Shown here one piece after another: positions 1 to 64,000 of a stretch of DNA of 64,000 nt (within the stretch, counting starts at the first letter, position 1; each line of letters begins with the position of its first letter). The position numbers and the translations under genes are program-made. The notes beneath the pieces were generated by a model. The model made no database searches and had not been told where the DNA came from. It was given only the letters and a program-made list of their open reading frames with translations. Source of the DNA: Thermotoga sp. SG1 (GTDB lineage Bacteria > Thermotogota > Thermotogae > Thermotogales > Thermotogaceae); the NCBI RefSeq assembly GCF_002865985.1, contig NZ_LNDD01000003.1, positions 62,001-126,000 of the forward strand, written 5' to 3'.

Positions 1-3000
1 AGGGTGAATGAGAAAGGAATCATAACGGGTATATACACGGGTAGCAAGTGTGCCTCGGGTACGGGTGAGTTTTTTCTGCAACAACTTCAGAGAATGGGAA
101 TCTCCCTCGAGGAAGCAAACAGGGTGAACGTGGAAGACTATTACGAACTCTCCTCCAGATGTACGGTTTTCTGCAAAAGTGATTGCACACACGCACTGAA
201 CAAGGGTGTGCCAAAAGAATTGGTTCTGAACGGTCTTGGAAAGGTGATGGCCGACAAAATCGTTGAACTCGCACACAAAGCGAACGTGAGAAAGATCCTG
301 CTTGTTGGAGGTACGACCAGGAACAGACTGATGCTGAAGCACCTGAGAAAATTTCTCGACGTCGTTGTTCCTGAGGAAGCTCTGTTCTTCGAAGCCTTCG
401 GGGCATATCTCTGGGGGATCGCAAACAGGATCGAAACAAAACGCACTTTCGTGATAAAGGAGGAAAAAAGATCCAGCTTTCCCACACATGAACCCCTGAG
501 AAAGTACACTCATCTGGTGGAGTTCAAGGAGATGCCCTTTCAGGAAGCGAAAGATGGTGACGTGTGTATTCTGGGAATAGATGTTGGATCGACCACCACG
601 AAGGCTGTTCTGATGAGATACGAAGACAACGCCATTCTGGCCGGTGTGTATTTGAGAACCCTAGGTGATCCCATAAGGGCGGCACGACAGTGTTACACTT
701 CGATTCTTGAACAGTTGAACGGAACCAGGGTGAGGATAATCGGTCTTGGTGTTACAGGTTCTGGAAGAAAGATCGTGGGACTTTACTCCCAGACCGATGC
801 CGTCTACAACGAGATCATGGCCCATGCCAGAGCGGCGGCCCACTTCGATCCGGAAGTGGACACCATCTTCGAAATAGGCGGCCAGGATGCAAAATACACC
901 TACCTGGTGAACGGTGTGCCCACCGATTACGCCATGAACGAGGCGTGCTCTGCCGGAACGGGATCCTTCCTCGAGGAGGCCGCAGGAGAATCTTTGAGGG
1001 TTCATTACACGGAGATCGGTGATCTTGCCATGAGAGGTGAAAACCCGCCGAACTTCAGCGACCAGTGTGCCGCTTTCATAGGAAGTGATGTCAAAACCGC
1101 TGTGAACGAAGGAATTTCCAAAGAAGACATCTGTGCGGGACTTGTGTATTCCATTTGTATGAACTATCTGAACAGGGTAAAAGGAAACAGACCCGTTGGG
1201 AAGAAGATCTTCATGCAGGGTGGTGTCTGTTACAACAGGGCCGTTCCCATTGCCATGGCTGCCCTCGTCGGAAAAAAGATCGTGGTTCCCCCACATCCCG
1301 GCCTGATGGGTGCCTACGGTGTAGCACTCCTCACCAAAGAGAACCTGGCACTCGGATTTTTGAAAGAGAAAGAATTCGATCTGAAAGAGTTGATATCCAG
1401 AGAGGTCAGATACAGAGGAACGTTCATCTGTCCTGGTGGAAAGGAAAGGTGTGACAGAAAGTGTGAAATCAGGATCATAGAGATCGATGGAAAGAGATTT
1501 CCCTTCGGTGGTGCCTGCAACAAGTACGAAAACGTGGTAAGACATCTGAACGTCGACAGCACGAAGTACAACTTCGTGAAGAAAAGAGAAAGGTACATCT
1601 TCGATTTCGAGCGTGCAAAAGGTTCATCGAAGACGATCGGTCTGAGCAAGTCCCTTGCGATGAACAACCTGTTTCCTCTGTTCTACACGTTTTTGGAGGA
1701 ACTGGGATTCGAGGTGATCGTTCCTGAAAGATCCGACAGACGCGGCTGGGAAATGAAGAACTCCGAGTTCTGTTTCCCGGTGGAACTTTCCCATGGATAC
1801 ATGTACGACCTTCTTTCGAAAAATCCGGATTTGATCTTCGTTCCCAGAATACGTGGAATAAAAGTGGAAAATTCCGAGAACTACAACGTCTTCTGTCCCT
1901 TCGTCCAGAGTGAAGCGGACTGGCTCTCATCGGCCTTTCCGTCTTTGAAAGAAAAACTCGTGACGGAGTACTTCGACTTTTCACGTGGAGATGAGAGAGA
2001 ACGGTTCCTCGAACTGGCAGAAAAGCTCGGAAAACCGAAAGAAGAAGGGGAAAAAGCCTTCGAAAAGGCCCGGACAGTCTTTCGCGAGAGGTTCGAGTCG
2101 ATAAAGAAGCAGTGGAACGATTTTCTGAAAGTCCTCGAAAGTTCAGAGTTTGGAGTCGTTCTCTTCGGAAGGTCCTACAACGCGTTTTCTTCCGATGCGA
2201 ACATGGGTATTCCCGAGAAATTCGCCACCCGCGGAATACCCATCATAAACTTCGATTCTCTTCCTTTCGAAAAAGAAGATGGTTACAGGAACATGTACTG
2301 GTCCTGGGGAGAGATGATACTGAAGGCGGCCCGATTCGTCGAAAAGCATCCGAAACTCTTCGGTGTCTACATCACCAACTTCAGCTGTGGGCCAGATTCT
2401 TTCATTATTTCCTACTTCAGAGACATCATGGGGAAAAAGCCTTCCCTGGTGCTGGAACTCGACAGTCACACAGCGGATGCGGGCGTGGAAACGAGAGTGG
2501 AGGCGTTCATCGATATAGTGAGAAGTTACCTCAAACTGAAGAAAAAAGAAGAAGGAAAGGGTCCGGTGAAAAGACCCTACACCGTTCTGGAAAAGGACAG
2601 ACTATATGTCATCACGCCAGATGGAAAGAGAAAAACGCTCGACGACGAGCGTGTGAAGGTTGTCTTTCCTTCGATGGGACAGTTCGGTTCTCAGTGTCTT
2701 TCTGCAGCGTTCAGATACCACGGTGTCAGATCCGATGTGTGTCCACCACCGGATGTGGAGGAGTTCAAGCTCGGAAGGGGAAACTCTCTGTCGAAGGAGT
2801 GTCTGCCTCTTCAACTCACCCTTGGAAGTCTCATAAAGTACGTGAAAGAGAAAGCGAATCGGGACGAAATCGTTCTCTACTTCATGCCGGAGACGATGGG
2901 ACCATGCAGATTTGGACAGTACAGCGTCTTCATGAACCTGTGGCTGGACAGAAACAACGTGGAAAACGTAACGCTCTTTGGACTCAACTCGGAGAACGCT

Positions 3001-3963
3001 TACGCTGGTCTGGGAACTGCCTTCAGGATAAGGGCATGGCTTGCGGTGGTTGTATCGGACGTCTTCTTCGATGTAGAACGCGGTGTGATGACGCTTGCGA
3101 AGGACAGGGAAGAAGCAAAGAAGGTTGTGGAGGGCTGTAAAGAAAAGATACTGCTCAGTCTGGCGAACGATCCTCTGAGAAAGTTCTTCAAAACGCTCGA
3201 GGAAGTTGCGGGGATACTTTCGGGTGTTGAGAAGAAAATGGACTACGAACACGCTCCCAAGGTGCTTCTGACAGGTGAAATATACGTCAGAAGGGACGAA
3301 TTTTCCAGGAAGAACCTGGAAGAACTCATGGAGAAAAACGGGATCATCATGCACATCTCTCCCGTTCACGAATGGATCTACTACACGGATTATCTCTTCC
3401 TGAACAGGTTGATCTCACCGGACTCCACAGGAATGGACAGACTGAAAAAACGTGTGGAGGTGCTGGTGAAAAGGTACATAGAGAAACGAGTAAAAAAGAC
3501 CATGGAAAAAACGGGCTTTTACAGGGGTCACATGGTGAACATAAGGGAAATCGTCAGATCCGCCAGAGACTATCTGAATCCAAGGCTCACGGGTGAAGCG
3601 ATCCTCACGATCGGAACGATTCTTCACGAGATAGTGGAGCACTACGATGGTATCATCTCCATCGGACCGTTCGGCTGCATGCCGAGCAGAATAGCAGAAG
3701 CCATCGTGAAGAGAGGATTGGAAGAGTTGAAACACAAAGCAAAAGGGAAGATCAAGAAAGTGCTGGAAGAGTTCGGAGACCTTCCGGTGATACACATAGA
3801 GTCCGACGGAAACCCGTTCACTCCAACCGTCCAGAGTAAGTTAGAAGCCTTCATGTTCCAGGTGAGACGCTTGAGAAACTACCTCAACGGCGTGATCGAC
3901 AGCCTGGGTGTTGTGGAGGAATTTTCAGAGAGTGCTTCGGAGAAGATCAGAGTTGATTCATGA
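1..3963 (+). CDS. Activator of 2-hydroxyacyl-CoA dehydratase family, giant fusion protein (5' truncated)
   Basis: About 1320 residues of a BadF/BadG/BcrA/BcrD-type ATPase fused to a DUF2229-type region. The second ATPase copy begins near residue 190 with GIDVGSTTTK and carries NEACSAGTGSF; the first copy is present only from GSKCASGTGEFF onward, so its phosphate-binding N-terminus lies upstream of the window. The frame is open to base 1; the GTG at 4 is probably internal. Each copy keeps the Cys of the A/S-GTG motif; in this family paired cysteines bridge a 4Fe-4S cluster between subunits, and ATP hydrolysis drives electron transfer to a dehydratase. The C-terminal part is Cys-rich (for example LSKECLPLQ). 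The substrate enzyme is unknown. It overlaps the convergent ATPase gene by 17 nt. Confidence 0.85.
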   Translation, partial: RVNEKGIITGIYTGSKCASGTGEFFLQQLQRMGISLEEANRVNVEDYYELSSRCTVFCKSDCTHALNKGVPKELVLNGLGKVMADKIVELAHKANVRKILLVGGTTRNRLMLKHLRKFLDVVVPEEALFFEAFGAYLWGIANRIETKRTFVIKEEKRSSFPTHEPLRKYTHLVEFKEMPFQEAKDGDVCILGIDVGSTTTKAVLMRYEDNAILAGVYLRTLGDPIRAARQCYTSILEQLNGTRVRIIGLGVTGSGRKIVGLYSQTDAVYNEIMAHARAAAHFDPEVDTIFEIGGQDAKYTYLVNGVPTDYAMNEACSAGTGSFLEEAAGESLRVHYTEIGDLAMRGENPPNFSDQCAAFIGSDVKTAVNEGISKEDICAGLVYSICMNYLNRVKGNRPVGKKIFMQGGVCYNRAVPIAMAALVGKKIVVPPHPGLMGAYGVALLTKENLALGFLKEKEFDLKELISREVRYRGTFICPGGKERCDRKCEIRIIEIDGKRFPFGGACNKYENVVRHLNVDSTKYNFVKKRERYIFDFERAKGSSKTIGLSKSLAMNNLFPLFYTFLEELGFEVIVPERSDRRGWEMKNSEFCFPVELSHGYMYDLLSKNPDLIFVPRIRGIKVENSENYNVFCPFVQSEADWLSSAFPSLKEKLVTEYFDFSRGDERERFLELAEKLGKPKEEGEKAFEKARTVFRERFESIKKQWNDFLKVLESSEFGVVLFGRSYNAFSSDANMGIPEKFATRGIPIINFDSLPFEKEDGYRNMYWSWGEMILKAARFVEKHPKLFGVYITNFSCGPDSFIISYFRDIMGKKPSLVLELDSHTADAGVETRVEAFIDIVRSYLKLKKKEEGKGPVKRPYTVLEKDRLYVITPDGKRKTLDDERVKVVFPSMGQFGSQCLSAAFRYHGVRSDVCPPPDVEEFKLGRGNSLSKECLPLQLTLGSLIKYVKEKANRDEIVLYFMPETMGPCRFGQYSVFMNLWLDRNNVENVTLFGLNSENAYAGLGTAFRIRAWLAVVVSDVFFDVERGVMTLAKDREEAKKVVEGCKEKILLSLANDPLRKFFKTLEEVAGILSGVEKKMDYEHAPKVLLTGEIYVRRDEFSRKNLEELMEKNGIIMHISPVHEWIYYTDYLFLNRLISPDSTGMDRLKKRVEVLVKRYIEKRVKKTMEKTGFYRGHMVNIREIVRSARDYLNPRLTGEAILTIGTILHEIVEHYDGIISIGPFGCMPSRIAEAIVKRGLEELKHKAKGKIKKVLEEFGDLPVIHIESDGNPFTPTVQSKLEAFMFQVRRLRNYLNGVIDSLGVVEEFSESASEKIRVDS

Positions 3964-4654
3964 GGATCTCCAGAGTATGCTTTTCTAGTTCTGAAAAGAG
4001 AGGATCTGAGAGAACTTCGAGTGTTCTCGGTTTTGGAAACGGCACCGAGATCTCTTTCAATACCTTCGTGGGTCGTGGGGAAAGGACCAGTATCCTGTCG
4101 GAAAGGAACACGGCTTCTTCCACGTCATGTGTGATCAGTATGGCGGAGCTTTTCATCCTGTGTATCTCTTCTGAAAGCCATATCTGAAGTTTCTTTCTCG
4201 TGTACGCGTCGACCGATGAGAAGGGTTCGTCCAGTACCAGAAGGTCTTTTCCGGAGAGCACGGCCCTGAGGACCGAAAGTCTCTGTCTCATGCCTCCACT
4301 TAACTGGTAAGGACGCTTGCCTTCGAAGCCCGAAAGTCCGAACCTTTCGATCAGTTCTTTCACGTTTTCTGCGGCTTTTTTGCCTCTCAGAATGAGCGGA
4401 AGGGTGGCGTTTTCGTAGACCGTCATCCAGTCGAAGAGCACGTCTTTCTGAGGGCAATATCCCACACTGGATGTGGGGATCATCACGTTTCCTTCGTACG
4501 TGATGAGACCGAGAACGGCCTTCACGATGGTCGTCTTGCCACAACCGGATGGTCCAACAAGGGAGAGGATCTCTCCCTCGAAAAGATCCAGGGAGAGATC
4601 CTCCACCACCGGAAGATCGCCGTATCGAACTTTCAGATTCCTCACCGAGATCAC
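3947..4654 (-). CDS. Thiamine/pyrimidine-type ABC transporter, ATP-binding protein
   Basis: A 235-residue ABC ATPase of the nitrate/taurine/thiamine-precursor importer class. Walker A is GPSGCGKTT, the signature is LSGGMRQR, Walker B ends LLVLDEPF and the H-loop is ITHDVEEA. The open frame extends upstream to 4768, but I place the start at GTG 4654, which overlaps the TGA of the binding-protein gene (GTGA) and begins right at the first strand, ISVRNLKVRYG; no good ribosome site is visible, so translational coupling is likely. It is the last gene of the operon with permease and binding protein, and energises uptake of the substrate bound by the lipid-side or periplasmic receptor. Confidence 0.9.
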   Translation of the reverse strand: MISVRNLKVRYGDLPVVEDLSLDLFEGEILSLVGPSGCGKTTIVKAVLGLITYEGNVMIPTSSVGYCPQKDVLFDWMTVYENATLPLILRGKKAAENVKELIERFGLSGFEGKRPYQLSGGMRQRLSVLRAVLSGKDLLVLDEPFSSVDAYTRKKLQIWLSEEIHRMKSSAILITHDVEEAVFLSDRILVLSPRPTKVLKEISVPFPKPRTLEVLSDPLFSELEKHTLEILMNQL

Positions 4655-5595
4655 GGGAGAAACTCGTTCGTGAAGGCCTTCGTCACGTCTATCATTTCCT
4701 TCAAAAAGCCCGTCGAATATAGCCATTCTGCGTATCTCCTCCACACCTCTTCCTTCTGGTATCCCCACTTTTCGGCGTCTGCCTTATACTGTCCGGCGAG
4801 GTACTTCTGGGATTCGATGACTATCTTTTCATCGAGTTCCGGAGCGTACTTGAGCAGAATCTTTGCAGCCTCAACAGGATGCTGAATGGCGTATTCGTAG
4901 CCCCTCGCTGTTGCTTTCAGAAATCTTCTCACAAGGTCTGGATTCTTCTCTATCAGGGATTCGCTCGTTATGAGAACAGGTGTGTAATAGTCGAAGACCT
5001 CGTCTATTTCCCGAAGGGGGAGGAATTCTATCTCTATTCCTTTCACCTTGCTTGCAACACCGTCCCATCCGTAGAAGATCCAGGCAAAGTCGAACACATC
5101 GTTCAGGGTTCCCGCGAAAAAGTCCATCTGTCCAACGTTCACGAAAATCACCTTCGAAGGATCAGCACCGTATTTTCTCATGATGTACTCTATCGTTGCT
5201 CTTTCTATAGGAGATCCCCACGTTCCGTATTTTTTTCCTTCCCAGTCTTTCACGCTATTTATTCCTTCGCTCTTCAACCACGCAAATCCCGATGTGTTGT
5301 GCTGTATTACGGCGGCTATTGAAACGATGGGAAGCCCCTCTCCCCGGGCGAGAGTGACTGCTTCCTGGTAACTGACACCGAATTCTGCTTTTCCACTGGC
5401 CACGATTTGCTCCGCTGTGAGCCTGGAGGGCTGTACGATCTCCACGTTCAGACCTTCTTCTTCGTAGTATCCAAGGTCCCTGGCAACGTAGAGTCCCGTG
5501 TGATTCGTGTTTGGATACCAGTCCAGAACGACCGTTACTTCCTCTGCAAAAAGGGCGAGGGGGATCAGGAAGAGAAGAACCAGGATCTTCTTCAT
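4651..5595 (-). CDS. ABC transporter substrate-binding protein, NMT1/THI5-like (thiamine precursor type)
   Basis: 314 residues with a clear signal peptide (MKKILVLLFLIPLALFAEE, cleavage after FA). The mature protein opens VTVVLDWYPNTNHTGLYVA, the hallmark of the NMT1/THI5-like family, which binds hydroxymethylpyrimidine, formylaminopyrimidine or thiamine. Start ATG 5595 follows AGGAGG with good spacing and overlaps the permease stop (ATGA). Neighbouring permease, ATPase and a YkoF-like thiamine-binding protein support a thiamine-related substrate, but the ligand cannot be read from sequence. Confidence 0.9.
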   Translation of the reverse strand: MKKILVLLFLIPLALFAEEVTVVLDWYPNTNHTGLYVARDLGYYEEEGLNVEIVQPSRLTAEQIVASGKAEFGVSYQEAVTLARGEGLPIVSIAAVIQHNTSGFAWLKSEGINSVKDWEGKKYGTWGSPIERATIEYIMRKYGADPSKVIFVNVGQMDFFAGTLNDVFDFAWIFYGWDGVASKVKGIEIEFLPLREIDEVFDYYTPVLITSESLIEKNPDLVRRFLKATARGYEYAIQHPVEAAKILLKYAPELDEKIVIESQKYLAGQYKADAEKWGYQKEEVWRRYAEWLYSTGFLKEMIDVTKAFTNEFLP

Positions 5596-6344
5596 GCTAC
5601 CATCCTCCTTTCCTCAAACCACGGCGTGAGCCTTCTTGAAAGCAGATCCACCATCTTGAACACAGCCACACTCAGGATCACCACTATCACGATGGAAACA
5701 AAGAGTCTGTCTGCTCTGAACGTGTTCATGGCTCTGATCATGTAGATTCCAAGTCCCTTCTCTGCTCCAAGCCACTCACCTATGACGGCGGAGACCACGG
5801 CGTAGGTGGCAGATATCTTAAGCCCAGAGAAAACGTAGGGAAGCGTATGGGGTATTATCAGATATCTGTAGATCTGTGTTCTGGTTGCTTTCATCACCCT
5901 GAAAAGGTCCAGTGCGTCCGGATCAATCGTTCTGAATCCCTCCAAGGTGTTGAGAGCCACGGGAAAGAGTGTCACGAAAGCCACAACGCCCACCTTCGTT
6001 CCGATTCCAAGTCCAAACCAGATGACCACAAGTGGTGCCACAGCGACTATGGGAATTGCCTGTGAAACGATCAACACGGGATAGAGTATCTCTCTAATGA
6101 ACTGGAAAGTGTCCATCAGAACAGCGAGTCCCACACCGATCACAAGACCGATTGCAAGGCCAGAGAGGGACTCAACTATGGTGTACAGACTGTGGACGAG
6201 CAGTATTCTCCACTGTGAGATCATCTCGGAGACGATGGAGGACGGCTTTGGGAGAAGATACTGCGGCACATTCGAAAACTCCCACACGACCAGAACGGCA
6301 ATCAGAAAGATCCACTTAGCGGTACTTCGATACCTTCTCCTCAA
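5592..6344 (-). CDS. ABC transporter permease (thiamine/HMP-type importer)
   Basis: 250-residue BPD_transp_1 permease with about six membrane segments. The EAA-like loop is visible around LFRVMKATRTQIYRYLIIPHTLPYVFSGLK. The frame is open to 6410, but TTG 6344 is preceded by GGAGGT seven bases away, gives a normal short basic N-terminus (RRRYRSTAKW) before the first membrane helix, and is the best start. It overlaps the end of the YkoF-like gene by 29 nt and the binding-protein gene by 4 nt, so the four genes form one operon. Confidence 0.88.
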   Translation of the reverse strand: MRRRYRSTAKWIFLIAVLVVWEFSNVPQYLLPKPSSIVSEMISQWRILLVHSLYTIVESLSGLAIGLVIGVGLAVLMDTFQFIREILYPVLIVSQAIPIVAVAPLVVIWFGLGIGTKVGVVAFVTLFPVALNTLEGFRTIDPDALDLFRVMKATRTQIYRYLIIPHTLPYVFSGLKISATYAVVSAVIGEWLGAEKGLGIYMIRAMNTFRADRLFVSIVIVVILSVAVFKMVDLLSRRLTPWFEERRMVA

Positions 6345-6600
6345 TGGTGATACCTCCAGATCTGTAGTCCACGTCGAGCTGGAGAACGAACCTCTTTGTG
6401 AAACTTTCAAGGTATCTTGCGAGTTCCTTCACTCGATCCATGATCTCGTTGAAATCTCCCTCCACCGTTGTGCTGGATGGTCCCACTTCGTACTTCATGC
6501 CCCACGATGCTATTTTTTCTATGGCTTTGTCGATCACCTCGTGGAGCCTTCCGTCTTCCACGGCAGGTACTACTTTTATGGAAACTGTAACCTTCGGCAC
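6316..6600 (-). CDS. MTH1187/YkoF-like thiamine-binding protein
   Basis: 94 residues, start GTG 6600 with GGAGGTG upstream. The sequence (PKVTVSIKVVPAV... through LQLDVDYR) fits the small ferredoxin-like MTH1187/YkoF family (PF01910), members of which bind thiamine or its pyrimidine. First gene of the importer operon, which suggests a soluble buffer or sensor of the imported compound. I recall a solved structure of the T. maritima counterpart (TM0486) but cannot check it here. Confidence 0.85.
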   Translation of the reverse strand: MPKVTVSIKVVPAVEDGRLHEVIDKAIEKIASWGMKYEVGPSSTTVEGDFNEIMDRVKELARYLESFTKRFVLQLDVDYRSGGITIEEKVSKYR

Positions 6601-6645
6601 ACTGCCACCTCCAATTCGGTTCTTCTAATTTTAATTGTATCATAG

Positions 6646-6651
6646 TATAAT
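6646..6651 (+). promoter_or_regulatory. -10 element of the MIP18-like/prmC operon
   Basis: TATAAT lies 20 bases upstream of the ATG at 6671, in a 70-base divergent intergenic region. No good -35 is seen at 16-18 bp. On the opposite strand TATACT and TACAAT in the same stretch could serve the thiamine-type operon. The region is too short for a TPP riboswitch on either strand. Confidence 0.45.
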
Positions 6652-6670
6652 GGAACCGGGAGGGATGTGT

Positions 6671-8241
<1,571 letters not shown>

Positions 8242-8245
<4 letters not shown>

Positions 8246-8976
8246 GAAATTCCTCCCTCTTTCATCACATTGTTGGCGAACTCGACAACATCCTTATTGT
8301 ACTTCAGAGTGGCCAGGCCATCAAGCGGAGTTTCTCCCATGTTCACGATGACCAGTTTTCCTCCACCGCGAACGGTTATGAGGGGAAGTTCGGCAGCCGG
8401 ATACACGACCAAAGAAGATCCCATCACGATCATCAAACCGGCTTTCGATGAAAGACGGATTGCCTCGTTCAGGGCGTTCTGAGGTAACGCCTCTCCAAAG
8501 AACACGATGTTCGGTCTGATCAAACCTGAACAATCGTCGCACCTTGGAACGCTGGCTTTTTCGAGTTTCTTCATAACGTCTTTCACCGTGTATTCTTTTC
8601 CACATTTTGTGCAATAGTACTCTTCAACGTTTCCGTGAAGTTCTACGACCTTTCTGCTTCCTGCTTTTTGATGGAGTCTGTCTATGTTCTGTGTGATGAC
8701 GGCCTCTATGAGCCCCCGCTCTTCCAGTTTTGCCAGCAGAACGTGTGCAGGGTTTGGATTTGCGTCCAGCATCGGGAAGATACCCTCTTTTGCGAATTCA
8801 TAGAATTTTTCGGGGTGAGAGTAGAAGAAGTCTATATCGAAGACGTTCTGCGGGTACTTTCTGTATATACCCTGTGGTCCTCTGAAGTCGGGAATACCAC
8901 TTGGAGTACTTATTCCGGCTCCTGTGAGCACAACCGTGAGTCTGGATTCATTCAGAAGTTTCAGAAACTCCTTCAT
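8242..8976 (-). CDS. NAD-dependent protein deacetylase, Sir2 family
   Basis: 244 residues, class U/III-type sirtuin. The NAD-binding motifs GAGIS (20-24), GIPDFRG (27-33) and QNIDRLH (96-102) are present, with catalytic His114 (ELHGN) and a zinc ribbon C122-x2-C125...C146-x2-C149. It removes acetyl groups from lysines with NAD as co-substrate; I recall that the T. maritima protein (Sir2Tm) has been studied structurally. Start ATG 8976 has AGGTGA upstream. It overlaps both neighbours (29 nt and 4 nt), so the three genes are tightly coupled. Confidence 0.96.
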
Positions 8977-9553
8977 TCTCTGTCACCTGCTTGAAGATGA
9001 CGCTTGGAAATCTCATAGGCTCTTTTGGTCTCCATATCAGAATGTTGTTTTCCCTCTCGGTTGGAGTGGGGAAGATCGATATCACCGTGGCGTCTTCTGG
9101 CAGCTTCATAACGATCTCTGTCTCTCCTGGCACGTTCAGTGTGAGACTTCCCATACTCGTGTCCAGAACATCACCGTTCAACTGGGCAGCGCCCTTCAGA
9201 AAGGTGGTCTCTGTGACCTCGAGCATGCCTCCAGAGTCGCTAACGCTCACCTTGTAATCCAGTGGAATTATCTCTCTTCCGACCTCTTTGCTGACCTGAG
9301 AGAAATACTCGTTCAGTCCCTCTTTGGAGGCGGAGGCGTAGTTTGCCCTGTACTCTTCCTTTTTCTTTTCGTCTTTGAAATACAGCTTCGCGTTCGTGGT
9401 GAACGTCGCATTTCCAGAATAATCGTACTCCATCGTGCTCTTGTAGTATACTATTTCAAAGGGAGCTCGTCCTCCCAGAAAGAAAAACAGAAACTCCACA
9501 AGCATGAAGACTACCATGATGATGAGTAAGATGTAGATGGTTTTTGAACTCAA
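8948..9553 (-). CDS. Single-pass membrane protein of unknown function
   Basis: About 201 residues with an N-terminal membrane helix (TIYILLIIMVVFMLVEFLFFFLGG) and a beta-rich outer domain containing lysine/glutamate-rich stretches. No family recognised. A GTG at 9562 is only one base from GGAGA, so I prefer TTG 9553, eight bases downstream of it. First gene of the operon with sir2, whose start lies inside its 3' end. Confidence 0.65.
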   Translation of the reverse strand: MSSKTIYILLIIMVVFMLVEFLFFFLGGRAPFEIVYYKSTMEYDYSGNATFTTNAKLYFKDEKKKEEYRANYASASKEGLNEYFSQVSKEVGREIIPLDYKVSVSDSGGMLEVTETTFLKGAAQLNGDVLDTSMGSLTLNVPGETEIVMKLPEDATVISIFPTPTERENNILIWRPKEPMRFPSVIFKQVTENEGVSETSE

Positions 9554-9608
9554 CGCTCTCACTCTCCTTTTTTAATTAATGTTACCACAGAAAGCGGAGG
9601 GATAAAAG

Positions 9609-10595
9609 TTGAGAATCCTGAGCGGTATGAGACCAACGGGAAAACTTCACATAGGTCACCTGGTGGGGGCTTTGGAAAACTGGGTGAGACTTCAGGAAGA
9701 GGGAAACGAATGTTTCTATTTCGTAGCTGACTGGCATGCCTTGACGACTCACTACGACGATGTTTCCCGGCTGAAAGAGTACACCCGGGATCTGGTGAGA
9801 GGGTTTCTCGCCTGCGGAATAGATCCTGAAAAGTCCGTGGTGTTTGTCCAGTCCGGTGTGAAAGAGCACGCAGAACTTGCACTTCTGTTCAGTATGATAG
9901 TCTCTGTGTCACGTCTTGAGAGAATTCCCACCTACAAAGAAATAAAGAAAGAACTCAATTACAAGGACCTTTCTACCGCAGGATTCCTCATATACCCTGT
10001 TCTTCAGGCGGCAGATATTCTGATATACAAGGCCGAAGGAGTACCGGTCGGTGAGGACCAGGTTTACCACATAGAGCTCACAAGGGAGATCGCAAGAAGA
10101 TTCAACCACCTGTACGCAGAGGTGTTTCCCGAACCGGATGCCATCCTCTCCAGGGTACCCAAACTTCCGGGAACGGATGGAAGGAAGATGAGCAAAAGTT
10201 ACGGAAACATCATAAACCTTGAAATCTCAGAGATCGAACTGGAAAGAACCATTCTGAGAATGATGACAGATCCTGCCAGAGTGAGAAGAACAGACCCGGG
10301 AAATCCTGAGAACTGTCCTGTCTGGAGGTACCACCAGGCGTTCGACATCAGTGAAGAGGAGAGCAAATGGGTCTGGGAGGGTTGTACAACGGCCAAAATA
10401 GGGTGTGTTGACTGCAAAAGGCTTCTTTTGAAGAACATGAAGAAGAAACTGATACCGATCTGGGAGAATTTCTCCAGAATAGACGAAGATCCACGCTATG
10501 TGGACGATGTGATTCTTGAAGGAACGAAAAGGGCCAGGGAAGTGGCCAGGCAAACCATGGAGGAAGTGAGAAAGGCGATGAATCTCATGTTCTGA
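9609..10595 (+). CDS. trpS: Tryptophanyl-tRNA synthetase with 4Fe-4S site
   Basis: 328 residues, class I synthetase charging tRNA-Trp. The HIGH signature is HIGH at 14-17 and KMSKS is at 193-197. A C-x22-C-x6-C-x2-C array (C236, C259, C266, C269) sits in the anticodon-binding region; the same spacing binds a 4Fe-4S cluster in T. maritima TrpRS. Start TTG 9609 has GGAGGG seven bases upstream. Followed after 9 bases by scpA, so likely co-transcribed. Confidence 0.97.
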   Translation: MRILSGMRPTGKLHIGHLVGALENWVRLQEEGNECFYFVADWHALTTHYDDVSRLKEYTRDLVRGFLACGIDPEKSVVFVQSGVKEHAELALLFSMIVSVSRLERIPTYKEIKKELNYKDLSTAGFLIYPVLQAADILIYKAEGVPVGEDQVYHIELTREIARRFNHLYAEVFPEPDAILSRVPKLPGTDGRKMSKSYGNIINLEISEIELERTILRMMTDPARVRRTDPGNPENCPVWRYHQAFDISEEESKWVWEGCTTAKIGCVDCKRLLLKNMKKKLIPIWENFSRIDEDPRYVDDVILEGTKRAREVARQTMEEVRKAMNLMF

Positions 10596-10604
10596 GGTGA
10601 AAAT

Positions 10605-11282
10605 ATGGAACTTGTTTTCAGGCTTCCTGTTTTCGAGGGCCCTCTTGATCTTCTACTCTATCTTGTGAGGAAAAAGAAGGTGGACATCAGACAGGTTCCC
10701 ATATCTCAACTTGCGGATGAATTCGTCGAATATCTGGAACACATGAAGAGACTGGACATGAAGATCACGTCGGATTTTCTGGAGATGGCGTCCACCCTCA
10801 TGGAACTGAAATCCAAACTCCTCATCCCTAGGGTGAAAGAAGAAGAAAAGGAAGAAGTGGAAAGAAAACGTGAGGAGTTGTACAGAAAACTGGAAGAGTA
10901 TTCAAAGGTGAAAGAGATCGTCCAGAGGTTAAAAAAAGAACCATCCCTTTTGAAAAGAAAACCCGTTCGGTTGAAAATACCCTTCTTTGAAAAGATAGAA
11001 AGGCTGGAGAAGTTCAGAGAGATCCTGGAGCGCATCTGGAAGGAAGAGGCCCTCCGTGAGTCCGTCCATCGTGTGAGTAGTGAGGTTTTCTCTGTGGAGG
11101 ACATGATGGAAAAGATTCTGGAAGAGATAGAAGAGGAAGAAGAAATCTTTTCCTTACTTTCCAGGGCAAAGGGTGTTTATGAACTCATAGTGAGGTTGCT
11201 TGCCATCCTGGAACTTGTGAAGATCGGAAAACTCGTTCTTCTCGAAGACATGAAGATCAGGAGGTTCGTCCATGCATCTTAA
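10605..11282 (+). CDS. scpA: Segregation and condensation protein A
   Basis: 225 residues, a little shorter than usual. This kleisin bridges the SMC heads in chromosome condensation. The N-terminus FEGPLDLLLYLVRKKKVDIR is the family hallmark; the C-terminal winged-helix part ends LVKIGKLVLLEDM. RBS TGAGGTGA precedes ATG 10605. Overlaps scpB by 11 nt; smc itself is not in the window. Confidence 0.95.
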   Translation: MELVFRLPVFEGPLDLLLYLVRKKKVDIRQVPISQLADEFVEYLEHMKRLDMKITSDFLEMASTLMELKSKLLIPRVKEEEKEEVERKREELYRKLEEYSKVKEIVQRLKKEPSLLKRKPVRLKIPFFEKIERLEKFREILERIWKEEALRESVHRVSSEVFSVEDMMEKILEEIEEEEEIFSLLSRAKGVYELIVRLLAILELVKIGKLVLLEDMKIRRFVHAS

Positions 11283-11775
11283 AGCTGCCATTGAGGCCTT
11301 ACTGTTCGCATCAAGCGGTGTATCACCGGAGAAACTGGCGAAGGTCCTCGAAACAAGCGAAGAAAAGGTGAAGGAGATACTCGAAGAGCTGGTCAAAGAG
11401 TACGAAAAGCCAGAACACGGAGTTGCTCTGAGAGAGGTTGGGGGAAAGTATCGGTTTTACACGAAGCCCGAGTACGCGGATCTTGTTTCCAGAATGTCCA
11501 GACGAAAGTACAGAAACCTCACCGAATCACAGATGGAAGTTGTGGCGCTGCTTCTTCTTTCCGGACCACTGCCAAAGAGCGAGATAGACGCGTTCAGGGG
11601 GAAGGATTCGTCGAACGTTCTGTCTTCCCTTCAGAAGATGGGAGTGGTCCGTAAGAAACGACACGGAAGAGGCTTTCTGTACCAGCTTTCTCCCTCTTTC
11701 GTTGAGAGTGCCATGCTGGACGAAATGCTGAAGGAAGTTTCACAGAAGCTCAGCGGCGATGGTGGCCAGCCTTGA
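11272..11775 (+). CDS. scpB: Segregation and condensation protein B
   Basis: 167 residues with two winged-helix domains: IEALLFASSGVSPEKLAKVL at the N-terminus and SQMEVVALLLLSGPLPKSEI in the middle, both typical of ScpB. It binds ScpA in the SMC-ScpAB condensin. ATG 11272 has AGGAGG seven bases upstream within scpA. Its 3' end overlaps the convergent PIN-PhoH gene by 36 nt. Confidence 0.94.
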   Translation: MHLKAAIEALLFASSGVSPEKLAKVLETSEEKVKEILEELVKEYEKPEHGVALREVGGKYRFYTKPEYADLVSRMSRRKYRNLTESQMEVVALLLLSGPLPKSEIDAFRGKDSSNVLSSLQKMGVVRKKRHGRGFLYQLSPSFVESAMLDEMLKEVSQKLSGDGGQP

Positions 11776-12996
11776 TCTTTCTCCTTTCTCCAGTTTTATA
11801 ACGGCGGAAAGATCCGATTCGAGAAGTCTAAGGGCTGCGTAGACCAGTCCGTTCGTATCCTTGTCCAGATAAGGTGTGTCTATCTGGTACGGATCACCGA
11901 CCAGAACGATCTTTGTATCCTCTCCAACGCGTGTGAGAATCGTTTTCACCTCGTGCGGGGTGAGGTTCTGTGCCTCGTCTATGATGATGAACTGCTTCGG
12001 AATCGTTCTTCCCCTGATAAAGGAAAGGGCTTCTACCTCCAGAAGATCCTGTTTTTCCAGTTCTTTGATCTTCAGGCCAGAGAGGGACGAGATCAGTTCC
12101 AGGTTATCCATGATCGGTTGCAGCCAGGGTTTCATCTTCTTTTCCAATTCTCCCGGAAGGTAGCCCACATCCCGTCCCATGGGAACCGTGGGGCGAGTCA
12201 CGATCAGTTTTCTGTATCGTTTTTCCACCAGGACCTTGTAAAGACCGACTGCGAGGGCCAAGAGGGTCTTTCCCGTTCCCGCTATTCCCACAAGGAACAC
12301 GAGTGGAATCTCATCGTCCAGGAGTGCATCCATGGAAAAGATCTGTTCTCTGTTTCTAGGAGATATTCCCATTATCTCGAAGGGTTTAACGCGAAAGATT
12401 CTTCCTTTTCTGTATTTCCCGTAAAGTTCCCCCAGATCGATGTAGAAGTTGTCGAGGAGATCCAGATCTTTTTCGACCACTTCTTTGTTTTTCAACGCTC
12501 TTTTGAGGTCTTCATCGTGGAGTTCTACGTAGCCTTTCGGCATGGTTTCCAGTTCCGATCTGTCAGTGAGATAATCCTGGGCAGGTATACCGAGGGAGTC
12601 TGCCTTCACACGGAGGTTTATGTCTTTGCTGACGAGAATAGTAGGAATTTTCTCCCTGTTGATGAGGTCCAGTACGTACGAGAGAATGATGTTGTCCATG
12701 TACCTTTCATGGAGAAAGTGGGGTGCTCCTTCCACTTCCCTTTCCAGCACATGAACACGCAACACTCCTCCGTTCTCCAGAGGCACTCCCTTTCTGAGGT
12801 TTCCCTTCCTTCTTAGTTCATCCAGACGTCTTATCACCTCACGGGCGTTCTTACCCACGCTGCCGTGTTCTCTCTTCAGTTTGTCTAGTTCTTCCAGGAC
12901 TGGAAGGGGAACGATGACGTTGTTGTCTTCAAAGGAGAATATGGAATCCGGATCGTGGATCAGAACGTTCGTGTCGAGGACGTAGTTCTTCACCAT
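11740..12996 (-). CDS. PIN-PhoH family ATPase/ribonuclease (PhoH2-like)
   Basis: 418 residues: an N-terminal PIN nuclease domain (YVLDTNVLIHD, acidic residues to about 140) and a C-terminal PhoH ATPase with Walker A GIAGTGKT, Walker B IIDEAQN and DIGR/T-like downstream motifs. PIN-PhoH proteins act as RNA helicase-ribonucleases. The frame opens at 13047, but ATG 12996 has GGGGGT upstream and begins directly at the PIN strand. It starts 4 bases after the exonuclease gene ends. Confidence 0.92.
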   Translation of the reverse strand: MVKNYVLDTNVLIHDPDSIFSFEDNNVIVPLPVLEELDKLKREHGSVGKNAREVIRRLDELRRKGNLRKGVPLENGGVLRVHVLEREVEGAPHFLHERYMDNIILSYVLDLINREKIPTILVSKDINLRVKADSLGIPAQDYLTDRSELETMPKGYVELHDEDLKRALKNKEVVEKDLDLLDNFYIDLGELYGKYRKGRIFRVKPFEIMGISPRNREQIFSMDALLDDEIPLVFLVGIAGTGKTLLALAVGLYKVLVEKRYRKLIVTRPTVPMGRDVGYLPGELEKKMKPWLQPIMDNLELISSLSGLKIKELEKQDLLEVEALSFIRGRTIPKQFIIIDEAQNLTPHEVKTILTRVGEDTKIVLVGDPYQIDTPYLDKDTNGLVYAALRLLESDLSAVIKLEKGERSRLATIAAELL

Positions 12997-13000
12997 TGTC

Positions 13001-13561
13001 TTACCCCCATTTCTTTCGTATAAAATCGTCCACCTTGTGTTCGCCAAGCAATTTCACGAGCCGAACAAAAACCTTTGCCGTCACCAGGGCATCGGAGAGT
13101 GCCCTGTGTTCTATCCTATCTCTTATTCCCAGTTTTTCGCAGAGCCACTTCAGTGAATGCGGTCTTCCGAAGACCTCCTGGGAGATGTCCAGTGTGTCTA
13201 TGTAGGCGTTCGTCAGTGGAAAGTTTCTGGTTTCTTTTGCCATCATATCGAGGAACGTGAGATCGAAGTTGGCGTTGTGGAAGACGAGGACGGTTCCTTT
13301 CACGTAGTCTCTGAAACGTTCATAAACCGTTCCCATATCGGGGGCCTCTTCCACCTCTTCGTTGCTGATTCCGTGTACTTTCTGTATCAGGGCGGGTATT
13401 CTAACGTGGGGATTCACCAGAGAGTGAAACGCCCTGTTCGAAAAGATCTTTCCTTTGAATACGGGAACAGCGGCTATCTCGATGATTCGGTCCCCACCAA
13501 AGGGATCTGTTCCGGTGGTTTCTGTGTCCACGACGCAGAAAATAATGTCGTTCCATATCAT
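13001..13561 (-). CDS. DEDDh 3'-5' exonuclease (DNA polymerase III epsilon-like)
   Basis: 186 residues. Motif I is VVDTETTGTD, motif II HNANFDLTFL and motif III EHRALSDALVTA (DEDDh type), so all metal ligands and the catalytic His are present. Stand-alone proofreading-type or RNase T-like exonuclease; Thermotoga PolC carries its own exonuclease, so this may be a repair enzyme. ATG 13561 has AGGAG nine bases upstream. Confidence 0.93.
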   Translation of the reverse strand: MIWNDIIFCVVDTETTGTDPFGGDRIIEIAAVPVFKGKIFSNRAFHSLVNPHVRIPALIQKVHGISNEEVEEAPDMGTVYERFRDYVKGTVLVFHNANFDLTFLDMMAKETRNFPLTNAYIDTLDISQEVFGRPHSLKWLCEKLGIRDRIEHRALSDALVTAKVFVRLVKLLGEHKVDDFIRKKWG

Positions 13562-13574
13562 TGCCTAACACTCC

Positions 13575-14423
13575 TCATACTTCGATTCCAAAGATCCTGC
13601 GGGCAATCACCCCAACCAAGAAAGAGAAAGCGGCAACACCAAAACTGAGAAGGAACATCTCCAGAAAGTAACTGCCGAATTTCTTCTCCTTGACCACAGA
13701 AACGAAGAAGGTGAAGAAAAGGACAACAAGAGTGGCACCGACCAGGGTGAAAACCAGAGCCACGAAGGGATTTTTCAGAACGATAAAGGGAGCCACCAGT
13801 ATTGCCACGGTGACCATGTAGGCAATACCTGTGTACAGTGCGGCCTTCAGAGGACTGGTTTTCCCGGTTTGTTCTTCTGCTCTCTGGGAGAGATACTCAG
13901 AGGCGGCCATGGAGAAGGCGGCTGCTATGCCCGTTATCAGGCCAGAAAGCCCCACTATCTTGGTGTTCTGAAAGGCGAATGTGAGCCCCGCAAGTGCTCC
14001 TGTCAACTCAACCAAGGCATCGTTGAGGCCAAGAACCATGGAACTGACGTAGTTCAGGCGCTCCTCGTCGAGCATGTTCAGGATTTCTTCTTCGTGCTTC
14101 TCTTCGTCTTTCATGATCTTGACCACTACGGGAATGTCTATCTTCTCGTAGGCTTTTTCAGCCTTTTTCTCGTTTCTCTCCATGAGTTTCAGGGCAAAGG
14201 TAAGACCAAACAGGGTGGCAAGCAGGATGTACCAGAAGACTAGAAGTATCGATGGCTTTGTCTCTTTCCCTGTGATCTTTCTGAATATCTCGTAGTGCCT
14301 TTTTTCATCTTCGGATATGGAAAGAAGGATCTCTGCGTTCTTTCCAGAACTTTTCTTTGCCAGTTTCCTGTAAACGTGATACTCTGTGATCTCTTTCCTC
14401 TGAAACTCAAGTATTTCCTTCAA
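13575..14423 (-). CDS. Ferritin-like domain fused to VIT1/CCC1-type iron transporter
   Basis: 282 residues. The N-terminal 115 residues look ferritin-like, with ExxH pairs E40-x2-H43 and E107-x2-H110 and upstream acidic residues, interrupted by a membrane segment (59-79). The C-terminal half is a VIT1/CCC1 transporter (LGLNDALVELTGALAGLTFA, ASEYLSQRAEE) with several membrane helices. Such erythrin-VIT1 proteins are thought to move Fe(II) or Mn(II) across the membrane. TTG 14423 has GGAGG upstream and lies in the end of the oppD-like gene. Confidence 0.88.
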   Translation of the reverse strand: MKEILEFQRKEITEYHVYRKLAKKSSGKNAEILLSISEDEKRHYEIFRKITGKETKPSILLVFWYILLATLFGLTFALKLMERNEKKAEKAYEKIDIPVVVKIMKDEEKHEEEILNMLDEERLNYVSSMVLGLNDALVELTGALAGLTFAFQNTKIVGLSGLITGIAAAFSMAASEYLSQRAEEQTGKTSPLKAALYTGIAYMVTVAILVAPFIVLKNPFVALVFTLVGATLVVLFFTFFVSVVKEKKFGSYFLEMFLLSFGVAAFSFLVGVIARRIFGIEV

Positions 14424-15399
14424 CGCTCACTTCCTCCTCGACGGGATTGAAACACCTCACGAAGTGATTTTCTTCTATCTCAACGAGCTCTGGCAGCTCG
14501 GCTAAACATCTGTCGACCCTCCTTGGACATCGTGGCAAGAAGGGGCACACGGGTGGTATGTCCACCATCCTGGGGGGTTGGCCGGGTATGGATTCGAGTT
14601 TTTCCAACCTTTTATCAACTCTTGGCACACTTTTCAGAAGCATCTTCGTGTATGGATGTCGTGGAGAATAGAAGATCTGATCGGACGTTCCTATCTCCAT
14701 CTGTCTTCCACCGTACATCACCATGATCCTGTCCGCCATGGACGCGATCACACCGAGGTCATGCGTGATGAACAGAAGACCCGTTTTGAACTCTTTCTGC
14801 AGTTCTTTCATGAGTTCGAGGATCTGAGCCTGGATGGTGACATCCAGCGCGGTTGTTGGCTCGTCCGCTATGAGTACACTGGGGTTGCAGGACAGAGCGA
14901 TCGCTATGACCACCCTCTGTCTCATACCGCCGGAAAACTCGAAGGGATAGTTGTTCATTCTCTTTTCTGGCTCGGGTATCCCAACGAGTTCCAGCATTTC
15001 AACGGCTCTGAGATAGGCCCTTCTTTTGTCGTATCCCAGATGATACTTGATCGTTTCCATGAGCTGATCACCGATTGTATAGAGAGGGTTTAAAGACATC
15101 ATCGGATCCTGGAAGATCATAGCGATTTCCTTCCCACGAATTCTGTGCATATCTTTTTCGGAGATCTTCAGAATGTCCTGTCCTCTGTAGAGTACCTCTC
15201 CACTCACGATCTTTCCCGGAGGTTTTATGAGACGCATGATGGATTTTACCGTCACGCTCTTTCCAGAGCCTGTTTCTCCGACGATTCCAAGCACTTCGTT
15301 GGAGTTCAAAGAAAAGCTCACATCGTTCACGGCCTTGACTATGCCCTCTTCCATGTAGAACCACGTGCTCAGGTTCCTCACCTCAAGAAGTGCTGCCAA
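14407..15399 (-). CDS. Oligopeptide-type ABC transporter ATP-binding protein (OppD-like, second copy)
   Basis: 330 residues, DppD/OppD class: Walker [10 protein letters not shown], signature FSGGMRQRV, Walker [13 protein letters not shown], and a C-terminal oligopeptide-transporter region with the Fe-S-type [14 protein letters not shown] cysteines. GTG 15408 abuts the ribosome site, so TTG 15399 (five bases after AGGAGGTG) is the likely start. It is a second OppD in this operon, separated from the others by a small membrane protein gene. Confidence 0.92.
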
Positions 15400-15411
15400 A
15401 GTCTTCACCTC

Positions 15412-15903
15412 CTAAGGACCAAAAAGGACGAGTTCCTCTGTTTTTGGATCGTACCTTGCAACACACTCATCTTTGAGAAACAGATAGATATCTCCACAGT
15501 AATATCCGTTCTCGAAGAAAGAACTATCTCCTCTGAAAAAGCTGTCCAGTGCCCTTTCCAGTATCACATCCTCTGTGGCGATTTTTGTTTCGGTGGCCGA
15601 AAGAGCAACTTCTTCCTGAAACAGAGATTCAGCCAGTCTCCTTGCCTTTTCCTTCTTTTCTTCGCTCCAGTCTAGGTGCAGGACTATGTCGTTTGGTGGC
15701 AGGATCACCCTGTCTTTCTCTATCACCAAGGTGTTTTCTTCGTTGTCCACAAAAGAGAACCTGTAGTATTTCTCTGTCAGGATCTTTTCCACCATTTCTT
15801 TAATCTCGTAATCTTTCACGTAGATTTTCTTCACATCCCACTTGACCCTGAAAAGCAATATAACGATCGCTATTGAAAGCAGAATGAACCAGTGTCTTTT
15901 CAT
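15412..15903 (-). CDS. Small membrane-anchored protein of unknown function
   Basis: 163 residues. One N-terminal membrane helix (HWFILLSIAIVILLF), then an outer mixed alpha/beta domain; no family recognised. ATG 15903 overlaps the preceding oppF-like stop (ATGA). Its place between ABC ATPase genes suggests a transporter accessory, but nothing in the sequence proves it. It is not a substrate-binding protein: too short and without that fold's length. Confidence 0.65.
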   Translation of the reverse strand: MKRHWFILLSIAIVILLFRVKWDVKKIYVKDYEIKEMVEKILTEKYYRFSFVDNEENTLVIEKDRVILPPNDIVLHLDWSEEKKEKARRLAESLFQEEVALSATETKIATEDVILERALDSFFRGDSSFFENGYYCGDIYLFLKDECVARYDPKTEELVLFGP

Positions 15904-17054
15904 CGCAACTCACCCGGGAAATGACAAGCGACGAAGTGCCCTCCTTCGATTTCCCGAAGGGGGGGTTCTTCCCTGGCACAAACGTCCTTTGCAATGGGGC
16001 ACCTTGGGTGGAATCGGCATCCAGAAGGAGGATTTATCGGACTCGGCACATCTCCTTTCAGTATAATTCTCTTTCTCTTTTTGTTTGGATCGGGTATCGG
16101 TATCGCCGACATCAGGGCCACGGTGTATGGATGCAGAGGATTCTCAAACAAGGCCTTTTTTGGAGCGAGTTCTACTATCTTTCCGAGGTACATCACGCCG
16201 ATTCGATCGCTGATGTGCTTCACGACGGCAAGGTCGTGAGAGATGAAGATGTAGGTCAGTTTGTGTTCTCTCTGAAGGTCCTCCATGAGGTTTATGATCT
16301 GGCTCCTTATGGAGACGTCGAGGGCTGCCACTGCTTCGTCTGCCACAACGAGTTTTGGTTCCAGTGCAAGAGCCCTCGCAATGCCTATTCTCTGCCTTTG
16401 ACCCCCGGAGAACTCGTGGGGGAACCTGTAGATGTAGGCAGAGGGAATGCCAACGTCTTCGAGGATCTCTTTGACCCTTTCTTCCACTTCTTTACCGCGT
16501 GCGAGTCTGTGAGTGACAATTCCTTCTCTCACAATGCTCCTCACCCTCAGTCTCGGATTCAAGGAACTGTACGGATCCTGGAAGACAATCTGCATTTCTC
16601 TTCTGAACTTTCTCCTTTTCTCCTTCAGATCATCGAGAAGGAGAGCCATGAACTTCTTCGGTGAGGCCTTCGCCTCTTCGAAGAAAAGGTGGGCGTACTT
16701 TTTGTCCACTCCATCGAGCTTTTCTATGTCATCTTCTTTCATCTTTTTGAACCTTTCCACATAAGTCTTTCTTATGTAGTCCTTTGCCCTGGACCGGCTC
16801 ATGAAGTAGTAAGTTGTGTCTTCTCCATCAACGATTATTCGCCCCGATGTTGGCTCGTACAGTCTCAAAAGGGTCATTCCAACCGTTGTTTTGCCACATC
16901 CTGACTCTCCCACCAATCCAAAAGTTTCACCCTCGTTTATACTGAAACTCACACCATCCACCGCTTTGACCCATCCGACGATCCTCTTGAAAACACCAGC
17001 CCTTATGGGGAAGTATTTCACGAGGTTTTCTACTCTCACGATTTCTTTGCTCAC
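15900..17054 (-). CDS. Oligopeptide-type ABC transporter ATP-binding protein (OppF-like, with insertion)
   Basis: 384 residues. OppF/DppF class: [20 protein letters not shown], Walker [11 protein letters not shown]-loop [15 protein letters not shown], signature FSGGQRQR, C-terminal Cys cluster [14 protein letters not shown]. Between Walker A and the Q-loop there is an extra stretch of roughly 60-70 residues ([12 protein letters not shown] to KSASPKKF-like region), making it longer than typical OppF. GTG 17054 has GAGGTG six bases upstream. Confidence 0.93.
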
Positions 17055-17057
17055 GTC

Positions 17058-18059
17058 TCACACCTCGCTTTTTGTACGTCTGATCTCATCGAGTTTCTGC
17101 CAGAAGAAGCATCTGACCCTGTGGTTTCCGATATCTTCCAGTTCTGGTTCTTCAACATCACACTTTCCTTTCACGAAGAACTCACACCTTGGATGGAACT
17201 TACACCCCGTGGGGAAGTTGAGAGGATCCGGGACGTTTCCTGGAATACTCTTCAACCTTTCCTGATCTATATCGATTCTCGGAGTGGACTCGAGGAGCGC
17301 ATAAGTGTACGGGTGTTTCGGTTCGTTGAAAATGGTCTTCGCATCACCGTACTCAACCACTTTTCCGGCGTACATAACGGCAACCTTGTCGGACATCTCC
17401 GCAACGACACCCATGTCGTGGGTGATCAGAATGATCGCCATTCCGTACTCTCTCTGAAGTTCCTTCATGAGTTCGAGGATCTGAGCCTGGATGGTGACGT
17501 CCAGCGCGGTTGTTGGTTCGTCTGCTATCAAAAGGCTTGGTCTGCAGGAGAGGGCCATGGCAATCATAGCACGTTGTCTCATACCGCCGGACAGTTGGTG
17601 AGGGTACTCGTCGACCCTCTTCTCGGGTTCGGGGATTCCCACTTTTCTCAGCATGTCTATCGCCATCTTCCGTGCCTCTTTCTCCGAGACATTCTGATGA
17701 AGCATGATCGCCTCCATTATCTGGTCTCCTATGGTGAAGACGGGATTCAAGGCCACCATGGGTTCCTGGAAGATCATGGCGATTTCTTTTCCTCGTATCT
17801 TCCTCATCTCACTCTCTGAAAGTTCAAGAAAGTTTTTCCCTTTGAAAACGATCTTCCCATCCTCTATCCTTCCGTTTTGATCCAGAAGTCTCATTATGGA
17901 AAGAGAAGTCACGCTCTTTCCACTTCCTGACTCTCCAACGATCCCAAGGGTTTCCCCTTCGAACACATCGAAGGAGACACCATCAACGGCCTTAACAACA
18001 CCATCTTCTGTATAGAAGTAGGTCTTGAGATTTTCCACTCGAAGCAAAGGTTCTTTCAA
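17058..18059 (-). CDS. Oligopeptide-type ABC transporter ATP-binding protein (OppD-like)
   Basis: 333 residues, OppD/DppD class with Walker [11 protein letters not shown]-loop MIFQEPM, signature [10 protein letters not shown], Walker [13 protein letters not shown] and the C-terminal [16 protein letters not shown] motif. Start TTG 18059 is preceded by AGGAGGG. Forms the natural pair with the OppF-like ATPase immediately downstream (3-base gap). Confidence 0.94.
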
Positions 18060-18071
18060 CTCGATCCCTCC

Positions 18072-19013
18072 TTAGAGTTTGAGCCTTGGGTCGAATGCAT
18101 CTCTCAGTGCATCTCCCAGCAGGTTCCATCCGAGCACGAACAGCACCATAGCGGTTCCCGGATAGACAAGAGCGTACCAGTGTTTTCCGATCTCCATCAT
18201 CCAGTCTCTGGAGTAGCTGAGGATGGACCCCCAGTCTGCGTATCCCTGAGGGGCTCCAAGGCCAAGGAAGCTGAGCACAGCGGCCGTTATCACAAGGGAT
18301 CCCATGTTCATGGATGCCCAGATCAGAACAGGGAAAATGGAGTTTGGAAGCACGTGTTTTAGTATGATGAGAAAGTCCGGTACACCGATTGCCTTCGCTG
18401 CGAGAACGTACTGTTCTTCTCTCACCTGCAGTATGTTTCCTCTTATTAGCCTTGCGGCGCCCATCCAGCCGAATACGATCATCGCTATCATGACCTTGTC
18501 CAGGCCCGTTCCAAGCACCGTCGTAAGAACAACGGCGGCTATGAGAAACGGGATTGAAAGGAATACGTCGGTGATCCTCATGAGAAGTTCATCTATCCAT
18601 CCTCCAAAGTATCCGGAGATGGACCCTATCAGGATTCCTATCAGAAGCCTGGCTAGGGTGACTATTATCCCTATTTTGAAGGCCGTCCTCGTTCCCCAGA
18701 CAACTCCGTAGAATATGTCCCTTCCACCTATGACACCGAACGGATGATAATCCACACCTCGTATAGGTTCTCTGTTGGGATTTTTCGCTATGGCGTCTTC
18801 TTTTGAAGTCGGAGGCTGAGGGCTCTGATCCCAGCTCACAACGGGCATCAAATAGGGATCTGGTAGTTTCATCCTCGTGAGAGGATGAACGGGTGGTGCG
18901 ATAACGGGCGCCAGAATGGCCACCACCGTGAAAAAAAGAACCAGAGAAAGTCCGAGCACAGCAGATGGATCTTTGAAAAATCTCTTCAGGATTCTCTTCA
19001 ACTCCTGATTCAC
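18072..19013 (-). CDS. Oligopeptide-type ABC transporter permease (OppC/DppC-like)
   Basis: 313 residues. N-terminal membrane helix (VLGLSLVLFFTVVAILAPVIAPP), a periplasmic stretch of about 80 residues, then the permease core with the EAA loop (AAKAIGVPDFLIILKHVLPN) and typical ending LLGDALRDAFDPRLKL. GTG 19013 has GAGGTGA six bases upstream. Confidence 0.94.
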   Translation of the reverse strand: MNQELKRILKRFFKDPSAVLGLSLVLFFTVVAILAPVIAPPVHPLTRMKLPDPYLMPVVSWDQSPQPPTSKEDAIAKNPNREPIRGVDYHPFGVIGGRDIFYGVVWGTRTAFKIGIIVTLARLLIGILIGSISGYFGGWIDELLMRITDVFLSIPFLIAAVVLTTVLGTGLDKVMIAMIVFGWMGAARLIRGNILQVREEQYVLAAKAIGVPDFLIILKHVLPNSIFPVLIWASMNMGSLVITAAVLSFLGLGAPQGYADWGSILSYSRDWMMEIGKHWYALVYPGTAMVLFVLGWNLLGDALRDAFDPRLKL

Positions 19014-19026
19014 GCCATTTCACCTC

Positions 19027-20064
19027 TCATCCGAGTCTTATTCTGGGATCTATGAGAGCGTACAGGATGTCTATAATGAGATTTCCTATCACCAGGATCG
19101 TGGAGAAGAACAGAGCAGAAGCCATGACGGACGCGTAGTCGAGTTGGAGTGCCGCCTGTGCCGTGAAGCTTCCCACACCCGTCCTGTTGAAAACTGTCTC
19201 CACGATCACCGTTCCAGAGAACAACCCTATCACCATACCGCCGGCTACCGTGGTAACGGGAATGAGAGCATTTCTCTTGGCGTGCTTGTTTATGACCACG
19301 TCTTCTGGAAGGCCCTTCGCTCTGGCCGTTCTCACGTATTCTTTGTTCAAAACCTCCAGCATACTGGATCTTGTGATCCTCAAAAGATACGCCCACCAGA
19401 GCCAGGAGAGTGTTATGATGGGACCTATGAGGTGTTTCAGGCCGTCCCAGAAAACGTCGAGTCTTCCGTTCAACAGGGCATCGACCGTGATGAGTTTCGT
19501 GTAACGATGAAATTCAGGAGATCTGATCACTTCTTCAGCCCATAAGCTGAGATTTCCCGGAGGGAGCCAGTTCAGAATGCTGTAGAAGATCATCAAAACA
19601 AGCAGTCCAAAAACAAAATCCGGAAAGGACCATCCCACAACGGCGAATATCCTTATGAAATGGTCCAGGAATTTGCCCCTGTGTACGGCGGCTTTCACAC
19701 CCAGCCAGATTCCAATGAATATAACCGGGAAAATGGCGTAAAGTGCGAGTTCAATCGTGTACGGCAATCTCTTCAAAAGGGCGTCTTTCACGGGTTCTTT
19801 TCCCACAAGAGACCAACCAAGATCTCCCTTCAAGGTGTTGAGAAGCCATTTGCCGTACCGGATCACGAAGAAGTTGTTCAGTCCGTACTTTTCTTTCAAT
19901 GCGTCCATCTGCTCTGGTGTCAGTTTGTCGAGCATGTTCGGATTCACATAAGCGGCCAGCAGTTTGTCAGGTCCAAGTGACTGGATCATGGAAAACACGA
20001 TGAACGTTACACCGAGGAGTATCAGGGGAAGCAGAAGCAACCTTCGTATAACGTATGCTGCCAC
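19027..20064 (-). CDS. Oligopeptide-type ABC transporter permease (OppB/DppB-like)
   Basis: 345 residues with N-terminal VIRRLLLLPLILLGVTFIVF, an EAA loop (TARAKGLPEDVVINKHAKRNALIPV) and ending LYALIDPRIRLG, all OppB features. GTG 20073 touches the ribosome site; GTG 20064, eight bases after GGAGG, is the better start. First gene of a six-gene operon that contains no substrate-binding protein. Confidence 0.93.
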   Translation of the reverse strand: MAAYVIRRLLLLPLILLGVTFIVFSMIQSLGPDKLLAAYVNPNMLDKLTPEQMDALKEKYGLNNFFVIRYGKWLLNTLKGDLGWSLVGKEPVKDALLKRLPYTIELALYAIFPVIFIGIWLGVKAAVHRGKFLDHFIRIFAVVGWSFPDFVFGLLVLMIFYSILNWLPPGNLSLWAEEVIRSPEFHRYTKLITVDALLNGRLDVFWDGLKHLIGPIITLSWLWWAYLLRITRSSMLEVLNKEYVRTARAKGLPEDVVINKHAKRNALIPVTTVAGGMVIGLFSGTVIVETVFNRTGVGSFTAQAALQLDYASVMASALFFSTILVIGNLIIDILYALIDPRIRLG

Positions 20065-20105
20065 AGGGTACACCTCCTGGTCGATTTTCCTGATGCCTTC
20101 ATATG

Positions 20106-20111
20106 ATTATA
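20106..20111 (-). promoter_or_regulatory. -10 element of the oligopeptide-type ABC operon
   Basis: TATAAT on the minus strand, about 40 bases before the permease start at 20064. No convincing -35 lies 16-18 bp upstream, so an activator or weak promoter is possible. Confidence 0.5.
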
Positions 20112-20157
20112 CAATAATCTGAACCTTTCTGAGGAGAGCAGAGTCAATGAGACGTGG

Positions 20158-20163
20158 TATAAT
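20158..20163 (+). promoter_or_regulatory. -10 element of the tmRNA gene
   Basis: TATAAT ends 17 bases before the mature 5' end of tmRNA, leaving a short 5' leader for RNase P removal. No clear -35 box at standard spacing. Confidence 0.55.
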
Positions 20164-20180
20164 AATTTCGGTTGAGACCA

Positions 20181-20537
20181 GGGGGCGAACGGGTTCGACG
20201 GGGATGGAGTCCCCTGGGAAGCGAGCCGAGGTCCCCACCTCCTCGTAAAAAAGGTGGGAACACGAATAAGTGCCAACGAACCTGTTGCTGTTGCCGCCTA
20301 ATAGATAGGCGGCCGTCCTCTCCGGGGTTGGCTGGGCTCCGGAAGAGGGCGTGAGGAATCCAGCCTACCGATCTGGGCTCCGCCTTCCGGCCCGGATCGG
20401 GAAGTTTCAGGAAGGCTGTGGGAAGTGACGCCCTGCCCGTGGGGAGTCATTCCCGAGACATAAAACACGGGCTGCGCTCGGAGAAGCCCAGGGGCCTCCA
20501 TCTTCGGACGGGGGTTCGAATCCCCCCGCCTCCACCA
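20181..20537 (+). ncRNA. ssrA: Transfer-messenger RNA (tmRNA, 10Sa RNA)
   Basis: 357 nt. The 5' end GGGGGCGAACGGGTTCGACG and 3' end GGTTCGAATCCCCCC...ACCA are the canonical tRNA-like half-molecules; GGGGGCG pairs with CGCCTCC at 20527-20533, and the CCA is encoded. The resume codon is GCC at 20272, giving a short tag ANEPVAVAA followed by TAA TAG. It rescues stalled ribosomes with SmpB. Weak open frames crossing it on either strand are not genes. Confidence 0.98.
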
Positions 20538-20540
20538 GAC

Positions 20541-20575
20541 AAAAGGGGGTGCCGAAAGCACCCCCTTAAATTTTG
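20541..20575 (+). terminator. Intrinsic terminator of tmRNA
   Basis: Perfect 8-bp stem GGGGGTGC / GCACCCCC (20545-20552 and 20558-20565) with loop CGAAA, flanked by AAAA and TTAAATTTT. Confidence 0.85.
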
Positions 20576-20654
20576 AAACGTGGTTTTAGACATTTTTTAT
20601 CTTTGGTTTAATTATATCGTAATTTTTTTGTTGTTTTTCCTTAAATCACAGCGC

Positions 20655-20683
20655 TTGAAGTCGCATGGAAAAAGTTGTATATT
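20655..20683 (+). promoter_or_regulatory. Promoter of groES-groEL
   Basis: -35 TTGAAG at 20655-20660, 17-bp spacer, -10 TATATT at 20678-20683. The transcript start is predicted near 20690, inside the CIRCE element, so HrcA binding would block initiation. Confidence 0.8.
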
Positions 20684-20687
20684 TATA

Positions 20688-20714
20688 TTAGCAGTCAAAA
20701 GTCGAGAGTGCTAA
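20688..20714 (+). promoter_or_regulatory. CIRCE operator (HrcA binding site)
   Basis: TTAGCAGTC, nine bases, GAGTGCTAA. This matches the CIRCE consensus TTAGCACTC-N9-GAGTGCTAA with one mismatch in the left arm. It lies directly before groES, the classic position. hrcA is not in the window. Confidence 0.9.
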
Positions 20715-20739
20715 AAAATTTCCGAAGGAGGGATGAAGC

Positions 20740-21015
20740 ATGAAGGTGAAACCTCTCGGTGAAAGGTTGCTGATCAAACCCATCAAGGAGGAGAAAAAGA
20801 CCGAAGGAGGAATAGTGCTTCCAGATTCGGCAAAAGAAAAACCCATGAAAGCCGAGGTCGTTGCGGTGGGAAAGATCGAAGATGAAGAGAAGTTCGATAT
20901 CAAGGTAGGAGATAAAGTGATCTTCTCCAAGTACGCCGGTACGGAAATAAAGATCGATGATGAAGATTACATCATCATCGATGTGAACGATATACTTGCG
21001 AAAATCGAAGAGTGA
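20740..21015 (+). CDS. groES: Co-chaperonin GroES
   Basis: 91 residues, standard length. N-terminus [15 protein letters not shown], mobile loop [15 protein letters not shown] (about 21-36) and C-terminal [21 protein letters not shown] are typical. It caps GroEL during ATP-driven folding. RBS GAAGGAGGG precedes ATG 20740; transcribed with groEL from a CIRCE-controlled promoter. Confidence 0.98.
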
Positions 21016-21026
21016 GGGAGGTGTGA

Positions 21027-22646
<1,620 letters not shown>

Positions 22647-22656
22647 TGAAACACAA

Positions 22657-22688
22657 TTGGGGGGCGGACGCCCCCTTTGTTTTTTATC
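22657..22688 (+). terminator. Intrinsic terminator of groES-groEL
   Basis: Six-bp stem GGGGGC / GCCCCC (22660-22665 and 22670-22675) with loop GGAC, followed by TTTGTTTTTT. Confidence 0.85.
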
Positions 22689-22704
22689 CAGTTTGTGATA
22701 CAAT
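22677..22704 (+). promoter_or_regulatory. Candidate promoter of a small RNA
   Basis: TTGTTT at 22677-22682, 16-bp spacer, TACAAT at 22699-22704. It overlaps the T-run of the groEL terminator. Start would be near 22711. Confidence 0.35.
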
Positions 22705-22710
22705 GAAAGT

Positions 22711-22829
22711 ATCAATATCCCCTTTCAGGTATGGCGATTTTGCCGGTATCAGATCCAAGAAATCGTTTGAGTTGGTTCAATACTTCCTCTGAGGTCTTTA
22801 AAAAGGGGCCCGATGGCCCCTTTTGTTTT
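22711..22829 (+). ncRNA. Candidate small RNA between groEL and the RarA-macro gene
   Basis: About 119 nt bounded by a possible promoter and a strong terminator hairpin. Contains small inverted repeats (GGCGATTTTGCC near 22732-22744, CCTCTGAGG near 22786-22794). A short open frame from ATG 22731 runs through the terminator into the opposite gene and is not credible. No known RNA family recognised. Could instead be a spacer with two unrelated signals. Confidence 0.3.
22805..22829. terminator. Probable bidirectional terminator
   Basis: Stem GGGGCC / GGCCCC (22805-22810, 22815-22820) with loop CGAT; TTTTGTTTT on the plus side and TTTTTAAAG on the minus side. It can end both the candidate small RNA and the minus-strand operon ending at 22829. 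Confidence 0.7.
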
Positions 22830-24628
22830 CAGATCTTCAGGTTCTCTTCGAACACTCTGGTCGTTTCTTCATCGATGTTACATATTCTGATCTCTTCGAG
22901 GGATGTGTCCGGATGATGGTCGATGAAATCTCTGATCGCTTTCTCGAAGATCTTGACCGCTCTTTCCTTCGGAAATCCGAAGATGCCGGTACTGATGGCA
23001 GGCATTGAAACGTTCCTCAGTTTGAGTTCGTGGGCTCTGAGAAGAGCGTTGTAAACTGCTCTGTACAGCAGTTCATCTTCTCCATAGTTCCCACCTTTCC
23101 AGACAGGTCCCACCGCGTGGATCACATACCTGGCTTTGAGATTTCCCGCTCCCGTCACTACGGCCTCTCCCGTGAGCACTTTACCTCGCTCTCTCACTAT
23201 CCTGTCGCTTTCTTCCTGTATCACACTTCCACCCGCTCTTACAATCGCACCTGCGACTCCTCCGCCGTGCTTCAGATATTCGTTGGCGGCGTTCACTATC
23301 GCATCGACTTCTTCTTTTGTGATGTCGCCTTTCACAACCAGTATCTTTCTGCCTCTGTACTGTTGCTCTTTTCTGATTTCAGACATACCATCACCCCCGT
23401 ACTTTTCGGGCCAGAGGTGTTTTAACCTTTCAAGCAGTTCACTCTCAAATCCAGTTCCTTTCGGAGAAAATATTACCTCGTTTTTCAGCCTCTCTGGAAG
23501 GTAATCAACCCTGACGAATCCTCCAAAATCGTGCGGATAGAGGTATCCTCTTCCGTAACCTCTTTCCTTCATCTCCTCCGTTACGGGATTTCTCAGAAAG
23601 AGTGGCACTTCTTCCACCGGAAGCTCCTGTGCCTTTTTCATGGCAAGATAGACCGAGTTGCTCTTTGGAGCAAGAGAAAGGTAAATGACACACTCCACCA
23701 GGTTCATCAAACACTCTGGCAGTCCCACATGTTCAACGGCAAAAGCGGTGGAGACAGCCAGAGTCAGTGCATTTGGATCTGCCAGTCCCACATCTTCACT
23801 CGCGAATATGATCATCCTTCGAGCGATGAATCTAGGATCTTCTCCCATCTCTATCATCTTCACAAGATAATAAACGGCAGCGTTCGGATCGCTCCCTCTC
23901 ATACTCTTTATGAAAGCAGACGCAAAGTCGTAATGTTCCTCCTTTGAGTAACTCACACTCTTTCCGAAAAGGGTTTTTAGATCTTCTATGGTCACCTCTT
24001 TGTCTTTGAACACCTGGTGAACGATCTCGAGGGTGTTCAGCAATCTTCTAGCGTCTCCTTCAGCGTTTCTTACAATTGCCTTTTTCACATCTTGACTCAG
24101 TTTCATGCCGAGTTTCTCCACGGCCTTTTCGACGATTTTAAGAAGGTCGTTTTCTGAGAGTGGCTTGAAGTAGAGTATCTTACACCTTGAAAGGAGGGCG
24201 GGGATAACAGCAAAACTGGGGTTCTCCGTCGTGGTTGCAACGAGGATGATGTCTCCCCTTTCCACATGTGTGACCAGAACTGCCTGCTGGTTTTTGTTCA
24301 ACCTGTGTATTTCATCGAGGAACAGAAGGAGTTTCTTTCCGTATCTTTTCAGCTGTTCTCCCCTTTTGAGTACGCTTTTTATCTCGGATACTCCGTGGAC
24401 GGTGGAACTCAAATAAACGACCTCTCCGTTGAAATACCTTTTCAGCAACGAAAAAACCGAGGTCTTCCCAGACCCCGGTGGTCCATACAGTATGGCAGAA
24501 AACATGCCGCCTGTTTTCAGAGTCCTTCTCAGGATCCCGTCTTCACCGAACAGATGATCCTGTCCAGAAAAGTCATCGAAATCTCTGGGTCTTAGCAGTT
24601 CAGTCAATGGCTTTTCTGAAATACTCAA
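22829..24628 (-). CDS. RarA/MgsA-type AAA+ ATPase fused to a macrodomain
   Basis: 599 residues. Residues 1-410: RarA/MgsA/WRNIP1 family clamp-loader-like ATPase acting at stalled forks, with Walker A GPPGSGKT (49-56), DEIH (105-108) and the family C-terminal tetramer domain (EDVGLADPNALTLAVS). Residues 415-599: macrodomain (GDITKEEVDAIVNAAN, HGGGVAGAI, STGIFGFP), a binder or hydrolase of ADP-ribose. TTG 24628 overlaps the epimerase gene by 29 nt; TTG 24607 is an alternative, and neither has a clear ribosome site. An internal ATG at 23386 has a strong one (see findings). Confidence 0.93.
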   Translation of the reverse strand: MSISEKPLTELLRPRDFDDFSGQDHLFGEDGILRRTLKTGGMFSAILYGPPGSGKTSVFSLLKRYFNGEVVYLSSTVHGVSEIKSVLKRGEQLKRYGKKLLLFLDEIHRLNKNQQAVLVTHVERGDIILVATTTENPSFAVIPALLSRCKILYFKPLSENDLLKIVEKAVEKLGMKLSQDVKKAIVRNAEGDARRLLNTLEIVHQVFKDKEVTIEDLKTLFGKSVSYSKEEHYDFASAFIKSMRGSDPNAAVYYLVKMIEMGEDPRFIARRMIIFASEDVGLADPNALTLAVSTAFAVEHVGLPECLMNLVECVIYLSLAPKSNSVYLAMKKAQELPVEEVPLFLRNPVTEEMKERGYGRGYLYPHDFGGFVRVDYLPERLKNEVIFSPKGTGFESELLERLKHLWPEKYGGDGMSEIRKEQQYRGRKILVVKGDITKEEVDAIVNAANEYLKHGGGVAGAIVRAGGSVIQEESDRIVRERGKVLTGEAVVTGAGNLKARYVIHAVGPVWKGGNYGEDELLYRAVYNALLRAHELKLRNVSMPAISTGIFGFPKERAVKIFEKAIRDFIDHHPDTSLEEIRICNIDEETTRVFEENLKI

Positions 24629-25529
24629 CGGTGAACTTCAGACCCTCCTCAAGAGAAACCTTCGGTTCCCATCCGAGTTTTTCCTTCGCCTTTGTCCAGT
24701 CGAGGATACTCTTTCTCACGTCGCCCTTTCTTGGAGGTTTGTAGACAGGCTCTCTGTTGTAACCGGTGATTTCTTTCAGCATGTTGAAGAGTTCGTTCAC
24801 GGTGGTTCCTCTTCCCGTTCCGATGTTGAACACGTCGTTGTCTCCTTTCTCCATGGCAAGAAGATTTGCCTCGACCACATCATCGACGTAAATGTAATCT
24901 CTCACGTATTCTCCGTCTCCGAATATGTGAACTTCCTCTCCCTTCAGCATTCTCTCAGTGAAAATAGCAACGACCCCGGCTTCACCGTGGGGATCCTGTC
25001 TTGGACCGTAAACGTTGGCGTACCTGAGGACGGTGTATTTCAATCCGTACTCTCTCGCAAAGAAATCCAGATACATCTCCACACTGTACTTTGCTATACC
25101 GTAGGGTGATATGGGATGGGGGATTTCTGTTTCTGGTGTGGGGAAAACTTTCACGTTTTCGCCGTAGATCGCCCCACCGGTGGAGGAGAATATGAACTTC
25201 TTCACTCCATACTTTACGGATTTCTCGAGGAGTACAAGAGAGCCAAGGATGTTCGTTTTTGCGTCTCTTGTTGGTTCCTTCACGGAGATGGACACACTCG
25301 CTTGAGCAGCAAGGTGAAACACATATTCGGGTTTGTGCAACGAGAAGATACGCTCCATCATCTCTTCATCTTCTATGCTTTGCTCGTAAAACAGGGCGTT
25401 TCTGTTGAGGTTTTGGACTTTCCCGGATGACAGGTTGTCTATCACAATGACACCATAACCTTTCTCTATCAATCTGTCTACCACATGTGAACCGATGAAT
25501 CCCGCACCACCAGTCACCAAAACGTTCAT
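24600..25529 (-). CDS. galE: UDP-hexose 4-epimerase, NAD-dependent
   Basis: 309 residues, extended short-chain dehydrogenase fold. NAD motif TGGAGFIGSH (6-15), catalytic S116/T117 with Y143-x3-K147 (SPYGIAK), and YANVYGPRQ. It interconverts UDP-glucose and UDP-galactose, and possibly N-acetyl sugars. Sits in an operon with DNA-repair-type genes rather than sugar genes. ATG 25529 is 1 base from the end of the regulator gene. Confidence 0.88.
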   Translation of the reverse strand: MNVLVTGGAGFIGSHVVDRLIEKGYGVIVIDNLSSGKVQNLNRNALFYEQSIEDEEMMERIFSLHKPEYVFHLAAQASVSISVKEPTRDAKTNILGSLVLLEKSVKYGVKKFIFSSTGGAIYGENVKVFPTPETEIPHPISPYGIAKYSVEMYLDFFAREYGLKYTVLRYANVYGPRQDPHGEAGVVAIFTERMLKGEEVHIFGDGEYVRDYIYVDDVVEANLLAMEKGDNDVFNIGTGRGTTVNELFNMLKEITGYNREPVYKPPRKGDVRKSILDWTKAKEKLGWEPKVSLEEGLKFTVEYFRKAID

Positions 25530-25530
25530 G

Positions 25531-26043
25531 TTATGCTTCCTCCTCTTCTTCCTCCTCTATCTTCTTCGCTTCCTCTGGAATTTCTTGGACGTTCACGATT
25601 CTTTTACTTTCTTCGAGAAATTCTTTCAGTTCCTGCACCCTGCTCTCGTCAAAGTTCACCATGATGTCATAGAACTTTTTGAACCTGCTTCTTGTGCGAG
25701 CATCCAGGAAGTGGGAGAAGTGTCGCGCCAGTTTCTCAGCCGTTGGAGAGGGGATACCCATTACGTAGAAAAAGAAGTTTCTCAGCCGATTCTGGGATCC
25801 TCTAAGAGATCTTGCCTTTCTTTTACCCTTTTCTGTAAGGGTGATGTAACCGTACTTTTCGTACTCCACGTATCCGAGTTCCGCAAGCCTTTTCATGGCG
25901 TTTGTCACACTGGGAAGACTGACACCCATCTTCCTCGCTATAACACTCACCCTCGCCGCAGGTTGGTTCTGGAGTATCTCCTGAATCACGGAAAGGTAGT
26001 CTTCAAGAGCAGGTGTCAGTGTTTTCTTTCTTCCTCTAGGCAT
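25531..26043 (-). CDS. DtxR/MntR-like transcriptional regulator with degenerate metal sites
   Basis: 170 residues. N-terminal winged helix (EDYLSVIQEILQ, RVSVIARKMGVSLPSVTNAMKRLAELGYVEY) is clearly DtxR/MarR-like, followed by a DtxR-type helical domain (NRLRNFFFYVMGIPSPTAEKLARHFSHFL) and an acidic tail. By eye most metal ligands of DtxR/IdeR in this domain are replaced; only the last His seems kept. ATG 26043 has AGGAGG upstream. Second gene of a four-gene operon. Confidence 0.8.
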   Translation of the reverse strand: MPRGRKKTLTPALEDYLSVIQEILQNQPAARVSVIARKMGVSLPSVTNAMKRLAELGYVEYEKYGYITLTEKGKRKARSLRGSQNRLRNFFFYVMGIPSPTAEKLARHFSHFLDARTRSRFKKFYDIMVNFDESRVQELKEFLEESKRIVNVQEIPEEAKKIEEEEEEEA

Positions 26044-26047
26044 TTTA

Positions 26048-26629
26048 TCAACCCTCCTCCTTTATGAAACTATTTGCTCTCTCTAAATCCTCCCGAACGA
26101 TTTTTCTCAGTTCCCTGCTTCTGTTTCTCAGAAGATAGCTCGGATGAAAGGTCGGAACGATTTTCTTTCCGCCCAGCCAGTCTATCGGATTTCCCCGTAC
26201 CTTGGTTATGGATACCTTCTTTCCATCCATGAAGAAGGATAGAGCGGTGGATCCTAGAGCGACCACAACCGCTGGATTTATTATTTCGATCTGTGCGAGC
26301 AAGAAATGTCCGCATGCAAACATCTCTTCTGTGGTTGGCGTACGGTTGTTAGGGGGCCTGCACTTTACAACGTTGCAAATATACACATCCTCTCGTTTAA
26401 TTCCAACTTCGCTCAAAAGCTCTGTCAGAAGCATTCCCGCTCTTCCAACGAACGGCCTTCCCGTTTTGTCTTCTTCTTCCCCTGGACCTTCACCAACGAA
26501 GACAATCTTCGTGTCCAGGCTTCCCTCTCCTACGACAACATTCGTTCTCGTGAGATACAGCGGACACGCAGTACACTTTTTGACTCTTCCTTTCACTATC
26601 TCCATCAATTCTTCCCTGGTGAACAACAC
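26048..26629 (-). CDS. udg: Uracil-DNA glycosylase, family 4 (4Fe-4S)
   Basis: 193 residues. Motif 1 is FVGEGPGEEED (45-54), motif 2 is PTFHPSYLLR near the C-terminus, and four cysteines C19-x2-C22 ... C90-x15-C106 are spaced for a 4Fe-4S cluster. It removes uracil from DNA, important at high temperature where cytosine deaminates quickly. GTG 26629 has GGAGG five bases upstream. Leads the operon. Confidence 0.96.
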   Translation of the reverse strand: MLFTREELMEIVKGRVKKCTACPLYLTRTNVVVGEGSLDTKIVFVGEGPGEEEDKTGRPFVGRAGMLLTELLSEVGIKREDVYICNVVKCRPPNNRTPTTEEMFACGHFLLAQIEIINPAVVVALGSTALSFFMDGKKVSITKVRGNPIDWLGGKKIVPTFHPSYLLRNRSRELRKIVREDLERANSFIKEEG

Positions 26630-26646
26630 TTTCTCCTCCAGATTAG

Positions 26647-26660
26647 GGTAAAATATTACC
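26647..26660. promoter_or_regulatory. Inverted repeat, possible operator of the udg operon
   Basis: GGTAAAATATTACC: 7-base half-sites with one mismatch, 18 bases upstream of the udg start. On the plus strand it contains TAAAAT. It could be the autoregulatory site of the DtxR-like protein encoded in the operon. Confidence 0.35.
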
Positions 26661-26736
26661 AGAAATTAATGGAACCTTACTTAATTTTATCACCTTGCAT
26701 ACGGTTTTCGCAAATTCCCTGATCGGGGTGATTGTT

Positions 26737-27168
26737 GTGGCTTTTAAGTTTAGACTTCAGAGAATATACACTGTTCGAAGAAAAGAAGAAGAAACTTTGA
26801 AAAATGAGCTCTCAAAGATCTCTGAAAAGATCGAAAATGTCAAAAACATTATACAACAATTGACCATCGAAAAGAAAAAAATAGAAAACAACTTTCTTCA
26901 GAAAGGTCTGCTTTCGAAGAGAGACCTGATTGAACTCGAACGTGGAATACGCTTTTATGAAACGGAGATGGAGAAATATCAGAAAGAACTGCAGAGATTA
27001 CTGGAAGAACGGGAAAATATCAGAAAAAATCTTCTGGAGAGGATGAAAGAAAGGAAGATGCTTGAGAAACTGAGAGAGAGAAGACTTAAAGAGTATCAAG
27101 CAGAAGAAAACCTGAAGGAGAGAAAGAGAATGGACGAAGTTGCAGAAAGGAAATTCTGGTGGAGCTAG
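26737..27168 (+). CDS. FliJ-like coiled-coil protein
   Basis: 143 residues, nearly all charged coiled coil. The start AFKFRLQRIYTVRRKEEE matches the N-terminus of flagellar export chaperone FliJ, and length fits (about 145). GTG 26737 has GGGGTGATT just upstream; the frame is open back to 26695. No other flagellar gene is nearby, so the assignment rests on the N-terminal motif alone. It ends in a 4-base overlap with comM stop codons. Confidence 0.6.
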   Translation: MAFKFRLQRIYTVRRKEEETLKNELSKISEKIENVKNIIQQLTIEKKKIENNFLQKGLLSKRDLIELERGIRFYETEMEKYQKELQRLLEERENIRKNLLERMKERKMLEKLRERRLKEYQAEENLKERKRMDEVAERKFWWS

Positions 27169-28670
27169 TCATCCCTGAATCTGTACTGCAACGCCTCCGC
27201 CAGGTGTTTCATTTCCACTCTTTCACTGCCGTCAAGATCGGCTATCGTTCTTGAGAGCCTCAACACCTTATCGATTCTCCTGCCGGAAAGTCCATGCCTT
27301 TCCACGTACTTTTTGAGCAGGTTTTCGCTTTTATCGTCGAGTTTTACGTGTTCTCTCAACATCCTGTGTGTCATCTGAGAGTTGTAGGAGATAGGAGTGT
27401 TTTGAAAACGTCGTTGCTGGATCTCTCTTGCTTTCATAACTCGACCCCTTATGGATGCACTTTTCTCTCCTTCGGGTTTTTTCATCATCTCCTCGAAAGA
27501 AAGTTTTGGCACGTTCACGACGATGTCTATTCTGTCCAGAAGTGGACCCGATATCTTCTTCTTGTATCTCAGGATGTCCTTTGGAGAGCAGACACAGGGT
27601 TGTTTTGGATCACCAAGGTTTCCACAGGGACAGGGATTCATTGCCCCAACCATCATGAAACGGGCAGGATAAGTGACGGTGAACTTTGCCCTTGAAACGG
27701 TGACGCAATGTTCCTCAAGGGGCTGCCTCAGAGCCTCGAGCACGTCCCTTTTGAACTCTGGTAGTTCGTCGAGAAAGAGCACGCCGTTGTGTGCAAGAGA
27801 GATCTCTCCGGGTTTCGGAGTTGTACCACCACCTATGATGGAAACGGTTGAGGCTGTGTGATGCGGTGAGCGAAACGGTCTGATTCGGACAAGACCGGGA
27901 TAGCCAGCGGCGCTGTACACCTTGCTCGTTTCGATGATCTCCTCTTCTGACATCGGAGGGAAGATGGTGGGGATTCTCTTTGCTATCATCGTCTTTCCAG
28001 AGCCGGGATTTCCCACCATGAGGATGTTGTGAAACCCTGCTACTGCTATTTCAACGGCCCTCTTGACCATTTCATGGTCTCGAACGTCCGAAAAGTCAAC
28101 GGAGTAATCCATCACTGCTTCTTTTATTCCCACGTACTCAACCTCTTCCAATACTTTGTCTCCTCTCAGAAATTCCACACACTCTCTGAGAGACTCTACC
28201 GTGTAGACGTGAAGGTCCTTCACGCATGTTGCTTCTTCTTCGTTCTCTTTTGGTATTATGACGGTTCCCCTGAAATTTCCTGAAAGAGCCAGAAGAACGG
28301 GTAGTATACCACTTACCCTTTTCACTTCACCGTTCAGTGAAAGTTCACCAACGGCGAGGATGTTCTCACTCACCTGAACGATACCCGTTGAAGCAAGAAT
28401 ACACAGGGCTATAGGAAGGTCGAGCATGGAGCCTTCTTTTTTCACGTCTCCCGGTGCAAGGTTCACCACGAACTTTCCATGGGGAAGAGAAAACCCACTG
28501 TTCAGAATGGCGCTCTTCACTCTTTTCCGGCTTTCTTTCACAGCGGTGTCTCCGAGTCCTACCAAATCGATATCGTTGAAAACACTTCTGTTGTCAAAAT
28601 CAACTTCCACGTCTATTTTCATCGCTTCTATGCCCTGAAGAGTGGCAGAGGAAAGACGACAATAGTTCAC
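27165..28670 (-). CDS. comM: YifB/ComM family Mg-chelatase-like AAA+ ATPase
   Basis: 501 residues, full length. N-terminal Lon-like fold ([21 protein letters not shown]), Walker A GNPGSGKT (220-227), Walker [12 protein letters not shown], and a Cys pattern [10 protein letters not shown]...CVCS. ComM is a branch-migration helicase for natural transformation in other bacteria. GTG 28670 overlaps the proS stop (GTGA) with AAGGAGG upstream. Confidence 0.93.
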
Positions 28671-30400
28671 TCAACGACCTCCTTGGGATCGTATTCTGCC
28701 TTCATTCTGTCCAGAGTCTCAAAGAGCGAGTTAAAACCGTTTTGAATGTTCACCTTCACGAGTTCTTTCGAATAGCGCTTTTTCAGTTCGATCACACCAT
28801 CTTTTAGAGATCTTCCCACGTTTATCCTTATGGGGAACCCTATGAGGTCGGCATCTTTGAACTTGAAACCCGGTGAGACCTCGCGGTCGTCGAGAACAAC
28901 CTCTTCACCCTTTTCCAAAAGGGCCCTGTAAATCTCTTCTCCAACACGCCTTTGATCCTGATCGTTCATGTTCAGGATATCGACGATGACTGTGTAAGGC
29001 GCTATGGAAAGGGGCCAGATCATGCCGTTTTCGTCGTGGAAGTGTTCTACAACCGCCGCCATCGTTCTGGACACACCCCAGCCATAGCATCCCATGATGA
29101 AGGGTTTCATCTCACCGTTTTCGTCCATGAAATAGGCTTCCATCGCTTCGGAGTATTTTGTTCCCAGTTTGAAGATGTGACCGAGTTCTATGCCTTTCGT
29201 GGCTTTAAGAGGCTCACCGCACACTGGACAAGGGTCCCCCTCCACAACGGTTCTCAGATCGCACCACTCGTCCACTTTGAAGTCCCTTGGGTGATTTGCG
29301 TTGACATAGTGTGTGTCTTTCTCCATACCGCCCACGACGAAGTTCTTCAGACTTTTGATACTGTGATCTGCCACCTTCTTCACGTTCGTGCCGATGGGTC
29401 CGATGAACCCGATGGGAACTCCAAAGTCCTTTAGAACTTCCTCAGGCGTGGCAAGTCTCAACGACTGGTCTTTCAGGTAGGATTTGAGCTTTGCCTCGTT
29501 CAACTCCAGATCCCCTCTTATGAGAGCCATCACGTACCCATCTCTTCCGACGAACAAAAGAGATTTCACTATCTTCGATGGAGGAACTCCGAGGAACTGC
29601 GAGACTTCCTCTATCGTCCTCACACCAGGAGTTGGAACCTTCTCGAGAGGTTTTTCTCCCTCTTCTTCATAGAAGTATTCTCCCCTGTACTCGGCTTTTT
29701 CATCGCTTGCCTGGTATCCACACTTTTCGCAGTAGAGAACGTTCGTTTCCCCGATTTTTGCAGGAACGACGAACTCGTGAGAAGCGTTTCCACCGATGGC
29801 ACCCGTTTCTGCCTCTATGACCATGTATCTCACACCGAGTCTTTCCATGATCCTCGAGTAAGCCTCTTTGAACAGATCGTAGGTCTCATCCAGCGATTCC
29901 CAGCTGGAGTGGAAACTGTAGGCGTCTTTCATTATGAACTCTCTTGCTCTGAGAAGGCCAAATCTGGGCCTGATCTCATCCCTGTACTTGTTCGCTATCT
30001 GATAGACAACGAGAGGAAGTTGTCTGTAGGAGCGAAGTTCGTTCTTTACAAGGTCTGTCACGATCTCTTCGTGTGTGGGTCCGAGTGTGAAATCTCTTTC
30101 GTGTCTGTCCTTGAGTTTCATCATCTCGGGACCGTAGTCGTCCCATCTGCCGGACTTCTTCCATAACTCGGCGGGCTGGAGGATGGGCATGAGGATCTCC
30201 TGTGCACCTATTCTGTTCATCTCTTCGCGTACGATGTTCTCTATCTTGAGAAGAACCCTTCTTCCCAATGGCAGATAGGTGTATATCCCGGCGGCCACCT
30301 TTCTTATGAATCCACCGCGCAGAAGGTATTCGTGACTCACCGTTTCTACATCAGAAGGAGTTTCTTTGAACGTGGGGGCGTACAGCTGTTTCATTCGCAA
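28667..30400 (-). CDS. proS: Prolyl-tRNA synthetase, bacterial type
   Basis: 577 residues, the bacterial length with an editing (INS) domain between motifs 2 and 3. Motif 2 region ([25 protein letters not shown]), YbaK-like insert (about 230-390) and motif 3 ([16 protein letters not shown]) are present. TTG 30400 is seven bases after GGAGGAG; ATG 30394 is an alternative. Co-transcribed with comM. Confidence 0.96.
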
Positions 30401-30467
30401 GGCCGATCTCCTCCTCGATTACGAGTTCTTTTGAAACTATTGTATCATAAGGACTGAAGGAGGGAAT

Positions 30468-31382
30468 ATGGTGCGCTACAGAAAACTCAGCGATCACCTG
30501 AAGGAAAAATACGGTGAGAGAGTTCAGAGGATAGTCATCTTCGGAGGTTTCTCCTGTCCCAACAGGGACGGGACGAAGGGAACAGGAGGGTGTATCTACT
30601 GTGATGCCACAGGGAGCGGTTTCACCACGCTCATGAAACTACCCATCAGAGAACAGGTAATCAGAATGAAGGAAAGGTACGAAAAGAGGGGAATCAGAAA
30701 GTTCATCGCTTACTTTCAGGCGTTCAGCAACACGTATGCTCCCATCGAAGAACTCAGAAAAAGGTACGAAGAAGCCCTGGTAGACGATAGCGTAGTTCAA
30801 CTCTCCGTTTCCACAAGACCCGATCTTGTTCCCGAAGAAGTGCTGGATCTTCTGGAAGAGTTCAAAAAAAGAGTAGACGTTTCTGTTGAACTGGGCCTTC
30901 AGACGGCAAATTACAGGACTTTGAAAAAGATCAACAGGGGACACACGCTTGCAGAGTTCGTGGATGCTGCTGTCAGGGTGAAGAGAAGGGGAATAGAACT
31001 TGTGGTTCACGTGATACTGAATCTGCCGTGGGACGATATGGAAGATGTGGTGGAGACAGCAAAACTTCTCTCAGCCCTCGATGTGGACGGTGTGAAGCTT
31101 CATTCGCTGTACGTGGTGGAGGGAACAAAACTTGCGGAGCTGTACAGAAGAGGGGAGATAAAGATCTGTAGCCTGGAAGAGTACGTGGAGAGGGTCATCA
31201 CATTCCTAGAGTATTTGTCTCCCAAGGTCGTCATTCACAGACTCGTTGCTGACCCGCCAAAAGAGGGAACGATATTTGGAAACTGGGGAAAGAGCAAAAT
31301 AGAGATCATCAACATGATAGAAAGAGAACTCGAAAGGAGAGATACGTATCAGGGCAAAAGGTTCGATTATCTTAACAAGTAG
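30468..31382 (+). CDS. Radical SAM protein, YhcC/TIGR01212 family
   Basis: 304 residues. The Fe-S cysteines are C30, C42 and C45 in CPNRDGTKGTGGCIYC, a C-x11-C-x2-C spacing characteristic of this family instead of Cx3Cx2C. Further radical-SAM features (STRPDLVPEEVLDLL, VSVELGLQTANYRTL, HVILNLPWD) follow. Function in the cell is not established. ATG 30468 has GGAGGG just upstream. First gene of a four-gene operon. Confidence 0.9.
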   Translation: MVRYRKLSDHLKEKYGERVQRIVIFGGFSCPNRDGTKGTGGCIYCDATGSGFTTLMKLPIREQVIRMKERYEKRGIRKFIAYFQAFSNTYAPIEELRKRYEEALVDDSVVQLSVSTRPDLVPEEVLDLLEEFKKRVDVSVELGLQTANYRTLKKINRGHTLAEFVDAAVRVKRRGIELVVHVILNLPWDDMEDVVETAKLLSALDVDGVKLHSLYVVEGTKLAELYRRGEIKICSLEEYVERVITFLEYLSPKVVIHRLVADPPKEGTIFGNWGKSKIEIINMIERELERRDTYQGKRFDYLNK

Positions 31383-32424
31383 TCTGTTTCTTCTGCTTTT
31401 CAGCTGCGTTTTTGTCCCCAGGTATACACTCTCTTTCCTCGTATGGATGGCCGCGGATAACGACCTGGAACACTACGTGGCCCAGGACCTCGAAGAGATG
31501 AGAGAAAACCCATCGTGGATAGAAGTTTTTGTGATGGTCGATTATGAGACCAATTCGGATACCTTGTATCGTGTGGAAAGTGAGACAGTACCTCTGGAAA
31601 CCTTCGATGAGATAGATTCCGGTGATCCACAGACTCTTTCTTCCTTTCTGAATGAATACCGAAGGGATGATCTTTCTTTCCTTGTGATCTGGAATCACGG
31701 TGACTGGTGGCGTGGTGAGGCTCAGACGACAACGAAGGGAGTTGCCTACGATGAAACGAACGAAGATTTTCTTTCGGTGAAAGAGATAAAGAGCGTTTTA
31801 AAAGACTCTCCTGTCACGGTACTTGGTTTCGATGCTTGCTTGATGGGAACTTTCGAGATCTTGTGGGAACTGAAAGAATGTGCAAGATACATCGTGACTT
31901 CTTCTAAGGAAATTCCGGCGGAAGGCTGGGATTACACGGCGCTGAAGGAATCAACAGGTCTTTTCTCCCTTCTTTCCAGAATCGTTCAAAAGTACCATGA
32001 AAGTTACGGAGAGAGTGTTTCTTTGAGTGTCTGGGATACCTTGAAACTGGATGATGTCATGTACTGGCTGAACAGGGTTTCCCAGTACATGATGAAAAAG
32101 CAAATATCGCCCTGGAATTTCACTGTTGAAAGAAGAAAGATAGGAGGTTTTTCCACTGAACTCATAGAACTGGGAAGATTTGCAAGAGCGCTTTCTATGT
32201 CTTCGTCTTCAGACAATACTCTTAGATATTATGGTGAAAAACTTTACGATGCCATCGTTTCTGCCAGAATCTACGGCACTCCGAAAGACAACACGGATCT
32301 TCTCCTGTACCTGCCAGAGAACATGAAAAATTCCGAGTACTGGGATGACTTTTTCGCACTGAGTGACTTCACAAAAGATAGCTTCTGGGACGATCTTCTT
32401 CTTTATTGGAGGGATAAAAATTGA
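31342..32424 (+). CDS. Clostripain-family (C11) cysteine peptidase, probable lipoprotein
   Basis: C11 peptidase with catalytic His in WNHGDWW and Cys in FDACLMG (H84 and C131 counted from ATG 31447). The family's first strand (TLSFLVWMAADNDLE) and a lipoprotein signal (basic RIRAK, hydrophobic stretch, lipobox LFSC with Cys at 31405) lie in frame upstream of that ATG. No ATG, GTG or TTG exists there; ATA 31342, two bases after AAAGGAG, gives the best signal peptide, with ATT 31366 another option. The conservative start is ATG 31447. Likely a cell-surface peptidase. Confidence 0.75.
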   Translation: MRIRAKGSIILTSSLFLLLFSCVFVPRYTLSFLVWMAADNDLEHYVAQDLEEMRENPSWIEVFVMVDYETNSDTLYRVESETVPLETFDEIDSGDPQTLSSFLNEYRRDDLSFLVIWNHGDWWRGEAQTTTKGVAYDETNEDFLSVKEIKSVLKDSPVTVLGFDACLMGTFEILWELKECARYIVTSSKEIPAEGWDYTALKESTGLFSLLSRIVQKYHESYGESVSLSVWDTLKLDDVMYWLNRVSQYMMKKQISPWNFTVERRKIGGFSTELIELGRFARALSMSSSSDNTLRYYGEKLYDAIVSARIYGTPKDNTDLLLYLPENMKNSEYWDDFFALSDFTKDSFWDDLLLYWRDKN

Positions 32425-33035
32425 GAAGAGTGAACATGAATCTTGTCTGGATCGGTGTGATCTTTTCGATTGCGAGTACCTTTTTGCTGGTAAAATATTA
32501 CGGGGAAATCCTTTCTGGAAAGCAGGGACACGTCTTTGCTCTCGCGGCACTTTTTCTCTCGATAGTTTCTTCTCTTTCTCTTTTTGTTGTCTACAGGCAG
32601 TGGGCGATTTTGCTGAACGAGAACACTTTGAACACCAAAAAATTGGCAGAAAGTTACGGCATTGATTTGAAAGGAATTCCGCTTGTTCCGAACTGGACGT
32701 ATTTTGCCTTCGTTCTCTTCTGGTTTCTTTCCTTTCTTTTTCCGGAGGTGTGGCTGTTTTCGCTTCTTCAGGTGGTGTTCTTTGTGACCTTTTTGCATTT
32801 TCTTTTCGAAGCAGCAAGGCACCTTCAGGAGGAAAAAGCACGTCTTTACCGCACACTGTTTGATGTGGAGTTCCGGCCTATCATAAAGGAAAGAAACGTC
32901 CTATCTGTTCTCTTGCTCACTTTGATCACACTTGGTGTGTACTGGCTGTATCTGATCGTTGAACTTTCAAAGGAAATCAACGAATTTCTTGATGCCGACG
33001 AGAGAACCATGAAGAATCTGGAGGTGAAACTGTGA
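32421..33035 (+). CDS. Integral membrane protein, DUF4234-like
   Basis: 204 residues with about five hydrophobic segments. The last part ([27 protein letters not shown]) resembles the DUF4234 motif. TTG 32421 overlaps the upstream stop and has GGAGGG seven bases before it. Function unknown. Confidence 0.7.
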
Positions 33036-33226
33036 AGGCCTGCCCGAACAAGGAAAGGAACCTTTCCTACTGCAACTGTTCCTATCCTGGCTGTCCGAGG
33101 AAGGGTATCTGCTGTGAGTGTATGCACTACCACAGACAGCACGGAGAACTTCCGGCGTGCTATTTCCCGAACGACGCAGAAAGGACCTGGGACAGGTCCA
33201 TTGAGCATTTCAAAAGAGTGGTGTAA
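33032..33226 (+). CDS. Small cysteine-rich protein, DUF6485-like
   Basis: 64 residues with eight cysteines (C4, C14, C16, C21, C27, C28, C30, C43) and several histidines, so probably binds zinc or an Fe-S cluster. The opening [29 protein letters not shown] fits the small DUF6485-type family. GTG 33032 overlaps the previous stop (GTGA) with GGAGGTG upstream. Last gene before a strong hairpin. Confidence 0.75.
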
Positions 33227-33229
33227 AGA

Positions 33230-33256
33230 GTGGTGTGAGGTCTTTCCTCACACCAC
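33230..33256. terminator. Hairpin terminator between convergent operons
   Basis: Perfect 11-bp stem GTGGTGTGAGG / CCTCACACCAC with loop TCTTT, then TTTTGAG on the plus strand. Its right arm encodes the last codons and stop of the minus-strand GAF protein gene. Confidence 0.75.
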
Positions 33257-34177
33257 TTTTGAGACAAGTTCGCACACTTTTTCAAGGAACAATCTGTCTT
33301 CCTCGGAAAACGGAGAAAAACTGTGTGAGTCTATATCGAGTTCTCCAACGATCTTTCCGTCTTTGAATATGGGAACTACGATCTCTGCCTTCGTTTTCGG
33401 GCTGCAGGAGAGGTAGTTCGTCTCTTTGCTGACATCCTGGACAACGAAGGTTTCTTCTCTTTCGGCAGCCTGACCGCAGATTCCAACACCGAAGGGTATT
33501 TCAACGTGTTCCGTGGGCTCTCCCACGAAAGGACCGAGTTTCAGCCTTCCATCTTCGACGAAGTAAAAGCCAACCCAGTCATAGTAAGAAACGTGGTTTC
33601 TCAAAAATCCACAGAGATCTCCAAGGGCGTCTTTTCCTCTTTCCAGGATTTTTTCGATCTCTTTCATCAATGACTCAAAGTACTCTTTCTTTCCTGGGTA
33701 ATTTCCTTTCTCTTTGCCCTTCCGAAACTCTATCACCGCCTGAAGGGTAGCGAGTGAGAGTTCTTTGAGCAGACCTTTCCTCCAGAGGGAGAAGACGTCC
33801 ACGATCACGATCTTTTCTCTCTCGCCGTCCACGACGATCCAGTCCGAGATACCAAGAAGTGACATGAGAAACACGGAGAAGTCCTCTCTTTTCAGGTCAA
33901 GAAACCCTTCTCTTTCAGAAAGTGCCTCTGCACACTCCACCTTCTTGTTTCTTGAGATGTCCAGCCATTCCCATTTGAACCGGTCGAGTTCTCTTCTTTC
34001 CGTGTTCCAGAGGATCTCTTTTATCTTTTCTTCGTCCAGTTCGAGTTTCTTCTCGTAGTTCGGTATTATCGGTCCGAACTTCTTTCTGAGTTCTTTCCAG
34101 AAGTCTATCCACTTTGTTTTGTCCCATCTCAGAATTTCAAGGCACTCTTCAGTTTTGTTCTGCACGATGCTCCTCAT
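33248..34177 (-). CDS. GAF-domain free methionine-R-sulfoxide reductase-like protein with N-terminal extension
   Basis: 309 residues. Residues 160-309 are an fRMsr-type GAF domain: IPFGVGICGQAA, VQDVSKETNYLSCSPKTKAEIVVP and GELDIDSHSFSPF. The presumed catalytic Cys258 and resolving Cys234 are present, while the third Cys of E. coli fRMsr is His224. Residues 1-155 match no family I know and double the usual length. ATG 34177 overlaps the mnmA stop (ATGA) and has GGAGGG upstream. Confidence 0.8.
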   Translation of the reverse strand: MRSIVQNKTEECLEILRWDKTKWIDFWKELRKKFGPIIPNYEKKLELDEEKIKEILWNTERRELDRFKWEWLDISRNKKVECAEALSEREGFLDLKREDFSVFLMSLLGISDWIVVDGEREKIVIVDVFSLWRKGLLKELSLATLQAVIEFRKGKEKGNYPGKKEYFESLMKEIEKILERGKDALGDLCGFLRNHVSYYDWVGFYFVEDGRLKLGPFVGEPTEHVEIPFGVGICGQAAEREETFVVQDVSKETNYLSCSPKTKAEIVVPIFKDGKIVGELDIDSHSFSPFSEEDRLFLEKVCELVSKVV

Positions 34178-35250
34178 GGGATTCCCTCCTTTATGATCGC
34201 TCCTCCAAGGAGTGTATCTTCGTCGTAGAAGGCAGCGATCTGACCCGGCGTTACCGCAAACATCTTCTTTTCAAATCGAACCTCCACTTCGGAGTTCTTC
34301 ACCCTGACGATCGCCGGTGCCTCTTCTGCCTTCTTTCTCACTCTGCAGACACATCTGAACTCTTCTGGAAGGTCAACGTGCCAGACAAGATCGGTGGCGA
34401 TCAGTCCAGAGAAGAAAACACCTTCCAGACTGGAGACCACAACGACGTTGCTTTCTGGCCTCTTCTCTTTCACGTAGAGCCTTTCACCGAACCTTTCTAT
34501 CTTCAGCCCTTTCCTCTGACCGATCGTGTAGAGTGGATAGCCTCTGTGATGTCCCACGACTTCGCCTTCTTCCGTAATCACCTTCCCTTCTGCAAGGGTT
34601 ATTCCTTCATCTTTCAGAAAGTTTTCGATGCTTCCATCCGGTATGAAACACACGTCCTGGCTTTCCTGCTTCTTTGCCACATGTATGCCGGCTTCTTCTG
34701 CGATTCTTCTGATCTCTTCCTTCGTGTAGATGCCGTTTGGAAAGAGAAGTTTCTCTATTCTCCATGGTTCTATCCTGGCAAGAAAATACGATTGATCTTT
34801 TTTCCTGTCCACTCCCTTCTTTATTACCTTTTTTCCGTACTTGTCGCTGAACTCAACGCGCGCGTAATGTCCACTCGCGAAAGCATCGAACCCTCGCGAA
34901 AGTACGTAGTCCATGAAGTATCCAAACTTCACGTACCTGTTGCAATGGACGCAGGGATTGGGGGTGAGTCCTCTGAGCAGATCTCTCTTGAAAGGCTCAA
35001 TGACCCTTTCTCTGAAGACTTCCCTCACATCGACGATTTCTATTTCCACACCCAGAGAGCGAGCGATCCTTATCGCATCGGCCGTATCTGAAGGGCTGCA
35101 ACAGACCTTCTTTTTTATCTCTTTTTTCAGGAAGAACTCGTCCTCTTTTGTTTTCATGTGGAAGGCCTTCACTTCGTGTCCTTCCTTGAGAAGAAGGTAC
35201 AGGGCAACAGCACTGTCCACACCGCCACTTAGAGCCACTCCTACTCTCAA
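34174..35250 (-). CDS. mnmA: tRNA 2-thiouridylase MnmA
   Basis: 358 residues. PP-loop ALSGGVDSA (6-14), catalytic cysteines C100 (TPNPCVHCN) and C201 (SQDVCFIPDG), and the GHYARV motif. It thiolates U34 of tRNA-Lys, Glu and Gln. TTG 35250 follows GAGGAGGTG with seven-base spacing. Operon with the GAF reductase. Confidence 0.96.
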   Translation of the reverse strand: MRVGVALSGGVDSAVALYLLLKEGHEVKAFHMKTKEDEFFLKKEIKKKVCCSPSDTADAIRIARSLGVEIEIVDVREVFRERVIEPFKRDLLRGLTPNPCVHCNRYVKFGYFMDYVLSRGFDAFASGHYARVEFSDKYGKKVIKKGVDRKKDQSYFLARIEPWRIEKLLFPNGIYTKEEIRRIAEEAGIHVAKKQESQDVCFIPDGSIENFLKDEGITLAEGKVITEEGEVVGHHRGYPLYTIGQRKGLKIERFGERLYVKEKRPESNVVVVSSLEGVFFSGLIATDLVWHVDLPEEFRCVCRVRKKAEEAPAIVRVKNSEVEVRFEKKMFAVTPGQIAAFYDEDTLLGGAIIKEGIP

Positions 35251-35330
35251 GTTCGCACCTCCTCATCTAAGATGATACCATTTCCTTTATTCGAGAAATT
35301 GGGTTAAAATAACTTGAGGAGGTGCAGAAG

Positions 35331-35861
35331 ATGAAATTCCACGGTACGACGATTCTTGTGGTGAAAAGAGATGGGAAAACTGTGATGGGTGGGGATGGAC
35401 AGGTCACGTTCGGTTCTACCGTGTTGAAGGGAAACGCAAGAAAGGTGAGAAAACTCGGTGAGGGAAGGGTGCTTGCCGGGTTTGCAGGATCTGTGGCGGA
35501 CGCCATGACGCTCTTCGATAGATTCGAAGCAAAGCTTAGAGAATGGGGAGGAAATCTAACAAAGGCAGCGGTTGAGCTCGCAAAGGACTGGAGAACAGAC
35601 AGGGTTTTGAGGAGGCTGGAGGCCCTGCTTCTGGTGGCCGATAGAGAGAACATCTTCATCATCTCTGGAAACGGCGAAGTCATTCAGCCCGATGACGATG
35701 CGGCCGCCATCGGTTCGGGAGGTCCTTACGCTCTTGCTGCCGCAAAGGCTCTGCTCAGAAACACCGATCTTTCCGCAAGAGAGATCGTGGAGAAGGCCAT
35801 GATGATAGCCGGAGAAATCTGTATCTACACGAACCAGAACATCGTGATAGAAGAAGTCTAG
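35331..35861 (+). CDS. hslV: ATP-dependent protease subunit HslV
   Basis: 176 residues. The propeptide MKFHG precedes the catalytic N-terminal Thr (TTILVV). GGDGQVTFG and [15 protein letters not shown] are typical. ATG 35331 lies seven bases after GAGGAGGTG; GTG 35322 inside the ribosome site is not the start. Forms a dodecamer with HslU. Confidence 0.97.
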
Positions 35862-35872
35862 GAGGTGTTCTT

Positions 35873-37264
35873 ATGAAGAGCTTTGATGAGATGACCCCAA
35901 AAGAAATTGTCCAGGAACTCGATAAATACATCGTCGGTCAGCAGGAGGCAAAAAAAGCGGTAGCGATCGCTGTTCGAAACAGAATAAGAAGACAAAAACT
36001 TCCCGAAGAATGGAGAAAAGAAGTCCTTCCAAAGAACATACTGATGATCGGGCCCACTGGTGTGGGAAAAACAGAGATCGCTCGAAGGCTAGCTCAACTT
36101 TCAGGTTCTCCGTTCTTGAAAGTTGAGGCAACAAGGTTCACAGAGGTTGGATACGTGGGAAAGAACGTGGACTCCATGATAAGGGACCTCGTTGAGATCA
36201 GTGTCAACATGGTGAAACAGGAGAAGATGAAAGAGGTGGAAGAGCAAGCCAAAGATCTTGTTGAGGAAAGAATTCTCGATGCCCTCGTTCCGGAATCTAA
36301 AGCTACCCCAGTGATTACAAATCCCTTTATAAATCTGATTACAGGAGGGCAGCAGCAACAGTACACACCAGAGGACAGACGAAGGTTCAGGGCGAAAAGA
36401 GAAGAGATGCGCGAAAGACTCAGAAGAGGAGAACTGGAAGACGAAGAAATAGAAGTGGAAATCGAAGAAACGGCCTCTCCCTTTATGGGAATCTTTGGAC
36501 CGGGTATGGAAGATCTGGGAATAGAGATCTCTAACATGTTCAGTGGGATGCTTCCAAAGAAAAAGAAGAAGAGAAGGATGAAGGTTTCAGAAGCAAGGAA
36601 GGTCCTTCTTCCCATGGAAGCGGAAAAACTCATCGACATGGATAAGGTGATACAGGAGGCCCTCGACAGAGCGCAGAACAGAGGTATCATATTCATAGAC
36701 GAAATAGACAAGATAGCGGGAAAGGAAAGCGCTTCGGGTCCAGACGTTTCCAGGCAGGGCGTTCAGCGGGATCTTCTTCCGATCGTGGAAGGCACCACGA
36801 TCATGACGAAGTACGGACCTGTGAGAACGGACTACATACTCTTCATAGCGGCAGGAGCCTTTCACGTTTCAAGGCCATCAGATCTCATTCCGGAGCTTCA
36901 GGGACGTTTCCCGATACGTGTAGAGCTTTCACCACTGACCGAAGAAGACTTCGTGAGAATTCTGAAAGAGCCCGAAAACGCCATCATAAAGCAGTACCAA
37001 GCGCTGCTTTCAACGGAAGGCGTTGAACTTGTCTTCACTGAAGACGGTATCAGAGAAATGGCACGCATTGCCTACCAGCTCAATCAGAGACTGGAAAACA
37101 TCGGAGCAAGGAGACTGTACACGGTTGCAGAAAAAGTCCTTGAAGAGATCTCCTTCGAAGCACCGGACATTCCAGAAAAGAGAGTGGTGATAGACGCAGA
37201 GTACGTGAGAAAAAGACTCGAAAGAATCGTCCAGGACGAAGACCTGAGTGCGTACATACTGTGA
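35873..37264 (+). CDS. hslU: ATP-dependent protease ATPase subunit HslU
   Basis: 463 residues. Walker [10 protein letters not shown] (60-68), Walker [11 protein letters not shown], an inserted I-domain (about 110-240) and C-terminal tail ending LSAYIL that docks into HslV. AGGAGG precedes ATG 35873, 11 bases after hslV. Unfolds substrates for HslV. Confidence 0.97.
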
Positions 37265-37275
37265 GGAGAGTCGTT

Positions 37276-37905
37276 ATGAGGGTGTTTTTTCTCTCATTCC
37301 TTTTGCTTCTTGCTGCAGCCTGTGCGCTGACAGGTCCAGACAGGGCGGATCTGTACGTTTATCTGTTCAACATCGGTGTTCCTGATGGCGCCACCGTCGA
37401 CCTGGAAGAAAGTTCTCTGTCGGTGAACGGAAAAGAATACAGTCTCGAATTTGTTTTGAGGGAGAAGGGATTCTACCTGACCACCGTGGACATACCTTTT
37501 GACACGAAAGATCTTCTACTCGACGTGAACGCAACGGTCGTGACAGAAGAGCAGACGATGACGGTGTCTTTCAGTGCAAATCCGGTTGTGCTGTTTCACG
37601 AGATCGGTGAATTTGAAACAACCACAATCCTTGAAGACAACACCTATCTTCTTCTTGATCTTGAAAACAAGAGGGTTTTTGCTGTCGAAGATCCTGTGAG
37701 GGTGTCTGGGGAAATCAGTCAGGAAAGAAGCGTTGTGACTTTAACATTTGACGACTACGAGATGAAGGTTCCTGTCTACAACGGAGAGTTTCTCTTCTAC
37801 CCACCAAGGCCGTTCGAAATTTACGATGTGAACGTCTTTTTCGACGATATGTCAACCTCTCTTACCTTGGAGGAGGGGAGGGACGAGTACGAGGTCACTT
37901 TCTAA
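37276..37905 (+). CDS. Hypothetical lipoprotein
   Basis: 209 residues. Lipoprotein signal MRVFFLSFLLLLAAAC with lipobox AAAC. The rest is beta-rich (VSGEISQERSVVTLTFDDYEMKVPVY) with no recognised family. ATG 37276 is five bases after GGAGAG; the GTG at 37261 overlapping the hslU stop is less likely. Follows hslU directly. Confidence 0.7.
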   Translation: MRVFFLSFLLLLAAACALTGPDRADLYVYLFNIGVPDGATVDLEESSLSVNGKEYSLEFVLREKGFYLTTVDIPFDTKDLLLDVNATVVTEEQTMTVSFSANPVVLFHEIGEFETTTILEDNTYLLLDLENKRVFAVEDPVRVSGEISQERSVVTLTFDDYEMKVPVYNGEFLFYPPRPFEIYDVNVFFDDMSTSLTLEEGRDEYEVTF

Positions 37906-37933
37906 AATAAGGCCCCAAAGAAGAAAGAGAGTT

Positions 37934-38191
37934 TTGAAGTTGAACATGGGACTTTTGACACTTTTGTTTTTCATGCTGTTTGTCTTCTTTGTGAGCTATC
38001 ACAACTATCAGGTGGCAGAAACACAGCACAACCAGCTTCTGAAAGAGTACGATGCGTTGAAAGAAAAGATCGAGGAACAAAGAAAGCTGAACGAAAGACT
38101 CTTAGAGGTGATAGAGAGTGAAACGATTCGTGGTTACGACGTCCCACAAACCGGACAGAGAACAGGTGATGAAAGCCAGGGAACTCGCTGA
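37934..38191 (+). CDS. Small membrane coiled-coil protein, DivIC/FtsB-like
   Basis: 85 residues: short N-terminus, one membrane helix (LLTLLFFMLFVFFVSYHNY), then a coiled coil (QLLKEYDALKEKIEEQRKLNERLLEVIE). This is the layout of FtsB/DivIC/FtsL divisome proteins. Start TTG 37934 is the first usual start codon; the frame upstream is open and very basic (IRPQRRKR), so the true N-terminus may be longer. The last 74 bases overlap the methyltransferase gene. Confidence 0.6.
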   Translation: MKLNMGLLTLLFFMLFVFFVSYHNYQVAETQHNQLLKEYDALKEKIEEQRKLNERLLEVIESETIRGYDVPQTGQRTGDESQGTR

Positions 38192-38882
38192 AAAACTCGG
38201 AACGATCTACGTCCCAAGGAAGCGTTTGAAGGAAGTAGAGGCGGACTTCTATTATGTGGTGGAAAAGAACAGAATTTCGATAAAATGGCCTGGTGGGGAG
38301 TTCTTCTTTCATCCTTCTTCTGCCATTCTTCGTATGAGGAACATACAAAGTGGGCAGAAGGACTACCTGATAGAGACCCTCCAGCCAGAGGGGAACGAAG
38401 TGGTTCTGGACACAACCTTCGGACTTGGAAGTGAGGCCATCCTCATGGCGGCTTTCCTTCCCGAGGGAAAGGTGATTGGTCTGGAGGGATCGATTCATAT
38501 ATACACCGTGGTGAAACACGGTATGGAGAATTTCGAAACGGATATAAAATGGCTGAAAGAGGCTTTGAAGAGGATCGAACTCTACCACGCGGATTTCAAG
38601 GAATACATCAGGGAACAACTCGACAACACCTTTGATGTGGTCTACTGCGATCCCATGTTTGAAAACCCGGTGTACGAGTCTTCCGCCATGAACCCGTTAA
38701 GACCCTTTGCGGTGTACGACACGGTGAACGAGGACGACGTGAAAGAGATGCTCAGAATCGCCAGAAAGAAGGTCATCCTGAAAAGCCATATCAAGGACTC
38801 ACTCTTCAAGAGGATCAGAGTGGATGAGTTAAAGGGTTCCAGAAAAAGCGGAGTGATGTACGGGGTGATCTACAAGCGATGA
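38118..38882 (+). CDS. SAM-dependent methyltransferase, RsmJ-like (PF04445)
   Basis: 254 residues. SAM-binding motif VVLDTTFGLGSEA and catalytic-site VVYCDPMFENP match the RsmJ (16S rRNA m2G1516)-like family, although the Firmicutes-type members are uncharacterised. The N-terminal ATTS-type segment (VVTTSHKPDREQ) is typical. GTG 38118 has AGGTGAT eight bases upstream inside the previous gene. Confidence 0.8.
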   Translation: MKRFVVTTSHKPDREQVMKARELAEKLGTIYVPRKRLKEVEADFYYVVEKNRISIKWPGGEFFFHPSSAILRMRNIQSGQKDYLIETLQPEGNEVVLDTTFGLGSEAILMAAFLPEGKVIGLEGSIHIYTVVKHGMENFETDIKWLKEALKRIELYHADFKEYIREQLDNTFDVVYCDPMFENPVYESSAMNPLRPFAVYDTVNEDDVKEMLRIARKKVILKSHIKDSLFKRIRVDELKGSRKSGVMYGVIYKR

Positions 38883-39796
38883 AGATAGCCATAGTAGGGG
38901 GCCCCACCGCCGTCGGGAAAACAGACCTCATGGTGGAAGTATGTGAGGAAATAAACGCGGAGATCGTATCGATGGACTCAAGACAGATCTATCGCTACAT
39001 GGATATAGGAACGGCCAAACCAACACCGGAGCAGAGAAAAAGGGTCCCTCATCACATGATTGACATACTGGATCCTGACGAATACTACAACGCCTTTCTT
39101 TACAGGAAGGATTCACTGAAGGCAGTGGAAGGCATTCTCAAACGTGGGAAGATACCCGTATACGTGGGTGGAACAGGGCTTTATGTGGACGCTCTTGTGA
39201 GGGGTATATTCGAGGGAGTGCCCGCGGATGAGAACATAAGAAAGGAATTGAGAGAACTCGAGAGAAGAGAACCGGGGATCCTGAGGAAGATGCTTGAGGA
39301 ATTCGACCCGGAAGCGGCAACACGGATTCACCCGAACGACCTTAAAAGAACCATCAGGGCGCTCGAAGTTTACGTGAAGACGGGAAGGAGGATATCTGAA
39401 CTTCAGAAAGAAACAAGGGGAGACGATAGATTCTTCATAATAGTACTGATGAGGGAAAGATACGATCTCTACGACAGGATAAACAAAAGGGTTGACAGGA
39501 TGATAGAGATGGGTCTTGTGGACGAGGTGAAGAAGCTCTTGAGTATGGGGTATTCAAAAGACTTGAACTCAATGAAAACGATAGGATACAAAGAAGTGAT
39601 CGAATATCTGGAAGGAAAATACGACTTCGAAAAGATGGTGCACCTCATAAAGAGAAACACAAGACACTTTGCGAGAAGGCAGATCATATGGTTTAAAAGG
39701 TATGAGAACGCCATATGGTACAATTTAACTTTCGTGAACAAAGAGGAAATTAAAAAGATCTTGAAAGATCTCATAGTGAAGAATTTTTCGGTATAA
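38879..39796 (+). CDS. miaA: tRNA dimethylallyltransferase
   Basis: 305 residues. P-loop GPTAVGKT (8-15), SMDSRQIYRYMDIGTAKP and FARRQIIWFKR near the end. It adds the isopentenyl group to A37 of tRNAs reading U-starting codons. ATG 38879 overlaps the methyltransferase stop (ATGA). The miaA-hfq-hflX order is the same as in enterobacteria. Confidence 0.96.
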   Translation: MKIAIVGGPTAVGKTDLMVEVCEEINAEIVSMDSRQIYRYMDIGTAKPTPEQRKRVPHHMIDILDPDEYYNAFLYRKDSLKAVEGILKRGKIPVYVGGTGLYVDALVRGIFEGVPADENIRKELRELERREPGILRKMLEEFDPEAATRIHPNDLKRTIRALEVYVKTGRRISELQKETRGDDRFFIIVLMRERYDLYDRINKRVDRMIEMGLVDEVKKLLSMGYSKDLNSMKTIGYKEVIEYLEGKYDFEKMVHLIKRNTRHFARRQIIWFKRYENAIWYNLTFVNKEEIKKILKDLIVKNFSV

Positions 39797-39797
39797 T
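39792..39797 (+). promoter_or_regulatory. Possible internal -10 for hfq
   Basis: TATAAT overlapping the miaA stop codon, 36 bases before the hfq start. No -35 at good spacing, so a secondary promoter at best. Confidence 0.3.
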
Positions 39798-39833
39798 CCA
39801 TATTTGAATCTCACGTTGAGGGGGGAGTTCACC

Positions 39834-40106
39834 TTGGCAGAAAAGTTCAACCTTCAGGACAGATTTCTGAACCACCTCAGGGTCAACAAAATCGAGGTGA
39901 AGGTGTACCTGGTGAACGGTTTCCAAACGAAAGGATTCATCAGATCTTTCGACAGCTACACAGTTCTTCTGGAAAGCGGAAATCAACAGAGTCTCATCTA
40001 CAAACACGCTATCAGCACCATCATACCCTCTTCGTACGTTATGTTGATGCCCAGAAAGCAAGAACCAGAAAAGGAGGATGAAACTCCTGAAGACCAGGGA
40101 TCTTGA
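39834..40106 (+). CDS. hfq: RNA chaperone Hfq
   Basis: 90 residues. Sm1 region LQDRFLNHLRVNKIEVKVYLVNGFQTKGFIRSFDSYTVLL and Sm2 motif IYKHAISTI are present, plus a short acidic C-terminal tail. It forms hexamers that bind small RNAs and A-rich tails. TTG 39834 lies six bases after GGGGGAG; an upstream in-frame extension to 39804 is not needed. Overlaps hflX by 29 nt. Confidence 0.96.
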   Translation: MAEKFNLQDRFLNHLRVNKIEVKVYLVNGFQTKGFIRSFDSYTVLLESGNQQSLIYKHAISTIIPSSYVMLMPRKQEPEKEDETPEDQGS

Positions 40107-41340
40107 GGGGAAAAAAGCGATCGTTGTTGCCGTTGGAAAGGATGAAGAAAAGATAAAAGAGTCCCTCGAAGAAATGAAGGGACTGTGTAAGACTTTGGGA
40201 GTTGATGTCGTTGAATGGCTTTGGCAAAAGAGAGCAAAACCCGATCCTGCTACCTACCTGGGAAAAGGGAAACTCCAGAAGCTCAAAGAAATAGTGGAAT
40301 TCTGTGAAGCCGATCTTGTTGTGGTAGACGATGAGATTACACCAGTTCAATCGAAAAACATGAGAGAGTACCTGGAAGTGGAAGTACTGGATAGGACTCA
40401 GGTGATCCTCGAGATCTTTGCACGCCATGCAACCAGTGAAGAAGGAAAGCTTCAGGTGGAAATGGCGAGTCTCCTCTACGAGTTGCCGAGGTTGGTTGGG
40501 AAAGGTGAGGAACTCTCAAGACTCGGTGGTGGAATTGGAACGAGGGGCCCCGGTGAACCTCTGCTTGAGGTTTTGCGGAGGCACATCAAAAACCGCATCA
40601 CACAACTCAGAAAAAGACTGAAGGAGATAGAAAAAGAAAGGGAAGTTCAAAGAAAGCAGAGATTGGAAAAGAAGATCCCTCATGTGTCCATTGTGGGTTA
40701 CACCAACGCGGGAAAATCCACTCTCCTCAAAGCACTCACAGAGAGCGATGTTTACGTTGCAGACAAACTCTTTGCCACGCTTGAACCAGTGACAAGACGT
40801 TTGAAACTGAGAAGTGGAAGAGTCATCCTTGTGAGTGACACCGTTGGATTCATAAGGAAACTTCCCCACACGATCGTGAGTGCGTTCAAAGCGACTCTGG
40901 AAGAGGTGAAGTATTCGGATGTTTTGATACACCTTGTAGATGCTTCGGATCCGTATGTTGAAGAGAAGATGAAAGCCTCAGAGAAGGTACTGGAAGAGAT
41001 CGGAGCAGACAGAATCCCAAGGATCCTTGTCTTCAACAAGATCGATCTCTGTACTGAAAACAGAATCGAGACGCTGAAATGGAAATACCCTGAGGCCCTT
41101 TTCATTTCGGCAGAAAAGAGAATAGGACTCGATCGCCTTCTGGAAAAACTGGAGGAAGTCCTCAGTCAAAGGGATGTTCAAGAAACCATAAAGATCCCCA
41201 TAGAAAAGATAAGGCTGGTTTACACAATGAAAGACAGACTGGAGATACTGAACGAGGAGTATCGAGACGGTTACGTTTTTGTCACGGTGAAGGCCGATAA
41301 AGATACCGTAGAGCTACTGAAGGGGAAGGTGACATCTTGA
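40078..41340 (+). CDS. hflX: GTPase HflX
   Basis: 420 residues. N-terminal HflX domain with [20 protein letters not shown], then [11 protein letters not shown], and a GTPase domain with G1 [10 protein letters not shown]3 DTVGFI and G4 NKID. It binds ribosomes and rescues stalled ones after heat stress in other bacteria. ATG 40078 directly touches AAGGAGG, unusually close; a start further in cannot be excluded. Confidence 0.95.
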
Positions 41341-42278
41341 GGGTGGTCTTTGTCGGGACTCCCGGGTTTGCAGCGGAGATTCTGCAGCACATGGTGGAAA
41401 ACGGTGTTGATGTTGTCGGTGTTGTGACACAACCGGACAAACCGAAAGGACGTGGTAGAAAAACGCTCCCCACTCCGGTCAAGGTCGTTGCAGAGGAAAA
41501 GAGCCTTCCCTGTATTCAACCAGAATCGATAAACAGAAAAGAGGCTCTGGAGTTCTTGCACTCAGTGAACCCGGATGTTCTGATAGTTGCTTCCTACGGT
41601 AAGATACTGGGTGAAAAGGTGCTTTCACTTCCAAAATACGGCTGTTACAACATCCATCCTTCTCTTCTTCCAAAGTACAGAGGTGCTTCTCCGATACAGA
41701 GATCCCTTGAAAACGGGGAAAGAAAAACGGGAGTTACCATCTACAGAATGGTGAAAGAGCTCGACGCGGGTCCCATTGCTCTTCAGAGAGAGGTGGACGT
41801 AGATCCCTTCGAAACGTTCGATCATCTGGAAAAAAAGTTGATAGAACTTTCGAAGGAAATGGTGATCGATTTTCTTGAGAGATTGGAGAAAGGTGAAATA
41901 CATCTGAGAGAACAGGATCATACACAGGCAACCTACGCTCCTCTCATAAAGAAAGAAGATCTGTTCGTTGATTTTTCGAAGGACGCAGAGACGGTGAAGA
42001 ACAAGATCAGGGCATACGACTCAAGGCCCGGTGCAAGGGCTTTTTTGAATGGAAAAGAGGTAAAGTTGTTTGGAGTAACAACTGTAGATAGTTCGAATGA
42101 TGAACCAGGTTTGATACACTATATAGATAGAGAAGGTGCCTGGATAGGAACCGGCAGGGGAAAAGTGAAGGTGAAGTACCTGCAGCTTCCCGGGAAAAAG
42201 AAGCTCACCTTCTGGGAACTCAAGAACGGAAGGTTGATAGAGGAAGGTATGAGGCTGGAAAGGAGGTATGAGAGTTGA
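41337..42278 (+). CDS. fmt: Methionyl-tRNA formyltransferase
   Basis: 313 residues. [13 protein letters not shown] at the start, [12 protein letters not shown], catalytic-region [17 protein letters not shown], and a C-terminal OB-like domain. It formylates initiator Met-tRNA using 10-formyl-THF. TTG 41337 overlaps the hflX stop and has AAGGTGA upstream. Confidence 0.96.
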
Positions 42279-42487
42279 GAAGGTTGAACTACTTCATGCT
42301 GAAAGGAGCAAAAACCGAGGAAGACTACAAAAAGGTAAAAAGCGCCATTGAGAAACTTGATGGTGTGTTCAAAGTGGATTACGAGATGGCGGCTGAAGTT
42401 GTTGGTGTGGAATACGATGATAGAATAATCTCTAAAGAGCAGATAAAAACGGTGGTTGACAGTTTGGGTTACACACTCATCGTATGA
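42275..42487 (+). CDS. Small HMA-like (ferredoxin-fold) protein without CxxC
   Basis: 70 residues. The pattern of strands and helices ([52 protein letters not shown]) resembles heavy-metal-associated domains, but there is no cysteine at all, so no classical metal site. TTG 42275 overlaps the fmt stop. Function unknown. Confidence 0.65.
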
Positions 42488-42503
42488 AAAGGAGTTGTTC
42501 AAG

Positions 42504-43673
42504 GTGAAAACACTGGAAGTGTTGAGCCTGAAGAAGTACTTTCCGATCAGAAAGGGCTTTTTGGTGAAAAAGATCGTTGACTACGTGAAGGCAGTTGACG
42601 ATGTTTCTTTTGCTGTGGAAAAAGGAAAGACCTTTGCCCTTGTTGGTGAGTCTGGCTGTGGAAAGACGACCACAGCGAAAACTGTGCTCCGTCTCACAAA
42701 TCCCACTGCTGGTCGGGTCATCGTTGATGGCGATGATACCACTTACTACTTCATGAAAACAAAAGAGGCGATTTCTTATCTGAAAGCGACCTATGTGGAC
42801 ATATTCCGTAAGATGAAGACCTCTTTCTCACCCGATGAGATAATAAACACCCTGGATGGTGTCGACAAAAAGTACGCAGAGATCTTCTTCAAAAAAGTCG
42901 GAGAAAGCGAGGACAGATTCTATCGAGCTCTGCTTGAAAATACAGAAGAGAAGAGAATGAAGTTCAGAAGGAAAATACAGATCGTCTTTCAGGATCCGAT
43001 GAGCTCTCTGAATCCCAGAATGACCGTTGGAGACATATTGACGGAACCAATTCTCTTCCACGGACTTGCCAAAAACCGTGAAGAGGCAATCGACATGGCA
43101 AGAGAGCTTCTTAGAAACGTCGGACTCAAGGATTACCACCTGGAGAGGTATCCTCATCAGTTCAGTGGAGGGCAGAGACAGAGGATCGCCATCGCGAGGG
43201 CCATCTCCATAAATCCGGAAATAGTGATCCTCGACGAACCAACGGCTTCTCTTGACGTTTCCGTTCAGGCACAGGTTATAAACCTATTTCTCAAACTCCA
43301 GGAAGAAAATGGCTTTACCTATCTTTTCATCTCGCACGACCTTGGGCTCGTGAGATTCATAAGTCACGAAGTGGGCATCATGTACCTCGGAAGGATCGTG
43401 GAGATGGGTGACACGGACGAAATCTTCGACAATCCATTGCATCCCTATACCCAGGCCCTGCTGTCTGCCGTTCCGGTGCCGGATCCAAAGATTGAGCGAT
43501 CAAGAAAGCGAATCATACTCAAAGGAGGAGTTCCAAGTCCTATCAACAGACCCACAGGGTGTTTTTTCCATCCCAGGTGTCCCTACAAGATGCCCGTGTG
43601 TGAAAAAGAGTATCCTCTTATGAAAGAGGTTTCTCCAAACCACTGGGTGGCATGTCATCTACACTCATCATAG
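42504..43673 (+). CDS. Oligopeptide/oligosaccharide-type ABC transporter ATP-binding protein (OppF-like, with insertion)
   Basis: 389 residues, the same class and insertion as the OppF-like gene on the minus strand: Walker [10 protein letters not shown], insert from DGDDTTYYFM to SEDRF, Q-loop QIVFQDPMSSLNPR, signature FSGGQRQR, Cys cluster CFFHPRCPYKMPVC. The frame extends to 42456; GTG 42504 after AAGGAG is the plausible start. Sole ATPase of this transporter operon. Confidence 0.92.
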   Translation: MKTLEVLSLKKYFPIRKGFLVKKIVDYVKAVDDVSFAVEKGKTFALVGESGCGKTTTAKTVLRLTNPTAGRVIVDGDDTTYYFMKTKEAISYLKATYVDIFRKMKTSFSPDEIINTLDGVDKKYAEIFFKKVGESEDRFYRALLENTEEKRMKFRRKIQIVFQDPMSSLNPRMTVGDILTEPILFHGLAKNREEAIDMARELLRNVGLKDYHLERYPHQFSGGQRQRIAIARAISINPEIVILDEPTASLDVSVQAQVINLFLKLQEENGFTYLFISHDLGLVRFISHEVGIMYLGRIVEMGDTDEIFDNPLHPYTQALLSAVPVPDPKIERSRKRIILKGGVPSPINRPTGCFFHPRCPYKMPVCEKEYPLMKEVSPNHWVACHLHSS

Positions 43674-43688
43674 AGGAGGTGTATGTTC

Positions 43689-45428
43689 ATGCGTAAGTTC
43701 TTTGGTGTTTTCGTGTTGATCCTTGCTATTACAATGTTTGCAGAACTTTCGCCGTTTGCTCAGTTTGAAACCTACATCGGAGCGGACGCCACAGGACAGT
43801 ACGGGGGAGTACTCGTAGTTCCAACGCTTTCTGGCCCCAGAACGTGTAACGATGTGGTAGCACAGGAGACAAGCTCCAGAGACGTCATTGTAAGGTTCAT
43901 GGCTTCCATGATAGAGCTCGACAACTACGCGAGGATACATCCTGCCCTTGCAGAAAGCTGGGAGCTCAAGCAGAATGAAGATGGCAGCATGGAGATCATC
44001 TGGCATCTGAGGAAAGGTGTCAAATGGAGTGACGGAACACCGTTCACAGCAGACGATGTGGTCTTCACGATCAACGACGTGTACTTCAACCCCGACATAC
44101 CAAACGATATGCAGGACCTTTTTGCTGACAACTGGCCCGTGGCCGAAAAGATCGATGACTACACTGTAAAGACGACACTGAAAGAAACCTACAGACTCGC
44201 TGTGAGGTACATCGGAGGTATTCCCATCTTCCCGAAACACCTTGCAGAACCTTACGTGAAAGAAGGAAAGTTCAAGGAGTTCTGGACGGTTGATGCCATA
44301 AACAAGGGAGAGATCGTTGGACTCGGGCCGTTCATTCCCGTTGAGTACGTTCCCGATCAATACGTGAGATTCGAAAGGAACCCGTACTACTGGAAGTATG
44401 ACAAAGACGGAAAACAGCTTCCGTACCTTGATGGTATCATCTTCAAGATCATTCCAACTCAGGATGCCCAGAGGCTCGCGTTCGAAAACGGAGAAGTCGA
44501 TGTGTACGGACCTCGTGGAACGGAGTACGCTGAACTCAAGGCTATGGCTCAAGAAAAGGGATGGGTCGTCGGGGTTGGAGGTCCCAACTTCGGTACCACT
44601 TTCATCACCTTCAACTGGAACGCTCCAGATCCCGTGAAGAGGAAGTGGTTCAGAAACGACTTCTTCAGAAGAGCCGTTGCTTACGCCATCGACAAACAAT
44701 CCATGATCGACACACTCTACAACGGTCTTGCGGTGGAACAGTGGGGTCCTATCAGCCAGGCTGCAACTGTCTACTACGACGAATCCGTTCTCAGAAAATA
44801 CCCGTACAACCTCGATCTTGCAAGAACGATGCTCAAACTCGGTGGATTCAAGTGGGATGAAAACGGCCAGCTCCTCGACAGTGAAGGGAATCCTGTGAAG
44901 TTCATCATCATGACCAACGCTGGAAACCAAGTCCGAGAAGGAATGGGTAATATCATAACAGAGTCGCTCAAAAAACTCGGAATGGATGTGACATTCGCTC
45001 CTATAGACTTCAACACTCTTGTTCAGAAACTCGTTGTGAACGGCGATTGGGAAGCAGTCATAATAGGTCTCACAGGATCCGACGAACCACAGGGTGGAGC
45101 AAACGTGTGGAGAATAAAAGGATCACTTCACTTCTGGAACTATCACCCCGAAGTCAAAGAGTTCGTCGATCCGAACGACTACTACTCGCCCGACTGGGAA
45201 AAAGAAATCGACAGAATCTTTGAGGAAAATGTGAAGATCCTTGATCAGCAAAAAGTGGTGGACATGTTCAGAGAGTTCCAGAGGCTGGTCTCTGAACACC
45301 TGCCTCTCATCTACACTACCCAGCAGCTTTATCTGTACGCGTACAGTAAAAAGCTCCACAACCTTGAACCCACCGCATTCGGTGGAATGTGGGGTTGGAA
45401 TCAGGATTGTGTCTGGAAGGAACAGTAA
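43689..45428 (+). CDS. ABC transporter substrate-binding protein, family 5 (oligopeptide type)
   Basis: About 579 residues. Signal peptide MRKFFGVFVLILAITMFA. Family-5 solute-binding motifs: LAESWELKQNEDGSMEIIWHLRKGVKWSDGTPFTADDVVFT and FRRAVAYAIDKQSM. In Thermotogales such proteins bind either peptides or oligosaccharides, so the ligand is open. ATG 43689 (spaced from AGGAGGTG) preferred over ATG 43683. Confidence 0.93.
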   Translation: MRKFFGVFVLILAITMFAELSPFAQFETYIGADATGQYGGVLVVPTLSGPRTCNDVVAQETSSRDVIVRFMASMIELDNYARIHPALAESWELKQNEDGSMEIIWHLRKGVKWSDGTPFTADDVVFTINDVYFNPDIPNDMQDLFADNWPVAEKIDDYTVKTTLKETYRLAVRYIGGIPIFPKHLAEPYVKEGKFKEFWTVDAINKGEIVGLGPFIPVEYVPDQYVRFERNPYYWKYDKDGKQLPYLDGIIFKIIPTQDAQRLAFENGEVDVYGPRGTEYAELKAMAQEKGWVVGVGGPNFGTTFITFNWNAPDPVKRKWFRNDFFRRAVAYAIDKQSMIDTLYNGLAVEQWGPISQAATVYYDESVLRKYPYNLDLARTMLKLGGFKWDENGQLLDSEGNPVKFIIMTNAGNQVREGMGNIITESLKKLGMDVTFAPIDFNTLVQKLVVNGDWEAVIIGLTGSDEPQGGANVWRIKGSLHFWNYHPEVKEFVDPNDYYSPDWEKEIDRIFEENVKILDQQKVVDMFREFQRLVSEHLPLIYTTQQLYLYAYSKKLHNLEPTAFGGMWGWNQDCVWKEQ

Positions 45429-45436
45429 AGTGTTTC

Positions 45437-45460
45437 GGAGGGGGAAATCCCCCTCCCTTT
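45437..45460 (+). terminator. Hairpin after the binding-protein gene
   Basis: Eight-bp stem GGAGGGGG / CCCCCTCC (45437-45444, 45449-45456) with loop AAAT, followed only by CTTT. Weak as a terminator. A stable stem here could protect the upstream mRNA and raise binding-protein output relative to the permeases. Confidence 0.55.
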
Positions 45461-45489
45461 CCAAACTTCTGATGAAGAGGTGATCCTGT

Positions 45490-46455
45490 TTGCTCAAGTA
45501 CATCGCCCGCAGACTGATCATCATGGTACCAGAGCTTTTGATCATTTCTTTTCTTGTTTTTATCATCATGCAGGCGGCACCGGGAAATTTCCTGGATATG
45601 TACCGTCTGGATCCCTCTGTATCACAACAGTTTCTTGAAAAGATGGAAAAAGAACTTGGTCTGGATAAACCCTGGATCGTCCAGTACGGAATATGGTTGA
45701 AGAACGTCTTAAAGGGTGACTTCGGGTATTCTTTCTACTACAGAAGGCCTGTTTCCACTCTGATATGGGAGAGAGTATTTGCCACGGTGATACTATCTGT
45801 TTCTTCACTCGCTTTTGAGTGGTTACTCGGTATAGTTGTTGGTATTTTCTCTGCTCTGAAGAAGTACACCATCTGGGACAAGATTCTCACGGTTGTTGCC
45901 TTCAGTGGTATCGCGCTTCCAGGTTTTTTCTTAGCCATACTCCTTCTATTCGTGGCTGCAAAAACTGGATGGTTTCCTATCGCCGGTATGGTCTCTGTGA
46001 ACTACAATGAGATGACAACGTGGGAAAGGTTCAAAGATATCGCATCGCATCTGGTATTACCCACAATTGCTCTTGGTTTTGGCGGTTTCGCCTCTCTGAT
46101 GAGGTACATGAGAGGAAGTCTTCTTGATGTTCTGAACGAGGATTACGTGGAATTTGCCCGTGCGAAAGGAATGCCCGAACGTGTGGTCATATACAAGCAT
46201 GCCTTGAGGAATGCCATCAACCCTATGATCACCTTCCTTGGATTCAGTATTTCTAACGTCCTCGGTGGTGCGGTCATCATAGAGAACATCTTTGCGTGGC
46301 CCGGCATGGGAAGACTCATCTATCAGGCTCTTCTTCAACAGGATATCTACATAGTCATGGCGTCTGCTGTGATCAGTGCCATCATGCTGGTGGTGGGGAA
46401 CCTCATCGCTGACATACTTCTTGCTGCGGTGGACCCAAGAGTGAGATTCGAGTGA
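45490..46455 (+). CDS. ABC transporter permease (OppB-like)
   Basis: 321 residues. N-terminal IARRLIIMVPELLIISFLVFIIMQAAPG, EAA loop FARAKGMPERVVIYKHALRNAINPM, ending LLAAVDPRVRFE. TTG 45490 follows GAGGTGAT. Pairs with the next permease. Confidence 0.94.
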   Translation: MLKYIARRLIIMVPELLIISFLVFIIMQAAPGNFLDMYRLDPSVSQQFLEKMEKELGLDKPWIVQYGIWLKNVLKGDFGYSFYYRRPVSTLIWERVFATVILSVSSLAFEWLLGIVVGIFSALKKYTIWDKILTVVAFSGIALPGFFLAILLLFVAAKTGWFPIAGMVSVNYNEMTTWERFKDIASHLVLPTIALGFGGFASLMRYMRGSLLDVLNEDYVEFARAKGMPERVVIYKHALRNAINPMITFLGFSISNVLGGAVIIENIFAWPGMGRLIYQALLQQDIYIVMASAVISAIMLVVGNLIADILLAAVDPRVRFE

Positions 46456-46468
46456 AGGAGGAGTTGTC

Positions 46469-48022
46469 ATGGCTGAGGAGAAAGCGATTCCCATTGAAAA
46501 CGGTGAAATAGAGTTCAAAGAAAAGGTTCTCTCCAGAAGAGAGCTCATTTGGAGAGCCTTCAAAAGAAACAAGCTCGGTATGTTTGGGCTTTATGTTCTC
46601 ATAATTCTCTACCTCATGGCTCTTTTTGCCGATTTTCTATCACCTTATCATCCCTACGAACAGTCGCTGAAGCACTCTTTTGCTCCGCCGACCAGATTGC
46701 ACAGGGAGTACAAAGGAAAACGTGTTGGAGCGTACGTTCTTCCAACCGTGAGTTACGTTGATAAAGCCACTTTTGAAAGAAAATTCTACGAGATGCTCTT
46801 TCCAAGAAGACTTGTTCTGGATGTCTTTGGATCTCAGGTCAATTACGAGATAGGAAAAGAAGGCGTAACCGGCTTTTCCTTCATGGTGGATGAAGAATAC
46901 TATCTTGTTTTGAAAGACGGCACCAGAAAGTTCGCCGGTTCCACCACCAGGGTGGTGGATTACTTCCTGTTCGGATACGACACCGATGTCCTGACAAAGG
47001 GTGAGGCGGAGATAGAAACTACTTCACCTGTTGCAAAAGACACGTACTTTGGAAAGTATGGTTTCAGGTTGGGACTCGATTCTCCCGATGATATCGAAAA
47101 GGTGATATTGAAGGAGAAACTCAACATGGTTCTGGTGAAAAAAGGTGAAGATATCGAGATGATCACAGGAAAGGTGCTCGATTACGATTACAAGACGTAT
47201 CCAGTGAAATGGTTTATCAAGTCGTGGGGTGGTGATGAAAAACACAAGCTCGGTTATCTTTTCTGGCTCATACCGTTCAGGTATCACCTTTTCGGTGTGG
47301 ATAATTACGACAACAACGAATACGTGAGATTCTACATAATGGGTGCGGATCAGTACGGTAGAGACATCTGGAGCAGACTCGTGTTTGCCTCCAGGATCTC
47401 TCTCTCCATTGGTTTCATAGGAATGTTCATCACTTTTGCGCTTTCTCTGATCTTTGGTGGAATCTCCGGATACTACGGTGGGCTTGTGGATGAACTCATG
47501 ATGAGGTTTTCTGAGATCATCATGTCACTTCCGGGATTCTACCTTCTAATCCTTTTGAGATCGTTGCTTCCTCTGGATATTCCATCCACACAGGTGTACA
47601 TTCTGCTCGTCTTCATACTCTCTTTCATTGGATGGGCGGGCAGAGCCAGGGTGATAAGGGGAATGGTACTTTCCATAAAGCAACGAGAGTTCGTGGAAGC
47701 AGCAAAGGCACTCGGTTTTCCAGACACGAGGATCCTCTTTCGCCATGTTCTTCCAAACACAACGAGCTATCTGATAGTCGCCGCCACTCTTGCAATACCA
47801 GGATACATCCTGGGAGAAGCGAGTCTCAGTTTTCTGGGACTCGGTATAAGGGAACCCGATGCGAGCTGGGGATTGATGCTTGCTCAGGCACAGAACGTAG
47901 CCTACATGACAAAGTACCCATGGCTTCTCATACCTGGTTTGTTCATCTTCATCACGGTGCTTTCGTTCAACTTCGTTGGAGACGCTTTGAGAGACGCTCT
48001 GGATCCGAGGTCTCTCGGATAG
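46469..48022 (+). CDS. ABC transporter permease (OppC-like) with large extracytoplasmic insertion
   Basis: 517 residues against about 300 for a normal OppC. After the first membrane helix (MFGLYVLIILYLMALFADFL) there is an extra domain of roughly 200 residues (about 65-280) before the permease core (GADQYGRDIWSRLVFASRISLSIG, EAA loop EAAKALGFPDTRILFRHVLPN). ATG 46469 has AGGAGG upstream. Confidence 0.93.
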   Translation: MAEEKAIPIENGEIEFKEKVLSRRELIWRAFKRNKLGMFGLYVLIILYLMALFADFLSPYHPYEQSLKHSFAPPTRLHREYKGKRVGAYVLPTVSYVDKATFERKFYEMLFPRRLVLDVFGSQVNYEIGKEGVTGFSFMVDEEYYLVLKDGTRKFAGSTTRVVDYFLFGYDTDVLTKGEAEIETTSPVAKDTYFGKYGFRLGLDSPDDIEKVILKEKLNMVLVKKGEDIEMITGKVLDYDYKTYPVKWFIKSWGGDEKHKLGYLFWLIPFRYHLFGVDNYDNNEYVRFYIMGADQYGRDIWSRLVFASRISLSIGFIGMFITFALSLIFGGISGYYGGLVDELMMRFSEIIMSLPGFYLLILLRSLLPLDIPSTQVYILLVFILSFIGWAGRARVIRGMVLSIKQREFVEAAKALGFPDTRILFRHVLPNTTSYLIVAATLAIPGYILGEASLSFLGLGIREPDASWGLMLAQAQNVAYMTKYPWLLIPGLFIFITVLSFNFVGDALRDALDPRSLG

Positions 48023-48023
48023 G

Positions 48024-48605
48024 ATGCTGAAGTACAGGTTGAGGGGAAAAAGGGTGGAGGAGCTGGTGGAATACGCACAGGCAGGTTTCAAGGAGGCGAT
48101 AGATCTCATCATCGAAAAGTACTATCCCATGGTCGTGAAGATATCCTCTCGGTACTTTGCCAGCTGGGCAGAGCAAGAGGACGTGATACAGAACGGACTT
48201 GTGGGACTCATAAAGGCCATTTTCTACTACGACAGTTCCAAGAGCACCTTCACGTCTTTTGCCTGGAGAAGTGTGGAGTCTGAAATAAAATCCTTTCTCA
48301 CCTACATGAACAGGAAAAAGAACAGGATGCTCTCCGATGCCGTGAAGGTGGAGTCGATGGAAAAAGAAGAAGACGATTCACCTTTTGAGATGCCGGACGC
48401 CAGTCGAGACATCGCCCAGAGAGCTTTTTCTGATATAATTCTAGAGAAGGTTCTGGGGAATTTGAATGAACTGGAAAAGAATATATTCCTCAGATGGCTG
48501 GATGGATACTCGTACAAAGAGATAGCAAAGGAGTTTCGTGTGTCTTCAAAGAAAGTGGACAACACGGTTCAGAAGGTAAAGAGAATGATTTCTGAACTAG
48601 GGTGA
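48024..48605 (+). CDS. RNA polymerase sigma-70 family factor (SigH-like)
   Basis: 193 residues. Region 2 (AIDLIIEKYYPMVVKISSRYFA, EDVIQNGLVGLIKAIFYYD, FTSFAWRSVESEI) and region 4 (LNELEKNIFLRWLDGYSYKEIAKEFRVSSKKVDNTVQKVKRMI) are present; regions 1 and 3 are absent or reduced, as in SigH or ECF-like factors. It begins one base after the permease stop without a strong ribosome site, so its translation is probably coupled to the transporter. No anti-sigma factor is recognised. Confidence 0.88.
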   Translation: MLKYRLRGKRVEELVEYAQAGFKEAIDLIIEKYYPMVVKISSRYFASWAEQEDVIQNGLVGLIKAIFYYDSSKSTFTSFAWRSVESEIKSFLTYMNRKKNRMLSDAVKVESMEKEEDDSPFEMPDASRDIAQRAFSDIILEKVLGNLNELEKNIFLRWLDGYSYKEIAKEFRVSSKKVDNTVQKVKRMISELG

Positions 48606-48609
48606 TACG

Positions 48610-49227
48610 ATGAAGAGAGATTTTCTTGTTTCTTTTTTTGCTTCACTGATCGTGGTGGCCATTCTGCTCTTCTTCGTTCTTTCGGTCTTCAACTTCTTTT
48701 TTCTCAAAAAGCTCGATGCAAGAGTCTTAGAATTGGAAAGAACGCTTCAATCGAAATTGACTAGTTACGAAGACCGATTGAAAACACTCGAGGAGTTGTT
48801 GAAACCGAACTCCATCGTCAGCCGTTACATCACCGCCTACGAGTACTTTGAGAAATCCAGAATAGATTTTGAGAAGATCTTTTCCGAGATAGAAGACGAC
48901 CCAACCACCGGCTATATACGCATCTTCGTTGTGGGAAACGATCCTGTGTGGATCACCATCAAGGATGGGGAAAAGATCATCTTCTCAAGAGACATTAAGC
49001 CAGGACTTTCTCCTTACAGGTTTTTCTATTACAAGGAACCAAAGATCGCTACAGATTACGATATCGTGATCCCCAGAAGCGCAACGTTGATCGTCGGTAT
49101 CCCAAACAGGGTCTTTTTGCTTGTCTTTGGTGTGGGAACTTCTCATCATCCCACAAAAATCGTTCAGGTTACTCAAACGCGCCTTGAGAACATAGCGAGG
49201 GATCTGAACCTCTACATACCGAGGTAA
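48610..49227 (+). CDS. Single-pass membrane protein of unknown function
   Basis: 205 residues. N-terminal membrane helix (FLVSFFASLIVVAILLFFVLSVFNFFF), a coiled coil (about 37-65), and an outer beta-rich domain (GYIRIFVVGNDPVWITIKDGEKIIFSRDI). No family recognised. Only three residues precede the helix, so it is not a classical anti-sigma factor. Last gene of the 16-gene run. Confidence 0.65.
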   Translation: MKRDFLVSFFASLIVVAILLFFVLSVFNFFFLKKLDARVLELERTLQSKLTSYEDRLKTLEELLKPNSIVSRYITAYEYFEKSRIDFEKIFSEIEDDPTTGYIRIFVVGNDPVWITIKDGEKIIFSRDIKPGLSPYRFFYYKEPKIATDYDIVIPRSATLIVGIPNRVFLLVFGVGTSHHPTKIVQVTQTRLENIARDLNLYIPR

Positions 49228-49234
49228 AAACAAA

Positions 49235-49268
49235 GGAGGGACGATCGTCCCTCCCATGCTCCTTTTTT
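49235..49268 (+). terminator. Terminator of the hslV-to-sigma operon
   Basis: Eight-bp stem GGAGGGAC / GTCCCTCC with loop GATC (49235-49254), then a T-run TTTTTT at 49263-49268 after eight bases. Alternative pairing of AAAGGAG with CTCCTTT brings the stem closer to the T-run. Confidence 0.65.
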
Positions 49269-49277
49269 GTCTTAATC

Positions 49278-49306
49278 GGGTCCAGGGGGGATCGGGGGGA
49301 TGAGGG
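49278..49306 (+). other. G-quadruplex-type motif
   Basis: Four G-runs (GGG, GGGGGG, GGGGGG, GGG) separated by TCCA, ATC and ATGA, all within 29 bases of an intergenic region between a terminator and a promoter. This fits the standard four-tract quadruplex rule. Function unknown. Confidence 0.5.
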
Positions 49307-49346
49307 ACACGCAATTCAAAATTTAACTTACTCCTGTAACACCGAA

Positions 49347-49375
49347 TTGAATCAGCGTGGAAGAACTTCTTAAAT
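49347..49375 (+). promoter_or_regulatory. Promoter of the YhaN-like operon
   Basis: TTGAAT at 49347-49352, 17-bp spacer, TTAAAT at 49370-49375; start about 25 bases before ATG 49407. Confidence 0.5.
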
Positions 49376-49406
49376 CTTCTTGAAAAACCCTTGAAGGGGG
49401 AGGAAT

Positions 49407-49994
49407 ATGGAACACGTTTTGATCAAAGATTTGAGGTTCTTCGACTACCCGGATCAAACGATTCTTTTCAAAGAGGAAATGGATAAGGCCAGGATGGACC
49501 TCTTGAACTATGTGACCAGGCTTTTCAGAGGGAAAAGGTTTGTTTTTATAAATCTGTTCGGTGGCATTGTAGATCCCTTCCTTGCGGAGAAATTCATAAA
49601 AGAGTTCATTCCACCGGAGTCCATCGTACTCGACGAAATAGCGGAATACCTGAATGTACCTGTGGAACGGGAGTTTTCTGTTTCGTTTCCTGATTTTTCC
49701 TCCTCTCCTCTCGGCGAAAACTGTGAATGCCTTCTGTATGATGGTGGAAATTTTGAGCGCTTCGATCTTTCACGCTTCAGGGTGAAGTTTCTGAAAGTAG
49801 AAGTTTACGAGGATCTGCCTTTTCTTCCCGAAGATTCTCTGATCGTTCTGAATGGTGTCCTGTGGAACCACGAGTACGAGGAGATAAAGAACAGAAGGAA
49901 CGTTAGATTTGTAGGGAAGGTGCTGAATAGGCGAAACTGGTCGAAGCTGGACTCTCTTCTTCTTGAAGAAGCAGGGGTGAGGGAAGAGATATGA
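49407..49994 (+). CDS. Conserved-type protein of unknown function, partner of the YhaN-like ATPase
   Basis: 195 residues, soluble, mixed alpha/beta. No motif of a calcineurin-type nuclease (the usual partner of SbcC or YhaN ATPases) is visible. Segments such as FRGKRFVFINLFGGIVDP and DSLIVLNGVLWNHEY suggest a Rossmann-like core. GGGGGAGG precedes ATG 49407; the next gene starts in its stop codon (ATGA). Confidence 0.6.
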   Translation: MEHVLIKDLRFFDYPDQTILFKEEMDKARMDLLNYVTRLFRGKRFVFINLFGGIVDPFLAEKFIKEFIPPESIVLDEIAEYLNVPVEREFSVSFPDFSSSPLGENCECLLYDGGNFERFDLSRFRVKFLKVEVYEDLPFLPEDSLIVLNGVLWNHEYEEIKNRRNVRFVGKVLNRRNWSKLDSLLLEEAGVREEI

Positions 49995-52267
49995 AGATCA
50001 GGCAAGTTTACATCGAAGGATTTGGAAAGTTCGAAGATTTCTCTCTGAATCTTAAGGATGGACTGAACATCATCTTCGGTGGAAACGCAGCGGGTAAAAC
50101 CACCCTTGCAAACTTCATCAGATACTGTCTCACCGGAAATTTAGCGGAACTCGAGGACTACAGACCCTGGTATTCGAAAAAGTTCGGTGGTCGTCTCGAA
50201 ACCGATGAAGGGACAGTGCACTTTGGTTCGGGAGTAGTTGATCCTGAGGTCTTCCTTTTCACCTCTTTTTTACCGGAGCACGTGGATGATACCCTAGAAG
50301 GATCTCAAAAGATCTCTTCCCTTGTTTCGGAGAGTTACAAAAGGCTTCCCCCTGCAAGAGAGATGGAACGTGTGATGAACGAAGACTTTTCCAGTCTGAT
50401 GGAAAAGGAAAAGTTGCTGAGAAACGAGATAGCAAACCTTGAGATGAAGATCGACGAGTGGAAGGAAAAGAGAAAAAAGGTGCTCCTTTTGATGAAAAAA
50501 AAGAAAAACCTCGAGGAAGAGTTACTGAAAAACAAAGGGCTTCTCGATGAAGAAAGAAGACGTCTGGAAGAAGAAAAGAAGCGAAAACTCCAGTCGATTG
50601 ACTCTCGGCTCGAAGAGATCAAAAAGAAACTCCTGCGTGTCGAGGCCGAGTTGAAGGAATTTGAAAGTCAAATCGTCTCATCAAAGAACGATCTGGAGGA
50701 GGCCTACGAGCTGTTTCAGAAGGTGGATTATCTGAAAGAAAGGCAAAACCAGCTTGAAATGGAGATAAAGGAACTGGAGAAAAGATACGACGAGACGAGG
50801 GAAAAGATGGAAGACATCCTGAAAGACTTTTCCTGCAGAAGTTTTGAGGAGTTGAAATTGAGAATGGAAAACCTGAGACTTCAGATAGACCTTGTTGAAA
50901 ACGAGCACAGAGCAAAGATAAACGAAATTTCGAATCGTTTGAAAAGGCCTCTGGAAGAGATAGAAAGACAGGTGAACACCATAAACGAACGTTTGGAAAA
51001 GATAGGAGACAGAATGAAGAGAGCAGACAGAACACTCTCTGTGTTCAAAGTCCTCGTCAGCGTGTTTCTGACGTTTTCTGTGGTGTCCGCTGTTTTCATC
51101 TTTCTGGCATCGAAGAATCCGTTCATCTATCTGACGTTCGCTGGTGCCGGCGGGGCTCTGATTTCCATATGGAACTATTTCAGAGTGAAAGAAGAACTCC
51201 AAAATCTGGACAGAGAATTTGTCACCATCTCTTCTCAAAAGAGGGAATTGATGGAGGAGAAAAGTCAGGTGTTGAAACGGTTGAAAGAGGCAATGGGTGT
51301 TGAGGATATCGATAAACTCGAGGATGTGCTCAAAAAACAAATGAACTCGAAGATGTTCGAAATCGCACCGTTTCTCGCAAAATATGGGAGCGATCCAAGA
51401 AAGGCCCTCGAAAATGTGGAAAACCAGATAAGAGAGTTTCTCATGATGAAAGACTCTCTGGCCTCTTCCCTTGCAGAAAAAAGGAAGAATCTGGAAGAGA
51501 TCACAGGGTACATGAGAGAGCAGGAAGAAGCGTTCAGAAAAGCGCTGGACAAGGCTGGTGTTGAGAGTGTCGAAGTGCTCTTGAAACAGCTGGAGCTGAA
51601 AGAAAAACTCCTGAGACTTGAGAGAGAAAAGAAAGATCTTCAAAATGCTATGAAGAAGCTCCTCGAAGAAAAAGAAAACGTTGAATCGATGAAATCGAAC
51701 CAGAGAATAGAAGAACTCGAAGAAAGAGTGAACAGCATTGGAAGGGAACTGGAAGCCCTGGAAATTCCACCCCTCGAAGAACCCTACGGTTTGATGGAAC
51801 AACTCACGAAAAAGCAACTGGAACTTGCTCTGACGGAAAAAATCATCGAAAATATTCCTGCCTTCAAAGACAGGGTGAAGAGAAAGTACAGTGAATTTGT
51901 GATGGGCCATACGAAGGAATTTTCAAAAGAACTGAGCAGGGTTTACAGAGAATTTTTCGGTGAAATGATGGTCTTCAACGTTTCTTCCCAGTTGGCGGTT
52001 GCGGTCAACGTTCCTCAGGAAAAATCGGTGATGAGAGTCCTGAATACGTCCGCTCTGAAGATTCTGACGTTTCATGTGAAGGATTTTGTATCGCGTGTTC
52101 TCGAAATTGATCTTCCGCTTGTGATAGACAACACCTTTGTGAACCTGGACGACAGCAAGATAGATCTTCTTTGGTCAAAACTGAAAGAGACAGCCCAGAC
52201 AAGACAGGTGATACTGCTCACGAGCGATCGAAGACTTCTCAGAGAAGAGCCCGTTTTAAGGCTCTAA
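49991..52267 (+). CDS. SMC/Rad50-type ATPase, YhaN-like, with degenerate Walker B
   Basis: 758 residues. N-terminal Walker A GGNAAGKTT (30-38), long coiled coils, a hydrophobic segment in the middle (about 354-395, VLVSVFLTFSVVSAVFIFL) as in YhaN/AAA_27 proteins, and a C-terminal half with LPLVIDNTFVNLDD (708-721). The residue after Walker B Asp713 is Asn714 where Asp or Glu is expected, and no LSxG signature is obvious. Membrane-linked DNA-repair or structural ATPase is a guess. Ends 4 bases inside the convergent CDF gene. Confidence 0.8.
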   Translation: MKIRQVYIEGFGKFEDFSLNLKDGLNIIFGGNAAGKTTLANFIRYCLTGNLAELEDYRPWYSKKFGGRLETDEGTVHFGSGVVDPEVFLFTSFLPEHVDDTLEGSQKISSLVSESYKRLPPAREMERVMNEDFSSLMEKEKLLRNEIANLEMKIDEWKEKRKKVLLLMKKKKNLEEELLKNKGLLDEERRRLEEEKKRKLQSIDSRLEEIKKKLLRVEAELKEFESQIVSSKNDLEEAYELFQKVDYLKERQNQLEMEIKELEKRYDETREKMEDILKDFSCRSFEELKLRMENLRLQIDLVENEHRAKINEISNRLKRPLEEIERQVNTINERLEKIGDRMKRADRTLSVFKVLVSVFLTFSVVSAVFIFLASKNPFIYLTFAGAGGALISIWNYFRVKEELQNLDREFVTISSQKRELMEEKSQVLKRLKEAMGVEDIDKLEDVLKKQMNSKMFEIAPFLAKYGSDPRKALENVENQIREFLMMKDSLASSLAEKRKNLEEITGYMREQEEAFRKALDKAGVESVEVLLKQLELKEKLLRLEREKKDLQNAMKKLLEEKENVESMKSNQRIEELEERVNSIGRELEALEIPPLEEPYGLMEQLTKKQLELALTEKIIENIPAFKDRVKRKYSEFVMGHTKEFSKELSRVYREFFGEMMVFNVSSQLAVAVNVPQEKSVMRVLNTSALKILTFHVKDFVSRVLEIDLPLVIDNTFVNLDDSKIDLLWSKLKETAQTRQVILLTSDRRLLREEPVLRL

Positions 52268-53118
52268 CTGCATACGATTCCTTCGTCACATCTTCCACAC
52301 TCGAGTTGAACGGTCACGTGAGTGATTCCATGTTTTTTCAGACGATTTTCTATCTCGTCGATGATTTTCTGTGCATCTTTCAGTTCCATGTTTTCCACTT
52401 CCACATGGCACTCGAAGTGGATCTCTTTTTCTCCCACCCTCCAAGCGTGAAAGTGGTGTGCATTCCTCACACCCTTTATCTTCTCTATCTCTCTTTTTAT
52501 GTTCTCAAAATCCAGATCTGGAGATGCCTCCATCAGGACATCCAGGGATTCTCTCAGTATCTCGTAAGCCTCTCTGAACATGTACGCCGTGATGCCCGCA
52601 GCGATCACAGGATCTAGCCAGTATACCCTCCAGAACTTCATCAGCACAGCACCAATGACAACAAGAATGGAAGAGAGAGTGTCCGCTATAAGATGAAGGT
52701 AGGCGGATCGAACGTTCATACTTTCTTTGGTGTGTTCGTGAAGAAGAAGAACCGATAGAAGATTGGCAACGAGTCCTATCAGCGAGACGTAGAGAAGAAC
52801 CATTGTGTGAACCATAGAAGGATGTATCAGTCTTTTTATCGCTTCCACGAGTATCAGAATCGATATCACCACAACGGAGATGGCGTTCAAAAATGCCACG
52901 ATTATCTCACTTCTTCTGTATCCGAAGGTGTACTTCTCGTTCTTTGGCTTCTCACCGATCTTGATGGCAACAAAACTTGCAAGAAGGCTCAGGGTGTCGG
53001 AGAGATTGTGAAGGGAGTCCCCTAGAAGGGCGAGACTCCCTGAGACTAGTCCTCCTATCACTTCGGCAATGGTGATGAAAGAGTTGAGCCACACGGAAAA
53101 GACGAGTTTTTTCTTCAA
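52264..53118 (-). CDS. Cation diffusion facilitator (Zn/Co/Cd efflux)
   Basis: 284 residues, CDF family. Metal-site motifs HNLSD near residue 37 and HLIADT near residue 141, about six membrane helices, and a C-terminal cytoplasmic ferredoxin-like domain with HHFHAW; the tail ends CGRCDEGIVC. TTG 53118 follows GGAGG. 13 bases after trpB2. Confidence 0.93.
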   Translation of the reverse strand: MKKKLVFSVWLNSFITIAEVIGGLVSGSLALLGDSLHNLSDTLSLLASFVAIKIGEKPKNEKYTFGYRRSEIIVAFLNAISVVVISILILVEAIKRLIHPSMVHTMVLLYVSLIGLVANLLSVLLLHEHTKESMNVRSAYLHLIADTLSSILVVIGAVLMKFWRVYWLDPVIAAGITAYMFREAYEILRESLDVLMEASPDLDFENIKREIEKIKGVRNAHHFHAWRVGEKEIHFECHVEVENMELKDAQKIIDEIENRLKKHGITHVTVQLECGRCDEGIVCS

Positions 53119-53131
53119 ATAGGATTCCTCC

Positions 53132-54400
53132 TCACGCGTAAGCCGTAAGATCCAGAAGGCCGTGACCGCTCAACGTAAATACTATCACACGTTCTTTTCT
53201 TTCCTCTTTCGCCTTCTTTGCCTCTCTTATCGCTCCCGCTATCGCGTGGGCCGATTCTGGTGCAGGGATTATCCCTTCCAGTTTCGCAAAGAGTTTTGCC
53301 GCCTCGAACGTTTCTTCCTGATCGAACGCCTGTGCTTCCACCAGTTTTTCTTTCACGAGTCTTGCTATTATTGGGGCAGAGCCATGGTATCTGAGGCCAC
53401 CTGCGTGTATCTTCGGTGGAATGAAATCTTTTCCGAGCGTGTACATCTTGAGAAGGGGTGTAAGACCAGCTGTGTCTCCAAAGTCGTAGTCGTACTTTCC
53501 TTTGGTCAGAGAGGGGCAGGCAGTCGGTTCGCAGGCAACGAATCTGATGCTCTCTCCAGAGAGTTTCTCTGGCATGAAGGGAAGGATCGTTCCTCCGAAG
53601 TTCGATCCCCCACCGTGACATCCCAAGATCACATTGGGTTTTTCTTCTAGGAGTTCGAGTTGCTTTTTAATTTCAAGCCCTATCACCGTCTGGTGGAGCA
53701 GAACGTGGTTCAAAACACTTCCAAGTGAGTATTTCGTCTCGGGATCGGAAACAGCAACTTCCAGCGCTTCACTGATAGCGATCCCCAGACTTCCAGGGTT
53801 TTCGGGATCTTCCTTCAGAAGTTTTCTTCCAAAATTTGTTTCTTCGCTGGGACTTGGGATCACTTTTCCGCCGAACAGATTCATCATGTATTTTCTCATG
53901 GGTTTCTGTTGATAACTGATCTTGACCATGAAGACCTTCACTTCCAGACCGAACTTGGCACCAGCATACGAGAGAGCACCGCCCCATTGTCCTGCTCCTG
54001 TCTCTGTGACCAGTCTTTTCACGCCTTCCATTTTGTTGTAATAGGCCTGTGCGATGGCCGTGTTCGGCTTGTGGCTGCCGGTAGGGCTGACTCCTTCGTA
54101 CTTGTAGTAGATCCTTGCGGGTGTCTGAAGATACTCTTCCAGAAAGGTGGCTCTGATGAGAGGAGTAGGCCTGTAGACCGCATACTCCCTCAAGACGGGC
54201 TCTGGTATCTCGATGAAACGTTCTTCTGAAACTTCCTGTTCGATCAGACTCATCGGAAATATCACGGAGAGCTTTTCTGGTGAGATTGGCCTTCCCGTTT
54301 CTGGATCGAGAGGTGGATCGAGTTTGAAAGGAAGATCTGCAAGAACGTTATACCAGTGCCTTGGAATCTCTTCAGGTTTCAAATTCACGACAACTCTCAT
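53132..54400 (-). CDS. trpB2: Tryptophan synthase beta chain-like, TrpB2
   Basis: 422 residues, the TrpB2 length. PLP lysine K111 in TGSHKPNT, glycine-rich phosphate loop [11 protein letters not shown], and the TrpB2-type N-terminus. It joins indole and serine but in the TrpB2 class usually works without TrpA. ATG 54400 has GGAGGG; the frame opens to 54802 but overlaps fumarase on the other strand. Apart from the main trp operon. Confidence 0.95.
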
Positions 54401-54419
54401 ACTCTCCCTCCTTCGATGA

Positions 54420-54425
54420 TATAAT
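54420..54425 (+). promoter_or_regulatory. -10 element of the fumarase-malic enzyme operon
   Basis: TATAAT 20 bases before the TTG start at 54446; no -35 match at usual spacing. The 45-base gap also has to hold the minus-strand trpB2 promoter. Confidence 0.4.
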
Positions 54426-54445
54426 CTCCATTGAGGTGAAAAGAG

Positions 54446-55264
54446 TTGATCAGAGCACACACCGTTCTTGAGAAAGTAAAGAAAGCCATTGTAGAAGCAA
54501 ACGTGAAGATAAACGAAGAAATCAGAGAGATCATTGAAGAATACGAAGGCCCCTTTTCTGATATAATAAAGGAAAACTACCGCATTTCCAAAGAGGAAAA
54601 CCTTCCTCTCTGTCAAGACACAGGGATGGTGGAATTTTTCGTCTTTCTTGGGCACAAGACCGTACTGGAAGAACCCATCGAACAGACACTGAACAAAGCG
54701 GTTGAAGAGGTCTATAGAGAATATCCTTTCAGGTTTTCTGTTGTTTCCGATCCTCTGTTCGACAGAATCAACACAGAAACCAACACCCCTGCCGTTGTTC
54801 ATCTCTTTCAGGTCGAGGGAAACAAACTCGAGATCAGATTCCTTGTGAAGGGTGGGGGAAGCGAGAATCTCTCAGTTCTTCGCATGATGAATCCAACCTC
54901 CGGGATAGACAGAATCAAAGAGTTCGTCGTTGAGCACATTAAAGAACACGGAGCGAAGGCCTGTCCTCCTCTTCATGTGGGTATTGGAATAGGCGGTACG
55001 GCTGACAAGGCCGTTCTTCTTTCAAAACTTGCTCTGACAAGAGATTTCAAAGAAAGAAACGAAGATCCAAGGTACGCCGAACTCGAAAGAGAACTCGAGA
55101 ACGAGCTGAACCTTCTTGGAATAGGATTTCAGGGATTGGGAAAGGGAAAAACCGTTTATTCCGTTCATATAGAACATTTTCCAACTCACATCGCCACCCT
55201 GCCCGTTGCCATCTCGGTGGACTGCTATCTTTGCAGAAAGGGGAAAGTGATCGTTGAAGGTTGA
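54446..55264 (+). CDS. fumA: Fumarate hydratase class I, alpha subunit
   Basis: 272 residues. 4Fe-4S-type hydratase N-terminal domain with [31 protein letters not shown], and [13 protein letters not shown]. Heterodimeric fumarases split the enzyme into alpha and beta parts. TTG 54446 has GAGGTGA six bases upstream. It hydrates fumarate to malate with the beta subunit. Confidence 0.92.
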
Positions 55265-55748
55265 AGAACTGAAAGCCGGCCAGGAGATACGCTACTCTGG
55301 AAAGCTCATCGTTATGAGAGATCAAGCCCAGAAAAGACTGAAAGAATTCCTGGAAAAAGGAGAAAAACTGCCCTTGAATCTTGAAGGGCAGATAGTGTTC
55401 TATGCGGGACCTGCCAGAACTCCCCAGGGAAAGGTAATAGGTGCTATAGGACCTACTACGAGTGCCAGGATGGATGATTACCTGGAGATGCTCTTCAGAC
55501 TCGGTGTAGTGGCAACGGTAGGAAAGGGGAAAAGATCGAAGAAAGCGATCGACACTTGCAGGAAATGGAAAAGAGTTTACTTCATAACACCGAGTGGAGC
55601 GGCTGCTGCCCTTTCAAAAAGGGTGAAGAGCGCCCGGGTGCTCGCGTTCGAAGACCTGGGACCGGAGGCCATATACGAAATAGAGGTGGAAGAGTTTCCT
55701 CTCGTTGTGGCGATAGACAGTGAAGGTAACACAATCTTCGAGGAGTGA
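55254..55748 (+). CDS. fumB: Fumarate hydratase class I, beta subunit
   Basis: 164 residues. C-terminal hydratase domain with FYAGPARTPQGKVIGAIGPTTSARMD, the signature of the beta part. TTG 55254 lies in the end of the alpha gene (11-nt overlap) with a weak ribosome site, so translation is coupled. Confidence 0.92.
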   Translation: MKVEELKAGQEIRYSGKLIVMRDQAQKRLKEFLEKGEKLPLNLEGQIVFYAGPARTPQGKVIGAIGPTTSARMDDYLEMLFRLGVVATVGKGKRSKKAIDTCRKWKRVYFITPSGAAAALSKRVKSARVLAFEDLGPEAIYEIEVEEFPLVVAIDSEGNTIFEE

Positions 55749-55752
55749 GAGA

Positions 55753-56883
55753 ATGGATCCTCTGGAGATTCACAGATTTTTGAAAGGAAAGATAAGGATC
55801 TCCCTCCCCGTTGAGAGGGTGGACAAAGAGATCCTTTCACTTCTCTACACCCCCGGTGTTGCTGAAGTTGCCAGGGTCTGTGCCGAAAATCCAGAGAACA
55901 CCTACACCTACACGTCCAGATGGAACACAATCGCCGTTGTTTCGGATGGAAGCGCCGTACTGGGACTTGGAAACATAGGACCTTACGGGGCGCTTCCTGT
56001 GATGGAGGGCAAGGCGTTTCTTTTCAAGGCCTTCGCGGATCTTGATGCCTTTCCCATCTGTCTTTCTGAATCCAGTGAGGAGAGGATCGTCGAAATCGTG
56101 AAAAGTCTGGAACCAAGCTTTGGTGGTATAAACCTTGAAGATATAGCGGCACCGAAGTGTTTCAGGATCCTTCAGCGTCTCTCCGAAGAGATGAGTATCC
56201 CTGTTTTTCACGACGATCAACAGGGAACAGCAGTTGTTGTGTCTGCAGCCTTTCTCAACGCACTGAAACTTGTGGGGAAAAAGATAGAAGAAGTGAAAGT
56301 GGTGGTGAACGGGATAGGGGCTGCGGGATACAACATCGTGAGATTCCTCCTTGACCTTGGGGTGAAGAACGTTGTGGCAGTGGACAAAAACGGTATCCTC
56401 AACGAAAAACACCCGAAAACCTGTCTGAACGAGTACCACCTCGAAATCGCCCGCATCACCAATCCGGAGAGACTCTCAGGTGATCTCGAAACAGCACTCG
56501 ACGGCGCAGACTTCTTCATAGGTGTTTCGAAAGGAAACATCGTGAGGCCAGAATGGATAGAGAAGATGAACGTAAAACCCGTTGTCTTCGCACTCGCAAA
56601 TCCTATTCCTGAGATAGATCCCCGTCTTGCAAAAGAGGCGGGAGCGTTCATCGTTGCAACGGGAAGGTCAGATTATCCAAACCAGGTGAACAACCTTCTT
56701 GCCTTTCCCGGCATCATGAAAGGAGCCGTGGAGAGAAGATCAAAGATCACAAAGAACATGCTCTTTTCCGCTGTGGATGCGATCGCAAACTCGTGCGAGC
56801 CCCATCCTGACAGAATCATCCCCGAGGCGTTCGACATGAGGGTGCACCAGAACGTCTATTTCGCGGTCAAGAATTCATCGTGA
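55753..56883 (+). CDS. NAD(P)-dependent malic enzyme
   Basis: 376 residues, the short bacterial malic enzyme. YTPGVAEVARV (Tyr), SDGSAVLGLGNIGPYGALPVMEGKAFLFK (Lys), metal-binding HDDQQGTA and NAD motif NGIGAAGYNI are present. It oxidatively decarboxylates malate to pyruvate. ATG 55753, 4 bases after fumB, preferred to the earlier GTG-type extension. With fumarase it links fumarate to pyruvate. Confidence 0.95.
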   Translation: MDPLEIHRFLKGKIRISLPVERVDKEILSLLYTPGVAEVARVCAENPENTYTYTSRWNTIAVVSDGSAVLGLGNIGPYGALPVMEGKAFLFKAFADLDAFPICLSESSEERIVEIVKSLEPSFGGINLEDIAAPKCFRILQRLSEEMSIPVFHDDQQGTAVVVSAAFLNALKLVGKKIEEVKVVVNGIGAAGYNIVRFLLDLGVKNVVAVDKNGILNEKHPKTCLNEYHLEIARITNPERLSGDLETALDGADFFIGVSKGNIVRPEWIEKMNVKPVVFALANPIPEIDPRLAKEAGAFIVATGRSDYPNQVNNLLAFPGIMKGAVERRSKITKNMLFSAVDAIANSCEPHPDRIIPEAFDMRVHQNVYFAVKNSS

Positions 56884-58101
56884 GCGTCTTTTTATTTGCC
56901 ATCCAAGAACGACATAATCCGAGTTGAACATCTTGAAAGCAGCACTGATAACGACGATGGAGAAAGCGGCAAGATAGATTATTCCCGAAACGATGAGAGA
57001 GTAATCCCCGTAAAAGATCAGTTTTGGAGCCATGATGGGATGTGAGAAGGGAATGGCAAAGACAACCACCTTAAGAACATCTGGGAGATTCGAAAAATCC
57101 ACGATCATGTTCGCTATCATGGGTATCAAAGCGAGAATCGATATGGGAAAGGTAAGAAGCTGAGCGCTTCTGTTATCTTTTGCCATGATACCGAGGAACA
57201 TGCAGAGAGAAAGGCCGGCAAGGATGGAAAGGAACAGACTGGTTCCTATCAGTAGAAGATCCGTTGCACCGAAACTCATACCCATTCCCTGCGTGTTCTG
57301 AGTTAGCGATCTCAGGTAGTTGTAAAATCCCACCATGTATATTCCTGCAAGAATCAGGCCAACGATTGTGCTCCCCAGGATCTTTGCGAGCACTATGTGC
57401 TCTCTTTTCACAGGCATCGTGAGGAGTGTCTCCAGAGTTTTGTTTTCTTTCTCCAGGGCAAGGGAGGATATGAGAGACGATCCCGACATGATGATGAGCA
57501 TCATGATCAGTATGGGTATCATTATGTTTTGAGAGTAGAAGATGTTTATGATCACATCTGGCGAATGGTTTTCGTAAAACTTTCCTTTCAGATACGTGTG
57601 CTGAACGATCGTGAACGGATCGAACAGGAACTGTGCCCTTTCTGGATCGCCGAGTATCAGAGAAGCGATCTTCACCCTGATCGGCTCAAGAAGGGAAAGA
57701 ACCATCCCTGTGGAGATGCTGTCGGATATCCCCGTTCCCTTCAGATACCATACGATCTCCACCCGGGTTTTCTTCCCTGATGTCAGATCTCTGGAGAAAC
57801 TATCCGGTATCAGAACAATCGCAGAGGCCTTCTTTTCCATCACTACTTTCTCTGCTTCCTTCAAATCGTTTCCCGCGTAGATGAGATCCGACGCGTTACT
57901 GAATTCTTGCCTCATCAGTTCAGAAAACACTCCGCTGTCTTTCATCACAACTGCTATTTTCGGTTTCTGAGTGGACTTTTCTATCGTACTTTCGAAAACA
58001 CTTCCCAGAAAACTATACAGAATGGAGATTACAACTACAGAAACGATAGCCCCTAAATTGAGAAGTTCTTTTATTTCTTTTTTCAGAAGTTTTCTGAACA
58101 T
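56875..58101 (-). CDS. ABC-2 type exporter permease (NatB-like)
   Basis: 408 residues. One N-terminal membrane helix, a periplasmic domain (about 50-190), and five further helices (SQNIMIPILIMMLIIMSGSSLISSLALEKENKTLETLLTMPV) typical of NatB/ABC2_membrane_3. ATG 58101 lies in the end of its ATPase gene (19-nt overlap). Confidence 0.9.
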   Translation of the reverse strand: MFRKLLKKEIKELLNLGAIVSVVVISILYSFLGSVFESTIEKSTQKPKIAVVMKDSGVFSELMRQEFSNASDLIYAGNDLKEAEKVVMEKKASAIVLIPDSFSRDLTSGKKTRVEIVWYLKGTGISDSISTGMVLSLLEPIRVKIASLILGDPERAQFLFDPFTIVQHTYLKGKFYENHSPDVIINIFYSQNIMIPILIMMLIIMSGSSLISSLALEKENKTLETLLTMPVKREHIVLAKILGSTIVGLILAGIYMVGFYNYLRSLTQNTQGMGMSFGATDLLLIGTSLFLSILAGLSLCMFLGIMAKDNRSAQLLTFPISILALIPMIANMIVDFSNLPDVLKVVVFAIPFSHPIMAPKLIFYGDYSLIVSGIIYLAAFSIVVISAAFKMFNSDYVVLGWQIKRRSR

Positions 58102-58817
58102 CTTATCGCCTCCTCGAAGACTTCTTCGATGTTCTGTGCACTGTACCTTTCTTTGAGTTCTTCCACGGTGCCAGATTCGACGATCCTGCCGTTATGGATC
58201 AGTGCGATTCGGTCGCAGAGGTACTCCACCTCCAGCATGTTGTGTGAGGAAAGTAATATGGTGAGACCTTCCCGAACCGCCTGTTTCAGTATCTTTCTCA
58301 CTTCTCTTGCGTTGAGAACATCGAGACCGGAAGTGGGTTCGTCCAGTATGGCAAGATGTGGATTCACCATCAGGGATCTTGCTATGAGAAGCTTTCTCAC
58401 CATTCCTTTACTGTAGGTGGAAATTCTGTCCTTCACTCTGTCTCCGAGTCCAGAGATTTCAACGGCTTTCTCGACCATGGCTTCAATTTCTCTGGGATCT
58501 TTCGTGTAAAAACCTGCTACAAATCTCAGATATTCGATTCCCCTCATGTTTCTGTACGCTCCTGCTTCTTCCGGGAGGTAGCTGATCAGTTTTCTCACCT
58601 CGTGTGGCTCTTTGACCACATCTTTTCCGAAGATGGAAATTTTCCCAGAGGAGGGTTTTATAAGGGTGGACAGGACCCTGAGGGTGGTGGTTTTTCCCGC
58701 TCCGTTGGGACCTATTAAACCGAAAATTTCTCCCTCTTCGATCTCAAAAGAAATCCCCTTGAGGATTTCTCTTCTTCCGATGCTTTTCTTCAGGTCTTTG
58801 ACGGTCACAGCCCCCAT
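58083..58817 (-). CDS. ABC exporter ATP-binding protein (NatA-like)
   Basis: 244 residues. Walker A GPNGAGKTT, signature YSKGMVRK in place of LSGGQ, Walker B LAILDEPTSGLD, H-loop SSHNMLEVE. ATG 58817 is 12 bases after the thrB end, with GGGGGGTG upstream, so the exporter is likely transcribed with the threonine genes. Confidence 0.9.
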   Translation of the reverse strand: MGAVTVKDLKKSIGRREILKGISFEIEEGEIFGLIGPNGAGKTTTLRVLSTLIKPSSGKISIFGKDVVKEPHEVRKLISYLPEEAGAYRNMRGIEYLRFVAGFYTKDPREIEAMVEKAVEISGLGDRVKDRISTYSKGMVRKLLIARSLMVNPHLAILDEPTSGLDVLNAREVRKILKQAVREGLTILLSSHNMLEVEYLCDRIALIHNGRIVESGTVEELKERYSAQNIEEVFEEAIRCSENF

Positions 58818-58829
58818 GAGAACACCCCC

Positions 58830-59675
58830 CTATTCTAAGATTATCGACCCCCTGTTGTTCACTTTCAATTTCAGAACGTCTTTCAAATAAGGTATTCCCT
58901 CGAAATCTTCCAGATCGGTACACACAGAAGGGCCAGATCCACTCACGAACCAGTATCCTGGTTTTTTCGAAAGAATGGCCTCGACGAATTCCTTCATCTT
59001 CTCGTTTCCGTTTATCCTGTAGTTCTGATGAAGACGGTCTCCCACGTATTTGAAGGCCTCGTTCAGTTTGCCGGAAACGATCTTTGCCAGAAATTGACAG
59101 GAGTTCTTGATGTTGAAAACAGCGTCTTCAAACAGAACCTGACTGGGGAGGACCTTTCTCATGGTGTTTGTGCAGAGAGAAAAGCTGGGCACGAGGAAGG
59201 TGAGCTCAAGATCGAGCTCGAACTTTTCAAAATCAAAGGTCTCCCCATCCTGATAGCAGACAACCAGTCCCCCCACAAAAGCCGGAACAACGTTGTCTGG
59301 ATGTCCCTCGATCTCTGCGGCAAGTTTCATGAGGTCCCACTGAGAAAGGTTCGCCTTTGTTCCCACGTTTGCTATGTGGAGTGCGGAAACGATCACTGCA
59401 GCACTGGAGCCGAGCCCACTGGAGACCGGTATGTTACACACCTGTCTTATCCTCACGGGAGGCACCTTGTAGCCCGTCTTTTTCTCGAAGAACTCGAAGA
59501 CCTCAAAGAACAGATCGTGATTTTCAAGATCCGGTGCGTACTTTCCTGTACTCTCAATGATGGTTCTGTCGGTGTCAAAAGAAAAAAACACCTCGTTGAA
59601 GAGATCGAGGGCAAGGCCGAACACATCAAAACCCGCACCGAGATTGGTGGTTGTGGCCGGGACCATTATTCTCAT
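58830..59675 (-). CDS. thrB: Homoserine kinase
   Basis: 281 residues, GHMP kinase. N-terminal [22 protein letters not shown]-loop [16 protein letters not shown]-terminal [12 protein letters not shown] 59675 overlaps the thrC stop (ATGA) with GGAGGT upstream; the frame's longer version to 59786 is inside thrC. Phosphorylates homoserine. Confidence 0.95.
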
Positions 59676-60721
59676 AGATCCAGTACCTCCAGGATTTCCT
59701 CTATCTTCCCTTCTATCGTCTTCGGTGGTTCCAGCTGTGAAATGACCACATTTGGATCCTTGAGTCCGTTTCCGGTGAGGGTGCACACCACCGTCTCTCC
59801 GCCCTTGAAAAGTCCCTGACGGTGCTTTTTCAAAAGTCCCGCTATCGATGCAGCGGATGCCGGTTCGCAGAAGATCCCTTCCTTCTGGGCCAGAAGTTTC
59901 TGCGCTTTCAGTATCTCTTCATCACTCACCATGTCGATTTCTCCGCCAGACTCATCGCGAGCCCGGATTGCCTTTTCCCAGTTGGCAGGATTTCCTATCC
60001 TTATGGCGGTGGCAATTGTTTCCGGGTTCTCGATGGGATGACCACGAACGATGGGAGCAGCTCCTTCTGCCTGAAATCCCATCATCTTCGGAAGTTTTGA
60101 GGAAAGACCATGTTTATAGTATTCCTTGTAACCCATCCAGTAAGCAGAAATGTTGCCTGCGTTTCCCACGGGAATGAAGTGATAATCCGGGGCATCACCG
60201 AGTTCATCGACGATTTCGAAGGCGGCAGTCTTCTGTCCCTCGAGCCTGTAAGGGTTGATGCTGTTCACGAGTGTGATGGGATATTTGGAAGTGATCTCCT
60301 TCACTAGTTCCAGACACTTGTCGAAGTTTCCCTTCACCTGGAGCACGATGGCACCGTATATCATAGCTTGTGCGAGTTTTCCAAGTGCGATCTTTCCCTC
60401 CGGTATCAGAACGATAGCCTTCAACCCCGTTCTTGCAGCATAAGCGGCGGCCGAAGCAGAAGTGTTACCAGTTGAAGCACACATAATGGCTCTAGATTCT
60501 TCTTCCAGAGCCTTGGCTACGGCGACGACCATTCCTCTGTCTTTGAAAGATCCCGTTGGATTCGCTCCTTCGTACTTCACGTAGACCTTTATCCCGAGTT
60601 CCCTGCTCATGTTCACAAGAGGGATGAGAGGGGTATTCCCCTCGTTGAGTGATACCATGGGGGTTTTGTCCGTCACCGGAAGAAACCTTCTGTACCTTTC
60701 GAGTATGCCCAAGTTCCTCAC
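59672..60721 (-). CDS. thrC: Threonine synthase
   Basis: 349 residues, PLP enzyme of the short type. Lysine motif [26 protein letters not shown], and [15 protein letters not shown] 60721 overlaps the previous stop (GTGA); TTG 60712, spaced from GGGAGTG, is another candidate. Converts O-phosphohomoserine to threonine. Confidence 0.95.
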
Positions 60722-62880
60722 TCCCTGTCCAGTTCAAATCTGCTGTGGATCGCCTTGACGGCGTCTTCCACGTATCTGCTGTCTATGATCACAGAAATTC
60801 TGCTGTTTGAAGCACTGATCATGTCGATGTTGATGCCTTCGTTGGCGAGTGTTTCAAAGAGAGTTGCGGAGATCTCCGGAGATGAAGTAAGATTTACGCC
60901 GACAATGGAAACCTTTGCAAGACCCTTTTCGATAATAACTTCTCTGGCGTCGCTTCTTGTTTTCAGAAGGTCAAGATCCAGTTTTTCAAGCTGGGATTCC
61001 GGGACGATGAAAGCCACGGTGTTGTACTCACCACTCTTCATTCCCTGGATGATCATGTCGATGTTCACGTCCATTTGAGAGAGGGTTCTCATGATCCTTG
61101 CAGCAACACCAGGTTTATCGGGAACATCTTTCAAAACCACTTTTGCCATGCCATCTTCGAAGGTGACCGCCCTGACGATCGGGTTTTCCACCTTTGTCCC
61201 CTCCCATATGAGAGTGCCGCGCGTTTCTTTGTGCGCGTTCTTTATCAGCACCTTGACACCATACTTTCTTGCAAATTCTGCTGCCCTTGCTTGAAGCACC
61301 TGTGCTCCATGGCGAGAAAGTTCTATCATCTCTTCCCAAGATAATTCCTTGATAACTCGAGCGTTTTTTACGATCTTGGGATCTGCCGTGTAGACGCCAT
61401 CCACATCTTTGTAAATCTCGCACAAATCCGCACCGAGAGAGTACGCAAGAGCGATCGCTGTGAGATCCGATCCGCCCCTTCCAAGTGTGGTTATGTCTCC
61501 TGTTTCCGTTATTCCCTGAAATCCTGCGATGACCGGTATGAAATCCTGTTTCAGGTACCTTGAGATGATGTCCGTATTGATATCGATGATTCTTGCCGAA
61601 CCGTACCTTTTGTCCGTTATGATCTTCAATTGATTTCCTGTGAAGGAGATGGCCTTGTAACCTCTCTTTCTGAGAGCGATGCTCATCAGAGCAACACTTT
61701 GAATCTCTCCCGTTGACAGAAGAAGATCGAGTTCCCTTGGCTCGGGATTCTCGTCTATCGTCTTTGCAAGGTCTATCAGGTGATCGGTGGTATCCCCCAT
61801 CGCCGAAAGCACAACAACGGGTTTCACTCCACTCTTTTTTCTCTTTATGATCTTCTCTGCCACCCTCTCCAATTTTTCCACGTCAGAAATGGCTGCACCG
61901 CCGAACTTCATCACTACAACGGAGAATTTCTCAGCACCACCGAGCACCTTGTACTTTGCCACTCTGAACAGATCTGCTATCACCGCACTGGCCGTTGGAT
62001 ACCCTCCTGCTCCCCGTCCCTTCAGAAGGAAGTCTCCGGCCAGATCGGTGGACACTTCTATTGCGTTGTCCACACCATCGACGTTGAAAAATGGATCTTC
62101 CGGTGTGACTTCCCTCAGGCGTACTTCATAGGTGTTCGACAAAAAGTCGAGTTCTCCGATCAACTTGAGCTTTTTCCCGGAGCGAACAATTTCTTTCAGA
62201 TACTCAGGATCTATACCCGTTATTCCTTCGAATTGGACGCTGTGTATCCCTGGAAATCTTCCCGTTACCACACCTGCCAAAACTGAAACCTTGTATGCAA
62301 CGTCGTATCCTTCGATGTCGTTTGTGGGGTCTGCCTCTGCGTATCCAAGTTCTTGTGCTTCTTTTAAGACCTCCTCGAAGGGCCTTCCTTTGCTCATCTC
62401 CGTGAGTATGTAGTTTGTCGTTCCGTTCATGATACCACGTATTCTTGTTACCTTCTGAAAGATCAGATAATCCTGAAGGAGGGAGATGATCGGGATGCCC
62501 CCTCCAACCGAAGCCTCAAAGAAGAGCTTTCTCTTTTTTATGTAATCCATGAATTCGTTTCCATACTCCGAGATGAGGTTTTTGTTTGGAGTTACAACGA
62601 TTCTTCCAAGTTCCAGAGCACGCCGGACAAGGTCCACAGCCACATCTGTTCCACCGATGGCTTCTATAACCACATCACTGTTCAGTATGAGGTCATCGAA
62701 ATCGAACGCTATTTCCTCTGGAGGTACACCATAGACTTCGTACTTTTTTGGGGAGCGATTTATGACCTTTGATACGATGAACCTCTCACCGACTCTTTTT
62801 TCTATCTCATCTCCCCTTTCCTTCAGTATCCTGTATATACTTCCCCCAACGGTTCCAAGACCCGCGATTCCCACCCTCAC
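60718..62880 (-). CDS. Bifunctional homoserine dehydrogenase - aspartokinase
   Basis: 720 residues. N-terminal homoserine dehydrogenase (NAD motif GLGTVGG near 8-14, [10 protein letters not shown] and [15 protein letters not shown]), then aspartokinase from about residue 322 ([26 protein letters not shown]), and two C-terminal ACT regions ([21 protein letters not shown] and [20 protein letters not shown]). The order is reversed relative to E. coli ThrA. GTG 62880 lies eight bases after GGAG and is preferred to GTG 62889. The ACT domains suggest threonine or lysine feedback. Confidence 0.93.
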
Positions 62881-62946
62881 CTTTCTCACTCCTCAATAGA
62901 ATTTGTGAACATTTTAAACGATCGATATGTTCCCCTCTTATCTTAA

Positions 62947-62975
62947 ATTTTACATTTTCATGATGAAAATGCTAC
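62947..62975 (-). promoter_or_regulatory. Candidate promoter of the threonine operon
   Basis: Minus-strand TAAAAT (62952-62947) with weak -35 GTAGCA (62975-62970) at 17-bp spacing; the spacer is the 19-bp palindrome. Start would be about 60 bases upstream of the coding region. Confidence 0.35.
62953..62971. promoter_or_regulatory. Perfect 19-bp palindrome in the thr/ilv divergent region, probable operator
   Basis: CATTTTCATGATGAAAATG: two 9-base arms around a single G. It lies 72 bases from the aspartokinase-fusion start and about 140 bases from ilvB. Confidence 0.55.
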
Positions 62976-63002
62976 CGCTACTAAAAAATTCGACTCGATA
63001 AC

Positions 63003-63030
63003 TTGACATTGTAAAGCACATGATGATACT
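63003..63030 (+). promoter_or_regulatory. Candidate upstream promoter of ilvB
   Basis: Consensus TTGACA (63003-63008), 16-bp spacer, GATACT (63025-63030). Would give a leader of about 70 bases before the ilvB start. Confidence 0.4.
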
Positions 63031-63070
63031 ATTCCTAAAAAACCCCCCATGATTCGTTATTCCAAGATTC

Positions 63071-63080
63071 TGGTATAATC
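63071..63080 (+). promoter_or_regulatory. Extended -10 promoter of ilvB
   Basis: CTGGTATAAT contains TGG-TATAAT, an extended -10, 28 bases before the GTG start. No strong -35 is seen. Confidence 0.55.
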
Positions 63081-63108
63081 ATTCAATACCCGAGAGGAGT
63101 GATCCACG

Positions 63109-64000
63109 TGAAGATGAAAGGTTCAAAGATGTTGTTCGAGGCGTTTCTAAAAGAAGGTGTGGATACGATCTTTGGTATCCCTGGAGGCGCCATCATCAAC
63201 GTCTACGACGAACTTTGCAATTACGAAGACAAAATAAATTTCTACCTCTTCAGACACGAACAGGGAGCCACGCATGCAGCAGACGGCTATGCGAGGGTCA
63301 CCGGAAAACCTGGCGTGGTCATAGTCACCTCTGGTCCTGGAGCCACCAATACGGTGACAGGAATTGCCACCGCTTACATGGATTCCATACCACTTGTTGT
63401 GATCACGGGTCAGGTTCCAACCTCCTTCATTGGAACGGACGCCTTCCAGGAAGTCGACGTCACCGGTATCACGATGCCCATCACAAAACACAATCACCTC
63501 GTCACGAGCATAGAAGAACTTCCTTATGCCATAAAAGAGGCGTTCTATGTTGCCACAACGGGAAGACCAGGTCCCGTTGTTCTGGACTTTCCGAAAGACG
63601 TTCAGACGGCAGAAGGAGAATTCAACTATCCCGATGAAATAGAGATTCTGGGATACAAACCCACCGTGAAGGGTCACCCAAAACAGATAAAGAAGGCAAT
63701 GGAACTTTTGAAAGAATCGAAGCGCCCTATCGTCATCGTTGGTGGGGGAGCAAACCTCTCCAGTGCTATGGACTTGGTGAACAGATTCATCGACAAATTC
63801 GGTGTACCAGCCGTCAGTACCCTGATGGGACGTGGAGTGAATCCATCCGATGAAAGACTCTATTACGACGGGATAGGAATGCACGGTACGTACTATGGAA
63901 ATTATGCCGTAGCCAACGCTGATCTCATCATCGCACTCGGTGTAAGGTTCAGTGACAGAATCCTCGGCAATCCGAGGACCTTCGCAAAGAACGCAAAGAT
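63109..64000 (+). CDS. ilvB: Acetolactate synthase large subunit (3' truncated)
   Basis: 297 residues visible, continuing past the window. TPP/acetolactate synthase family: DTIFGIPGGAIINVYD, catalytic Glu in FRHEQGATHAADGYAR, GPGATNTVTGI, and domain II start RPIVIVGGGA. It joins two pyruvates (or pyruvate and 2-oxobutyrate) in branched-chain amino acid synthesis. GTG 63109 is eight bases after GGAG; ATG 63115 is too far. Confidence 0.95.

Follow-up and report, generated by a model that had tools for sequence, protein, structure and literature searches.

A peptidase gene without an ordinary start codon

How is a lipoprotein translated when its reading frame offers no ordinary initiation codon? 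The question is raised by a forward-strand frame (31321–32424) in the window, the whole 64,000-nucleotide stretch of Thermotoga sp. SG1 DNA that was analysed. The frame encodes a clostripain-family (C11) lipoprotein, follows a TAG stop codon at 31318 and stays open through to the TGA at 32422–32424. Translating it confirmed what the initial annotation had described: no ATG, GTG or TTG occurs in frame between the stop codon and ATG 31447. The residues that follow the TAG, K E N S K G E I R I R A K G S I I L T S S L F L L L F S C, include both the hydrophobic stretch and the lipobox Cys (31405–31407) reported to lie upstream of that ATG. The first strand of the peptidase had also been placed there; the match to the Pfam family Peptidase_C11 (PF03415) begins before Met 31447, and therefore the preceding strand belongs to the fold.

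The missing codon is not peculiar to the window. Comparison of the start regions showed that an ATG, GTG or TTG shared at the conserved N-terminus is absent in all eight related genomes that carry the gene at this locus (the window's own included; G001, G003 and G004 are mutually close relatives), so that the lack of a shared canonical start extends over several species. Where residues of the upstream gene are shared, codon identity among these genomes falls as low as 0.42. A screen for residues conserved with G002 ahead of the first canonical start flagged 38 of 67 frames, the C11 frame among them; G002 is too close a relative for this screen, and gene overlaps conserve out-of-frame stretches.

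The C11 gene and its occurrence

The coding sequence and its predicted catalytic residues are:

31348–32424, forward strand: C11 (clostripain-family) peptidase lipoprotein gene, 358 codons plus stop; PF03415, 2.4e-86; C11 relatives in the PDB
31696–31698, forward strand: predicted catalytic His of the HG motif; six of six intact orthologues; aligned with HG of 6mzo
31837–31839, forward strand: predicted catalytic Cys of the DAC motif; six of six intact orthologues; aligned with DAC of 6mzo

The Pfam match covers positions 1–359 of the 359-position profile and scores 291 bits against a cut-off of 25.8. Its relatives of known structure are C11 proteins, 6mzo being the best (3.2e-14), and the HG His and DAC Cys are presumably the catalytic residues, as in family C11. 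The product resembles PmC11 and clostripain (both PF03415) in its full-length family match and in both motifs. It differs from clostripain in scoring far under the cut-off of the equivalog profile TIGR02806 (37.6 bits, 550 required) and in adding a lipoprotein leader; judged by these scores, it is a C11 relative and not a clostripain equivalog.

Every one of the seven genus genomes has a C11 match, as do 13 of the 14 genomes in the family, many of these being a longer paralogue. The C11 gene stands behind an mnmL-type gene in the seven genus genomes and in G010, which belongs to another genus. The C11 gene there is intact in six (the window, G001, G002, G005, G006 and G010). In G003 it is broken into two overlapping pieces in different frames, and in G004 into fragments (loci L006, L008, L014 and L018); it is therefore dispensable in some close relatives. 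Among the six intact genes, dN/dS was 0.083–0.177 in the 7 of 15 pairs with measurable dS, the other 8 being saturated so that dS was not computable; the first 12 paired codons were omitted. The C11 frame is thus truly coding and under purifying selection.

A conserved AUC codon behind a Shine–Dalgarno sequence

Inspection of the start region points to an ATC at 31348, a codon absent from the candidates first listed. It follows a Shine–Dalgarno (SD) sequence and would open a lipoprotein leader:

31333–31339, forward strand: SD sequence AAAGGAG, inside the upstream coding sequence; AGGAG in 8 of 8 loci with the C11 gene downstream and 0 of 22 without
31348–31350, forward strand: proposed start ATC (AUC), 8 nt after GGAG; conserved in 8 of 8
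31348–31404, forward strand: predicted lipoprotein signal peptide of 19 residues, MRAKGSIILTSSLFLLLFS; six intact orthologues, by eye
31405–31407, forward strand: lipobox Cys, the expected lipid-modified N-terminus of the mature protein; 6 of 6 intact orthologues

AGGAG precedes the ATC by 8 nt in every one of the eight genomes, and the aligned spacing, counted in the register of GGAGG, is 7, the modal value among the window's genes; an AUH codon is thus conserved behind an SD at ordinary distance. Spacings of 7–9 occur in 35 of the 45 window frames with a strong SD, frames whose starts were picked by SD so that the spacing alone is informative. The window contains 2807 ATC triplets, counting both strands, and 5 of them stand behind an SD run of at least 7 at a spacing of 5–9; the frames opened by the other four extend for 6, 11, 18 and 25 codons, that of the C11 gene for 358. 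Across the order, 45 genomes were searched for the upstream gene and 30 of its loci were compared: AGGAG with the ATC behind it is found at all eight loci that continue into a C11 gene and at none of the 22 that do not, and the ATC alone occupies the same place in 9 of those 22. Strong SDs, with the lowest energy 4–6 nt ahead of the start, are reported for T. maritima (PMC3636130), and an SD of this type may help a weak start codon. When the RNA around the start was folded for three genomes, its structure was no stronger than that of shuffled sequence (z −0.23 to −0.31), and therefore a hairpin-controlled start is not supported.

Read from the ATC, all six intact orthologues begin with M-[RK]-[AG]-[RK] (MRAKGS, MKAKGS, MKGRSS, MRARSL, MKAKSL and MRAKSL), followed by a hydrophobic stretch and Cys, with the lipoboxes LFSC, LSGC, LFSC, IFGC, LFGC and VSAC. 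By eye, all six therefore display the basic n-region, hydrophobic stretch and lipobox Cys of a bacterial lipoprotein. The Phe at −2 of LFSC is unusual; LSGC in G002 and VSAC in G010 are ordinary.

Synonymous constraint in the upstream gene

The proposed start signal is embedded in another coding sequence:

30468–31382, forward strand: upstream gene, tRNA-modification radical SAM protein of the MnmL/YtqA family; TIGR01212, 6.6e-133; open reading frame

This gene ends at TAG 31380–31382. The overlap with the C11 gene takes in its final 35 nt. The SD and the ATC lie within its final 17 codons, and both fall in codons of a conserved motif of the upstream protein, ERRxTYQGK. Codon choice within this motif is restricted at the two sites that matter. 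Arg290 is encoded by AGG in all eight genomes, the sole single-codon column among 14 invariant Arg columns. Tyr294 is TAT in all eight, whereas the ten invariant Tyr columns that lie beyond the overlap use TAT for 8 of their 80 codons; a TAC at this position would turn the ATC into ACC. G010 has 15 Tyr codons in this gene, and Tyr294 alone is TAT. Synonymous variation does occur between and after the two sites, in the Thr/Ser, Gln, Gly and Lys codons.

A two-state model on the gene tree, with its parameters taken from the remaining columns, gives a probability of 1.6e-6 that all eight codons are TAT and of 0.014 that all are AGG. A simple count yields a less striking picture: 28 of 212 invariant columns use a single codon in all eight genomes, and in 5 of these, Tyr294 included, it is a minority codon (<0.30). 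Because 5 of the 212 columns share this pattern, Tyr294 by itself would not convince; the argument from codon choice draws its weight from two such sites coinciding exactly with the SD and the start of the predicted signal.

Alternative accounts of initiation

The initial annotation offered either a rare start codon or a start lost or misread in this sequence, and considered ATA 31342 the best candidate. A rare start codon as such is well supported, given the conserved SD and ATC, while the codons named for it are not; the related genomes bear out the lack of a shared canonical start but do not all have the ATA. That codon does lie 2 nt past the SD; rare AUA starts are known from S. aureus infC and ccpN (PMC13009471), and initiation there would add basic residues to the leader. 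However, it is ATA in six genomes, ACT in G005 and ACA in G010, which refutes it as a shared start, and it stands too close to the SD, its aligned spacing being 1 against the prevailing 7–9, leaving it extremely improbable. ATT 31366 and CTG 31384, suggested as further options, lack a suitably spaced SD and are not shared by all eight genomes. The frame's first ATG (31447–31449, forward strand) also failed as a candidate: it encodes Met in two of eight genomes (the window and G006), is replaced elsewhere by ATA, ATC or TTT, and has no SD. Loss or misreading of an ordinary start in the window can hardly be credited: no canonical start is common to the eight genomes, which do share the conserved SD and ATC, and six intact frames are under purifying selection. 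What speaks for it is that the C11 gene is decaying in G003 and G004; otherwise it has just the missing codon itself.

The alternative that we take most seriously, unlikely as it is, places the start five codons past the ATC, at the position of TCG 31363, where five of the eight genomes (G001, G003, G004, G005 and G010) have TTG; the window, G002 and G006 would then use another weak codon. With the TTG as start, the hydrophobic leader would be short and still run to the Cys of the lipobox. The TTG lies 23 nt from the SD, however, three of the eight genomes have TCG in its place, the upstream Phe codon at this site varies between TTT and TTC, and in G001, G003, G004 and G005 the resulting leader would have no basic residue ahead of its hydrophobic stretch. 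Initiation might also have no fixed site, with ribosomes restarting at CTG 31384 or nearby after the upstream TAG 31380, or slipping into the C11 frame. The genes do overlap, and the window, G002 and G006 have a CTG 1 nt past the upstream stop (TTG in G005), but the codon is CTT in G001, G003 and G004, and the CTG-started leader, MFLLLFSC, would contain no basic residue. Inspection by eye revealed no conserved slippery site, and neither restart nor slippage accounts for the conserved AGGAG and TAT, so we consider this very unlikely. Frameshifting from the upstream gene was rejected in its own right: inspection by eye near its stop found no slippery site common to the genomes, and it would make little sense for a lipoprotein signal to follow an enzyme of 300 residues.

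Precedents for an AUH start

The classical gene with an AUH start (AUU, AUC or AUA) is infC, which encodes IF3 and is autoregulated by IF3; the Myxococcus IF3 (Dsg) reportedly starts with AUC. In the order to which Thermotoga belongs, infC has an ATH behind an SD at ordinary distance at all 28 readable loci (25 ATC, 3 ATA), out of 30 loci fetched from 44 matches, the loci of G042 and G014 being left out as cut. In the window's family it is ATC after an SD in 14 of 14 genomes. Some infC frames have a GTG or ATG four codons further on, and it is conservation that suggests the AUH start here. The layout within the genus (for example L057) is GGAGG, 8 nt, ATC, nearly that of the C11 gene. The likeness lies in this arrangement of SD, 8 nt and AUC; infC encodes a translation factor and the C11 gene a lipoprotein peptidase, and any control of the latter by IF3 would therefore be of a kind other than feedback.

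Discrimination by IF3 has been established for the AUU of E. coli infC (PMC1780047, PMC13009471). Outside infC, E. coli pcnB has an AUU start that keeps its expression low (Binns and Masters 2002, cited in PMC1780047 and PMC13009471). This gene is like the C11 gene in having a non-canonical AUH start, which in pcnB lowers the yield; it differs in that its codon is AUU and was shown by experiment, whereas the AUC of the C11 gene is predicted from sequence. In S. aureus, ccpN (AUA) and cvfC1 (AUU) give about 10% of the AUG yield in reporters (PMC13009471), and share with the C11 gene a conserved non-canonical AUH start and a strong SD. They belong to another phylum and encode a regulator and a small protein, and, to judge by that source, they are not nested in an upstream gene. 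The C11 gene stands apart from pcnB, ccpN and cvfC1 in its AUC codon, its position inside the upstream gene and its lipoprotein peptidase product. In the titles and abstract openings of the open-licence papers searched we found no description of an AUC start for the Thermotoga C11 gene or infC.

A model for translation of the C11 gene

The eight genomes share no canonical start, the SD and ATC are conserved, the upstream codons that hold them are synonymously constrained, the C11 frame is under purifying selection, and infC provides a precedent. In the model that we propose, and regard as likely correct, the C11 lipoprotein is translated from the conserved AUC at 31348, a codon probably discriminated against by IF3, and the amount of a surface protease would thereby be limited. 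The SD AAAGGAG, within the last codons of the mnmL-type gene, would select AUC 31348, where we infer that ribosomes initiate. The initiator Met-tRNA would pair with the AU and mismatch at the C, and IF3 should proof-read against such a codon. By analogy with infC, little C11 protein would be expected, and more when IF3 is scarce. In the product, a short n-region with basic residues would precede a hydrophobic stretch and a Cys bearing lipid, making it a membrane-anchored peptidase with a predicted His/Cys active site. The missing ordinary start thus reflects real biology and probably keeps the protein scarce or tunable.

More tentatively, Thermotoga and a sister genus could be keeping a second AUC-start gene besides infC, encoding a surface lipoprotein protease under IF3 proof-reading, with a start signal that lies wholly in synonymous codons of the upstream gene; it might be one of a small IF3-tuned set that gene finders working with ATG, GTG and TTG have missed. 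Conserved AUH starts outside infC are few, and the examples compared here are AUU or AUA where the C11 gene has AUC, a start old enough to span two genera. Gene callers limited to ATG, GTG and TTG would trim the signal peptide and mislabel the lipoprotein as soluble. The proposed start signal lends itself to a clean test, as one synonymous mutation in the upstream gene would abolish the C11 start codon and leave the upstream protein unaltered.

Neighbouring and related genes

The C11 product is 78% identical to that of G002, compared with more than 90% for most proteins of the window, and its gene is among the fastest-evolving of the window relative to G002. The gene that follows (32421–33035) overlaps the C11 stop codon and encodes a membrane protein, judged by eye, with a DUF4234 match (3.5e-07). 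A scan of genome contigs returned just one distant relative, at 28% identity. The genome of the window carries a second, longer C11 lipoprotein (L012, G000:C3:229676-230722) in a 474-codon frame, the leader of which has canonical start codons and an ordinary lipobox, SGC.
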